Shown here one piece after another: positions 1 to 64,000 of a stretch of DNA of 64,000 bases (positions are counted from its first letter, which is position 1; each line of letters opens with the position of its first letter). The notes under the pieces were generated by a model. The model did not search any database. It was not told the DNA's origin and saw only the letters and a list, made by a program, of their open reading frames with translations. The position numbers were made by a program, and so were the translations under genes. Location: contig WIXG01000087.1 in assembly GCA_009869945.1 (NCBI GenBank), forward strand, positions 1 through 64,000. The letters are read 5' to 3'. This DNA comes from Mesaphorura yosii (taxonomy: Eukaryota > Arthropoda > Collembola > Poduromorpha > Tullbergiidae).

Positions 1-2337
<2,337 letters not shown>

Positions 2338-3730
2338 TTTGAGATTCAAATGTTTCAAAGATGGAAATGACTTCGGGTTCAATTCGCCTTGCCCCAGTTC
2401 CAGACTTAAATCAAGCGGACCAGACACCAAATGTGCGCGCACTGTCACTGTCGCACGTTCCTCTATCCTGACGGTCACGGTAGGTAGAATTTTCTCACAC
2501 TCGGACCACAAAAAATCGTAGCGCACATGCCATAAAGTCTTCTTTTCCAGCAAATGCGATTTGCGATTTATTATGATTTTCTACCGAATTACTGCCTGAG
2601 CTTTCATAACTTAATGTGGATTCGCGATTTCTCAAATAATGATGGCACACACATTGTGCCAGTCTCACTGATCTGAAGAGGAATTTCATAATATTCAATG
2701 TTATGTAGGCAGGCAATGCCTCATGTGTAGGAAAGAATGCTATTGCGACAGCATTCATGTCATACATTTTTGTACTCAAAAGTGGTCAGTTTCGTTCGTT
2801 ATTTCGTCTTTCGTGTCTCGTCTCATGTGTGATGTGTGCAATGTACGTAATGAAAAATGAGGAGCCAACGTTCTTATAGCTATTAAAACCAACACTCGGC
2901 ATTCACCATTCAAGTTTGTTAACTGTAAACAAGAATTTTAAGCAATTTTAACACGTTTAACTGCGCTTACAGCGACCAAGTTAGCCATGCCTCCAATGCC
3001 ATGAATGTACTCGCTTTAATGTTAATTACCCTGAATTTTTTGCTAGGTTTCTCATCTTTCAATTGCAACGCATCCTGCATGCTACTGAAACTTTGGTGAA
3101 TGTAGTGCTTGCATGCATTCACTTCAAAGACACGACAAATGAGGATAATGGGCATTCGAATTTTAAAGGCTATTCACAATTCACACTCACACAAAGTGTG
3201 GGATTGGGGTTGCTGTTGTGCCCAATTGCCGTCACAATTGCAATAACATGCGCATGCGGGGATGACCGACGATGGACGAGTATTCGAGAGCGTGATCCAT
3301 TAACACAGTGTGAACGTGAGTTGTACGCATATATACAATCATATTGAGACTTGGCAGCTTTGAAGATGGAATTCACCTGTTCGCTTATAAAAAAAAGTTT
3401 TATATTGCGCGGATTGCAGACGCGGGTGCGCTAAAGCCGATCATGAGTATCAATCTTAATCGCGGCAAAGACTTCCATATTCTACTAATAAATTGTTACT
3501 TGCTTTAATTTGTGATTTTGCGACTGAACCTGGATCATTTCCGCGCAATTAATTAACTACAAACGGTGTCAAGAGTACAAAACAATGATCTCTCAACTTT
3601 ATTGGAGTTCTGGCATGAGTTTTCAAAACAATTATTTTATTAACATCATGCAACCTTTACATGCTAGCATAAATAACGCTAAAGGTGACAATTACAAGGG
3701 TCCACAGGCGTAAATTGCTAAATTGCTTAA
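2338..3730. other. Intergenic stretch between ALDH and acyltransferase genes
   Basis: I see no supported gene here. Short open frames on both strands lack splice context or family resemblance. The left part probably holds the ALDH promoter and 5' UTR; the right part holds the 3' UTR of the acyltransferase gene. Confidence 0.5.
3636..3641 (-). terminator. Poly(A) signal AATAAA (minus strand)
   Basis: AATAAA on the minus strand, 90 bp beyond the stop codon of the acyltransferase gene at 3731. Confidence 0.5.
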
Positions 3731-5464
3731 TCACACTTGATGATTAATTAAATTCTCCAACAATTCAATCTCCTTCGTCATAAACTCCACCAGTAGCTTT
3801 TTGTGCTCTGGGTGTGGGCAAATCGTCTTGTCCAATCCAATTATGAGACTGATCATCCCGTTGTAGCTGATTGAAGACATTCCAAAACCTGTGAAAGTTA
3901 AAATACGGTGAGCTAGGGTCCAAGAGAGAGTTCGTGTTTCTGTTTAGTAAACGCGACTCACTTAAACTTCCACGCATCAATCCGCCTCCAAAGTTCAATT
4001 CACTGCAACACAAACATTTAGAGTTCATGAATAAATTAAATTACTCAAACACATTCACTATTCCTTTCTTACTGCAGTTTTCTGTTAAAGAAATCCACTG
4101 GACTGTCCGGTCCCGGGAAATTTGTCATCACGGCGGTGCCAATGATATTGACTGCCAGAATCTTGACCATCCACGAGAAGAGTCCTCCACCGATTTGCTG
4201 AACAATTGAAGCGGTCCAGGGAACGGTGGACAGTTTGAGTGCCTTGAGGTCCTTCTCAATTTTGTACAGCCTCGTCACTGGGTCCGAGATTCCAAGCGGG
4301 AGCTCGGTGAAGCAGCAAGTCCTAAGACGAGAACAAAAAACTGAGGTAGGGCAATCCTCTGCAATGGAAATTTGGCAATGGGAGAAGGAAACGAACCATT
4401 TCTTACATGAAATTCCGCAGTTTATCCGGATGTCCAGGCAGTGGCAGAGGAGTAAGACAGTGCAGTTTGTCTGGGACTCTGACTTTGTTGTAAATCATGT
4501 AATTTCTGACGGTGCCACTGAATATCTCCAGAATCACACTCGTCAGCGAGACCCCATAGTGCGCCTTGATCTCTTTGAGACGCTGCAATGGCACAACAGG
4601 ATGGTAGCCGGTGGTTAAACTTCGTTTTAGTCTGCCTGCAGGCACATGCCACTCATTAGCATCCCACGATTCAATTACGGTCTTGACAAATTCGTAGGGG
4701 ATTCTGAAAGCAAATGTGATCCTGTCGACTGCAATTGTCCAGGCTGATTTCTTCACGCGAACCGGCACTGGCCTTGCGATTCCAAACGGGGCGTCGGTCG
4801 AGCTTGTCAAGACTTCCAGCACCGAGTAGCCATCAGCCATTGCATGGTGGCAACGGAATACAACGGCTGACAAGCTGTAGTCTTCTTTTCGTCCAAAAGG
4901 TTTATAATTCCTGATGATGTGAAAATCCCACGGACTTCTACCCTTAACGTATTTCTTCTCAATCAGTATAGTGTTGTACTCCAGCATTGTGTCTTCGGTT
5001 ATTGGCTCGTCGGATGGAAGGTCCGCGAAAACAACGTGTTCGTCCAAGTTAAAGTTCGCCTCGTCCTTCCAAAAGTAGAATCCCATCCACTTGGTGAAGT
5101 ACTGCTTCATTTCCCTGTGCACGAGTTCGCCAGTTTTGGGGCTTATTTTGTCTAGAATTCGGCGCACGAGAACTTCCTTGAAGTGTTCGCGTTCCAGGTC
5201 ACCTTCCACTACAAGCACAACGATGAGTGTGCACAGTGGCCTTTTGTAGAGGTCGTCTACGGCAAAAATTGTCGACCGAGTTGACAGCATTTTGCCGAGC
5301 TCGGGTTTGAAGCGTTTCACGTACTCGGCCACCAGTCGCCTGAATATGAAGGTAGGGACCAGCGTAAGGAAGAAGGGAGGAAAGAAGATGGTGAACAAGA
5401 TGGCCAGAATTACGTACACGACCTCAGACACGGCGTTGACAATGATTTTGACTAGGCGATGCAT
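3731..5464 (-). CDS. WSD-type wax ester synthase / diacylglycerol O-acyltransferase
   Basis: Acyl-CoA-dependent O-acyltransferase that would make wax esters or triacylglycerol at a membrane. Four exons in phase: 5464-4407, 4321-4073, 4002-3962, 3888-3731, giving 501 residues, a normal WSD length. Residues about 7-40 form a strongly hydrophobic membrane segment. The condensation-type active site HHAMADG (residues 206-212) matches HHxxxDG. The C-terminal half continues with the family-like PLGISDP segment in exon 2 and a DUF1298-like end with DKTICPHPEH in exon 4. I chose the ATG at 5464, not the longer open frame, which lacks an ATG; -3 is G. The gene lies between an ALDH3 gene and murA, all on the same strand but about 1.4 kb apart, so not an operon. 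WSD enzymes are known from bacteria and plants and are also annotated in some invertebrates; the exact substrate cannot be read. Confidence 0.9.
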
Positions 5465-6938
5465 AGCTGCGACTGATTTTTGCTTGTGAATCAAGTCTTA
5501 TGCTGATGACTTTGTGATCTGTTTCCAGATCTGCGTTCTAACCTTAAGTATCTTCTTGCCTCCGTTTATCGGCCTAAGGAATTTTCGGCGCTATTTCTGT
5601 TGCAGATGCACATTCTAGGCTGAAATCGTTTTGTTTATACTTCCAGCTTAGAAGTTTGAAGACTACACTCGATTTTGATCGCTAAAAATTCGTGTTTCGA
5701 GTCCAAAGAACGAATGCAGCGATAAAACTGAAGTATGATTTTCTTAAACTCGGCCAACATATACGACTACGACTTGAAATTGAGGAAGAGCTTCCGGGTG
5801 CACGTACGAAACGACATACATACTGCGCATCTCTAAATGTTATTGTTATTGTCTACACATAAAAAGTAAAGAGCATTTAATCACTCGTTCCCATCCGAGC
5901 CCGATAGCGTTGTGGTTTTTGCGAGAGAAATTCCCATTAATACGAAAGGAGAGCGAAAAGTGCAAATGCGAATGATGAAACATCGACGTGAATGAGAAAT
6001 TGTGAGTGAATGGGCTAATTAGGAGAACGATGCAAGCCATGCTCATCATATTTTGTACAATATCAAGAAATCGTTGCAGTACGACGTCATTTCCGGAAGT
6101 TGAGTTGAGATTGAGACAATGCCTAAAACACAAGCGAACAGACAATGCAAAGTCTTCCCTTAAACGATGTCGCAGAATTTCGCGTGCATTTTTATGACTG
6201 CGCTGTGTGTGAGGAAAAATTTGATAAAAATGCGGTAGAAATGCGAAACGATCCCTCATTAAGAATGAATTAGGAATCTGGGCTAAATTCACGTTGAGTG
6301 TAGAGTGCATGAATAATGAACGAAGATGAAAAATACACAAAATTGTTTACACGAATTCACAAATCGAGAAATGTGGGCACAATGCATTTTTTCTCCAATG
6401 CACTCACAACCTGAAAATGCAAATCGAGTATGGCATAATATAATATTTGTGGCATGTGGACTCTCGTGAACCTGTGAGGTAGGTTAACGCATGAAGATTA
6501 ACCGCGGCTGATAAATGGAAGGATGGAAAGCATAAAAGCAAGTGAACCAACCACCCACTTACATGTCCAATTACATTTTATGGCTCTCCGTGAGAAAACA
6601 TTGCGGATGGTGACGATAATGATTTTACATTTTATGATGCATTCACATTTATTGAGAGAAAGAACGATGTGAATTTCCTAACCTAAAAATTAACTCGTGC
6701 TTGATTTGTTGACTTAATAGGCTCGAGTCCAATTTCGTTCATGAATGAAATTCATGACGCACTTGTGCTTGACGAATTGTGCGAAGTAGCTATTTATCAA
6801 TTAACACAGAATTAAATGGATTCAAGAATCAATTTTGTGGCTCCTTTCTTTCATAAGGCAATAAAACAATTAACTTTATCAACGCTTTAAGTCTAATATC
6901 GAAAGCGGACAGTAATGGGCTTCAGAGGGCACAGCTGG
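5465..6938. other. Intergenic stretch upstream of WSD and downstream of murA
   Basis: AT-rich. A 164-codon open frame at 5846-6340 (-) has no recognisable domain and no signal peptide, and I do not call it. Otherwise nothing supported. Confidence 0.4.
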
Positions 6939-8390
6939 TTAAGGCAAAATTTCTACTTTTGCTCCACAGGCTTTTAGCTTGACGTCCATGCGCTCGTACC
7001 CACGAAGTAAGTGCTGAAAGTCTTCAATAACGGTTTCGCCACGAGCTCCTAGGCCAGCTAGCACCAACGCGGCGGCACCACGGAGATCGTGCGCCTTGAC
7101 GGTACCTCCATGCAGCCCTTTCGGAGACCCATATATAATTACTGAGGACGCGGAGGTTGATTCTTGGCACAGTCCGACTATGTTGGGAATTTTATCACCG
7201 ACGTGGTGTTCGATTTCGTATGACACCATTGTCTCTTGCCCACGCCTGCTGAGAAACTCGATGTCAGCTCCAAGCTTTTGCAGTTCTTCCACATGCTGGA
7301 AACGATTCTCAAACACATTCTCCTGCACTATTGACGTTGGTGTAAGGAAACCGTGCTGACTGGACTGAGAATCAAGTCCAGTGAAGCAGAGCAAAGCACA
7401 GAATTGTGACTGCAGATCAGTTGGAAATTTTGGAAACGGATTTGTTGATATCCAAACGGGTCGAATTGGGTCATCCGCCTTTCGGCTTACAATCACTGAG
7501 CTCGAGCTTCGGTCTCTGCGAAATGTAATTTTACCTCCCACCTGCACAAGTTTCTTAATGATGGCCGTGCCCAAATGTTTCCGTTCAACTCCAACTAATT
7601 CAAGAGCTCCAGCCGTTGCGATCACAAATGTGGCGTACGTTGCTGCTTCGATTCGGTCGGGTATGAGCTTGTAGTGATTGCAACCGTGCAGACGGTTAAC
7701 TCCATAAATAGTCAGTTTCCTGGTTCCAACCCCGTGAATTCTGGCTCCTAACTTCACTAGAAACTTTGTCAGACATAGCACATCGGGGTCAATTGACGCG
7801 TTCTTGATGATTGTGGTTCCTTCCGCTAACGTTGCGGCCATCAAAATGTTTTCGGTTGCACCGACACTTGGCGTTGTAAGTTTGATAATTGCACCGTTCA
7901 GCCTTCGACTTGAGTTCCCGACGAACACTTCAACGCTGCAATCATTCTCGTGCTCGATGATTTTGGCTCCCATCTTTCTAAACGCATCTAAATGGAGATC
8001 GACACTTCTTTGGCCAATATTACAACCGCCAGGCAGTCCGATTGTCACTGATCCAAATCGTGCCAGCAACGGCCCAAGCAATAGAAAAGAAGCTCGTAGC
8101 TTGTTGCAAAGTTTCTGGCACGGTGTAGCATTCTGGATTGAGTCACACTGAATCGTCAATGTATGATTAGCGAGCTGACCGGATCGGGGATTAAAATTAA
8201 CGTTCGCACCTAATTGTTCTAGTAATTTGATTAAAATCACGACGTCGTCAATATTTGGGATGTTAACCAGTCGAATTTCTTCGGATGTTAGCAGCGACGC
8301 AGCGAGAATGGGCAGAGCACTGTTCTTAGAGCCATTGATCTCCACTCTTCCGGCCAGTTGAGAGTCTGATCCAAGTATTACGATCTTCAT
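6939..8390 (-). CDS. murA: UDP-N-acetylglucosamine 1-carboxyvinyltransferase (MurA), intronless
   Basis: MurA transfers enolpyruvate from PEP to UDP-GlcNAc, the first committed step of bacterial peptidoglycan synthesis. One uninterrupted 483-residue frame. Residues matching the E. coli catalytic set are all present: Lys22-Asn23 in GSKNSALPI, Cys123 in LPGGCNIG (E. coli Cys115), Arg128 (Arg120), Asp325 in FPTDLQSQF (Asp305), Arg437 in DLRGAA (Arg371) and Arg463 in LLRGYER (Arg397). The two EPSP-synthase-like lobes are recognisable. It is longer than the usual ~420 residues because of two insertions, at about residues 338-352 and 383-428. The ATG at 8390 has A at -3. No introns are seen, unlike its multi-exon neighbours WSD (4 exons) and CDA (8 exons), so the likely origin is bacterial transfer into an animal chromosome. 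Its physiological role here is unknown; Cys at position 123 predicts fosfomycin sensitivity. Confidence 0.95.
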   Translation of the reverse strand: MKIVILGSDSQLAGRVEINGSKNSALPILAASLLTSEEIRLVNIPNIDDVVILIKLLEQLGANVNFNPRSGQLANHTLTIQCDSIQNATPCQKLCNKLRASFLLLGPLLARFGSVTIGLPGGCNIGQRSVDLHLDAFRKMGAKIIEHENDCSVEVFVGNSSRRLNGAIIKLTTPSVGATENILMAATLAEGTTIIKNASIDPDVLCLTKFLVKLGARIHGVGTRKLTIYGVNRLHGCNHYKLIPDRIEAATYATFVIATAGALELVGVERKHLGTAIIKKLVQVGGKITFRRDRSSSSVIVSRKADDPIRPVWISTNPFPKFPTDLQSQFCALLCFTGLDSQSSQHGFLTPTSIVQENVFENRFQHVEELQKLGADIEFLSRRGQETMVSYEIEHHVGDKIPNIVGLCQESTSASSVIIYGSPKGLHGGTVKAHDLRGAAALVLAGLGARGETVIEDFQHLLRGYERMDVKLKACGAKVEILP

Positions 8391-9373
8391 TGTGAATGTC
8401 GACTAAATTTCAGGATGGCAGACTCTTTCTTGAAATTGTACAAAGTACAATCGAGGCAGAAAGCTCAAGAAACTGGAAAACTGAATGTCAAATGCAATGA
8501 ATGACGGTTGAACAAATGTTCAGAAGTATAGTGAACTTCAACAGCTGAAGGACTCGAATTCCTCGAGAACTCAAAGATAAGGATATGGTGTTGCTTTCTG
8601 CTGATTCTGCCCGCTCGCATTGCGTTGAAACTTGTTAAACCACTTGACCTCAACGTGTTAACCACTGGAAGTAACATAAGTCCGCGTTTTGTGGTTGTGG
8701 TTTCCTAAATACAGAGTACTCGTCAAGCCTTTCATTCTTACTTGAAACAAGAACCCTTGAAAAACTGGCTTTTATAAACAATCAACAGCAGTTACAAGGA
8801 AATACTCAAAGCCGATATCAAACGGGTTTCATAATGATAAGAGACTTGTCACGCTAATGAAAGACCAGTGAGATTATACGCAACGTATGTCATGTGTTAG
8901 TTGAGAATTGGAACCAAATATAACAACCAGCTCAGATGTCATCGAGGTCAGATTGCTGGATTGCTACCAGTTATTGACTTTTCTTGCGAATTTCTGATAT
9001 GCTTTCTGACAGGATGACACTCAGTGAGATCATCGATGCACTGTAATGAATCAAAATGACCCCTTCTAGCAATCATTATCTCCAATTGCGCAATTTCTGA
9101 CTTTGACGTTTATGAGTTTTCGAGTCAAAGTTGGTTTGTGTACGGAGTCAAAAGACTTTATGCCGAGGGTAGTACGCATAAACAAAGTACCAGAAAACAT
9201 TTTATTGACTGTGCAATGTGTGAAAATCTATTTTGTAACAAATCTTACGGGAAAATGTCCCTTCACGTCATATTGACACTTTACACCACAGCGTAACAAA
9301 CTGTTGACGAGTCAAACTTTACAATACACCAATGCCTTAATTTAATATACTCTTGCTTCAATTCTTTTGCCAT
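8391..9373. other. Intergenic stretch between murA and chitin deacetylase
   Basis: Upstream region of murA and 3' UTR of the chitin deacetylase. An open frame at 8465-8677 (-) has no recognisable features. No element supported. Confidence 0.4.
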
Positions 9374-11612
9374 TTAGAAAGAAGATCCGTCACCAGTTGG
9401 ATCCAAAATCCATGGATAATGTCTTGGGCATTCCATGCACGTGAAAAGACGCAGCGTTTCTCCAGGAAGTTCCCGAGTCGTGAGTGGACACGCGTTTGGC
9501 AACGAGCAGTATGGTTGCCCTTTAACATCGCATTTCTCTTTCCATTCTTGGAAATCTCTCAGTGCCGTTAGCTCCGTTGGATTTTGCATCCATTGCACAA
9601 CCTGAGACGCAGAGATGAAGCTTCACTCTTGCTTGATTTTAAATGGGTTCATTGTTTTACATTGGCGACTTACCTGCAACATCGTCACAAAATAAACGTC
9701 GTTCCGCGCGAGCATTTCATCAATGAATTTTCCAAGCTCTTCTCTGAATTCACGCTTCGATTTAAGCCATGACGCGTGGAAGTGCAATCCCAGCGGAGCT
9801 CGATTGGTGGACAGATGACGGTTGAAATTGTGGCGAAGGAGACGGCCAAACTGTTCTCCAGTAGCGATATTCGAACATGAAGACACCATGTGGCAACCGG
9901 GCAGCGACTCGTCGAAGGTAGGGTCATCACGGCGATCCAACTCGTTCATGGCAAGCTCCCAGACTGGGTGCGACCGAGACGGGCAGTTTTGCGCATTTCC
10001 GTGGCACTTGTGTGGCATGCGAAAGTAGAGCGTGTATGGCCAGACGGGGACACGGCCGAGTGGTGCTGTGATTGACGCGTCGTAAACGAAGAACTGGGGA
10101 ATAATCATATCATTCGAATTAGAGTTCAATCACTAATCAAATCACCGGACCAATCATCAAAACTATTGATTTGATTTGAGATTGGGTTACCTGATCTGCC
10201 ATCATTTCAAATTGCTTATTTCCACCCACTCTCAAGTAAGGCGCACGCACACCAATCACACTGCCGTCAGTAATATTTGCGAATCTAGAATAAAAGCCAC
10301 ACATGCATCAAGTTAATGTTTGTCCGAGTGGGTGAGATTGTGTTACCTCTCAATAATGAGCCTATTTCCAGCCATTTCAGCCAGCCAGTCATCATACGTG
10401 CCATCAGTCCAATATTCTGGGGAGTCTTTGTTCGTAATTGAGAAACTGCCTATTTCATGACCTTGACGGTGAAGTTCCTGAATTACACACATTTTCCTAT
10501 TCAAAACCTCTCAGGAAAAACCGTAAGAGAAAACCTTTTGTTCATAATTGTATTAAAGCTTGAATTCTGTCATACCTGAACGGCCGAATAGTTTGTGTAC
10601 TTGTGCGACGCGAAAAACGTTCCCTTAATTTGGCATCCATTTGGATTTTGGCGTGCACCATTAAAGATATCAGCGTAGAGATCAACGTTGTCAACGTTCA
10701 CAGCACCATTGAACGTGATTGTTATCATTTGTGGAACCTACACGAGAAAGAAGTTGATTTACTGTCACATTTTTTCAATCACTACTCTGGCGAAGGCATG
10801 GTACGAGAAAGTTCGAGCGTCTTACAGTATTTGGTTCGAGTGCTCCTGGAATCCGAGTACCGTCGGCAGAGCAGAAGCAATCCGGGAGAACGCATTGGGT
10901 CGGATCACATTCAGGAGCTCGGTTCGGATCAGTTTCCACAGCTAGAAACAAAAGTACAGCTTTAATCCTACTACTAGGGTTCAACTATACAAATATTCAA
11001 TATCTGACGTTAAACTATAGGTTTTAAGAATTGTGTTGTGAAAGATTAATTGGCACTCACTGCATGCATTCTCATCCGATCCATCCTGGCAATCTGACTT
11101 GTCATCGCAAAATAATGCTTTGTCGATGCATTCGCCATTTCCGCACTGCAACTTTCCATCCGCGCACACTGGCTCGTCAGTTACCAAATTCGGGAGGACT
11201 TTGCGTGGCTCTACAGTGGTCAAAGTCAAAAATGCAATCATTGAAGTCAAACGTTCGCTGTCTGTGCTGGCGAATTGCCCATTGCGAATCGGTACTTACT
11301 TTCCAGCTTGTCACAGTTGTTCACGCGTCCTTTCCAGTCGCACGTTTGCTTTGTGATGTCGAACGCAAGGCCGTTGGGGCACTTGACACCAGCCAGACGA
11401 ATTGTGCCCGTGAGTCCAGCGCGGTCACAGCGCACGACATCTCGACAGTCGCCTTCCGTTGTCAGCCTGAAGTATTCTTCCTCAGGACGGTCTTTGCAGA
11501 GCTTCTCAATTTGTGCGGCATTTGGTTTCAAGGTGTCGTCAACTGCGTGGGTCAGCGTTGAGGAAAGTGCGACGAAGAGGACGGTATTGAGGGCAAGTCG
11601 GTACTTCCCCAT
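9374..11612 (-). CDS. Chitin deacetylase, arthropod group I (CBM14-LDLa-CE4); active-site residues substituted
   Basis: Secreted cuticle and tracheal chitin-modifying protein. Eight coding exons in phase: 11612-11300, 11210-11061, 10941-10826, 10737-10576, 10477-10347, 10284-10191, 10093-9674, 9601-9374; 537 residues, the usual length. Signal peptide about 1-23; CBM14 chitin-binding domain with six Cys (39, 56, 62, 78, 91, 100); LDLa domain with six Cys (120-154); then the polysaccharide deacetylase domain from about 195. Motif 1 reads TFNGA (residues 201-205) where CE4 enzymes have TFDD, and motif 2 reads FSITN (259-263) where they have HSxxH. The catalytic Asp, the metal-binding Asp and both metal-binding His are therefore replaced. 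Motif 3 (RAPYLR, 304-309) and the late LHFH motif (425-428) remain. It is likely a weakly active or inactive chitin-binding organiser; the serpentine/vermiform-type family assignment is firm, the exact orthologue is not. Confidence 0.95.
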
Positions 11613-11621
11613 TTTGAAGTT

Positions 11622-11702
11622 CTACAATGCAGATTCATAATCTTTATACGAATTCAGCAATTTCTACAATCTAGCACAGAATTAATGTGATGATTGACTT
11701 AC
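11622..11702 (-). other. 5' UTR intron of the chitin deacetylase gene
   Basis: On the minus strand a GTAAGT donor (11702) and a TAG acceptor (11622) lie just above the ATG at 11612, giving an 81-nt intron in the leader. Transcript evidence would be needed to place the transcription start further upstream. Confidence 0.5.
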
Positions 11703-11703
11703 C

Positions 11704-14700
11704 TTCTTGCTAGTCCGGGGTGAGATAATTTTTGACGTGAGACAATCCAGAAACTGAAGCGAATGTGCTCTGAATATTGTCTGTTGTCTCACTTACATAA
11801 GGAACATTACGTAACTCTTCGTTCCAACTGGTTCAAAAAGTTGTACTGATTAACAGACTCCTAATTAATATTTTCACTTTCAGGCACGGCAACACAGGTG
11901 AATAAGAGATTGTCAGGCGCTTGGCGTCATAAAACGTAACAACCAGAAAGTGCAACCGCTACTAAATCTCAATCCCTTCACTCGAAATATCTGCTGCCTC
12001 AATATCTTTTTGTATGACATGAAACATGCTCTACTCGACTCGGCTAACTCGGCATCTTGCAATTATGTCATTACTGCCGTTGACTCTTCTGAAAACACTC
12101 TGTGTGCATACAACAATTGACAAGAACAACAATACTGAACGATTCAACAATGTAAGGTAATAAATTATTCAAATTAGAATATTGTAAATAGTTAATACTT
12201 ATGATGTGTGCACTTTGTGAACAGAATACGAATTACGAATGAAAGAGAGAGGAAAATGCAGCAACGAGACTGCAACTGCGAGTAGGAACTTGGAATGGAA
12301 GATTCTTGGCGATAACGATGACTTTGATGACCGACTGTCTTGGGCACTTGATTGAAGATCAGGTGGCTTGGCGTGGACGTGCGTTGACTTGATTATTTAA
12401 GAATCTGTCCAAAATTGGCTAAGATGGGCAAACCGGAAAAATAAGCCGCCTATCCAAAGAGACTGCAGTCACGGACCAGCCAACTGAGCCACGATGACGA
12501 CGAGTTGACTGCAAATGTACGAATAACGCCAGAAATCGAAGTATCGTGGACTGAAATACCACAATAAATGCAGCGCAGCGGAGAGAGAAGGGGTTAAGAA
12601 GATGCGGACTGAAAAGGGTTTACTTTAAAAGTAGAATTGCTACTTTTACAATTCTTTCCAACGAGGATAGCGAATGACGATGGTGTACTGCGTTTTCTTA
12701 AATTACAATGGTACCGTCTCGTCTCAGAACATCTTCCTCTCGCGCACGTAACCTTTATGCACTCTCATTTTACATTTCTTGCCTGCCTACCCGTACAAGA
12801 AGACAATTGTTATCATTATCGTGAAACAAGAGTACGATCACTTCACTGCTGCAGCTGTGATCGAGTGTTTATGACCCAGAAAAGTTATGTATTCACGAGC
12901 CAGCGCGCCAGGCCAGAATGGGAGAACCAATTTTTCACAGAATGAAATTTTATTGCAATTTCATTGTTGTAAAATGGCGGGGCAGGCCATAAAGAAGAAG
13001 GAAGTCGTGCACTCGCTGCGCGTTGCGAGCTGCTCTCGTTGCGATTGCAGATCAAAAGTCACAGTCAGTCACAAGTTTAATGATTTTTTCATGCTGATCA
13101 AACATAAAGATGATGATCCTCTTTTCTTTACGATGTAAGACGAATTCATACCGTACGGTTACAATAACAATAGGATGACGGAGTGAGTGCCCTGCCCCAG
13201 TGATTAATTATTGTGATTGTGTCGTACTTTCTGCTCTGCCATTGTTCAGATCATGGAACAAAGATGAACAAGAGAACAAGAGAAAGATGCAAAATGGCAA
13301 GCCTTAAAGAAAAGCAGCAGAATATAAAAAGATGAACGCAAGATAATTATTCATAATTCATGCCTTGATTTTTAGAAAAGAAAATAGAAATTGAACTACT
13401 TTAAACGAAAATTCGTAGCCTTTGACCTTTACAAAATGCCAGACGCTGATTTTGATTTTGACTGTGAAAATCTTGAGACATGGCGTGAGCATGATTTGCG
13501 TGAACCGTCAACTTCACAGGTCGACTGAATTTCTTTTTCTTTTCGCATAAAAATGAATTTGCCCGAATTTCCTTTGTTTGTCTGCCACAAAATAATGCAA
13601 TTTTGGGCATAACGTGAATTCTTTTTATTGCAGAACTCGACTCAAACTCAAAGGAACTCATCAAAATTATGTTATGTTACGGTTCTAATTTGATAGAATG
13701 AGGTGCTCTTGATTTTCGCCTACGTTTGCATGTGCGTTTGTGCGTTTACTTCAGACACCGAAACCTTAATTGATTAGTTTTGTTCATGTCAATTTGAGCT
13801 CTGACAATACGTAAACGCCAGTAAAATTGAATATGACACACAGACTGCATCAAGTAGATTAAGGTTCAGATGCAGGTACAGGAAACGAAGCCAGCAGGCA
13901 ATAGCAATAAAACGCATCCTCATCAATTTATTAAGAAAGTGCAGTTTCATTGTTGCATGCTCATACTCAAACTTTGGGAATGAACTCGTGCTAGTTTACA
14001 GAATGCTCAGCGGTTTCCCCAGATTTCAGAGGAAATTAATTAACCTTCTGTCACGGGAATAAATTACGGTACAGTAACGGTGGATTAATAATGCAGCAAC
14101 ACTAAACAATTACACCGAATACGATTCTCAAGTCTCATTTGAGATTTGTCGTCCTGAAACGAACAAATAGACTAATTAGTAAATATATTCAGCTGTCTCC
14201 GTGTGCATGCGCATCGCGGCATCGCTTAACGAGGAGCCCATAAATAGAAAAGAATGCTAACAAGGATTTACTGAAGGATGTGACCCTAGGCTGACTATGA
14301 CAAAGGCATGCATGATAAAAATAAATTCTTTGAAGCAAAAGGCCAGTTTCAGTTTCGTGCCACATGCGCTTGCGTTGAAGTTTAGAATGTCATTGTATCG
14401 ACCTTATACTTTGCCATACAAAAAGGATAACAGTCCATGACCATTCAAGCGGTTGAGCACTCTCACTTTTATCTAGCCTGAAATATGAGACGAGAAAGTG
14501 ACCTGAATCGTTCATTTCAAACTGAAATTGCTGCGGCAGTAGTAGGTCAGTGTGCCTTAAATATCTGTCCAACCGAATTGGATCGGTCAATGCATCCTGA
14601 ACTATTTTTGTACAATTAAATTCTCGTTGCGCGCCTCTCAAAATAAAAGTTTTATTTTTCGTACTTGGTTTTTCGTACCATGACATGGTTGATTATGATA

Positions 14701-15149
14701 TTGGCAGTTTTTCTATTTCGTGTTTCTATTTTTAATGTATTAACACCAATTTTGTATCGAGAAACAGGATAAGATGTTGGACAACTAAAATTAACAACGG
14801 CTTAGCTTGCTTGGTTCCTCAACTGCAACAGCAACTACGATTAACGACAGCGTGATATTTCATCTCACTGTGATTATCAGAACATCTTCGTTTAAAACAA
14901 TGAATATGATTGTCGACTGAGATGCCTGTGGGGTTTGGGATTATTCACTACAAATGAAGTGGCCCTTTGGTTATTTCTGCTTATACTACGTAAAACTGAA
15001 TATCTAAAAGACTACACACGACAGATTATTATTGGAAGATTCAAGGGGCTTGATTCACAGACCGGTTTGCCAATAACACAAGAAAGTAAAGGAACTTCAG
15101 CCAGCCACAGGGGCACACGAGACATTTGTCTTCACAATTCAAAAGTCTC
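11704..15149. other. Long intergenic stretch upstream of the chitin deacetylase gene
   Basis: About 3.4 kb. Several open frames (12637-12945 +, 13401-13664 -, 14390-14686 -) show no domain, signal peptide or credible splice partners. It probably holds the deacetylase promoter and enhancers and the 3' UTR of the Raptor gene. I see no RNA gene or repeat. Confidence 0.4.
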
Positions 15150-18100
15150 TCATATTGTCCAACCTTTAGCTTTGTACAAATTAATAGAATAAGAATCACA
15201 GGTGGCAAGAAGGGCTTTGTATGGGTGCAGGTGTACGGATGAGACCGCACCCATTCTTCCGGATGAACCAAATAGTCCTTCACGAATTTGATTAGCCAAG
15301 AATGCATTCTGTCCCACGAAGCCGTATACATTGATGGAGTGGTTCAAGCATCCACTGAATCACAAAAAGATTCGCATTTATAATCAGTTTTCTCCTTGTG
15401 ATAGGGATCATAACAAATGACTTACGTAGCAATGTAGGGAAGATGAGGATGAACACTGAATGAAGTTATGTCGAGAGCACTTCCAATTGTTTTGGTAGCG
15501 TCGCGTGATCTCAAATCATAAAATCGAATCTTTCCGGCAGAACTTCCAGCTACTACCATGCGATCGTATCGAAGTCCAGCTCCCACGATCCAGGAATCAT
15601 CGAAATCTCGCCAGGTTAGCACTTTTGACTCAGCAGGTGGCAACCTGCAGTCAATGATCCTGACAGCACCTTCTTCCAGGCCAAAGACGACCAAATTCGG
15701 TTCTAAAAACGTAATTAAAGAAAAAGGATTATTGAAGTTGGGTGTACAAATTAGTTCCAAGAAAGGCCGATGTGTAATTCATCCTACCGCATCTGTGTAC
15801 GTCGATTGAAGTAACTGAACCGTCGGACCCTGTGGGAAAATCTCCTTTCTTCATTTCAGTCTTTGCATCCCAAATTCGAATGAGCTTTGCATCGCCTGCA
15901 ACCAATACTCTTTCCCTATCAGCGTCCCATTTCGCGAGAAGACCGAAGGACTTGGATGCCTTATTCAATTGACCAACTTCAGATAAAGAATTCCACCCCG
16001 TGATCAGTCTAAATATGAATATTTCAATTTCTCAATAGCTGTATAACAAATTACAAGAGTATCCGCATTTAAACCGGAAATACCTCGGCTTTCCCTTTTC
16101 AGTGTCATAATGCCAGAAGCGAAGGCTTCCGTCGTCCGCACCGACCATAATGAGACTTTCGTCATGCGCGTTCACCCATTCTAAGCTCGTTACACGTGAA
16201 TCGTTACTATTCTCCCATTTTCCAATTAAACGATGTGTGTCTCCAATATCGTAAATGGAGAACATGGATCCTTCCGAGGTGAGCATTAATTTGTCAAAAT
16301 CGTGCAGCTTCACTATTGAGGGAGTTGATGCTGTTGACAATGTAAACGAAGGGGAGGATAAAGCTGAACTTGGCGAACTTCCATGCGAATGCTGTAAGTT
16401 CCTTGAACTGAATATATGCTCTTCAAGTCTTCCAGGAAATGACTTTGGCCTAAAAAAAATAGTGCTATGAGCTGAACTTTAGTCATCGTACTTTGAAGCC
16501 GTTGTTTACCTTCTGAAGCACGCTTTCCGAATCTCGTTGTTCCGTAGATACCTAAACCCATTCAAATAGTTTCAGTTTAGCACATTTACCATACTTCACT
16601 ACAGTGCAGTTGTAGTCGGTCTTCTGTACCTCCATTCTCTTGTGTGATGTGTCGGAGATCGAACGTCCACCATGTTGTTTGTAGGGAAGCCTAATGTGAA
16701 TCCCAATCCAGTAGTATTTCCAGGTATATTAGGGCGAGCAAATCGATCCCAACACCACTGAATGAATTTGGTCGCAATCAATGGATGGGATTCCTTTTCT
16801 TTGACTGAATCGCCTGATCCATTGCAGCTATTGTTTAAGTCAGGAGAAGGAGAAGCAGATGTCGGTGGCTGTGGCGGGACGTTTGCGCTACTTGAGCTAA
16901 TATTGAGTGATGTATTGACAGATAGTGGCACACCGGATCCGCCTCCTCGCACTTTTATTAAGGGCAATGCACGATTAGTATTAGTACTGTTTAGCTAATT
17001 AAAAATGAATGCTTTGCCACTTACGTGTCACATTGGTGGTAATTGATTCCCTCGCTTTTACTCTCAGGTAATCGAGCACTGTCTTGGCTAGAAGCGCAAC
17101 ACCAGGTGTTGGATCTTTTTCAAAATTTAGCAAGGCATGATATACTTTTCCGAAAATGCCACCAAAGGATAACGGTGATTTTGAGATATTTCCGCCCTTG
17201 GGGCTGAATGTGGCCACTAAAGTTAAGATATAATGTTAAACTAGTTACTAGACCCAAGCTCTCAAGCGTGACAAAGGTTAGAACCCCTTACATAGATTAG
17301 ACAAGGAATTGCTAGAAGAAGCCCGTTTTATGGGATCATGAGGTGATAAGTGAGATTCGGCTCCTGTTACGGTCATTGTGGGACTTGCATGTGAAAGAAT
17401 TCTCATTCGTGTCTGGCTTGAAATTCTCCTCATCCCGGATCCCCCAGCAGGTGAAGAATGTAATTCTTAAGCAGAGAAAACTTTAATGAAGCTTCACTCA
17501 CACATCCCGCAACCGCATTTTAGTTCATGGGCACAGATGCGAGAGTTCTGTTCATTCCATTATTATTGACATACCTTGATTAATAATTTGCTGCTGCTCA
17601 ATCGCGACGAAGTTGTTTTCGAAAATTAATACAAAATTATGAAGTGCCACCACAATTTCTTGCCTGACAAGGGGCGAAGCTTCGTCTGTGCATAACTTCG
17701 TTACAATAGTCATTACAACCGAATGATCGATCGCATTTGCATGCTCAGTTCTTTCATTTCCGGAGTTGAGAAAAGTTCCAAGTGCAAATGCTAGACACGA
17801 ACACACAAAATTTTGAATTAGTCAGCCGGAAAGTATTTTTTCTTCCAATTGCAAACAGATGAATTGAGAGACATTATTGCAACATGTCCGTTATTGATAC
17901 GTGATATTGATATTGATCCGTTATCGTCGTATTTGTGAAGACTCCCCCACGTCAGTTCAGTGGAAGTACTGTAATAAGAACCTCGAGATTGGCAATTTCT
18001 CAGATATGGAATTAACTGACGCACAGAAGCTGGTGAGGTCAAATCATCCATTCCTGTGCGCCACGAAAGGCTGCACCATTGTCCACAACAGAAAAGAACA

Positions 18101-21100
18101 TGCTTACTACGCAAAATTTCACCTCAAGGAAAATATTGAGAAAATGAACTTCTCATTTAGTTAAGTCACTAGTACTAATTGTAACCCTTTAGCAGTTTGT
18201 TCGGTTGTTGATACTAATGTGTCTTCAGTTCATTATCAATAAAACTTCATGCTCAAAATAGTTCCGGTTCATTGAGTTCATGTATAAAATGTAGTCTAAT
18301 TCAAATACCTGCTGCTGCGCGGACTTCCGGAAATGGATCATCCAGTAAGCTGTACATCTTTTCGTGCGCGGAATCTCTGACCCCACACCATCGAGCGGAC
18401 GGAAACTCTGCCCAGGTGAGTCCCAGGCATAAACAAACCCATCTTCTTAGTTCGCGGTCATTTTCGTCTATCCAAATTAGCAAGCAAATAATTTAGTGCT
18501 GGTTCAGGGCGATTGGAAGGCCTAAGAAATTACCGAGAACTTCGAGACACGTAGAAATAGTATTAGCTTGAAGAGCGGCTTGTTGACCAAGGCGATAATC
18601 TCGAACGATATTTGTTAGGACAAAAACTGCCATAGTTCTGTGCTCATAGGACATTGTGGTGTCGCCTACCATCGTCACAAAGTATTTGTGAGTCCCATCT
18701 CGAACTAAATCAGCTTGACAACTCTGTTTAAACATATGCACATACATCATCTCATCGATTGATGATTGAAGAATTTCATGGCTTACATGATCCACGGCCA
18801 GAATTTTGGCCCAAATAAACACCAGGAGAGGTTTCAGTTCTTTTGCGGATGACTGCAGTAACTTCAAAACGTAAGGAAAGATTCCAACTGATAGGGCCAA
18901 GTTTACGGCCCACCAACCCAAGTCCAGAAACCTGGAAACGAAATTGTCAATCAAGTGTAAGGACGGACTATCAGAACTTTCAGCACTATTCTTGCCATGT
19001 GGCGTAGTACGCCAGGCGTACCTTCCAAGAAGCTCCAACGCTCGAACACGGTGAACTTGGCTTAAAAGCACTTGAAGCACAATCGGTAATTGTTCTGGAG
19101 GATTTCTAGAGTCACTTCCGTACTCTAGCCATACTTGAAACGCGGTCAGTTGTTCTTCAAAGAAAGGTGATGGCACATAGCTTGTAATCACTGTCTCCAA
19201 ATTTACACCACTGACGTTATTATTTCCATTTGTTGCGACTGGACTGCTGCTACCATTACTGGGGCTTCCCCCTAATACTGAAACTCCCGTTGTCGCTTTA
19301 ATTTCGTCAAGAATGCCTGGAAGTTGAGTCAAACAAAGATCCAAGGCCAAATCCCACGCAACCCACATATGATGCTGGAAAAATTACACAAATTCCAGTG
19401 CTTGCTCCGAATTTTCATCCTCTATATTGCAACGGAAGTATTTACCTGGGCGGTTGAGGGCAGCTTCGGCGAAGACACGGGCGTGCAATCGTAGGTCCTC
19501 ATGATCCTTTCCGCAAGTAAGTAATTTCTGAATAAGCTCGCGACGAGTAAGTCTTGTCGAAACAATCTAAATTGTGTGAGTAATTGGTAGCCGCATTAAT
19601 TTGTTATGTCTGTGCTAGTAATACTAGGCTTGGGTAGAGAAGTTAAAATTATCACGTACTTTTGGAAAAGATGTCTTGGTAAGACATTCCACGCTATTGT
19701 GTCGGTGATCGCTGTAAAAATCCAATTAAGTTCCCCAAGCATGGTGCGTCGGTCATTTAGTTGGCCAGGAACTCTGTAGTGCAGCAAAACAAGATGGTAA
19801 TTGCAAATGTAACCTTATTTAATTGTGCCGGCACAGCGTCTAAAATAACTCACTTTTCAATCATTTCGAGAGTTAGTCTAGGAATCATCTTGTCTTTGTG
19901 CTGAAGCATAAACCACCGAAGCGCAATTCGGATTGGCGTTGTAAGGCATGCCGTGAACCTGTAATTGAAAGTATTTTTTCTGAAGTGTACGGAATTTGAA
20001 TTTTCCAATTTCGTATTTGCTCGCTGCGTTCAATAAACAGTTAAGTACAGATTACTGTTTGTGAAGGTTGCGCAGCAGATCACAACGTAAAAGGCAGAGA
20101 CTTTTATGCAGAGTTTCACGTTTCCAAAAACCAGATTGTTCAGTACAAGTTCGGTTCAGATTACTTAGTACTCTTCCTCACCATTTGAAAGCTTATGTAA
20201 CTTAGAAAACATACGTGTCAGCTTGTCAAGTAAATTACTTACAAGTCGGCCGGAAGATCTGCGCTCATTGGAAGAACTTGATTCTCACTACAAGCTGCTA
20301 ATTGAATACAACCACTGAAGTTTGGAGCTGGGCAGCCACTCAGAGCTGCGGACTTGGCCAGTATTTCCTGTGCAAATATATAGAAACTCTCAGGTTAATT
20401 GGTGAAGAGAGTGCAAGTGCAAGACTCGCGGCGTCCGAACCTATGAAGTTTTATTGCCTACCTGGTACTCTTTTTCATGCTGCTCTGCAAACTGATGAAA
20501 CGATTTAATGATGAGCCCGGCATTGGAACAATCGTATACATAAATTGAAGGCGACCCCATCCACGTTTGTAAATCATATATACTTAGCGGTATATACTGC
20601 GTGTAATTCTGAAAAATAGTATCAGAGAAAATTATAACATATTCTAGATTAAACCTTTTACTAAAGTTTCATACCCTATTAAAGACCCAGATTTCTCCAT
20701 TGTTGGTTGGCTGAGGTACACCATGCCCATTGTAATGGAATAAGACACGTTCATCTTTGGCATTACGTCTTAACGAGGTACATAGCTTTTTTACTTCGTC
20801 TAAAACACGAAACAGAGAGAATCTAAGAATTACGATCACGGTGGAGCTTTGATTTATTAAGCTTGAATCTTACCAACTGTGGGATCCAGGCTAGTCTTGT
20901 AACGAGCCCTTGGTTGCCATCTTTCATATTGCTTTTGCAGGTTATTTCCGATTGTTTCTAAAGCTTTCTGTGGGCTAAGTGACTGAGGATCTGTATGTAA
21001 TTTTCGAGTAGTGGCTGTTAGAAACGTGAGTCAGGGCAGAATATTATTTATGAACTTACCTGTCCAACATTCTAATCTGGCGCATGGCTGTGTCTTCACA

Positions 21101-21610
21101 ACTCCTGGAGGATCCACTCCGACGTTGAGGCAAATTACTAAGGCCACGCTCACCGTCTTCATCTGTGCCATAATGGATAAGATAAAAGATGTTCAAAGGT
21201 CAATTATTAAAAAGTCTACACGTCTACAGGCTTTCGTTTAACAATACTAAACATGCAAGACTTGCTCCAGATCACTTCAATAAGCTATAAAGTCGTCTGC
21301 TTCTTCTAATCGTAATTAAACCCGAAGTGAAAGCTCTCGCCGATTCATTGTTATTTCGTGCCGGCATTCATCAAAGCAAAACCCGCAAATTAAACTCTTT
21401 GAGCATTAACAAATCGAAATCAAAGAACCTAACCCTTTCCTTCATCCTCCATGACTGTGGCGATAAGGAAACATCAGTTGCTTCAATCTTTTCCCAATGC
21501 CTTTGTTCTATGAATGCTCTTGGAAGAGACCAATCGTACAGGCTTGAAAGAATTTGTTCTTCGTCTTCGCTTGAAAAATTTAACTCAAGGACTCTATCCA
21601 TTGAAGCCAT
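15150..21610 (-). CDS. RPTOR: Regulatory-associated protein of mTOR (Raptor)
   Basis: Scaffold subunit of mTOR complex 1 that recruits substrates. Coding exons in phase: 21610-21434, 21162-21060, 20990-20874, 20799-20675, 20608-20462, 20367-20243, 19958-19854, 19773-19660, 19566-19446, 19374-19022, 18931-18787, 18723-18534, 18467-18309, 17790-17575, 17465-17292, 17216-17025, 16945-16630, 16551-16510, 16449-16084, 16008-15788, 15702-15426, 15354-15150. These give 1,329 residues; human Raptor has 1,335. The order is N-terminal conserved caspase-like fold ([21 protein letters not shown]), HEAT-type repeats ([33 protein letters not shown]), a low-conservation Ser-rich linker, then WD40 repeats. 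Compared with memory of the family, the only sizeable addition is a Gly/Ser/Asn-rich stretch before [11 protein letters not shown]. Introns at 19021-18932 and 18786-18724 are multiples of three with no stop, so they could be mistaken for coding sequence. The acceptor of the 16945 exon is the least certain. Confidence 0.97.
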
Positions 21611-24365
21611 CGGTTCGGTGGACTCTAACAAGTTGGCAATTGTTGGAGCGTTGAACAGAATTGGACAGATTTTAATGAAGTGAATTTTAACTCCGCCCGG
21701 CGCTGTCACATTTCTGCAGCAGCTAACCTACACTCTGAACGGACCGATAACAATTAGGTGCATATTTCGCACTATTATTGCACTAATCTTCCTTCCTGTC
21801 TGGCAAAAGTTAAGCTGAACCGCTAAACATTATTGAACTGTGGTTTGCTACTAACTTTTACATAATTCACAGGCTGTTGATCAATAAAGCACGCGTAAGC
21901 GTACGGGTTACGGAACGAGTACGATTCTAATCAAAGTCGCAATAAAATTAGGACTTGAACCTTTTAGACTCAAAGTCGAAAATACGCACTACGATTCGAG
22001 TGGTGCCAGTCTCGCGGTGTCTTCTAGGTTAAACGTATTACGATTACAGCCACTGCCGCTATTACACAACACACGCCCGCATGCACTTCTCGTGATTCGT
22101 GATACTGGGTTACTGGAGAACTTTTTATAGCTTGCTTGGCTGCGTGCTACCGACGCAGGATGTACGGCTGGAACTCTTGCTGTTGGAACTAAATTGCGTG
22201 ATTGCGAGCGAATGCTATATGCGAATACACAGAGATGTTGCAACTGAGTACGCGTTTTAACGTCTCTGATTTTAGTGCTCCGAGCGCTGATGTTACGCTG
22301 GTAGATTTGGGCTGCTACGCTGCTGTTACGACTGACAGGCGAGATGAATTCACTTTTAAATGCAGCTGAGCTGCAGTCTGTGTTTGCATGACTGGCACGC
22401 CTGCCTACCTGTAGTCTAAATTATTGTAGAAAATGTATCAGGAATCAGGATTAAATATGGTGTGATGCGAATGGAAATGTAATCAAAATCTTCGCCACGA
22501 AAAACCGTCAGTTACAGAGACAATGTGACTTTCCTTCTAATTGCTTGTACCAAATGATGGCCAGATCACAGGATTTACACTATCTACCCGACGCATCTTC
22601 TCAAGAACTGCGTGAATCTTATTACCATCACACAATGCACGAGCAGAAACCGGTGCAAAGCCCAATCAAATGCCAATTTGCTAATTACCAAATATTACCT
22701 TTTGGTTGTACTCATAGTCCATTACTTAAGTGCTTATGAATTCGCAAATGTCTTTTTGTGCTTGGCAAGCATTACTTTTCGACCTCTGCGGAGCACATCA
22801 AATCTGTATTGCGACTTTTGGGTGAATTCTTGAATGTTGCGGCTGCAATTATGGCAGTAGTGAACATATTATCATTCACTGACAAATATTACAGCTCTGA
22901 CTCTCACATTTTGCTTTTAAAACTGAATCTCTTGGCAATTAATTCGTCAAAAATGGGTAAATATTTACGTTTTACGTATCCATATGTAGTGTAAAGCAAT
23001 ACGAGTTCAATGCAGTCCAGTCGAGGCTGTAGGAATCGACTCTGGCTCAATCCCGCTTTCAATTTGGTGAGGAAGAGGTCGTATAAAGCCAGCAGAACGG
23101 TGTTAATAGAGCCCTGACTTGAGCTTGGTACGAATTCGATAAAGGCTTGAGAGATCTTGGCGTGGCAATACACGCGTTGGTGTTCCGTGTCATTCGTTTA
23201 CAGTAATGACAAGCTTGACCTCAGTCAGAGGTCCAGCAGAAGTTCCACTTAAATTATATGAGTATTTACTATTCTGGCGTGGCACATTTCAGGTTTATTC
23301 ATGTGGACGTCCATGCCTCGATGAATCTGCGTCTGACCCTTGAAATTAAGAGTTTCTGGACTCACTGAACCGACGAGGCGCAGACCGATCATGCATGCGA
23401 CAAACGACATTTTCTATTCAATAACTAAATTATTCTCAGTAAAAGTGAAGTTTCCAGACACGCACTGCTGTCAAACGTTGAATTCTACCAAGGACGAGCA
23501 TACACAAGAACGCAAGTGATAAAATATGATTCAAAAGACAAACCGCCGCACTTGACATTCGTTCATGCATGCATGGGTTCAAGTCCAGGTCCATGACTAG
23601 TAACAGCCAGGAATCGCTTCAAGAGCACAAACTTAAACTCCTTAGCTCTCGTTGCTTTCGATTTTGGATTCTTGTGTTGTTACATAACTTAATTCATGTT
23701 TACTGCAGTGCGCTGGCTCAGGCTCACGCAGGGACAGACAGCACGAGCACACTGCAGGCATGGGGTCGGCGTTTATGAAAAATGATTTTGATCTTCTGAA
23801 CTTGTTCACGGAAGAAAGCAGTTACTTATGAGTATTTACCTCTTGCTTTGACACTAAGTGCGAGTAGATGACGAGAATGATGCAGGATGCGATGGTGAAC
23901 AAGACTGTGAAGCGAAACTCCATGTATTCTTGCTTCTTCTGGACAACGCTTCTGGCATCTGGCTGCTGCAGTAATGAGCTAATGGGCTTGGTTGTTGAAA
24001 AATGCGTAGCTTGCCTGCACACGCACCACGCTTAATTTTGTGGTCGAAATACCGATAGCATCAACATCTTCGTTCTTATCAGCGAACAGCGTGTATGCGT
24101 GTAATTTCCTTTCAGGCGACACGAGAAGTCGTGTAGTTTGTCCAAATTATGAATGAATGGCTTCATTTAGACAGCCTCATGCCAGGCAGGGTAGACGCAG
24201 TCAGTCGACCGTGAGCTTGTTGCATCTGGAAATCTTGGACTTGCTCAGAAATATTCTGCCAGGGACAGAGTGCAGTGAACTTGAGCAAATGCAAGTGCTT
24301 ATATTTGTATTTGAGTTATCTTAAGCTTTAACCAAATTTTCTCAGGTTCAGGCTTAAAACGACAA
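21611..24365. other. Stretch between Raptor and the EMI-domain gene
   Basis: Shared upstream region of two divergently transcribed genes, about 2.75 kb. It may contain one weak minus-strand gene (see 22904-23173). A short minus-strand frame near 23839-24022 encodes a single membrane-like segment followed by a GTAAAT donor at about 23838, but I could not connect it to a full gene. Confidence 0.4.
22904..23173 (-). CDS. Possible terminal exon of an unrecognised protein
   Basis: I do not recognise this protein. The minus-strand frame gives up to 89 residues ending at a TGA at 22904, with an amphipathic middle. A second minus-strand frame starting with an ATG near 23412 runs about 46 codons to a GTAAAT donor and might be its upstream exon. 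No catalytic motif, signal peptide or repeat is visible, and the acceptor between the two is not clear. It could equally be chance open sequence. RNA reads across 23170-23260 would settle it. Confidence 0.2.
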   Translation of the reverse strand: MYCHAKISQAFIEFVPSSSQGSINTVLLALYDLFLTKLKAGLSQSRFLQPRLDCIELVLLYTTYGYVKRKYLPIFDELIAKRFSFKSKM

Positions 24366-25666
24366 ATGATTCCTTTTTGGGTCAAATCGATTGTTTTGCT
24401 CAATCTCTGCCAAATCTACTCTTCGTTCAACTTTTTTGGAAATGGAGGGTAAGGCAAGACTATATTTTATTTTGAAAACGAGCACTTGCTGTCATGCTTT
24501 TCTGTCTTTCAGGTCCTGGTGCCCGTACCAGGTTGACAAGTACGTCTCCTGTCAGGTGCGAAATGGCACAGAAACTTACTACGGGTCCCCAATTTGCTGG
24601 AAGTCCATGAATGGTTCATTTTCATGCACCAAGCGGTTGCTGTACCGGCCAAAATTCGTCAAGACGTACAAGAAAGTGAAGGAAACCAAGTACAAATGTT
24701 GTCCAGCGTACTTTGGAAACGACTGCAACCTTGGTTAGTGATTTCGTATTTTGCACTTTGCATGTTCGCAATGCGGGGACCGAGCATGACTTGACTGTTG
24801 CCATTTCAGAATGTTTTAACTGCACAACATTTCAAGCCTTACAAGAAAAGGTGAATCAAATTGAAAGTCGAATGAACATGTTCATAAATGGCACGTGGGT
24901 TTCACTGGAAAATGAGGATAAAAGAATAGGCGTGCTTCAGAATGAAATCCTAGAAGACAACGATGAAGATCACGAGCAACTGGAGAATGCAATCTCAGGT
25001 GTAATTTCAAATGTCAGGTACGTAATTCAATTACTAATTTACCAATTTACACCTGGTTGACACCAAAGCTCGAATTTACTGGAAGACTCACATGTCAGCG
25101 GTATGAAAGAGCTTTTCATACGGGCGAGAAATCCCTTTATTCATGGAACTCCACTATTCTCGTTAACCCCAATCGTACTCAATCCAATCTAATTGCCCAC
25201 ACACAGAGATATTGACATTAGAGTCCGGACACTGGATCACAAAATTGGCCGGATGATGGAGACGCTTCAACAAGTTGCAATGACCAACCTTGGACTCAAG
25301 TCAATAATTGACAATTTAGTGGCCGCGTCCAAGATCGACTCGCAATCGCGTCCTCATCCACAAGCACTTCCAGCAGCAGCAGAAAACTACTATAAACCAT
25401 CTCACCACCACGATCCTCAACACAGTGACCATGGACCCACTTCAGAGAAGACCGTGGATCAGTACCCGGCATTCAGGATATTGGAACAAAACTTGGCACG
25501 GGGAGACATTGCATCAACACTCAACGACGATTATGGAGAAGAAAATGTGTCCAGCTCAATTTCGCCAGAGGATGAGTACTTGGACCCGTTTCATTTGAAC
25601 GATGAGGGCGACCCGAATACTGATACAGATATTGATCAGGATGACGACCGTACAAATGACGTATAA
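24366..25666 (+). CDS. Secreted EMI-domain protein with coiled coil and acidic C-terminus
   Basis: Probably an extracellular-matrix protein of the emilin/multimerin kind. Four exons in phase: 24366-24448, 24513-24733, 24810-25017, 25207-25666; 323 residues. A signal peptide of about 22 residues is followed at once by an EMI domain (about 28-102). It starts WCPYQVDKYVSCQV and ends YKCCPAYFGNDC, with the Cys pattern and the RPKFVKTYK core typical of EMI. Residues about 105-230 have heptad-like hydrophobic spacing (QALQEKVNQIESRM, VRTLDHKIGRMMETL), suggesting a coiled coil for oligomerisation. The last ~90 residues are polar and acidic, probably disordered. It lacks the C1q domain of vertebrate emilins. 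It is convergent with the ModSP-like gene, with only 64 bp between stop codons. Confidence 0.85.
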
Positions 25667-25704
25667 ATAATACCACCGCTCCAAAAGACCTAACGAAGAC
25701 TTGA

Positions 25705-25710
25705 AATAAA
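25705..25710 (+). terminator. Poly(A) signal of the EMI-domain gene
   Basis: AATAAA 38 bp after the stop codon, on the plus strand. Confidence 0.7.
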
Positions 25711-25716
25711 GATCTT

Positions 25717-25722
25717 TTTATT
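25717..25722 (-). terminator. Poly(A) signal of the ModSP-like gene
   Basis: AATAAA on the minus strand, 8 bp below the stop at 25731 and only 6 bp from the opposing gene's signal. Confidence 0.6.
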
Positions 25723-25730
25723 AAAAACTC

Positions 25731-28056
25731 CTATCGTCGCTTTGCGAAGTCGTCTAACTTTGCATCAATCCAATTGCGAAATTTCACAATTTTTGTGAAG
25801 GCTACATAGTATTTTGGGTCACAGCCTTGACCACCTGGCTTGGGAACTCCACCGCTCACGATTCCCTGAATGTACCATCGACCACTGTGATTAAACACGA
25901 GCCCACCACCGGAATCACCGTCGCAAGCTGTCGATTGTGAGAAGTTATGACTCAACTGACATGAAATGCAATCAGTAATTACAACAGAAAAGTACCCGAG
26001 GTTCCATTGTCATGCCCTGCGCAAAATGTCGTTTGTCTGACGAGATTTTGGAGCGCCGGATGCCGATCTCGACAGGTTTTGCTGCTGACAACTGGCAGCT
26101 CCGCTTCTTGGAGAGTTTCTGGATAGACACGGTCACCAATTGAACCCCAGCCAGCCAGCTATAGTCGAAAGCTAATCTTTAGCATGTGCAAATATCACAC
26201 AGCATAAAATTTTCCGTGATTATTACCATTCCCTTGTCTCCAACTTCCACTTCATCGTCGCCTTTCGGCAGACATACTGGATGTACGTAAGGTGTGATGG
26301 TGGCATCCTGGAATAAAATTCATCGGTACTTTTAACTTGTTTAGTCACGAGATAAGTTTTGCTGTCGTTCTCACCCTTCCCAACCAAAGGATGGCCATGT
26401 CAGACTCAAGATTGGCTGTGTTGTAGTCAGGATGAATATCAATTTTAACTATTTTTCTTCCCTGCACCGTGTCGTCATTATTTCCAGCAGTTCGATTAAA
26501 CTTTCCAAGAAAGAGGAACAAGTCTTTTGTGTTTTTTCCCTCAGTCGTTTGATGATACGTAATGCAATGCGCGGCTGGAAGCAATCGAATAACGCACGCA
26601 ATAACGATAAATTGTTCAGAACGGGACAAACGCATGCATACTCTACCTGTCATGACTGCTCTACGAGAAATCAAGGTTGCGCCACATATATGAACAAAAT
26701 TGTTGGATCCAGGCGGGTCACGCTCGTACAAGCCAACATTCCACGGCCATTTTCCTTTAAGGGATGGTCTGCCACCTGCTATCAATGCGATGGGTGGAAA
26801 TCCACCTTCGCCACACTCCAAATCCTGCAGGTCGAAAATACAGCCCTAACTACTTCATTCCTCGTATTCGTAAAGCGAAAGAAAACTTACACAACGGAAT
26901 CTTTTGTTTCCACCAACCCATTTGCCAGAAGCGTCACAAGTTCGCTCTGTCGTAATGCTTCCAATTGACGGTGGTGTCCAGTACTTCATACAACTGCAAA
27001 AGGCAAACCCAGTCAACTTTGACAGTTTCAATCCCAACCAAGTGCGAAATTAGCCTGCCTGCCAAGTTTACCTGATGGTCGCTTTAGTTCCGACCGGTGA
27101 AGGATGCTCTGAGCATTCGATAACTTGAGCACTCTCTCGGTGGGTACAAAACACTTTCTGCCCGTCTTCAACGTCAATTTTGGGGCACGATGAAGCTGGC
27201 GATGATGCTGCAGGTGAAGGTGGTGGCGTTGGCGCTTGTGTAGTCACCACTCGTGCCGGCGTAGGTGGAGGTGGTCGAGTAGTGGTGGCAGTTGTCGGTG
27301 GCGGTCTTGGCGGGACAGGAGCTGAAGTTGGCCGCTGGGTGGCTGGTCTCCCAACAGAAGACGTTCCAGGTGGTTTGTAGCCTGGACGCCTTGTTAATTT
27401 ACAGAAATGCTTCATTAAACACTAGATACATTAAAATAGTTCAGATAAAATAAATAGCCCGGATTATAAATGTACCTTGAACAGATTTCGATGGCTTCAT
27501 CCGTCCCTGAATTACAAAATCACCAACAAAAATTTTATTTCGGTTCATGCCCGAATTGCCTTGTCGCACTGATAATTTCTTACCTCCCCAGCAGTCGGCT
27601 ACGGAATCACATACTTTCTCGCGCGACACGCAGCCTCCAAATCGGCATTTGAACTCATTTGGTCTGCATACAATTCAATGATGCGTCGTTTCAACTCAAA
27701 CTCACTCAAAGGCATTACAATGAGTATGTTTCGTAACTGAAGCTGTCATTACCTGCAAGTATCTCCCAACGACAGCTTCGTACAGTCGTAAAACTCATTG
27801 CCAGTCTCGTCTTCACCGGAAGGACAATCTTCAATGGCGTTGCATAGCTTCTCAGTTGTCAGACATGTTCGCCCGTCGGAACACCGAAATTCGTTTAATC
27901 TGCACTGCTGCGAGGCTGAATCTGTAGACGCAAAGATAAAAACACTTACTACGAGATAGAAAAATATGCTTCTTCGAAGCTAAGAAGCTGATCCTTACAG
28001 TTTACGAAAGTCGTCACAAAGATGCACAACGAAATCACAACATATGAACACTTCAT
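25731..28056 (-). CDS. Modular serine protease (ModSP-like): 2 LDLa, Pro/Thr linker, CCP, chymotrypsin-fold domain
   Basis: Secreted zymogen of the type that starts the Toll-activating protease cascade in insects. Eleven exons in phase: 28056-27999, 27921-27753, 27663-27584, 27506-27476, 27389-27072, 26993-26891, 26824-26647, 26574-26375, 26307-26227, 26158-25996, 25927-25731; 525 residues. Signal peptide about 1-20; two LDLa domains (about 26-75 and 81-111); Pro/Thr/Ala-rich linker (114-180); CCP/Sushi domain (181-253); protease domain from Ile268. The catalytic triad is His315 (AAHC), Asp371 (SDMAIL) and Ser466 (GDSGGG). The residue at chymotrypsin position 189 is Ser460, predicting chymotrypsin-like specificity. 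The activation site is Leu267-Ile268 (LIAGG), so the enzyme could cut its own activation bond, as described for insect ModSP. Insect ModSPs usually have more LDLa repeats; only two are seen here. Confidence 0.9.
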
Positions 28057-28990
28057 ACTCGTAATTAATCTAAATGTCTAAATTGAGCAAATGGCAAGCT
28101 ATGGCACTAATTTTAGGACGGGCGAAACCACTCTGTAAACTTCTACTGCATATTTAATCGCATAAGCTCGTCTTTCCACACCTGCAATTGCGATCTTAGC
28201 GTTAGAGTCAAATAATAGAATAGCACAGAAGCATACGTAAGGCAGAGCTCAACTTTGTAATCGTCATCACCTTCCGTGCAAAGATCGTCATCAGTTTAAA
28301 GATAAATATTTTACTGCAGAAATCTTCAAGAAACAAGAAATACGTACAAAGAACAAAACAAGAACAAGTTTTTGTGTGGTCAGTTCTGAGTTAAACCTTG
28401 TGAAGATTCGATCAGTTTAATTCCAAGAAATCACTGTAGTCGCCTGTTTCGCTGGTCTGGTAGTCTTGAGAGAAGCGCTATGCTGCAAGAGCTGGCGTTA
28501 GTCGTGTCGTGCGGCTCGTGGCAGCAGTGCAACAGGTGAGCAGCATTATTTTATTATTTACGATACATATCAAAAGTCGTAGTTGATGACCTTTAATTTT
28601 TTGCATGAATATCTATAAATTAGCATGCCGCAACGAACTTAATTGAGTTGAGGCATTATTTTATCATTTGATTCCAGTTTAAAAATCGATTCGAGACAAC
28701 GCAACACCACAAAGTGGGTCGGTCTGGCTGCGTCGCGTTGGAATTAATAAGCTGGTGTCGTTTGTTTGACAGGTTGTCATGTGCGATGACAATGCAATGG
28801 TCCGTCGCGTTTCGGTTCGGCGCACCGCCCGCGGCCTCTTAATTTTTTGTAATGAATGCAAAAGCACAATGTACTGTAAGTTAAGTACGGCGGCACAATT
28901 AATCTCAAAGAAACTTTTTACAAAATTGAAACTTCATCTGAACTTGCCGGTCGAACATTCGTCTGACCTGCTCGCTGCTCACTGTCAGCG
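28057..28990. other. Shared upstream region of the ModSP-like and F-box genes
   Basis: About 0.93 kb between two divergent start codons. It probably carries both promoters. I see no clear TATA box or gene. Confidence 0.4.
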
Positions 28991-31349
28991 ATGGCCAGCG
29001 TAGCAGCAGAAGCTGCTGTTTTGAATGTGACCTTCGTCTCTCTCCCGAATGAGGTGTGCTTAACGATGCTGGCTTTACTTCGATGATAACAAGCCGTAAG
29101 CCAATGACTCCATTCCTCGCGACTGTCATTATCCTCCACAGGTACTGGACAAAATCTTGAGCGAACTGGACAACACTGCTTTGGGGTACTTCTCACTCAT
29201 CAACAAGTACTGGTACAACTATGTTCATTCCAAAATTGGATTCAACGTGTACATTGGGAAAAATCGACCGGCACCTTTTTACAACGATCCGCGTAAGCGG
29301 GGCTCGGTGAAAGTTCTGACCAAGTACGGAATCAAGACCTGCACCGTTGGCAATGCGAAGAAAGTCAAGAAGTTTCCGGAGCTCAAGTACCCTCACCTCC
29401 TGCAGTCAGTCACATTCCATGGGAGGATGACGATTACAAAACTGCGCACGTTCCTCACACCTGCTTCAGCTCAGAATCTCAACACTGTCATCTTCTCGCA
29501 ATACTCGCTCTTGAACGCGGAAATGAAAGAACGCAACGTTCATCTTGATTTCCCGAATCTCAAGACGTTCATGATCAGTGGTCAGCCATCGAATTTGAAT
29601 GGTGCGTTTGTGTGGCATGGACAACCGAAGCGTGAGAAAGACAACATGATCCTCAATATTCAGCATTTGTTGTACAATGTGGAGGCTCCACGTGTCAAGG
29701 AACTTGTGCTCCAGTCGCTGCAACTGCTCAGTACCGTGCAAGAGGACCTTATCATCAAGAGTTTGTGGGACTTTGTTGTTCATCACAAGGGCACATTGGA
29801 GAAGTTGTCAATTGGAATTCTCAGCCAGATCCACATGTACCAAGTATGGACGTACCCGAAGCGTTCAGACATGAATCTACTGAAACTCAAGACTGACATC
29901 GACGGTCTGAAACTGCGTTCTTTCTTCATGAGAAATGAGCGTTTTACTGCTGAACCGTCCCGTCCAGGTCCGATGTATTTTCGCCTCATTTTGGAGGCAT
30001 GCAAGAGTGAAGCCGACGCCGGGTGCCTCGCACACCTTGTCTGGCTTTCTTCACGATACTACGAGGCATTGGGACAAAATCACTTGTCAACTCTGCTGGT
30101 CAAGCATCAGAAGACTCTTTTTTCAATTGAGGTCACAATTCCGGCAAACAATCCAGATATTTCGTGCTCTCTCTTCCAAAATTGCGCATCGCTGAAGACC
30201 CTCACACTGATTCGCAAATACGACTTGAAGTACGAGGCAGAGTCCGACGCTGACTCAGATTCTGATGACGATGAACACGAGTTGCTTCGCCTCAAACTAA
30301 TTCCATCTTATCTCAGCACAGCAAATCCTGAACAACAGACAAAGCTGACTGATATTCATCTACTTCCGGCAGGCATCAATGAGTTACGAATTCAGGGCCT
30401 GAAAGTTCGGACTGCAGACGCAGAGTTTGGAAACTTTGCTGCTTTAAACAAGCTGGAGCTGCAAAACATTGGAAAGAAAGCCGCGTTTGGTCTCACACTG
30501 AACTCACTTTTTGATCTGCTGGAAGCAAAGCGTATCGACTTGATTTACTTCAAAGGCGCACTGAATGAAGACAGTTTCGCTGGTGTTGGCCGATTTTTAC
30601 AATTTACATACAAGACAGGCGATGAAAATGGGACGCTCTTGAAGTTGAACGAAGAAGATGGATACTCGCTGCAGCGCGTTTATTGTCCGGTAGATGATCT
30701 GGTTCCTGCAGTGGGCTACCCGATGTACAGTTTTCACGACAGCTGTTGCAATTACTTCAAGAATATCAACCAACCATTTCCCGGATCGTCAGTCGAGTTC
30801 CGCGAGCTAGTCTTTGAGTCGTACAACAACGGATGGAGCAATCTGGACCAAGTTGAGTTTGATGCTCAAATCGAGGAAGCCAACGAGATTGAAATAGCAC
30901 TTGCAACTAACCAAGGCATCGACGAAGAGGATTTGTTAGTACACGACGAATCCGGTACAGTGCCCACGCAGAGTGACGGTGAGGACGAGGCTGACAATGA
31001 AGAAGACGCAGCAGAAAGTGAAGACGAGGAGATCGTCCTCGAAGTTGAAGTTGCCAATTCAGACGACGACTATGAGGACTTCGCTCTTGAAGTGGAGGTC
31101 GCCAATTCAGTCGACGACGAGGACTTTGTCGTCGCACCAGAGGTTGCCAATGCATACGAAGAAGAGGATCTCGTCTTGGAGGAGGAGATGATCAATTCAG
31201 ATTATGAGGACGAGGAGTTGGAGATGATTGTCGACGACAGTGACACGGAACAAGAGCAAAATGAAAATTCAGATAATGATGATGATGGAAATGAGAGCGA
31301 TGCGGACGCGGAGGACACAGCGCAGGAGCAAGATACGGATGATGATTAA
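28991..31349 (+). CDS. F-box protein with a long acidic C-terminal tail
   Basis: Probable substrate receptor of an SCF ubiquitin ligase. Two exons in phase: 28991-29053 and 29142-31349; 756 residues. The F-box (about residues 15-53) spans the intron: VSLPNEVLDKILSEL, then LINKYWYNYV, matching LPxEVLxxI and the later K-W pair. Residues about 60-600 have recurring leucine-rich segments (for example LKTLTLIRKYD) but no repeat clear enough to name. The last ~150 residues are dominated by Asp and Glu and contain four imperfect copies of a short unit (see 31047-31200). The codons in the first exon end in LPNE exactly at the GTGTGC donor, which keeps the F-box intact. It is not a recognised orthologue of a named F-box gene; the SCF role is inferred from the domain alone. 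Confidence 0.75.
31047..31200 (+). repeat. Imperfect tandem repeat coding for the acidic tail
   Basis: GTTGCCAATTCA (31050), GTCGCCAATTCA (31098), GTTGCCAATGCA (31143) and ATGATCAATTCA (31188) recur at 48, 45 and 45 bp, each followed by Asp/Glu codons. At protein level the unit is E-V-A-N-S plus an acidic run. Confidence 0.7.
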
Positions 31350-31428
31350 ATTGTGATCACAATGTACCCATTATTCAAAATTACTCAACATTACTTGCAA
31401 AGAATCAAAATTGGAATTTGGTTTGCTG

Positions 31429-31434
31429 AATAAA
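31429..31434 (+). terminator. Poly(A) signal of the F-box gene
   Basis: AATAAA 80 bp after the stop codon at 31349; a second AATAAA lies at 31536-31541. Confidence 0.6.
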
Positions 31435-31696
31435 GACGGAACCAACATGAGTCGACCATCACATGTCTTTTGTCATTGTCATGCGTAGTTGCCATTAGAA
31501 AGCACAATCCTTCGCTCCGATGAACGTGTTAAATCAATAAAAGTAGGTTTACCGGGCCCCAAGTCTTGCAGGGTACGGACTCGAGTATCAAGGAAGCATT
31601 TGTAGGTGTTTTGTGGTGGCAGTCACAGTCTGCATACACGGATATTAAGATACTCTTTTACTAATTTCATATCATAGTTAAGCCACAGGCAGCAAG

Positions 31697-33961
31697 ATGC
31701 CACCGAAAAGAAAGGGCAAGGGAAAGAAGCGGCGTGGCAAGGCGTTGACCGAAGAAGAGAAGCAAAAAGTCCAGGCACAAAAAGCATTGGCTGAACGCGA
31801 GAGAATTGCACGACGACAAAAACTAACTAAGGCGTTTCTCGACGTAATTAAGTAGAATCACTTAGTCCCGTTGCTGACGGCAGCTTGCTTTACGCTTTCT
31901 TTTAACTCCCGCAGATCAAAAAAGAGAAGGAATATGAACTGCTCATGGTTAACAGCAACAAAATCTTGGACCTTTGGCGTCCAATACTACGTAAGCAAAA
32001 GATTCAGGAGCTTCTGGAAGATTACAAGGTATGAAATAGCAAAACAAAATCATACCATTAGATCATACTGTGAATCATGGATTGAACTGTCGTCAACCCG
32101 TAAATGCCTGTGCTATGATTACAGCTGATGCAGTTAGCGTTTCAGCGTGCCTACGAAAAGAAAAATATGTACATTGATGAGATGGAGCAGAATTTGGAGA
32201 ATAATGAAGGAGAATACGATCAGGCTGTTGACATGCATTTGCATAATATTGATAAAATGCTGGGTAGCCACATGTGGAATTCGTACTAACAATTGGGCGA
32301 TTGAACGCTCATACATTTCATTTTTCTGCCATACAGAATTCTACCGCAATCGCCTGTCAGAAGTTAAAGACTCGTTTCTCAACCAAAGGAACCAGCTAAT
32401 TGAAAGTCTGGCTCAGGAGCGTGACAGTATTCAAGAACGGCACGACAAGAATTTGCAATGGTTGCGCGATAAAATGGCGGGCATTGAACGGGACTTGAAG
32501 AAAGATACTCACGATGCTAAGGTGGAGCAGTACATGAAAGAAGAAGACATGAAGAACTCTGTGAGTTGCCAAAATAACGCATGCCGCCTTCACAAATCGT
32601 GAAACATTAATGTTTAAGTTACTGAACACTGATTTAGGCCAACCAAGAGCTCCAGGCATTCAGAGCGATGATGGAGAAAAAGATCACAAAATTGTGGGAA
32701 AGCATCCATACACGAATTCTTAGTTATGAGGTTTGTTCCCCGATTATGTTTAATCGATTTCTGTATGATGCCTAAATGTACTACTTATATCATAACTTTT
32801 GACGCTTATTTAGCAAACGACCAATGAAAAACGAAAGGACTACAAAAAGTACAAAGATCGAGACGAGCATTTGTCTGCCATAATCGATGACCAATTTACA
32901 AGATTGAATGGCTTGAAGGTGAGCTCAGTCAATACGCTCGAAGATTTACCAACAGCTTGACTTGTGTATAAATTAAAGTTGAATTCATTTCATAATTCGA
33001 AATAGGATGGCATCGGAAAACTAGACCGCCGAATGGGTTTGTTCAACAAGGCGTTCGGAAAGTACTTTGACGAATTGAAAGCCAAGAAGCAAGAATGCCG
33101 AGATGTTTACAACGAGAAGATGAGCAGGCAGCATTTCGTTTTGGCAAATTCAAAGGATCGCGTCCAGCACCTAGCAATTTGTTCGCGTAATATCATTGAG
33201 GTAAGCTTCATGGCTTTCTGTTGTGACTTTATTTTATGCGTTACCTTCTAGACGTTTGCATCATCGATAATTCTTAGAAAATGGATGCTATGCTGAAGAT
33301 GCGAGAGCACGTCCTCCTTGCAATTGATCGTTGTTGCAAAGAAGAACGGGCGGAAGATAAGATGGACTTATTCTTGAAGCAATGGGGCATAAAACCAAGC
33401 GCGATGAGGATTTCTGCTGGAAGCGGTGGTGCCGACGTTGAGGACGCGTCTGCCTTTGACGACGACTCGAACAGGGATCCACGACAGAACTTCTCGTTAA
33501 GCATTCCGCACGTGATCCATAATCTCACATGCGATTGTAATCCGTGCAAATGCACACACACGACTGAACTGACGCAAGCCCTGGAGAGTGAGGCCGTTGG
33601 CCCAGACTGGAGTGATTGCTGCCTGGAACGTCATGCAAGACCAGGTGCAGATTCAGCAATTGCACAAGAAGCAGTTCGCAATGTGAGTGAAGGCAATTAT
33701 TGAACATCGCCAGGTTTAATGTGTGAAATTTGGTGGCCTCATATTCATTTTTAATTTCAGCTCGTCAAAGACTACTCGATGTTGTACATGTTCTGGCTTC
33801 GCTTCAACAAAGTTACAATGGAGAAGGAATCGCTGAGACTCCGCCGCAAAGCGCTCATGGAGGACAATCACAATCTGCGACTCGCATTAAGAAACTACTT
33901 GGACGCCCTGAATCCAATTGGAATAGACCATCTGATCACTAAAGCAGTATGCGATAAGTGA
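31697..33961 (+). CDS. DRC2: Dynein regulatory complex protein 2 (DRC2/CCDC65)
   Basis: Coiled-coil core subunit of the nexin-dynein regulatory complex that links outer doublets of motile cilia and flagella. Nine exons in phase: 31697-31843, 31915-32028, 32125-32263, 32337-32560, 32638-32730, 32814-32918, 33006-33200, 33278-33682, 33761-33961; 540 residues (human 484). It starts with a Lys/Arg-rich N-terminus (MPPKRKGKGKKRR) and continues as long heptad-rich helices with family-like segments such as SNKILDLWRPIL, HLHNIDKML and, near the end, YMFWLRFNKVTMEKESL. Residues about 385-470, the second half of exon 8, are Cys/His/Asp-rich and unlike the family; they may hold an unrecognised intron or a lineage insertion. 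The C-terminus is also uncertain: GTATGC at 33947 with a strong acceptor at 33994 would end the protein at 34033 instead. Presence of this gene implies motile sperm flagella or cilia. Confidence 0.88.
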
Positions 33962-34031
33962 ACGTACAACGTTATTCATGTGTTTCTCATGCAGCTAAAC
34001 TGCCTTGCTTTGTCAATGAGTTGTCAATCAT

Positions 34032-34037
34032 AATAAA
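34032..34037 (+). terminator. Poly(A) signal of DRC2
   Basis: AATAAA 71 bp after the stop at 33961. Confidence 0.5.
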
Positions 34038-34136
34038 CCCCTGTCTAAGCAGGAGGGCAATGAAAAACATAATTTTAATACTCGTCTATCGTCTCATCGT
34101 CTACTGGTCTTGGTTTTGCTCAGTCTTTATAAGGAT

Positions 34137-34142
34137 TTTATT
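34137..34142 (-). terminator. Poly(A) signal of the roadblock-like gene
   Basis: AATAAA on the minus strand, 110 bp beyond the stop at 34252. Confidence 0.4.
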
Positions 34143-34251
34143 CTTTCTAAGTGCCAAATACTTTAAGATAATGTGACTCTCGATTGCAAGTGAAGTCGTA
34201 TTATGATTATCGGAGTGGATTTAGGAATCCCAAATCTAACTACATCAACTT

Positions 34252-35134
34252 TTAGTTTGAAATAGAAGCATTAGGATTCCCACTCTTCCTACTCTTCATT
34301 GGCGGTTTTTGAGAAGGTGGTTTAGATGATGGGGCAGATGCTATCGTCGCTCGCCCGGCGCCAGCACCGGATGTTGACGCAACCGTTGAAGGACGCGGCT
34401 GGCCCGTCAAGCTGCCTCTCTTCTTGTGCTTGTGACGCTTGTCTGTTACTGGCTTCAAACAATTTTCCGCCATTGACTCAAGATCGGTATTGTGTTGTAA
34501 AATCACAAAAGTCAAATCGTGATTTATAACTGAAAAACAGAAATACAAATGACATTAATTAAACGATAACGGCACGTGTCGTATCGTTGTATGTGAATGT
34601 AAAAGCTTGCTTGGCGCAATGATAAGCTCTTTCCCACCACCATTTGTTCGAATCGTGTGTAATGTATTCTTTGGGCTGTGTTTCTGAATCAGCGGCACCA
34701 CCGCCCGTAGGATTTCGCTTGAGACTCCACAATAAAGACTGCTGGTAGCGTCATCAAAGCTGGATTTGCCCAATTTACCTGGGAAAAGAAATTTTTTGAT
34801 GTTTCCTGCCCTGCCAAATGCTGAATCGGGATGCTGAGGAATTTACCTGCTCTATCCATCACCAATGCTCCTTCGAAACCTCGAAATTTCTGTATTGCAT
34901 CCATGAAGTCGGACATGCGCTGAGGTTTGCTGAGTTTCTGAATACGGCCACTCCATTTTATGAAACTTGAGGCTACACGGTCACAGACTAGCCACCAACA
35001 AGCTAGCTCGGATTTACCTCTACATGAGAATTCACGCTACTGCTTGGTAAAGGATTCTTTTCAATCGTTGTTGCAGTTCCCAACTGTTTGTCAGGATCCT
35101 TAACAACTGAATCGAGCATTGTCACAGAGGCCAT
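34252..35134 (-). CDS. Roadblock/LC7 dynein light-chain-like protein with basic C-terminal extension
   Basis: Roadblock-fold proteins are light chains of dynein or Ragulator/GAP-like scaffolds. Exons in phase: 35134-35018, 34919-34847, 34778-34611, 34529-34252; 211 residues. The roadblock domain (about 42-140) reads MDAIQKFRGFEGALVMDRAG, later LIQKHSPKNTLHTIRT, KELIIAP and HDLTFVILQHN, in the same order and spacing as LC7. It is preceded by a ~40-residue polar leader and followed by ~70 residues rich in Lys, Ser and Pro that ordinary LC7 lacks. The intron 34610-34530 only keeps the frame if read as GC-AG. A start at the inner Met (34916) would also give a full roadblock domain. It is convergent with DRC2, so a role in an axonemal dynein is attractive but is inference. 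Confidence 0.75.
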
Positions 35135-38100
35135 CACCACCACCACGTGCAACCTCAGTATCGGGACGTGGACCAAGGACCAGTTGATGGATGCCAAGAT
35201 AAAGGAGTTCTGCTGGTGTAATAGGCAAATCCAGTGAACGCTAAGGTCCAATTTCGAGCATCATCATTCTAATTGACAGATTGCATCTTTGCATCTTGAA
35301 TGCCAGATTGAATACTTGGTAAAGATTTCCAAGTCAACAAGAGCTTATTCTTTGAATTAACTGAATACACCTTCGTCAGATACTGTAGAGCTTGTGACTG
35401 ATTCATTTTCCATGTTTGTCGAATATAAACGTAAACATCCGTCAAAATTGCCAAAATTACACCATGCCTCATTACTTCTTATGCTGCTGCTGTGCTGCCC
35501 TGCCACCGACAACCGTTTAACAATCAATAGCAACCGCAACCTCAGAACAGCATCCGACCAGAATCCAAGATGTTTTCATCCGTAATTGTGCCGTGGCAAT
35601 AGACATCATCATGGCATGACACGACACGGTGCAAATAGCAATAGCAAATTGAACAACTACAGCTGTTATTACGTAAGTAGGCCACAAGTACACGTAAGTT
35701 TCAGGCCAGTATCGATTCCATTCAAGCAAAGCAACCTACAAAGCATGTTTATTCCTTTATCGCATCCCATCGCAACCATAAAAAGAAACCAAAAGCAACC
35801 TCTTAGCGTTACTAAGCAGAAAGTACGGTGGTGTGCCGTGTGGGCACGGAGAAAGTACAAGGGCACTTTCCCTTCTATTTGTGCGTAATTTATGATAATT
35901 TAGGGCCTGGAATTTAATTAAAGCGAAGCACAGCATAGCCAGCGGATAGCTCTTTCGGATGCGGTGCAGGAAGGTAAAAAGCACATTAAAAAGGCATTAG
36001 CATTAGTATTAGTATGCAAATGCAAAACATAGTCGTAAATTTGTTAGGATTAGTGTAGGCGCACATAAAATAATAATAGCGATACTAAAATGCGAACGAA
36101 CACAGCTACATATAGCCTTAAGTGCAGCAAGAGCCAGGAGAACGTTCGACAAATGAACAATGAACAAATGTAATGTGTCACTTTTGCTTGTAGTTGTAAT
36201 GTTTCCGCCTTCCGCAGTCGCTTACGGCTTGCCGGCTGTCTTTTGTATTGGAGTCGCGAGTTTGCCGTTTCTGCTGTTTTGCGGATTCTTTCATGTTTAC
36301 AGAAGAAGACCTGCCTTGGCTTGGCTTGGCTTACCGAGCAAATATAATACAGCCCGGCCTAAGTTGAACGAATTGCCCATTTGTTGTTGTGGGTGTAAGT
36401 GAAATGTTCGATGTGTAATACTTTAATGTGATACTTAATGCTGCTTTACTCGTACTTGAAAGAATATCACATTTCTTGGCATGGCAGTTTGGAGATAAAT
36501 GGAATTTTCCATGCACCTTTCAACGGTTCGCTCCTTTTAATTCACATCGAGTGCTCTTCACGGATGCTTTCACTAATGGCAAATGGCAACGGATGGTTCA
36601 CACAGCGCAGCATAGAATTGCACGGTGACCGACCAGCGAAGCGATGGCGAACGCGATGAGATATTCCATGTAATATGTAACCCGGCAACCATGTATTTAT
36701 GGACTATCTTTCACTTTACTGTTCCGTCTAATAATAATCCCTGGTCGCCGTTCGTCGTCCGCAGTTTTGCCTGGCCGTGATATATGATTTGTTCCCGTTC
36801 TGCCGCTTTGCTTCGGCTTCAACGAAATTGCATTTTCTCGAACATGGACACGACACGCTTCGAATTCATGCCGTGCACAATGGACTCACTGTGAACGAAC
36901 TTTAGAGCACAGTCCACTGTCCATTGTCCAGTCCGCTGCTTATAGATATGTACGCAACGCGGTTCGAAATACGATTCCAAATTGAATTATAAATTACATA
37001 ATTCGAGATTCGTGATACTGGACGCAATTTAGAGTTCCGCTGCCGCCGCTGAAATTATGTTGGATAAAATTTTCCAGAAGTCATCGTGGGCTTCGGGCCA
37101 CGTTAAGCAAATATTGCTTTTGCGGTGCGGTGGAAGCTCAGTCGTCAATCGTGGGCTATGGGAACTTACCAAATTAAGGCGCGCGGACGGTGAAAGCCTG
37201 GCAAGGCTTACTGCTTTGGTTGGCTGATGGCTGATGTGTTGTCAGCAGAAATCGCTGAATCGCACGCATTCATGTAAAATGCAAATATTAATTGTCTAGT
37301 TCCTGTCACTATGAATTTTTGACCATTCCATTCGGAGCAGTGCGATGTAAGACATTGCGGCCCATCATGCCACTGCGCCGTATTTATGGAGCTGGCACTG
37401 TCACCGTCGCCATTGGTGATGGTGATGGACGTACGGACATTTCAGTTCAGAGTGCCCGCTGTCATTTTCCGCTCACGCAATTCTGTCACCAGTCCAGTCT
37501 ATTAGTCTATTCTTGACTAAAAAGACAAAGCAGAGCAACGAGTAAAGTAACAGAACGCCGAAGAAATGGGTACAAGAGAAAGAACGTTCGCCGGCAAAGC
37601 CGAGCCGTACTATTAATATTACATTATCGGTGCTAAAATAGGCGAAATTAATCCTACTAATCTTTTATGCGTGGCCACCGGCTTTTCCAGGCCAAAATAT
37701 TTCATATGCATCCTTACCGTCATTACGCCGCGCCAATGCGCTACGGAAGCTTTCAAGCTTTATTTATTCATTCACATAGTGCCGCAGTGGCAGTAGTGCT
37801 TCCGACTCCAGGACTCCAGCTCTGCTCTGCTATGGAGAATTAAAAGTACAACTAGATAATGCATAATGGTTTATAGCCACACCACGCGCGAGTACTATGG
37901 CAAATAGAAAATTGACTGACTCATCACTGCTAGCAACGCAACCCAGAATTTGGTAGTCTTCTTCCGCCCGCTGCTGTCCTCATTTTTACCCGTAATTTCA
38001 TGCTTAATATGCAAGAGTAGTAATTATTATGGTTAGCTGGAGTCTCTTTACACGCTCGATTTCATAAACAATTCAGAATGTGGTAGCACCAGCAGCACGT

Positions 38101-40379
38101 AGTCAGTTCTTCACTTCGCAATTCACGAACACCAACATATGCATATGGCTTATGCCGTGCAAGCCAGGCGATACGATACATCAGTAGAAGAGTACTAAAG
38201 ATTAGATATCAGTCTTCATGGCTCGTGCTCAACGCGCAGTGTGATAAGCGGGTGTTTGTGGAGTGAAGACGAATTTTATGTTCTATGACTGCTGCCTGGT
38301 TTTATGGCATTATTGTTTAATTATGATGCTTAGCCTCACTCCATTACAGATAACAAGCGAATGGCAGCAAAGAACTCATTAAAGACGGCAGACTGTTTTT
38401 CCCTTCGCATGATGCATGAGTGAGTACAAACTGATATCCGGTCGCTATATAGCTATACTCTCGCGAGTTCCTCGTCGATGTGTCCTGTCCTGGCTTGGCT
38501 GGCGTATGCTTGGTTTGGCATAAATAAGTCGCACGGTCGTAACTCCGAAATGTGTTGGAAATTCAATTTGCGGACAACTGCTGTGCCACCGCACGTCGCG
38601 TGACTTGCTTAAACCAGGAAGGCCTGGTGAAGCCAAATAAATTGAGAAATGCTGAAACATTGTTTACAGGCTTGGCTGAACGAATGTTCGCTCGAGTCAA
38701 GTCTAACATTCTGGAATTGCATGCCTTGCAAGACAGAAGCACTGAATTGGAAGACAAGGCATGACATTACGCATTAGTTGTTGAAAATTGGAGATAATAA
38801 GGAAACAAAATAGAAAGCAAAATGCCACAGTCGAAGCCATGCAAAAGTATGCTCTGCTGTCTACTTAACAAGACACCAGCTCCAAGTTGATGAGTCTTCT
38901 TCCTGTTCCAGGCAAATAAATACATAAATTCGACAACACGGCTACGGCATGAGGTTGTTGAATGTTGATTGAGCGATGGACTATTAGATTATAATTTATT
39001 ATGACTCTTAGCATTTGCCTTTGCTTCGGCAATCAGCAGTCCTGCAAACGAAAGTTCTGCTTTGTCTTGCCCTTCTCTGTCCGAAATTGCGAAGGATTTA
39101 GCATCCGATCGAAGAAAATGCCCGCTTTTGAGACTCCGCAGTGAAGACAAGTCGCTCTGCAAACTCAGAAGCCCAAATTAAAGAATTTTCCATCCGGCAG
39201 TCCGCATGCTCGCATTCTTTCTGTCATCTCCCTGCCCTGCCATTTCGCCGTTGTCTGCGTCGGTCTGTCAAACGTCAAAATGACTTTGACTTTGACATGG
39301 AACGCTCACAAGTCTTCATAACCGTAAGCCAGAATTCTTGAGCCTCCATCATCAACCCTGCTGCCTGGTCGCATAATTGTTATAATGTCTGGTTCCAGCT
39401 CGATGACATTTCTTCAGGCTAGCTAGGCATTAGGTTCTTTACGGTGCGTGCTCAATGACGAAGCCCAGCATTCATCCATCATTTTGTAACCCTGTTATGC
39501 TCGGGTAAGTGCACGAATTAATATAAACGCAGGAGCCTCGAGCCGCAGTCGCTCATCGAGTGTTTTACTGTGAGCGCCAGCACAACCACATTGATTTTCA
39601 ATTTCGAAATGAGCCGTGGCCGTACAAAGTTAACCAACCCGAGTTGCTTCTGTTTGTTCTTCTCATAGTTAAGAAAGACACTACCACCACACCGCACACC
39701 ATCGAAAAGAAACATAAAACCAGGGAAAGTGTTGCACAATCTCATTTCATTCCAATTCCGATAGAAAGACAGCGGGCACGGGAAACGGCAACGCAACTCC
39801 AGACCCAAGTTACTCAAGTCATCGTCACCACCACCAAGCCAAGACCCACGAACACGAACCAAGATCACGAGCAGTTTTTGTTTCTATGCTGTTTTTTGCG
39901 ATTGCGATTCGAGTGAACTGTGTAAAAGTACAAGTCGAACTTGAGTTGCACTGCGTGACATTTCAACAGCCAGCAGCAGGAGCAGTCTCGAGTCGCGAGT
40001 CGCGGACGAAGAGTTCAATTCTCTGTTGACTCGCCTTGAGTTTGAGTTTAATTTTGTGCATGTGCATGGACCCTAGCTGACTAGTTGACAATAGAAAGTG
40101 TTTTTAATTGTATTAGTGTATACTTCATTTTATAATACATTTTGTATTTATTTATGGTCGTGCACTTTGTTGGTATTTGTACTGAGCACCTATGTGCGTG
40201 TGAAACGACGTTAGATAAGTTAGATTATATAATTTTTCTGCAAGACATCGCTTCTCACACGGAAGACAAATAGATTCGTAGACGGCGAATGGGCAGCTGA
40301 AGTGCTTCAACAAACCAACCAAACCAACTTCAAACGCTGAGGTACTTCAACCACTTCCTCTTTCAACTCAAACTCAAAA
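35135..40379. other. Long non-coding stretch, 5.2 kb
   Basis: Many short open frames on both strands but none with domains, signal peptide plus splice context, or family resemblance. Local simple repeats occur (for example GCATTA/GTATTA units near 35994-36015 and TTGGC units near 36317). A TATATAA-like site at about 40224 lies 155 bp upstream of the next start codon. The left end may hold 5' UTR exons of the roadblock-like gene. Otherwise I see nothing. Confidence 0.4.
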
Positions 40380-41285
40380 ATGGCAGGATACTTTTTGTCA
40401 AAGACAATTTACCAAGTGGTTGTGGTCTTCGAAATCGTAAGTTCAAGTTTGTTCTCACACTTTGAAAGCCATTAACCTAACACCTGATGCTAAGTTATTC
40501 TCGTAAAGTGTGTAATAATGGAGTGTTAATTCACCTTTGTAATGTGATAACAGTTTGCAAATTCGAATGGCATAATCAGCTCTGACCTACCCAAATGTAT
40601 TTCTTATTTTGCAGTTGTTTTCCGTTGTTATCTTCGCATTTGCACTCAAGTCATTAATCATCTACACAAAGCAGCGTGAAGATTTTCGTCAGAACACACC
40701 ATACCTACTATGTAAGTTGGTTTTACAGATGCAAGAATACAAATTCTGAGGTTCTTGTCTTGTCATCTGTCGCAGATGCATTGATCATCTGCATCGGTTC
40801 CATTAATCAATAAATGCAAATTCATACTGATTCTCTTTCCTGGTCCCTTTTTATTACAGATTCCATTTGTACAGGAATCGGCCTCAGTTTGGTTCAAATT
40901 GTATTCGCAATAATCTTGATCGTCAACACAAGGGTGAGAACCACAATTACTTCAAGACCTCTAGGAGTTTTCGAGAATACACCTCATTCTAATTTGTTTT
41001 CAGGGCTCACAGTCATTTGACAAAAAAGACCATGCAACTGGAATCACGCCAACAATCTGGTTAATCCAAGCCATATTTGCATTTCCATTGCTAATTCTAT
41101 TATTTGCCATCCCAGTCGCACTCAAATATGACTTGATAGCAGAAAGAGAGTTAGAATTAGAGTACAGCTTGAGAGAAATGTTTTCTTACGTCATCGTCGA
41201 TGCCTTGTTCAAGCCATTTTTTATCTGGATGGTTTTTACAACTATTAGACGAGGAAGAAGTGGTCCAGATATTCGTACCAGTTAA
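40380..41285 (+). CDS. Small four-helix membrane protein, unrecognised family
   Basis: I do not recognise the family. Four exons in phase: 40380-40436, 40615-40711, 40860-40933, 41004-41285; 169 residues. Four hydrophobic segments are visible: about 8-36 (YQVVVVFEILFSVVIFAFAL), 50-75, 95-117 and 135-158, with a charged loop (KQREDFRQN) after the first and an Arg-rich cytoplasmic-type tail (RRGRSG). Exon boundaries separate the helices. A possible alternative exon at 40776-40813 has a good acceptor and joins in phase, but stops after 12 codons. A second small membrane gene lies 1.65 kb downstream on the same strand with a similar helix-per-exon layout, so they may be tandem relatives. Function unknown. 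Confidence 0.65.
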
Positions 41286-42936
41286 AACAGGGGACGAGGA
41301 AACAAGTCATCGAATCCACATTATTAAAACTCATTCAAGGGAAGAACTGCAAAAATGTCAAGTGCCAACTCCTTGAATTTTTGATTCCGACTTTAACGCA
41401 GAATTAACTCTCTCGTGTCGTTAGTCAAGTACTTAGAGTAAGTAGAAAACAGAGAACTTGTTAAACCAAGCCTATGCTGTAGTATTCTGGCAAGTTCGCC
41501 AATTCCTATCATACCTTCTTCATCTTTACAATGCATTGTTGTTGCCACACGTTGTTACTTAATTATAAACGCTGTATTATAAAAATAGGAACCAGGAATA
41601 TTTGTCGTCCACTTAAGGTTGTAAACTCGGGGTTATTGATTGATGTATGCAAATGCAAGTTATCCGGCCAAGGCGAGGCCGCATTTAATGTTTTGTACTA
41701 TTAGTTTTAAGTTCTAAGTTATCATTGCCCGCTGTGCCTTTGTCTTCCATTATCATTACCAAACGTACCAGAGTTAACAGTCAACGTTAACAATCAAAAT
41801 TCCAAAATGCGTCAAAATTGTGATCTTGTGCTTCAAGCATTGTGCTAATTTATTTTGTAGAATAATCTTTTTATTTATTGGAAATGAACTTCCAACTTTT
41901 ATGTACTTTTAGTATTGCTATTGCTTTTTTTTGCGTTGCGAAAATCGTACTTAAGAATTCCACGAGCTTTTCTGTGGACCTGCGAATCATTAGAAATCGT
42001 TCAAAGAGAACAAGTCTAGTATTTGCGTATAACTTGTACAATCAGAATTGAACACGACCAATTTAGGTTTAGAACTATTTTATAAACTATACAGCAGCCT
42101 AGCAGCGTACTTAAAAAAGCATTGAGTGCTTATTTTGCTAGCCGAGCAAATCTAACATAATCATGTCCAGCTTCAAGCCATGCGCTCTTGGGCATTATCT
42201 GTGCTGTAACCAAATTGACTTAAGATGTATTTATCCAAGTCAGCTTACTGACTTACTGATTAATGCAGGAGCCGTAGAACATGTACTGTAATTTGTAAGA
42301 GGCTTTTAACTGGCTTTTGTACCAATTACGAGGTCATGTACTACATGTAAAAAATCTAACTTAAAATATCTTGCAACCTAAGGGACTTATAAATGTGCTT
42401 CTAGCGTTCCATCACCTTGTCAAATCAAATTGTGATCACAACATTCGCGTAATCGCTTTTGACCAATTCAAAGATAAATGAAGGAAATCAAGGTTTTACA
42501 TTCTTTGCCAATTCCAATTTTTAAATCGGGAGTTCGGGACATGATTTTTATGTGTAGCAACTTTTTATGCGGACTTGTTCTTAATTTGTGCTGCATTGTT
42601 GCCAAGCTAAATCTCGAAAGTATTGTAATTAGTGTCACAACTGCAAAGTATTTGAGACAAATTGACATAATAAAATCGTACATTTGTTTACAAAAATGAG
42701 ATGCACATCCTGGCGAATCAGCTGCGCCGGTAGATCACAACACTCCAAGACCAACGGGCTGGTTGTTGTAGTCGTGTGACTGATACAATTTTGAAATTCT
42801 TTACGGCTTTTGACTTCGCACAGTATAAATTGTGATTTTCCTGGTTTCCTGGAAATCCTGGAATTTCATCCGCTCTGAACTCTATCATTACTCTCAGTTC
42901 GTGGTGGATTATCCGTCACAGTTGAGGATTTTGCTA
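41286..42936. other. Intergenic stretch between two membrane-protein genes
   Basis: AT-rich, includes the 3' UTR of the first gene. Opposed short frames at about 42468-42699 show no domain. Nothing supported. Confidence 0.4.
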
Positions 42937-43516
42937 ATGAATCTTAAGGAAATGTGTTCGCCACATTTTCCGCCAGTGACCCACATGCCAAGGTAGTTTT
43001 ATTTCCCTACGGTTAATACTAAATCTGGGCTGCGCAGTTGGGCAGTTGCATTTCATCACGATTCCCACGCTCTAGACTCACGACCTTTGTCCTGGAGTCG
43101 GCAGTGATAACCTTAACTTCATTAATACCATTCATCATTTACATCCTGCCGTTCAAACTGTTCCAGTTCATAAGGTCGGGACCATTTCTGATGCTAGCAG
43201 TTGGAGTGTACTTGATTTTCGCAGTTTGGGCTTACAAAGGTACGTCATTATAATGATTATTCGACTTCGACATGTCTCTGCCCACAACCCTTGAATGGTT
43301 CGTGACTGAACTGCCCTTGTTTTTATTTTAGAGCACACATACTCGGACAGCTTCATCAGAATCAATGTCTATGTCATCGTCAACATAATTTTGCCTCTGG
43401 GAATCGGATTTCTTAAAGATTTGTTTACCATTATGTATAATTACTACCTCATGTACACGGTTTTCTGGTTTAGTGTTGCAATTCCCTACTGTCATTATTT
43501 TAGCGACAAAATGTAA
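42937..43516 (+). CDS. Second small multi-pass membrane protein
   Basis: Unrecognised family. Three exons in phase: 42937-42992, 43076-43239, 43332-43516; 134 residues. Four hydrophobic segments: about 20-42, 54-71, 84-101 and 112-130 (FWFSVAIPYCHYF). The reading stops at ATGTAA, which overlaps a strong GTAAGT donor, so this end may be an intron-retention form. A downstream open exon at 43628-43744 encodes another hydrophobic segment followed by a charged tail (QERIKIEEKY). It resembles the IVD-containing last helix of the gene at 40380-41285, and may be an alternative 3' exon. I could not find a donor that joins it with confidence. Confidence 0.5.
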
Positions 43517-44040
43517 GTCGTAATTGTGAATCCAGCCGCTCTTGTGAAGTAAAGATCTTTGTAAACACAACTCTAATCAATAATGCGGGATATCATGTAC
43601 TTAATTTGTTCACGGCACCATTCTGAGCTTCTGCTTATTGTTGACTTTGTTCAAATTTCGACGCTCGTGTGCGTCTTGCGGCTAATGCAAGAACGCATAA
43701 AAATTGAGGAAAAGTACAAATTCGTATTGAAAGAGAAAGGATAGACTGATTTGTTCTGTTCAGGTGCATTTAGACTTAATTTCTAGTACCATCCCTTATA
43801 CGTTCCCTGGAATTCATGACTGCCTCGTTTCTTGCCTGTGTTCTATTCTATTTAATGGAACTCCACTAACGGGCACCTAGCCTGTGCAACATTACTCTTG
43901 CTCTGGAATATGGCTCAGGGACAACGCACTATCTGTCACAACCAGCAAACCACAAGACACACAAACATTATGGAGTAAAACAAAAGCATCATACCTCAAT
44001 CATGGAATAATTTCTGAGAAAACACTAGGTTCGGATCGCC

Positions 44041-45612
44041 ATGTCTGGAGTGGGCAAGCCTAGTCCCAGCACGGGACGGAGCCCACGGGGCACGAGAAAT
44101 CGTAATTCGAACAGTGGCAGTGAATCGCACAATGGACGGGCTGTTGATTGGGATCAGGCTAGTGAAAGTCGGAACAGTAGCGAGCAAACATGCAGAGACT
44201 GTCACAGCCCGCATCCAGTTCCTTCATCTTCGCCCAAATCGTCACCGTTCAAGAAAATGCCTTCGTCGCCACTGAAAAAGGAGGAGAGTGGTTTGGTATT
44301 TGACACGAAGGCCCTGCTGACAATGCTGGAATGTCCATCTTGCCATTTGGTGCCGTCAGCACCTCCAATCTTCATGTGCCCGGATGGGCATAACGTATGT
44401 GGCGATTGTCGGGGAGATCCATGTACGGTGGGCGAAGAGAGTGTCGCGAGTGATGACTTCAAATGCCCAAAATGCAATCAAAATGTCGGGGAAGCGCGAA
44501 ACTTTCTGGCTGAAGGTCTGCTGGATAAGCTGAAGATTAAATGCCCGAATTCAAAGGACGGATGCAATGAGCTGATTCTGGTCCAGAATAAGAAGATACA
44601 TCTTGCATTGTGTCATTACAGGTAAATACATACCAATGCCAAATATGTATTTACCAATTTCAATTACTTTTAATTTGAAAGAGAGTTTATCAAGTTACGT
44701 TCGATTTTACGTTCGATTTTTCAACAGGGCAATTCATTGCAACCAAAAGCAAGAAAAGGATTGCTTCAATGTGCTGACTTGTTACAGCAACTACATCAAG
44801 CACTTGAAGAAAGTCCACAAGGTTCACGGCTGCAGAGACACTAAATTGCAAGTTGTTCAGCAGGGGCTTTCACTATTGACGAATTTGGATATTCGTGAGT
44901 AATTCAATTTCAATTCTCTTTCTACGTTACGCAGAAAAGTCATAAAAATGATATTTATTAGCAATGGCGGCAGAAGCGTGGCCCATTAATTACATCGAAG
45001 CATTTGACAAAACATTCTTAACCGGTACTGAGATTGCTGACGAAAAGATTTTTTGGTGGATTTCATTGTTTGGACCGCCCGAGGAAGCGGAGCGGTTTAT
45101 TGGGAAAATTACACTCTTCAACAAGGTGAGTATTCTAGTATTCTGAATGTCCACTTTCTACTTAGGGTTTGGTTCCTCATGGAATTTCTATTCCACAGGC
45201 ACTTGACGCCGAAATGTCCTACAGTGGACCTGTGAACGAATTTCGAAGAGCGCCCGCAATTATTTTGGAGGAAGGCACCGGCTTGATTGTAACAAACTCA
45301 AGCTTCCGACAGTTTACATTTCTACGAATGTGCGATGTTGGTGATCCAATCGAGAGCAACATGAGATGGAATGTTGTATTTTCCGTATCACAGGTGAGTT
45401 TATTCAAGCTGTTAACTTCTCGCAGGTGTCTTAAATACATATTGTCTTGTTTTCAGAGAAAGGAGCCTTACGGGTTTCAATTTGGCATGGGTGAGCGTGA
45501 ACCGCCACCGCATACTAACGGGGACGGAGATTCCGCCCCAAGAAAGTTCGGAGCGTCTTCACGGCACAAGCCAAGCAATGCATCAGTTCAAAAAGTCTGT
45601 GATACGCCGTAA
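44041..45612 (+). CDS. SINA/SIAH-like RING E3 ubiquitin ligase
   Basis: Probable ubiquitin ligase. Five exons in phase: 44041-44621, 44728-44894, 44962-45125, 45199-45393, 45457-45612; 420 residues. Residues 1-90 are Ser/Arg/Pro-rich and probably disordered. A C3HC4-type RING follows (about 101-150): LECPSCH, CPDGHNVCGDCR, CPKCNQ. The SIAH-type zinc fingers come next (about 165-230) with CPNSKDGCNEL, HLALCHYR and CSNYIKHLKKVH-like Cys/His spacing. Residues 250-370 have the Phe/Trp-rich beta pattern expected of a SINA/TRAF-like substrate domain. It is diverged from SIAH1/sina and may belong to a lineage-specific group of SINA-like ligases. The terminal ~50 residues are polar. AATAAA lies at 45802-45807. 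Confidence 0.8.
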
Positions 45613-45801
45613 ATTGAAGTTTTATTAAGCAGCCTGATTTACTAACCGATGATTTGCTCAGAGCTTTTTACTAGTTACTAGTTATTCGATTCCCGTCATA
45701 TACGGAGAGACGAATTTATTATTGTATTGCATGGGCATGTTTTAACTTACATTTTATTTTTGATTCTGACAAATATCCTTAATCCTAGCTGATCAAAATA
45801 T

Positions 45802-45807
45802 AATAAA
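45802..45807 (+). terminator. Poly(A) signal of the SINA-like gene
   Basis: AATAAA 190 bp after the stop at 45612; another AATAAA occurs at about 45840. Confidence 0.5.
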
Positions 45808-48800
45808 TGGTACTTAATATTTATGACGATCCAGTGGGGAATAAAGAAATTATAAGATTCTATTTTCTCAGTCAACATTCTTGATCCTACGAATTTTTCT
45901 ACTTCCGATTTTAGAATGAAAACAAGCTAATACCTAATTTTGCCAACAAATCGAATCCATTTCCCATTTCACAAAATTCTTGCTGTTTACCTGCTATAAT
46001 TAAAGTCAGGTTTTTAAGGCTTTTCGTGTTAATTTTTTCTCGAACCATGTGCGAGCGTTCGAAACCGGCAAGCATCGCGGCACCATGTGCAAAAATATCC
46101 GGATTCCAACTGAGGCCTGACATGGTTGCCTACATTTTAAAGTGGTTCCACGTGGCTCTCCGCTCTCGGCTGGATTTCAGCCTAAAAATACGCGTTAAGT
46201 GTGTTTTGCGATTCTTATCATATGATTTGTCGATTTATAAAAATAGACGCAGTCAGTGCGTACGCGTACGCGATGCGTACAACAAGAGCACGTATGTGGA
46301 TCTTCTCTTCAGCGTGCGTATTACATAATCTGGGTTTCTCGAGCGAGTTACATTTAACGCATCTATTTTTATCGGTTTGTTGACAATAGTATTCTAAGTG
46401 GCTTCAATTTTTGCAAACAAGTGGAACAGTGAACCATTTGCGAGCTAAATAAAAAAAAGACTTTCAGGTCAGCAGCTTTCTGTTTTTCTGAGCCGAGATT
46501 CAAATGGTGATCATAAAAGGGAAGTCGTCATAAAAGCAAAACTTCCTCATCAGCATCCTCCGCTAAATGTAAATCTTGATAACGTGAAAGTAGAGCAAAG
46601 AAATAAGATAACATGCGCATAAGGACAGGTAGGTAGTTAAGTTTTGTGCTTAATCGGGATAATTTTAGCATCGCATTACATCACGAGTGACAAATTGGAC
46701 CAGTTTAGTACACACAGTTCATTCACTTTCCCAGCCGGTGCACGAGTCGGCGGAGAAAATAGAATCAGGAAGCAAGATTTCAAGAGATGATGTACGACGA
46801 GGAGTCGATCATCGTCAAAACTAATGACGAGCAAATGTCATGTCATAACTCCCGTCTTTAATTCGCACATTTACGTGTTTTATGTGCCTAATTCGTTCGA
46901 ATGAGCATTTGACTGCTCTTGGCTAAGAATATCGCAAGCTTGTCCGCACTGAATGAGCTGGTTCATGGATGCTGGTATTTTACTTAACATAAAGGGTATT
47001 GACGTATTGCATCTTGAACCAGCGTAATGAAGTCAATTTTATTGTTCCCGTATGTTCTGTTTTAGTGCTTGCTCGAGGTTGTGCAGGGTGCAGGATGTGT
47101 TAAATGATTGCCGCGTATCTCCCGGGTTGCTGCTGGCTGCTACTGAAATGACATCCGTTCTATTTTCTCAGATTCACTAATTGCGCCCGTGCCATGCCTT
47201 CCCATCCTGCCCCGTAACTCATCAACTTTCGTAATGATGCGTTCAACATACATTTTCTGTAGAAAAAAGTTAATTTGGTCGTAAACATGGCAAATTGGCG
47301 AAGTTTCTCGTACAAATTGGGAGCAAGCGAGCGATTTTGTGTACGAGCCGCATAAATACCGGGAACAAGTCAGCATCAACACGATTCGGAGTAGGGCTCG
47401 GCTTCCAGTGACCCCATCAACCTGCAGCCGGTACGGTTATTTACGTGTTTTATGCCTTATCACTCAGCATCTCATTTGGATCAGTGCATTAGTGCCTCCT
47501 GCAATGCACGACGCTGTGGAGCTGTGGTGTTTGACGACGTGCCGCCGACATTTGACAAGTTTGGCAGGTCGGTCTCTTTCTCTGTTCCGTCCTTCCGTAC
47601 TCGCATCTGGCGCATGACAAGATTATACAGTCTTCGGCTCAGATCTCAATAACAAGAAAACGCTTGAGTAACTACAAACTATTGCCTATCGCCTAAACTA
47701 TCGCACCACATCATGCTGCTGCCGCTACTATTCATCATACCCGAAACAAGATAAATGGATCCTCTTCCTTTCGCTGTGCACCGAATAATGCAAACAAAAT
47801 ATTGTTTTGTTTACATGTGTCACAAAATGTACATCTCAAAAAATGGGCCAAGAAAACTTAGAATGCGGAAGGTAAGGGTAAGCATTGCAAGCAAGAAGAA
47901 CGGAGAGCATTGACGTAGCCAGCCAACTAATCATTATTGACAAGAAACGTTACAGTTGGTTTCAGGTTAAAAGAAAATGTCGATGACGGCAAGTTTTAAG
48001 TTTAGCGTTGTGTTGCGTTCTTCGATTTCCATTTGCAGCGCGGCGCGTCGCATTAAACACGAACAAATGACTGCTTGTGACTTCTGACATGGACGGGACA
48101 GGAAGACAGAACAAGACTCATTATTCTCCATCACGAGCCCATCAGAGATGCGATAGATGATGCATGCGTTTCATTTTCATCTACGTACTGCAGATTTGCA
48201 GATATTATACGCTGAAAACCTCAAATCCGCAATTTTGGATTTTTGGTGAATGGTTTCACTTTCCTCAAACACAAATAAACACGCCAGACGCCACGCGACT
48301 GACGGTTCGTTAATATTTGCCCTAATCTACTTTTCAGACAGTGAACTGTCTTGGGCGTGCTGCTGTCTGCTTCGATTCAGTAAATCAGTGATCAGGACAA
48401 ATTGAGACCGGGCCCGCTGAGTACATCGCATCCGCCCGCCTCTGTGCCGTTGCCCTGAATCAATTCGAAACCAACGCCAGCCTCATAATGCATTTGCACG
48501 TCACACGTCGTCGGTGTTATGGTTTTAATTTTTCTGCCTGTTCACTGTCGTTGCGTAACGATTTTTCAACCAAATTCCAGACCAACTCAAACTAACATCT
48601 AACATGCTTTTGTAACATTTAACTTGACCTGCTTAATCCATTAAGCCAGCAGTACGGATGAGAGGTCGATTGTTGAAAGGAAAATTCACACACTTCAAAG
48701 CAAAAAAAACGGTTGGACGGGAGGTGAGCCTGGTTGTATGGCGTTTCGCCGCATACGATTCGGCCTTAATTAAGTTAAGGAATTAACTAGAACTAGAATT

Positions 48801-51268
48801 AGATCCCGCATAAAATGCTAATACAAATAGTATCTATCCAGGGAATGAAAATATGCCTTCAGAATTCTGGTTCCATAGTTGAAATGAATGAATGAATAGA
48901 TGTGAGAGAGACAGCCCAGAATGCATATCCCTTTCTCAGTCCCGGTTCATTGATCTATTATTGCATTGGAGTTAATTAGCATTGGCGTAGTGGTAGGAAA
49001 GTGGAGCCTAGTAGTGCACCTTGTTAATTATTTCCGTCCTCGAATGAATCTATGACTGTCGAAGACGATACAATACAGCCTTGAGAGTCATGACCATGGG
49101 CGACAGCTTTCCTTCAGCTTCGCCTCCTAATTTTATTTACAAGTTCTTTCTTTCAACCCACAACTTTCTTCATTTCCCACTGGAAGGGGAAGTGGAAGAG
49201 GGCGATTTCGGATGACATTGTACTGGTTTGGTCAAGCCTCTTCAGAAATGAGACTTCAAGAACACTTCAATATCCTCAAAAACCGCGTGTAGCTCCTTAG
49301 CCGTAGTTCGCACACGAATTTATGAGTGTTTACTATAATATCGCAATGATTTGACTCATTTCGTACGCCTCTGCCAAGAAAATAATAAATGAGTGCTCAA
49401 TACCGTATGCATGGCTGATTGAATCATCGAAGACAAGCCAAATCTCTAGTTGTGAGTTTTAAAGTGGATTTTAATATTTATTGCACGCGTTAAGAGAATG
49501 CGTGCCAAATTTTAATCACATCGTCGTCATTCTTTCTACTTCTAGTTCTCGTCTAGTCTAGTCTACTTTCGTTATTCTAATTTCCTCAGCCGGTCGAGAC
49601 GAGGAAGCTGCGCCACGTGTAACCTGCATTGGACTTGGACTGCGTACACGCACGGCACACTCGCCGTTTCATATTGCATGGACTTCTTATAACTTCGGAC
49701 TGACTCTGATAACTGGGAAAGTTCTTTCTATTCGTTGATTCGACCCAATTTCCTGAATTTTAGCACGCAACACTGAGCACAAGCTGTACTGGACCGAGAA
49801 TGACGCACTTTTGTTGTTTAGCAACAAGCGGATCAAAATTTATCTGAAATCAAGGCAGAAGTACATGAACATGAAGCTTTAGTGCAGAGATGTGAATGAC
49901 ATACAAAAACAAAATATACATTTCACCTTTCCGTTGGGCCCGTGTTTTCATTCGGAATAAGGTTACATAAGTTGTATGCGAACTCGAACGCGTACGCGAG
50001 GTCTGACATGAATTTTGGCAAATTCTTACTATATGGCACGCCACGGTATGAAAGTGTTATACAATACTCTCAACGTACACAAACACCCAAGCGAGGCCAG
50101 TGCCGTCCCGTCGGTATAAATAGGAGCGTGCTTTTTGACTCCCGTTGACTAGTAGCGTTCCAATCTTTTCGACAGCAAGTTTCCAACTAAATTCTGAGAA
50201 AGCACGTTCTGTGTTTGCGGTGAGGTGAGAAAGTGAGCGAGCGTGGCACAGTTTTTCCGAGAAAGAGGCACAAATCAGGAATCAAGCAGGGCAAGAGTTT
50301 TGCTTACGTAAATCAGACTCTGGATTTTCCTGAATTGGGTTCGTGATTCTGTTTTTGTGTTTCTGCTTCGATAATCTCATTAGCAGACGTTTACGAGTTC
50401 GAGTCGAGAGAAGAGACAAGACAAAATACGACAACACCAACTGGTCGCCGCATCTTTCATACTCTGCACTTCATTTACTCCGAATTTTTTGATAGTGAAT
50501 CTCATCTTCAGCTTCAGCCTCGCCTTGTTGACTGTGTGATTTACTCATCTTCATCTCATCGTCTCGAGAGACTCTCGCTACAGTTGTTGTGATTCGTTTC
50601 TGACAATTGTTTTACAGCTTCAGTTGGCAACAGTCTGCGAAAATGCACCGGCTCGCCTAAATCATTTGGATTTTCATTTCACTTCATTCTGGCTAAGGTT
50701 GAGTCAACATTTCTTTCAGTGAGCAGAACAGGCAGTTAATGACTCGATATTTTATCAGAAAACTCGCCAAGCGAGTCGTGGCGTGGTGGCCTGGCGTTTC
50801 GGGATTAAAAAAAGATAAACTGTATTTCAAAAGAAAAGTGTTGTGCTTATTGTCAACTGAAAATTATAAACATCGTTCGTTTTGCTTATTCGTGCTCTGA
50901 ACTTGTTGACTGTCGACAAAAAGCGAGAGTGAAAGAAATCATTGGCAAGTGACTGTGCTTTGCGATTGGATCCGTGGGTGCCCAGACGAAGAGGGACGTG
51001 GAACATTGAATTCAGTCCGTTCATCCGAAGCTGAAGTGAACTCTCAAAGGAATTGTGCGAGTGATAGTGTGGCTCTGGCACAAATAACAGATTAGAAGGT
51101 AATGACATTTATTCATTCGTTCAAGCGCTGAATGCAAAGTGCCCTTCACGGTCTTGGGCCATGATTTCACACTGACAGGAAGATGAATCAAAGATTTCTC
51201 TTTCATTGGGCACATTCAAGGAAATTGCAAATTCAATTAACCTGAATTTCGGATGTTTTTATAAACAG
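45808..51268. other. Long non-coding stretch with the promoter and leader of the SBK-like kinase A
   Basis: About 5.4 kb. Only the TATA box at 50115 and a leader acceptor at 51268 stand out. Short repeats include overlapping GCGTAC units near 46257 and GAAT units near 48885. The small frame at 45911-46123 (-) is not supported. Confidence 0.4.
50115..50123 (+). promoter_or_regulatory. TATA box, probable promoter of SBK-like kinase A
   Basis: TATAAATAG, a full consensus, followed by ~1.1 kb of leader. A good 3' splice site (TTTTTATAAACAG, ending 51268) lies 90 bp before the ATG at 51358, so the leader probably contains an intron starting near one of the GTGAG donors around 50221-50233. Confidence 0.5.
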
Positions 51269-51357
51269 GGAGGACGTGGACAAAGAACTCTTGTTATTCT
51301 TACCTGTTGGATTGATGTCATAACCTTCACCGTCAACATAAACATCAAGTCTCAATC

Positions 51358-52719
51358 ATGACGAATACGAAGGTTTCGCTGAAAAATAAAGGGAATCCCT
51401 CATCATCATCGACCTTGCGCGTTGGCCAGAACAATCGCTCAAGCACCACTATGTTGACTCCGCAGCAGACGGTTTCGATCACAAGTTCCGTCCCACACCA
51501 TATATCACTGCATGCTGTCAACATTGAAGACGAATTCGATATTGTCAAGACCTTGGCGGAAGGTTGTTTCGCGAAGCTCATTCTTGTGAAGAAAGGCGCA
51601 GACAAAATGGTCCTGAAAGCAATTCACGCGGAGGTGAGCACGGAGGCCGATTTTCGCCGTGAACTCAATTACAATTACTTTCTCAGTCCGCATCCAAATG
51701 TCGTCACATCATACAATGTGTCTTTCTTGTGGGACAATTGCTACGTTTTTGTACAAGAGTACGCTCCATTTGGCGACTTGAGTCGATTCGTGAAGAAAGG
51801 CGGGCTGCCGACGGAGCAGGTGAAACTCATCGCGTCGCAACTCAGCAACGCCCTGGATTTCATGCATGGACTTCATCTCGTTCACCGTGACCTGAAACTG
51901 GAGAACATTCTGGTATTCAAGACGAATTTCTCAGTCATCAAGCTGTGCGACTTCGGATACACGTTCGCTGAGGGTAGCCTCGTCACAAAAACCAATCAAA
52001 CATGGATTCCGTTTTCTCCGCCTGAAATATGCCAGGTTGTACTCCAGGAGAAATACTATTGCCATTCATCGTCCGACGTCTGGCAGGTGGGCATTATCAT
52101 CTACGTTTGTCTGACTGGAGAAGAGCCATGGTCCATTGCAGATATCACAGACGCCAACTTCTGTCAGTACACGGACTGGCTGAGGAGGAGGTCGCTGCGG
52201 ATGCCCGAATCGTTCTCCGCATTCACGCCGCGGTTCATTCGCCTCATGAAGCGGCTCCTCGAGCCAAAACCCACCAAGCGGTACGAAGTTCGAGAAGTCA
52301 TGAAATACCTGAATGACAAGTGGATTCGGAATAGCCAAAGCAGATCTTGCAGCTTGGCGACAGACCAGAATGGCCACTTGTCGCTGTTGCTGGATCGAAA
52401 GGAGTCCATGAACACATCGCACAGCAGCCACCGGCAGAACAAGTCAACAACACCCAACATGCTGACCGAGAACGACTCGTCTGTGAACGGAAACGGACTG
52501 CTGCATCCTCACCTGAACCGCTCATCACCGAATAACCGAAGCAGCCGCACCAATAAGTCGAACAAGTCCCCGAACCGGCACACGAGGTCGAGGTCGTGTC
52601 GCAAATCGTTGAAAGTGTACGGGATCGAGACGGAAATCGATAAGAATCTCATTTCTGAAAGGGTGTTTAACTGGATTTCGAATAACAATAATTCTAGTCC
52701 TAACAGGAGTGAAGAGTAA
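51358..52719 (+). CDS. SBK-like serine/threonine kinase A
   Basis: SH3-binding-kinase (SBK1) type protein kinase, 453 residues in one coding exon. Kinase domain about 58-323: Lys87 (VLK, the VAIK lysine), HRDLKLEN at 176-183 with Asp178 and Lys180, DFG at 198-200, the PPE motif at 221-223, and DVW at 240-242. The segments FVQEYAPFGDLSRF and DFMHGLHLVHRD are SBK hallmarks. The Gly loop reads A-E-G-C-F-A, missing two of three glycines. The C-terminal ~125 residues are Ser/Asn/Arg-rich and probably disordered. The ATG has A at -3. A paralogue (kinase B) lies 7 kb away in convergent orientation. Confidence 0.88.
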   Translation: MTNTKVSLKNKGNPSSSSTLRVGQNNRSSTTMLTPQQTVSITSSVPHHISLHAVNIEDEFDIVKTLAEGCFAKLILVKKGADKMVLKAIHAEVSTEADFRRELNYNYFLSPHPNVVTSYNVSFLWDNCYVFVQEYAPFGDLSRFVKKGGLPTEQVKLIASQLSNALDFMHGLHLVHRDLKLENILVFKTNFSVIKLCDFGYTFAEGSLVTKTNQTWIPFSPPEICQVVLQEKYYCHSSSDVWQVGIIIYVCLTGEEPWSIADITDANFCQYTDWLRRRSLRMPESFSAFTPRFIRLMKRLLEPKPTKRYEVREVMKYLNDKWIRNSQSRSCSLATDQNGHLSLLLDRKESMNTSHSSHRQNKSTTPNMLTENDSSVNGNGLLHPHLNRSSPNNRSSRTNKSNKSPNRHTRSRSCRKSLKVYGIETEIDKNLISERVFNWISNNNNSSPNRSEE

Positions 52720-52853
52720 AGTTGAATGTTTTTGCAAGTACATGGCTCGATTTTCGAATTTAATTTGTAATTTAAATTTCAGGTTAATGTAGTTAAGTTC
52801 TTTGTGAATTTTTATTACAGTGATGTCAAGCCGAGAGAGTGCTGCAGAAAGGA

Positions 52854-52859
52854 AATAAA
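52854..52859 (+). terminator. Poly(A) signal of SBK-like kinase A
   Basis: AATAAA 135 bp after the stop at 52719. Confidence 0.6.
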
Positions 52860-53457
52860 CACGCCATTTGAATTTTGATAATATTTCACACCTATAGTGT
52901 ATGGTCCTTAGTTCGCTGGTTTCTATCACATTAAGCAAGTTCGATTGTTTCACCAGAAGCACGTGAGCAGATGTCCATCTGGTTCCATCATTGTCCACTA
53001 GCCTTCTGGTTCTACGTCGTAGGCCTCAAGGTTTCCGGACCATCGCATCCTAAGCTTTTGATTATTTTAGGCAAATCTTTTGTATATACTTGCTCCTATT
53101 TTTAAGTTCGCCACTTTAAAATAGCACTGCGTCCCTGTTCTCCGCCGACAGATTTACTATCTCGCTAATCTTTCTCTTTTCAAATGAAAATATTTACAAC
53201 TCCGACCTAGTTTACGGTGAGACGCTTCGGTGCTGCTGCCGTTCAGGATGGATTACGTAAATATTTACAAAATTCCCGAATTCCCCGTCGTCCGTCGTCG
53301 TCGTGCCGTGCCTGCGCCAGGTACTTGGAATAATGGGCACGGACACAGTAATGAGTTGGAGTGGGACAGGACAGCGACAAGACAAGAAGTCAAGAAGTTG
53401 CTGAGTGAGGCGAAACTGGCAGGCAAAGCATAAAGAAAGAGAAACATTGGTTCGGTC

Positions 53458-53878
53458 TAGGGCGTTCAATCTCGCGAGAGAGAGATGGCGAGACTGAGTT
53501 CCTGCGAGATTCTCGAGACCAAAGCGAGATCAAATCTTGCGAGAGTCTCGAGATTAATCTCGAACATGCAAAATGATACGGTAACTCAATACGGTTGTGT
53601 AAAACGAACACTCAGGCAGGCTAATAGCCTAGTAAACTGCTACACAATGTGTGTTTAAGCCCAGAAGTTAGAACAAATGCGGAAATTAATGATTGTTCAA
53701 CAATTTCACCTAGAGTTTAAGCCGAATTTTTCCACAAAACGGGCTATTTTGATCGTCTCACAACGCGAGATCTCGCAAAACCGAGATTGCGAGACTCTCG
53801 AGACTAAACGAGATGGTTTTTGCCAATCTCGCGAAACCGAGACTCTCGCGAGATAAGTTAAAGCGATTGGATGCCCTA
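53458..53878. mobile_element. Non-autonomous hAT-like MITE, 421 bp
   Basis: The ends are inverted copies: TAGGGCGTTCAATC (53458-53471) and, read inward from the right, TAGGGCATCCAATC (53865-53878), 12 of 14 matching. Flanking octamers GTTCGGTC (53450-53457) and GTTCGTTC (53879-53886) match at 7 of 8 bases, as expected for an 8-bp hAT target duplication. Inside each end lies a ~100-bp array of the pentamer CGAGA and its complement (about 53470-53563 and 53769-53853), including the palindrome TCTCGCGAGA at 53470-53479 and 53844-53853. Such subterminal repeats are typical transposase-binding sites of hAT elements. The middle (about 53575-53755) has no open frame, so it would depend on a transposase elsewhere. 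Confidence 0.75.
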
Positions 53879-56800
53879 GTTCGTTCATGAAGAAATACGT
53901 CGCGATAAGATCCACTTGGTTGTGTCAGTCAAGCTGGTCGCAAACAAGATTTTTATTGCCCCAATCAAACTGGTAGCAAAGTAGAATAATTGCCTTTGCC
54001 TTTGTCTTCTTCCATTTCATTTCTCCAATTTCTTGCAGAATGAAAGCCACTTCTCAGCCCGGCATCGACTTCGGCATATTTGCGACGCAAGCTCAATGAA
54101 ACTGAAATTAAGTCAAGGGCAATTTGACAATTATGTTCCGTGTAATTTGTAATATGCATAATAAAAGGAACCTCTTGGCTCCGGCTATTCCATTCCGGCA
54201 TGGCTTGAATTGGCACTGCACTGCATTGCATGGCATGAAGAATATAATTCGTTTATTCGTGAGTCTTGTCGTGGAATGTCACAGTCACAACTAAACGACA
54301 AGAGGAGGAAGCGAAGAAATCTGGAAGGACAAGCCGAGTCGAGAGAATAATTGACTGCATCAAATTATATCAGACTTTAATTTGGGATGCGTTGAAGTAT
54401 GAAGTGCAGATGAAGATGCAGGACAGGAATTTCACACTTAATCAAGTGCGCCACTGCGCAGAATGCAGAACGTCCTTGCCAATTTACCATTCAATGAGGT
54501 GTTGTTGAATCAAGATCAAAAGAGGACAATATATGGACCATTTTAAGTAAAAGCATTTGACCGTCCCTCTGCCACGTCAATTGACCTCAGTTCCAGTTCG
54601 ATCGAAGCATTGCACTGACGTCATCACCACCGTCAATTCTTCCCGTTCTGATTCTGGTTCCGATTGATATATTGATCTAGCGTCTGACCTTTCTTTGGAC
54701 CTGAGACAGAGTCAAGCATCAAAAGTTTCCATTTTCCATTTTTGCGGTTCAAGATTTGATTTCAACTTTCCTTTCATCTGCATTTCATCTCATTTCAAGC
54801 CGTGCATGAATTCGGGGTAAACAGAAAAGCCTCCGAGTCAATGTTATATCAATTTCACATTTCACTGGCACTTGTGCAGCTTCAATTGAATTCATCTCTC
54901 TCATGGGAAGCTATCAAATTAATTATACTTACATCAACCCACGCTTATTCATTCTCTTTAGATTCGATAACACAATCACAGTGAAGCAGCAGCAAAAGCA
55001 ATCTGTCTGAAAACTTTGTCCACAATCAGAGGCCATACAACTCTCCTTCCCTGCTCACACTTTGTTATTGGCTCTTGACGCCTCGTTTCATATTTCGTAA
55101 GATGTAAGGTTGCGAATTCACGTCATTCCATTGAAATCATTGCCACTTGCCTGCCTGCCACGAGTGAATGCGAAAAGCGAAAATGTCTTTCCGAATTCAA
55201 TGGATATTTGAGATTGCAAATTCTTTTGGCAAGTGAGAAAGAGACGGATTCAACAGTCGGAAAATTGAGCTTTGATTGGCATTGGCTACTGGCTTTCTCA
55301 ATCTGTTTGACGTTGAGTCTGGCTTCCCTTCCCTGCGCCTGTCTGGAATAAATCATCGCTAATCATCAATCACACGCAAGTTTCTTCCGCAGAAGCAAGT
55401 TCAAAGCCTTCGAAATCAAAGATTAAGAGAATGTTTACTTTTCAAACAGTCGTAGTCGGGCCGTAATAAAGACCTCGAAGTCAATGTCTCCTCACAAACG
55501 TAAAATACGGGAATAACGAGTGGAAATCTCGTACATTGCACGTCGTACATTGCCTTATGACTTGACTTGGCTCGTGGTTTCATCGAGGCAATAGTTATGA
55601 TTCATCTGACATGGGAAGATGGAATTTATTGACTATTCCCGTCCCTGGTTCACGACTCACGAGTTTATGAACGGGAAGCAGGAAATGTTTAGGAACAGAC
55701 TGTTTGCGTTCACAAATATTGAGTTTATAAATATTATGACATTTTAGACGTTCGCAACTGCAAGTAACTTTGTAGAGTTAATATTTGCTTGCGCCGTGCT
55801 GATGAAGTTGGTCTTTGTCGGCCACACGCTGGGTCTATTATTGCAAGCACTGTCACTGGCACCGGGGCTGATGTTTCTTTTGCTTTGTTACGAATTGTGG
55901 CTTCGACAGGACATGAGAATGACGTGTGTGGGCCGTTGGTTTCGTTTATTCTGAGTACTGCAGGCTGGAAATAGCAATTTTTCCCAGATGGAAGAAAATT
56001 TCACTCCACCGCCTGCTGATTGTGTGATTTGACGGCGTTTCTTTGTGATTTTGTCCCTTTTCAATCTCCCACGTACCAATTAACACTATTTACAGTCACC
56101 GAGCTCTCTATTTCTTTGTAATTCTGATTCCAAAGCCACCACTGATTACTGCGACTGTGAAAAGAAAGTTCGAGGACGTGCTTTCACATTTCAATGGAAT
56201 CCGTTTCCCGTCTAATACCTAAGTCTAATGTGCTTTGTACACAAACTAAGCTCAAATTGCTCCATTTCATTGAAACTCTATAAATAAGTCATTTCAACGT
56301 TGACAAGCAGTACACTACTGGGAAAGGAACTTGGACTCCAAACGGCGCAGATGGTGCGCGTGCGAAGGCTTCCAAGGTTTTTCCGAGGAACTTTCTCCAT
56401 GATTCTAACCTTGCGGCTCCAGTAATGAGGTTTCCTTCTCGGAATCGAAAATACTTTGATGGTGTAAAGTCATTTAATTGGAAGGTCGATCACACGTAGA
56501 CACGTTGCTAAACACCTGAGCCCACGGCCCACAGCCGAGACAGACGCTCGATTGTCTCATTTGCCCCTGCAGGCGTGAAATATGATTCATTAATTAAGTC
56601 ATCGTCATTTGACGGGAGTAGCAACCATTAACTTGTGGCTTTGAACTGGAATCCACTGCGACATTCATCCTGCGAGTTTAACGATCAATTTGTCAGTGTT
56701 CAGGATTAATGATAGTATTCACATTGAACTAGAATTCGAGTGCTTATGCGTGCATACACATCTTATCAGACTCAAGCTTCTAAACTTATGCAATCGCCGT

Positions 56801-59213
56801 GCATCATTGTCGTTGTACCCATTATTAGTTGACCGTCAATGGTTTTCATAAGAGTTAATAGAACTGGCCCAATTCTTAGCGCGCACGGGTAAGAAATTGG
56901 GGCAAGAACGTAGAATGATAAATCGTGCTTGCTCCCTGAGACAACCTGGCTGCTATTCGTATTCGCTTGTAATTGAGTAATTGAGAGTCATCCGGAAAAG
57001 TAGATCAATTCTCTTCTGGGATCTTCGAACCAAATCTGTAAAGATCCATTAGCGTTAATTAAACATCTAGCTCATTGTCTGCTGATAGTCAATTCGTTCA
57101 ACCTGAATACAATGAGTTACAATTGACAACTGAGGATGGTGTTACTTGGTAATGGATTCTTTCTTACGAGGTTAGGATGCTGGTAGCTATTTGTTAACTG
57201 TCGAAACCGATCTCGCTTTCGTTCTCTTGCGTTCTCCTTCGGCACTTTACACGTTTCATGCGGAGATGATAAGTTGTGAGTTGTGATTGACACAAGTGGG
57301 GCAAAAGTTGAAGAAACTATTTTCCAATATAATTGACAGGTTGTGCTAAAGCTTTCATCTTCGTCCTTCCACGTGCATTCCGACTTTCTTCGGACGACCT
57401 ATTCGAGCTGGACAACCTACTTTTGGTACGGACCTTTAAATAAACTTATGCAATGATATTCGTTAAACGTGGAAAGTATGCTTTGGCATTATTAAAACTT
57501 TTAAAGTAGCGGAGACTCGACTCAATTTATTCATATCTATGACGAGATAGCCTATGACAAAGGAAACTGGAGCAAAAGTTTGTTAATTTGATTGAGTCTA
57601 TTTTTATTGTGCAAATCCTCCAAATGATTTCAACATTCAAGAGTCAACATACACAATTGTCGTCATCGAGTTCAGATTTCATGTCATTTGCAGAATAGAA
57701 TAGCATGATGTATAGACCTTGAATCTGAAGCCGAAACTCTGCAACCCCTTTTTCAATTTTGATTGATAAAAGGAAATGTGATCAAATTCAATATCGAGAA
57801 GCTATTTTATAGTTGAAATCGGCCTAAAATAGAAGCTTATCAAAGCGAAACTCTTTGGCTTGTGAAAGTGGCGTGGCTTTGCCATGCGAGTGCGAGAGAC
57901 AGTCGAGGCCGGGCTAGGCTGGGTTGACATCTATGACTACGATGACGACAATGTTGGCTTAGACTCTGTGGCGCGGTGCACACCGCGACCCACGAGCCGT
58001 ATGATGAGATCTCTAATTCTGCTATAAATATATTTTCGCGAACCACACATGAGTGATCTTAAAACTTTCTAGTGCTCTGCTATAGTTTTAGCTTACATAC
58101 AGCACAGAGTTGAGGATTAAACTTTATAAGTCGCTACTACATTTCCTTCTTTACTAATTTTGCTCGTGTTCAAGTGAGCCGAGGCGACCTGTTCCATATT
58201 CTCAGCCATACGTTACGTATGAAGTGTAGAATTATAGAATAGATCTTTCCGCTCTGCTCCTATTTTCCTTGTTGTATTGTATTTGTCCTCAATTTCCCCA
58301 TGCTAAAGCGTTCGACACGACACACGAAGGATGAAGGACACGTGGAGCCGTGAAGTGAAGTGGATTCTGGCTGGCTTGGATTAAAATTTAATATCAAGCG
58401 AATCAAGTCAAGTTTCAAGTCGGGTCGACCACTATAGCCACAATGCGAATGCACGCCCGAATCGAATCTTCCGTATTGCGCAGCGAGGTGCCAGAGTCAT
58501 CATTATCATTACCGTGTAATCGTAATGCGAACGTTAAAAAATAAGGAAACAGAATGCGTCACGGAAATCTAGGCGCAGGCACGGACTTGGCACCGAGTCC
58601 AGAGACTCTGCCTTGCCGTGCCATGCCCGTGTCGTCTGTCATGGACCCGAATAGAATGTACAATGAGTCACCTGTAATTCACTGTAATTCAGTGATAACG
58701 AGTGATCATCAACTCATCTCGCACTTGGGAGCCTGTGATTTAGCCAAAAGGCAAACGGCAGGACAATCTGGCAAAAGAACAAGCAGCTAGGAACAGTAAC
58801 GCGAGCGGGCTCGGCAGACTGGCAGGATTCGGACTGGTTTGTGGCTCTCTGGCACACGGCACTGGCACTGAGTTCATTCTGATTTATATTTACGTTTCAT
58901 GGTTCAAATAAATAACAACATCAACTCGTACCCGAGCCAAGTGAAAGTTTTGTTCGGAGAGAAATGACATGGCATGGCATATATCAACAGTCTTTATTTC
59001 TTAGTTCCTTTCTGACTCTCGACATAATCCAATTCACTGTACTGTACTCCAATTCATTATTCACTATTCACGTTTGGAATGAAATTTTGTTCGAGAAGAT
59101 TGACATCATATCAGCAATTACACATTACACCAGAACCAGACACCGCGCAAAACGTTGAGACAGTGCGTCGCTATTCACTTGCCCGCTATCACCTATCACG
59201 TTGCAAAATAAAA

Positions 59214-59275
59214 TCTCGCGAGAGTGTTGCTAAAGCTAAATGTATCGAAAACGTTAATGTTAACGTGGCTTTAGC
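59214..59275. repeat. TCTCGCGAGA palindrome next to a nested inverted repeat
   Basis: A perfect TCTCGCGAGA palindrome (59214-59223) is followed by GCTAAAGC (59229-59236) and its complement GCTTTAGC (59268-59275). Between them lies a second palindrome, ACGTTAA-TG-TTAACGT (59251-59266). The block could form a cruciform; its role is unknown. Confidence 0.5.
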
Positions 59276-59744
59276 TTTCTATTTTTAACGTTCACGTCAT
59301 CATCATCATTTTATGTACGTTAGACAGCAAACGCTCCGAAGATTTCTAACAAGGACACGCTTGACGGACTTTCGGCTTTGGCTACGCCATGCTTGATTCA
59401 ATTACCTCTCAAATTACTACCGGCAGACTACGACAGCAATGACCATGGCTCGGCTCGACCGTAGTAAAAGAATTAAGTACTTTTCGCAAATGCTACATCC
59501 CATCACATTAACCACAGATTTATTTTTAAACAAAGGTTACATAAATATACAGCACGATACTCAAATACTCAATGCTTTACAGTTTCCTACTAGGTAAAAA
59601 GAACCGCGAAAGAGGTCAAAGTTTCAAAAATAAAATCAAGAACTGAGGATCCATCACAGCTTTGTCATTGACTGATAAAATTAGACGGGCGAAATGCAAA
59701 ATACAAAATACAGAGTTATTTATGATGACATGACTAGCTTAGAA

Positions 59745-61274
59745 TTAAAGTTCGTGCTGTGACGAGACAATAATTGAATTTCGACCCGTGCTTGAATTCT
59801 TTCGCAGCATGGAGTCTGTTTTCAGTGGTGCCGAGGTTCCCGAGGTCGAGAGTTCATAGCTGGTGCACCGTCTCATCGCGTACCCATTGCGTCTTGGTTT
59901 GCTAGGAGCCGTTGCTGGTGAAATGTCCCGAAACGTGTGTGTCCGGCGGCACTGCTCCACTCCTTTCAACGACTTGGCTCTTGTGTGTCGTGCGTTGGTG
60001 ATTGTCTGTTGCTGTTGCGGTCCGAGGATAAGTTTTGTGGACAGAATTGGTACTGAGTCTGTGGATCTGTCGGTCATGTTCGTAGTGATGGACGCCGATG
60101 CTGGCGAAATGGACCTTCTTTTTATGTAGATGCTCGTATTTTCGGCGGAATTTGTACTTGCTGACGACTCCTTCCGATTTCCGCTTCGTCCAGTATGCAC
60201 AGATGTATTTGATGGACATTTCTTGCAGCCTCCGGCAATGATACATTGTTTCTCGATCCAGCTGTCCTTCATGTACTTGAAGACTTCACGAATCGGACAT
60301 CGCTTGCTTGGTTTGGGTTCCAGCATTCGTTTCATCAGCCTCACGAATCGTGGTGTGAATGCTTTGAGTGACTCCGGCATTCGCAGGGATTTCCTCTTGA
60401 GCCAGTCGATGTATTGGGAGAACCCTGCGTCGGTGATGTCGGCCACGGCCCAAGGCGAGATGCCATTAAGCAGTGTGAGGGCGCAGATGCCAAGCTGCCA
60501 CACATCGGATGACGACGATGAGTAATACTTCTCTTGTGGAATGATGTCACAGATTTCTGGTGGGAACGTATTTTCTGTGACGTGGCCGGAGCTCACTCTT
60601 CGAACCTGTAGCATGTTGACGGGTTGTGTGCTTCCGAAATCACACAGTTTGACGAGAGATAAGTCTTGCTTGAAAACCAGAATGTTTTCAAGTAGGACGT
60701 CACCGTGCACCAGATGGATTCCATGCATGAAGTCCAGTGCCGACCCGACCTGCTGCATGACGGCTTTCGCCTGTGACTCAGCGACGGTCGAGCCAGTGTA
60801 GGACGGCGAGAAATGTTTAGAAGCGATGAAACGACTCAAGTCACCAAACGCTGCGTACTCTTGGACAAAGATGTACGAGTTCTTCCATTCGAATGAGACG
60901 TTGTACGATGTGACAATGTTTGGGTGTGGACTGAGAAAGTAATTGTAGTTCAACTCACGCTGAAACTCGTCCCATGTCGTTTGCTTGGCTTGAAATACTT
61001 TCAGAACCATCTTCTCGCCGTCCTTCTTGCCCAGAATGACCTTTCCAAACGTGTTCTTGGCGAGGGTTCGAATCAAATTGAATTCTGACTTGATGTCCAG
61101 CTCCTTGTGGTGAGTACTGCTGCTATTGCCTTTGGTGCATTGGCTGGATTCGTCCTGAGTGATTTTCGCCATTAGTACATCGTTGTCCGATGGCTTCGCC
61201 AACGGAGGTGGAGATGGTGGAGGCGAAGAATCAAGTAGCTCCTGCCTCGACTCTGTATCCATTTGCAGCTTCAT
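59745..61274 (-). CDS. SBK-like kinase B with altered catalytic loop
   Basis: Paralogue of kinase A: 509 residues, one coding exon, ATG at 61274. The N-terminal ~55 residues are Pro/Ser-rich (SPPPSPPP). Kinase domain about 63-340: VLK Lys92, FVQEYAAFGDLSRF, HGDVLLEN at 190-197, DFG at 212-214, PPE at 238-240, DVW at 257-259. Compared with kinase A, HRD has become HGD and the following Lys is Leu194, though the base Asp192 and the DFG Asp212 remain. The Gly loop is A-K-N-T-F-G. It may be weakly active or a pseudokinase. The C-terminal ~165 residues are Ser/Thr/Arg-rich. A leader intron (61400-61302) precedes the start. Confidence 0.88.
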   Translation of the reverse strand: MKLQMDTESRQELLDSSPPPSPPPLAKPSDNDVLMAKITQDESSQCTKGNSSSTHHKELDIKSEFNLIRTLAKNTFGKVILGKKDGEKMVLKVFQAKQTTWDEFQRELNYNYFLSPHPNIVTSYNVSFEWKNSYIFVQEYAAFGDLSRFIASKHFSPSYTGSTVAESQAKAVMQQVGSALDFMHGIHLVHGDVLLENILVFKQDLSLVKLCDFGSTQPVNMLQVRRVSSGHVTENTFPPEICDIIPQEKYYSSSSSDVWQLGICALTLLNGISPWAVADITDAGFSQYIDWLKRKSLRMPESLKAFTPRFVRLMKRMLEPKPSKRCPIREVFKYMKDSWIEKQCIIAGGCKKCPSNTSVHTGRSGNRKESSASTNSAENTSIYIKRRSISPASASITTNMTDRSTDSVPILSTKLILGPQQQQTITNARHTRAKSLKGVEQCRRTHTFRDISPATAPSKPRRNGYAMRRCTSYELSTSGTSAPLKTDSMLRKNSSTGRNSIIVSSQHEL

Positions 61275-61301
61275 TTACGAATGCCAATCGCAATTGAAGA
61301 C

Positions 61302-61400
61302 CTGAGGAAAAATATCACCATTTGTTAACAAATACTTAAAAATATCAGCGGTGATTTGACAAAAAGCAACTAAGGTAATTCACTTGCAATTTGAACTTAC
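61302..61400 (-). other. Leader intron of SBK-like kinase B
   Basis: On the minus strand a GTAAGT donor at 61400 pairs with a pyrimidine-rich CAG acceptor (TATTTTTCCTCAG) at 61302, 28 bp before the ATG. Confidence 0.55.
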
Positions 61401-64000
61401 CAAAAAATTGATAATTGAAGAGAACACGCGAATAGCGGTGCTTCCAATTCAGGTAGTATTTTAGATTAGCACTGATTAACTGATTCACCAGGTACAAAGG
61501 AAAGGTACAGTACAAGCAGAATGAATCTGATACGTTTCAGGTACGCAGAACGCTCCGCAAAATGATGTGTTCACTCTTTCAGCAGCGGACGAGAAATGAA
61601 GAAGGAGCAGATGACTCAGTCAACTTATAAACAAGACTAGAATCTAGTCTCGTCTCAAGCTCTAGCCTATCCCAAGCAGATACAAACCAGTACCAGTGCA
61701 AAGTACACCAATGAGCGAGCGACAGATTTCCATATTGCTTGTTCTCTCCCAGGATTTCGTTCCGAGAAAGCTGTTGGCAAGCACGAGCTCGGGATTAGTT
61801 CATGATAAGAACCAGAAAAACAATTCATGTTAAACTCGTTTTTATTGGCACATTGTCGCAAGCAAAGCAAGTGGATTTCCATAATCAAGTGCTAAAGTTT
61901 TCCTAAGCATTGCATCCATCTGTTCTTCGTATCGTGGCGATTCGTTTATTTTTGAACGTCAACTGGTGACTGACATGACAAACTGTTGCAGGACGATGAT
62001 TATGTGTCGATTGAAACATTGTGCAAGTTTTCTAGAAAAAGTACATTCTTCGAGGAGTTTTTGATCACGAAGTGATGATAGCCACATGCACACATTTCCA
62101 GACACTCGTATTCACGGGCGCAGAGTCCACCGAATTACATGGAAAAGGCCGTTAATGATGGCCAAGCCAGGTTGCCTTCCTGATCCAATATTTTTACCCC
62201 GAATCCGAGACCTGCTGTGCTGCTCCGGAAAACGTCCACCGGGTCGTTCCATGAGCCATGACCGTGTAATTAAAGTGATTCAGAGAATCCAAAGCTCATG
62301 TTCTTGCCAAATGCGGTCTGATAGCATGTATCTTTAACTTATGGTCTTGAAGGTTAAAATTCTATTGAACTCGTAGTCCGAGTCATGATGTGATGAGGTG
62401 GCTGCCAGGCGCTGGTGACAAAGTCTGATCGTGTCCGTGCGGTCTAAAAACGCAACCGAAAATGACATCATCGAAACCTTATCAAAATCACGGTCCCTGA
62501 TTCAATTTCGGACGTGATTCATGATTCGGTCACAATTGGACACGAAAACACGGTACCGAAAATATATTCGGTGCCGGGCACGACTCACGCGCGGTTCAGT
62601 GCGTGATTACTTGGGCGAGGTTCTAACTCTAATTTGTACAATTAATGCTGTTCAATGTTCAAGGAGAGATTAGCCGTATATGGCATTAAACTTTAGGCGA
62701 GGAGTTCAAGGCTGTCAGTGCTAGTAATAAGAATACGCGTCATGCGGGCGAGCCTGGCAAACTATTGAAGGGATTAATTTCCGGATAAAGCAACTTCAAG
62801 AAAACCGGATTAGGAAAATGGCGCCGTTCAATTAAGGGAAACTTTACATTTTGCACCAGACACGTAAAACTTGTCTTGAGCACCGCAGCGGTTGTATCGT
62901 AACAGATAAATAGATTTGAATCTTGCTAATCTCGCCCGGAATGCGGTGAAGGCTAGCTGGCTGGCTTTAATTTGTTTCAGAGTCACACCTTGAATTTGAA
63001 CTTGACAAATCCTTCACTTCATCCATGAAATTATGAGCTTTTCTATTCGGGAATTTTCCTTAATTGCCATTTGCTTTTGCATGAATTGTTTTCGAATGCC
63101 TGTCATACTTCTTTAGCATGCGTTGTTGCTGTAATTCTATTTTTGACAACTCGTACTCATATATCAAGCGATCCACCGTGCGCCGTGCCATCTGCACTGA
63201 TTTCACATGACACGATGTGACTGTGGCATAAAAATAGGTCCAAGTCCATCCATTTCAAGAATGATCTGACACGCACCAATTGTGCAATGCGAGGTTCAAT
63301 TGTGTCACCCATTCTGATTGTGACTTGTATGTCGCAACCAAACCGGCGCAGCATACGTCATTTACATTTCTTTGTGTCTTTGCTTAGCCAGGCCTGGACT
63401 GAATCACTTTCTGGGTTTCTAACTCCGAGTAGCACGGGGTAAATTCCATACTGATCTATTTCTATTTCTGGAATAATAAGCAATTAAGAATGCATGAAAT
63501 CAAATTATGAGGCAATCGAATCGCTGCTACTATTGTTCGTTGTTTCGTCTGTAAAAATCGATCGCACTAGGACAATGGACTGGCGACTGTACATTTCTAT
63601 TGCGTAAGTACGAATGCGACGTGGATTCGAATCCGTATAACACAATACGAAGGAGAGATTTATTTTTAGACTACACAGTTAATTAAGTCGATACTCGGTC
63701 GTCGCTGCTTTGCCGGTTCTCGGTTCGTTGCTTCATTATTCCTTCGTGTGATGGGATACGATACAGGAGAATCCTTTCACTAGAAACAAGACCAGATTAG
63801 CACTGAGTTTGCTGCGCCGTGTCTTGACTGCCAACTGTGAACACAATTTCTGAGAAAACAGTAGAGAAAAAGTAGAATAGAATTTCCTGCTTACTTTTCG
63901 TGCTCAATTTCGCACAAATGAGCCATATCTAAATTTGTATTTACTGCGAAGCAGGTAAATCTTAATTCAAATGCTATTACTGGCTACGACCTAGGACGCT
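61401..64000. other. Upstream region of kinase B and window end
   Basis: A minus-strand TATAAG at 61624-61629 is a candidate TATA box for kinase B. A hairpin lies at 62551-62576. No gene supported to the right edge. Confidence 0.4.
62551..62576. repeat. Perfectly spaced hairpin
   Basis: CGGTACCGAA, loop AATATA, TTCGGTGCCG: a 10-bp stem with one G-T wobble. Not followed by a T run, so not a Pol III end. Confidence 0.5.

Follow-up and report, generated by a model that had tools for sequence, protein, structure and literature searches.

Seven mur and ddl genes of probable alphaproteobacterial origin resident in the genome of the springtail Mesaphorura yosii

Peptidoglycan is a hallmark of bacteria. 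We found seven genes of its precursor synthesis, murA, murB, murC, murD, murE, murF and ddl, spread over six contigs in the genome of the springtail Mesaphorura yosii. The gene set, its integration into the host genome, the murC intron, the host-like codons, the conserved catalytic positions and the alphaproteobacterial affinity within our panel were observed directly. Taking the whole analysis together, we consider it probable that the genes were domesticated from Alphaproteobacteria and most likely supply a bacterium living inside host cells, much as in the mealybug Planococcus citri.

The murA gene and its surroundings

The window, that is the whole stretch of 64,000 nucleotides that was analysed, has a GC content of about 43% and is the start of a contig of 247,256 bp (C87). 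A preliminary description made from the letters of the window had reported an intact murA of 483 codons, and this was borne out. The ATG-started frame scored 422.4 bits against the MurA equivalog TIGR01072 in the NCBIfam profile search (curated cut-off 392.7), passed the Pfam EPSP_synthase cut-off with 254 bits, and matched 37 distinct sequences of solved structures, with MurA on top. It was the single match in a profile search of the genome's contigs (93,006,257 bases in 1,127 contigs, which may be incomplete). When the window was shuffled 20 times by mononucleotides, the longest frame free of stops reached 118-174 aa, versus 483 aa for murA.

Alignment with E. coli MurA showed identity at 10 of 10 positions that we take to be catalytic or ligand-binding in that enzyme (including Lys22, Cys115, Arg120, Asp305, Arg371 and Arg397). 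In E. coli and animal numbering, respectively, R91 corresponds to R99, C115 to C123, R120 to R128, D305 to D325, R331 to R363, D369 to D435, R371 to R437 and R397 to R463, with K22 and N23 unchanged in number. All six catalytic residues named earlier (Lys22, Cys123, Arg128, Asp325, Arg437 and Arg463) are among these ten. Of the columns invariant in 80 bacterial relatives, 54 of 58 were kept; the four missing ones map to animal residues 199-206, and insertions at about 338-349 and 380-412 fall in columns occupied in fewer than 20% of the bacteria. By its sequence the murA product is MurA, with enolpyruvyl transfer to UDP-GlcNAc as the predicted reaction.

The neighbours of murA (Table 1) have a make-up of WS/DGAT, chitin deacetylase and CBM14 domains that is presumably arthropod-like. 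The CBM14 exon is assigned to the chitin deacetylase gene. The top-scoring solved relative of the deacetylase exon was the chitin deacetylase 5zns, at 225.6 bits, and a Pfam scan of this exon gave no match. Because the deacetylase gene holds a 72-bp GT-AG intron, spliced host sequence adjoins murA. The earlier statement that murA sits between multi-exon eukaryotic genes, and not on a contaminant contig, agrees, as far as the deacetylase gene goes, with this intron and with the 247-kb contig; its bacterial origin, its residence in an animal chromosome and functional constraint on it were likewise supported.

Table 1. Positions of the mur and ddl genes and of features around murA.
Feature	Position	Strand	Evidence or remark
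murA, intronless, 483 aa	window 6939..8390	-	ATG-started frame; MurA equivalog with checked catalytic positions kept
AATAAA, possible polyadenylation signal	window 6648..6653	-	285 nt past murA stop; motif only, chance possible
WS/DGAT acyltransferase-domain frame, host neighbour	window 4403..5494	-	Pfam 33.7 bits, cut-off 23.6
Chitin deacetylase exon, host neighbour, upstream of its splice donor, in 9623-10129 frame	window 9674..10129	-	Solved relative 5zns
Chitin deacetylase intron, 72 bp, GT-AG	window 9602..9673	-	Joins next exon in frame
CBM14 (peritrophin-A) domain frame, host neighbour	window 11247..11621	-	Pfam
murB	contig C2, locus L082, about 786970		NCBIfam NF010480 329.6 bits, cut-off 259
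ddl	contig C2, locus L087, about 872870		NF002378 261.2 bits, cut-off 243; TIGR01205 211.8, below 245.65
murC	contig C49, locus L086		Two exons scored apart: TIGR01082 120.7 and 251.0 bits; whole-protein cut-off 335.1
murC exon 1	L086:1046-1430
murC intron, 74 bp, GT-AG	L086:1431-1504		Inside P-loop motif
murC exon 2	L086:1505-2799
murD	contig C331, locus L085		TIGR01087 304.6 bits, cut-off 211.95
murE	contig C1, locus L084		TIGR01085 351.8 bits, cut-off 257.3
murF	contig C439, locus L083		TIGR01143 276.6 bits, just below cut-off 288.6

The other six pathway genes

Among the uses suggested for MurA in the preliminary description was that it acts with other transferred mur genes, and a search of the same genome for murB-F was proposed. 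This search found one MurB, four Mur ligases (MurC, MurD, MurE and MurF) and two ATP-grasp ligases, one of which is a clear Ddl. The option of joint action was thereby supported, for ddl as well as for murB-F. However, the argument that MurA must be kept for some other purpose, since animals lack the pathway, found no support here: the same genome carries the next six steps. The solved relatives of MurB, MurC, MurD, MurE, MurF and Ddl were the expected enzymes. Spliced murC encodes 559 aa, and the exon junction restores GTHGKTT. MurE carries a DNPR motif, which we take to be a mark of mDAP-adding MurE enzymes.

The genes murB and ddl share a contig, about 86 kb apart, and are neighbours in many bacterial dcw clusters; their common contig could be a remnant of an operon-like insertion or a coincidence.

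The second ATP-grasp frame (L088, G000:C551:18806-22414, positions 1135-2178, + strand) showed a weak likeness to D-Ala-D-Ala ligase, with 42.5 bits in Pfam and 52.8 bits against TIGR01205, far below the cut-off. Judged from these scores it probably lies outside the pathway.

Conservation of the seven proteins

Over the seven proteins, 230 of 247 invariant bacterial columns were kept: 49 of 53 in MurA (81 rows, E. coli included), 13 of 13 in MurB (35 rows), 43 of 50 in MurC (25), 29 of 29 in MurD (19), 46 of 48 in MurE (15), 22 of 24 in MurF (17) and 28 of 30 in Ddl (23). Alignment rows shorter than 75% of the E. coli length were left out (two for MurD and one for MurF). MurC, which loses seven invariant columns, differs from its bacterial counterparts where the aligned solved protein reads VYQPHRY. 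The catalytic Ser229 of MurB is replaced by Cys, which is also found in 2 of 35 bacterial MurBs.

All seven coding sequences are open throughout, with no internal stop, while their products share 35-47% identity with the closest bacteria of the panel. When murA was simulated under neutral change, 0 of 500 copies were still open with 20% of sites hit, and 9 of 500 with 10%. We regard it as very nearly certain that the pathway is present and was constrained in the past.

MurB has a hydrophobic stretch at residues 20-38 (mean hydropathy 2.83), before the start of the bacterial matches listed. The other six proteins have no N-terminal hydrophobic stretch of this strength, and from their inferred starts no signal peptide was evident in them. 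Because start codons were inferred, further 5' exons are possible.

Integration into the host genome

Pooled codon usage of the seven genes correlated with that of 12 long host frames (RSCU r = 0.77), a reference set that was chosen by hand and includes frames not proven to be genes. A Neoehrlichia murA gave r = -0.36 against the host. Third-position GC tended to track the local contig, with 0.64 for murB and 0.71 for ddl on the GC-richer C2, and 0.45 for murD on the AT-richer C331. The murC intron measures 74 bp, versus 72 bp for the host intron in the chitin deacetylase gene.

Pfam named a myosin tail beside murB, PP2C and Med25 beside ddl, a V-ATPase subunit beside murD, and Ufd2 and a cytidine deaminase beside murC; 9 of the 19 flanking frames scanned were without a match, including the four scanned beside murE and murF. 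We compared 896 bacterial frames, taken from the surroundings of murB and from E. coli, with 245 kb of host sequence; none matched at E 1e-8 outside the mur genes themselves, and no other dcw-cluster homologue was seen in these flanks. A single operon-like insertion was rejected because the flanks examined held no further homologue of this cluster. By their flanks, the murC intron and their codon usage, we take the seven genes to be true host genes.

A few kb from murD, a frame with a pRiA4b ORF-3-like domain scored 74 bits (L099, G000:C331:10500-20499, frame 2395-2760, + strand). It is possibly another gene of bacterial origin.

Bacterial origin

A phylogeny of MurA against bacteria, another check proposed earlier, was built with the top 80 among 577 confirmed relatives. 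The top match by E-value, among the matches listed from GTDB contigs, was Candidatus Neoehrlichia lotoris at 42% identity; a locus further down the list (L014) reached 43%. The animal MurA paired with Neoehrlichia in the 81-row tree (support 98/89), where a branch of 1.91 drew a long-branch warning, and in a 49-row tree (99/89). With Neoehrlichia removed, the animal row joined four alphaproteobacterial rows (98/81). Neoehrlichia was rejected as the MurA donor: the pairing is supported, but both branches are long and the grouping shifts without it. In the same tree, three metagenome bins all titled 'Rickettsia typhi' (L009, L020 and L024) scattered, and because they sit at different places these titles look wrong.

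MurB was matched in 36 of the 38 genomes for which MurA loci were used (38 of the 80). The best match, at 53% identity, was a Holosporales bin, which was sister to the animal MurB in a quick tree of 34 of 35 loci and E. coli (SH-aLRT 94). The 35 bacterial neighbourhoods yielded 34 MurB, 24 MurC, 20 MurD, 14 MurE, 17 MurF and 22 Ddl sequences; the trees of MurC-F and Ddl were quick and weakly resolved.

All seven proteins had their highest scores with Alphaproteobacteria, within a panel skewed by its selection on likeness to MurA. The best bit scores for Alphaproteobacteria, other panel bacteria and E. coli were 346, 318 and 265 for MurA (the second being the best of ten listed loci), 292, 158 and 82 for MurB, 301, 235 and 171 for MurC, 281, 160 and 151 for MurD, 275, 195 and 160 for MurE, 256, 143 and 127 for MurF, and 222, 103 and 117 for Ddl. 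Because the panel was picked through MurA, is without Bacteroidota and has one gammaproteobacterium, we treat a single donor as a hypothesis.

Later steps, substrates and a bacterial partner

Family searches of the genome gave no candidate PBP transpeptidase (control matched in 10 of 14 genomes) and no match to the alanine racemase C-domain (control 8 of 14), DAP epimerase (9 of 14) or Asp/Glu racemase (10 of 14). The searches ran exon by exon and the controls miss some bacteria, so that these families are likely, but not certainly, absent. For the MraY/DPAGT1 family there were two weak, split, exon-like matches (39.6 and 27.4 bits), which are probably host DPAGT1. Bacterial 16S was without a match in the genome among the 5 of 1,031 candidates scored (control 9 of 14 genomes).

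With no PBP, racemase or DAP epimerase match, the pathway would need mDAP and D-amino acids from outside, and what it makes would pass out of the metabolism of the host itself. Chlamydiae are without MurI, and GlyA is thought to provide their D-Ala; here, too, D-Ala might come from an enzyme of the host. The need for mDAP points to bacteria.

Possible explanations of the gene set

We propose an ancient acquisition of murA-F and ddl by the animal lineage, with one or several Alphaproteobacteria as donors, and that the seven enzymes would together convert UDP-GlcNAc to UDP-MurNAc-pentapeptide in host cells, the end of the soluble pathway as outlined in the source cited (PMC7154730). In the searches for PBP transpeptidase and the MraY/DPAGT1 family, nothing that clearly carries this product further was found in the animal genome. 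The precursor, or the Mur enzymes themselves, would then most likely go to an intracellular bacterium that has lost these genes and keeps the membrane steps, as with P. citri. Against this reading count the missing 16S match (5 of 1,031 candidates scored), the missing dapF match, the lack of an evident signal peptide in six of the seven proteins, where P. citri MurF has one, the seven invariant columns lost in MurC and the Cys in place of MurB Ser229. Expression, activity, product and bacterial partner are what we infer here. A more specific form, which we put forward tentatively and hold to be somewhat doubtful, is that this is a second independent animal lineage in command of all soluble steps of peptidoglycan synthesis. 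The genes would derive from one ancient alphaproteobacterial donor of Rickettsiales/Holosporales type and lie across chromosomes; murC would have gained its intron and MurB would be anchored in a membrane. They would serve an undiscovered host-dependent intracellular bacterium, or a descendant of organelle-like kind, with its wall under the control of the host.

It is also conceivable, though unlikely, that the animal employs UDP-MurNAc-peptides itself, with no dependent bacterium, as an immune signal, as a decoy or in managing gut or soil bacteria. The missing 16S match, with its weak control, is in keeping with this, as are the single transferred murA or ddl genes of ants, for which antibacterial roles are proposed in the part of the source cited (PMC13320244). 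However, it would be expensive to retain seven steps just to make a soluble immune effector, and no source of mDAP, D-Glu or D-Ala was found in the genome. We give a clearly smaller chance to the genes being relicts of a pathway that once served a now-vanished symbiont and that have yet to decay. The same 16S result and the several missing MurC columns would fit such decay, but the seven open frames at their low identity to bacteria and the murA simulation at 20% of sites argue against it.

Recruitment of MurA alone to host UDP-GlcNAc or chitin metabolism is very improbable: the chitin deacetylase gene adjoins murA, but the genome also encodes the next six steps. The tie to the deacetylase that the preliminary description thought worth testing was not supported, as that gene looks like an ordinary host gene and the neighbours of the other mur genes, where Pfam named them, have no common theme. 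Contamination or mis-assembly, the least probable explanation, was rejected on the six contigs, the host-like codon usage, the murC intron and the flanks without other dcw-cluster homologues.

Comparison with known systems

The P. citri genome is much larger than the 93 Mb examined here, and more AT-rich than the window with its GC content of about 43%. According to the portions of the literature cited, it carries murA-F and ddlB alongside the symbionts Moranella and Tremblaya (PMC5664097, PMC12176269, PMC9116674), as well as dapF, lysA, amiD and mltB (PMC5664097). The soluble steps are described as lost from both symbionts, and host MurF, which has a signal peptide, as present in the Moranella cytoplasm (PMC12176269); PMC7154730 describes the division of labour in different terms. 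In both animals, as far as these accounts go, the identical seven genes lie in the nuclear genome and end at the soluble precursor.

Set against the same accounts, the springtail differs in several respects. For P. citri the partner, the complementary genes and MurF import are documented, whereas here no partner was seen in the 16S search. DAP epimerase was without a match here (control 9 of 14 genomes), murC has an intron, MurB has the hydrophobic N-terminal stretch, and no signal peptide was evident in six of seven proteins from inferred starts. The sources given for the 22 transfers in P. citri span several groups of bacteria, whereas all seven genes here look alphaproteobacterial within a limited panel. 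Because the companion dapF was not found, we claim likeness to the mealybug system for the gene set, and not a proven place in that kind of symbiosis. If one donor for all seven genes, membrane binding of MurB and a new partner were confirmed, the case would depart from the known mealybug kind.

Other transfers resemble this one in part, again going by the portions cited. Among ants, whose genomes also hold bacterial murA or ddl, Pheidole pallidula has a Wolbachia-derived murA and three Formicoxenini have ddl2 (PMC13320244); unlike here, each is a lone gene for which a close match in a named bacterium is given, and that account reports no pathway. Plants and moss likewise have nuclear genes for peptidoglycan precursors (PMC9434261, PMC12176269), but theirs build a wall around plastids, whereas here no PBP transpeptidase was matched (control 10 of 14 genomes). 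The ldcA, amiD and rlpA genes that aphids received from bacteria (PMC9116674) also have peptidoglycan as their target in an animal, but they recycle or remodel it, in contrast to precursor synthesis here. Within the open-access PMC literature covered, the full seven-gene animal set is reported only for mealybugs, and single transfers for ants.

As the sole animal with the full soluble pathway in the literature covered, mealybugs serve as a model for the change from symbiont to organelle. If another animal shares these seven genes, an isolated case becomes a route that evolution can repeat, in which the soluble half passes to the host and the membrane half stays with the partner. The present result also means that a lone transferred mur gene should be interpreted only after the rest of the genome has been searched.

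Other frames in the window

Two long single-frame genes in the window, at 51316-52719 (+) and 59745-61274 (-), resemble related protein kinases and are presumably SBK-like. A further single frame of 749 aa, at 29100-31349 (+), has a start that we take to be F-box-like and a very acidic C-terminal tail.
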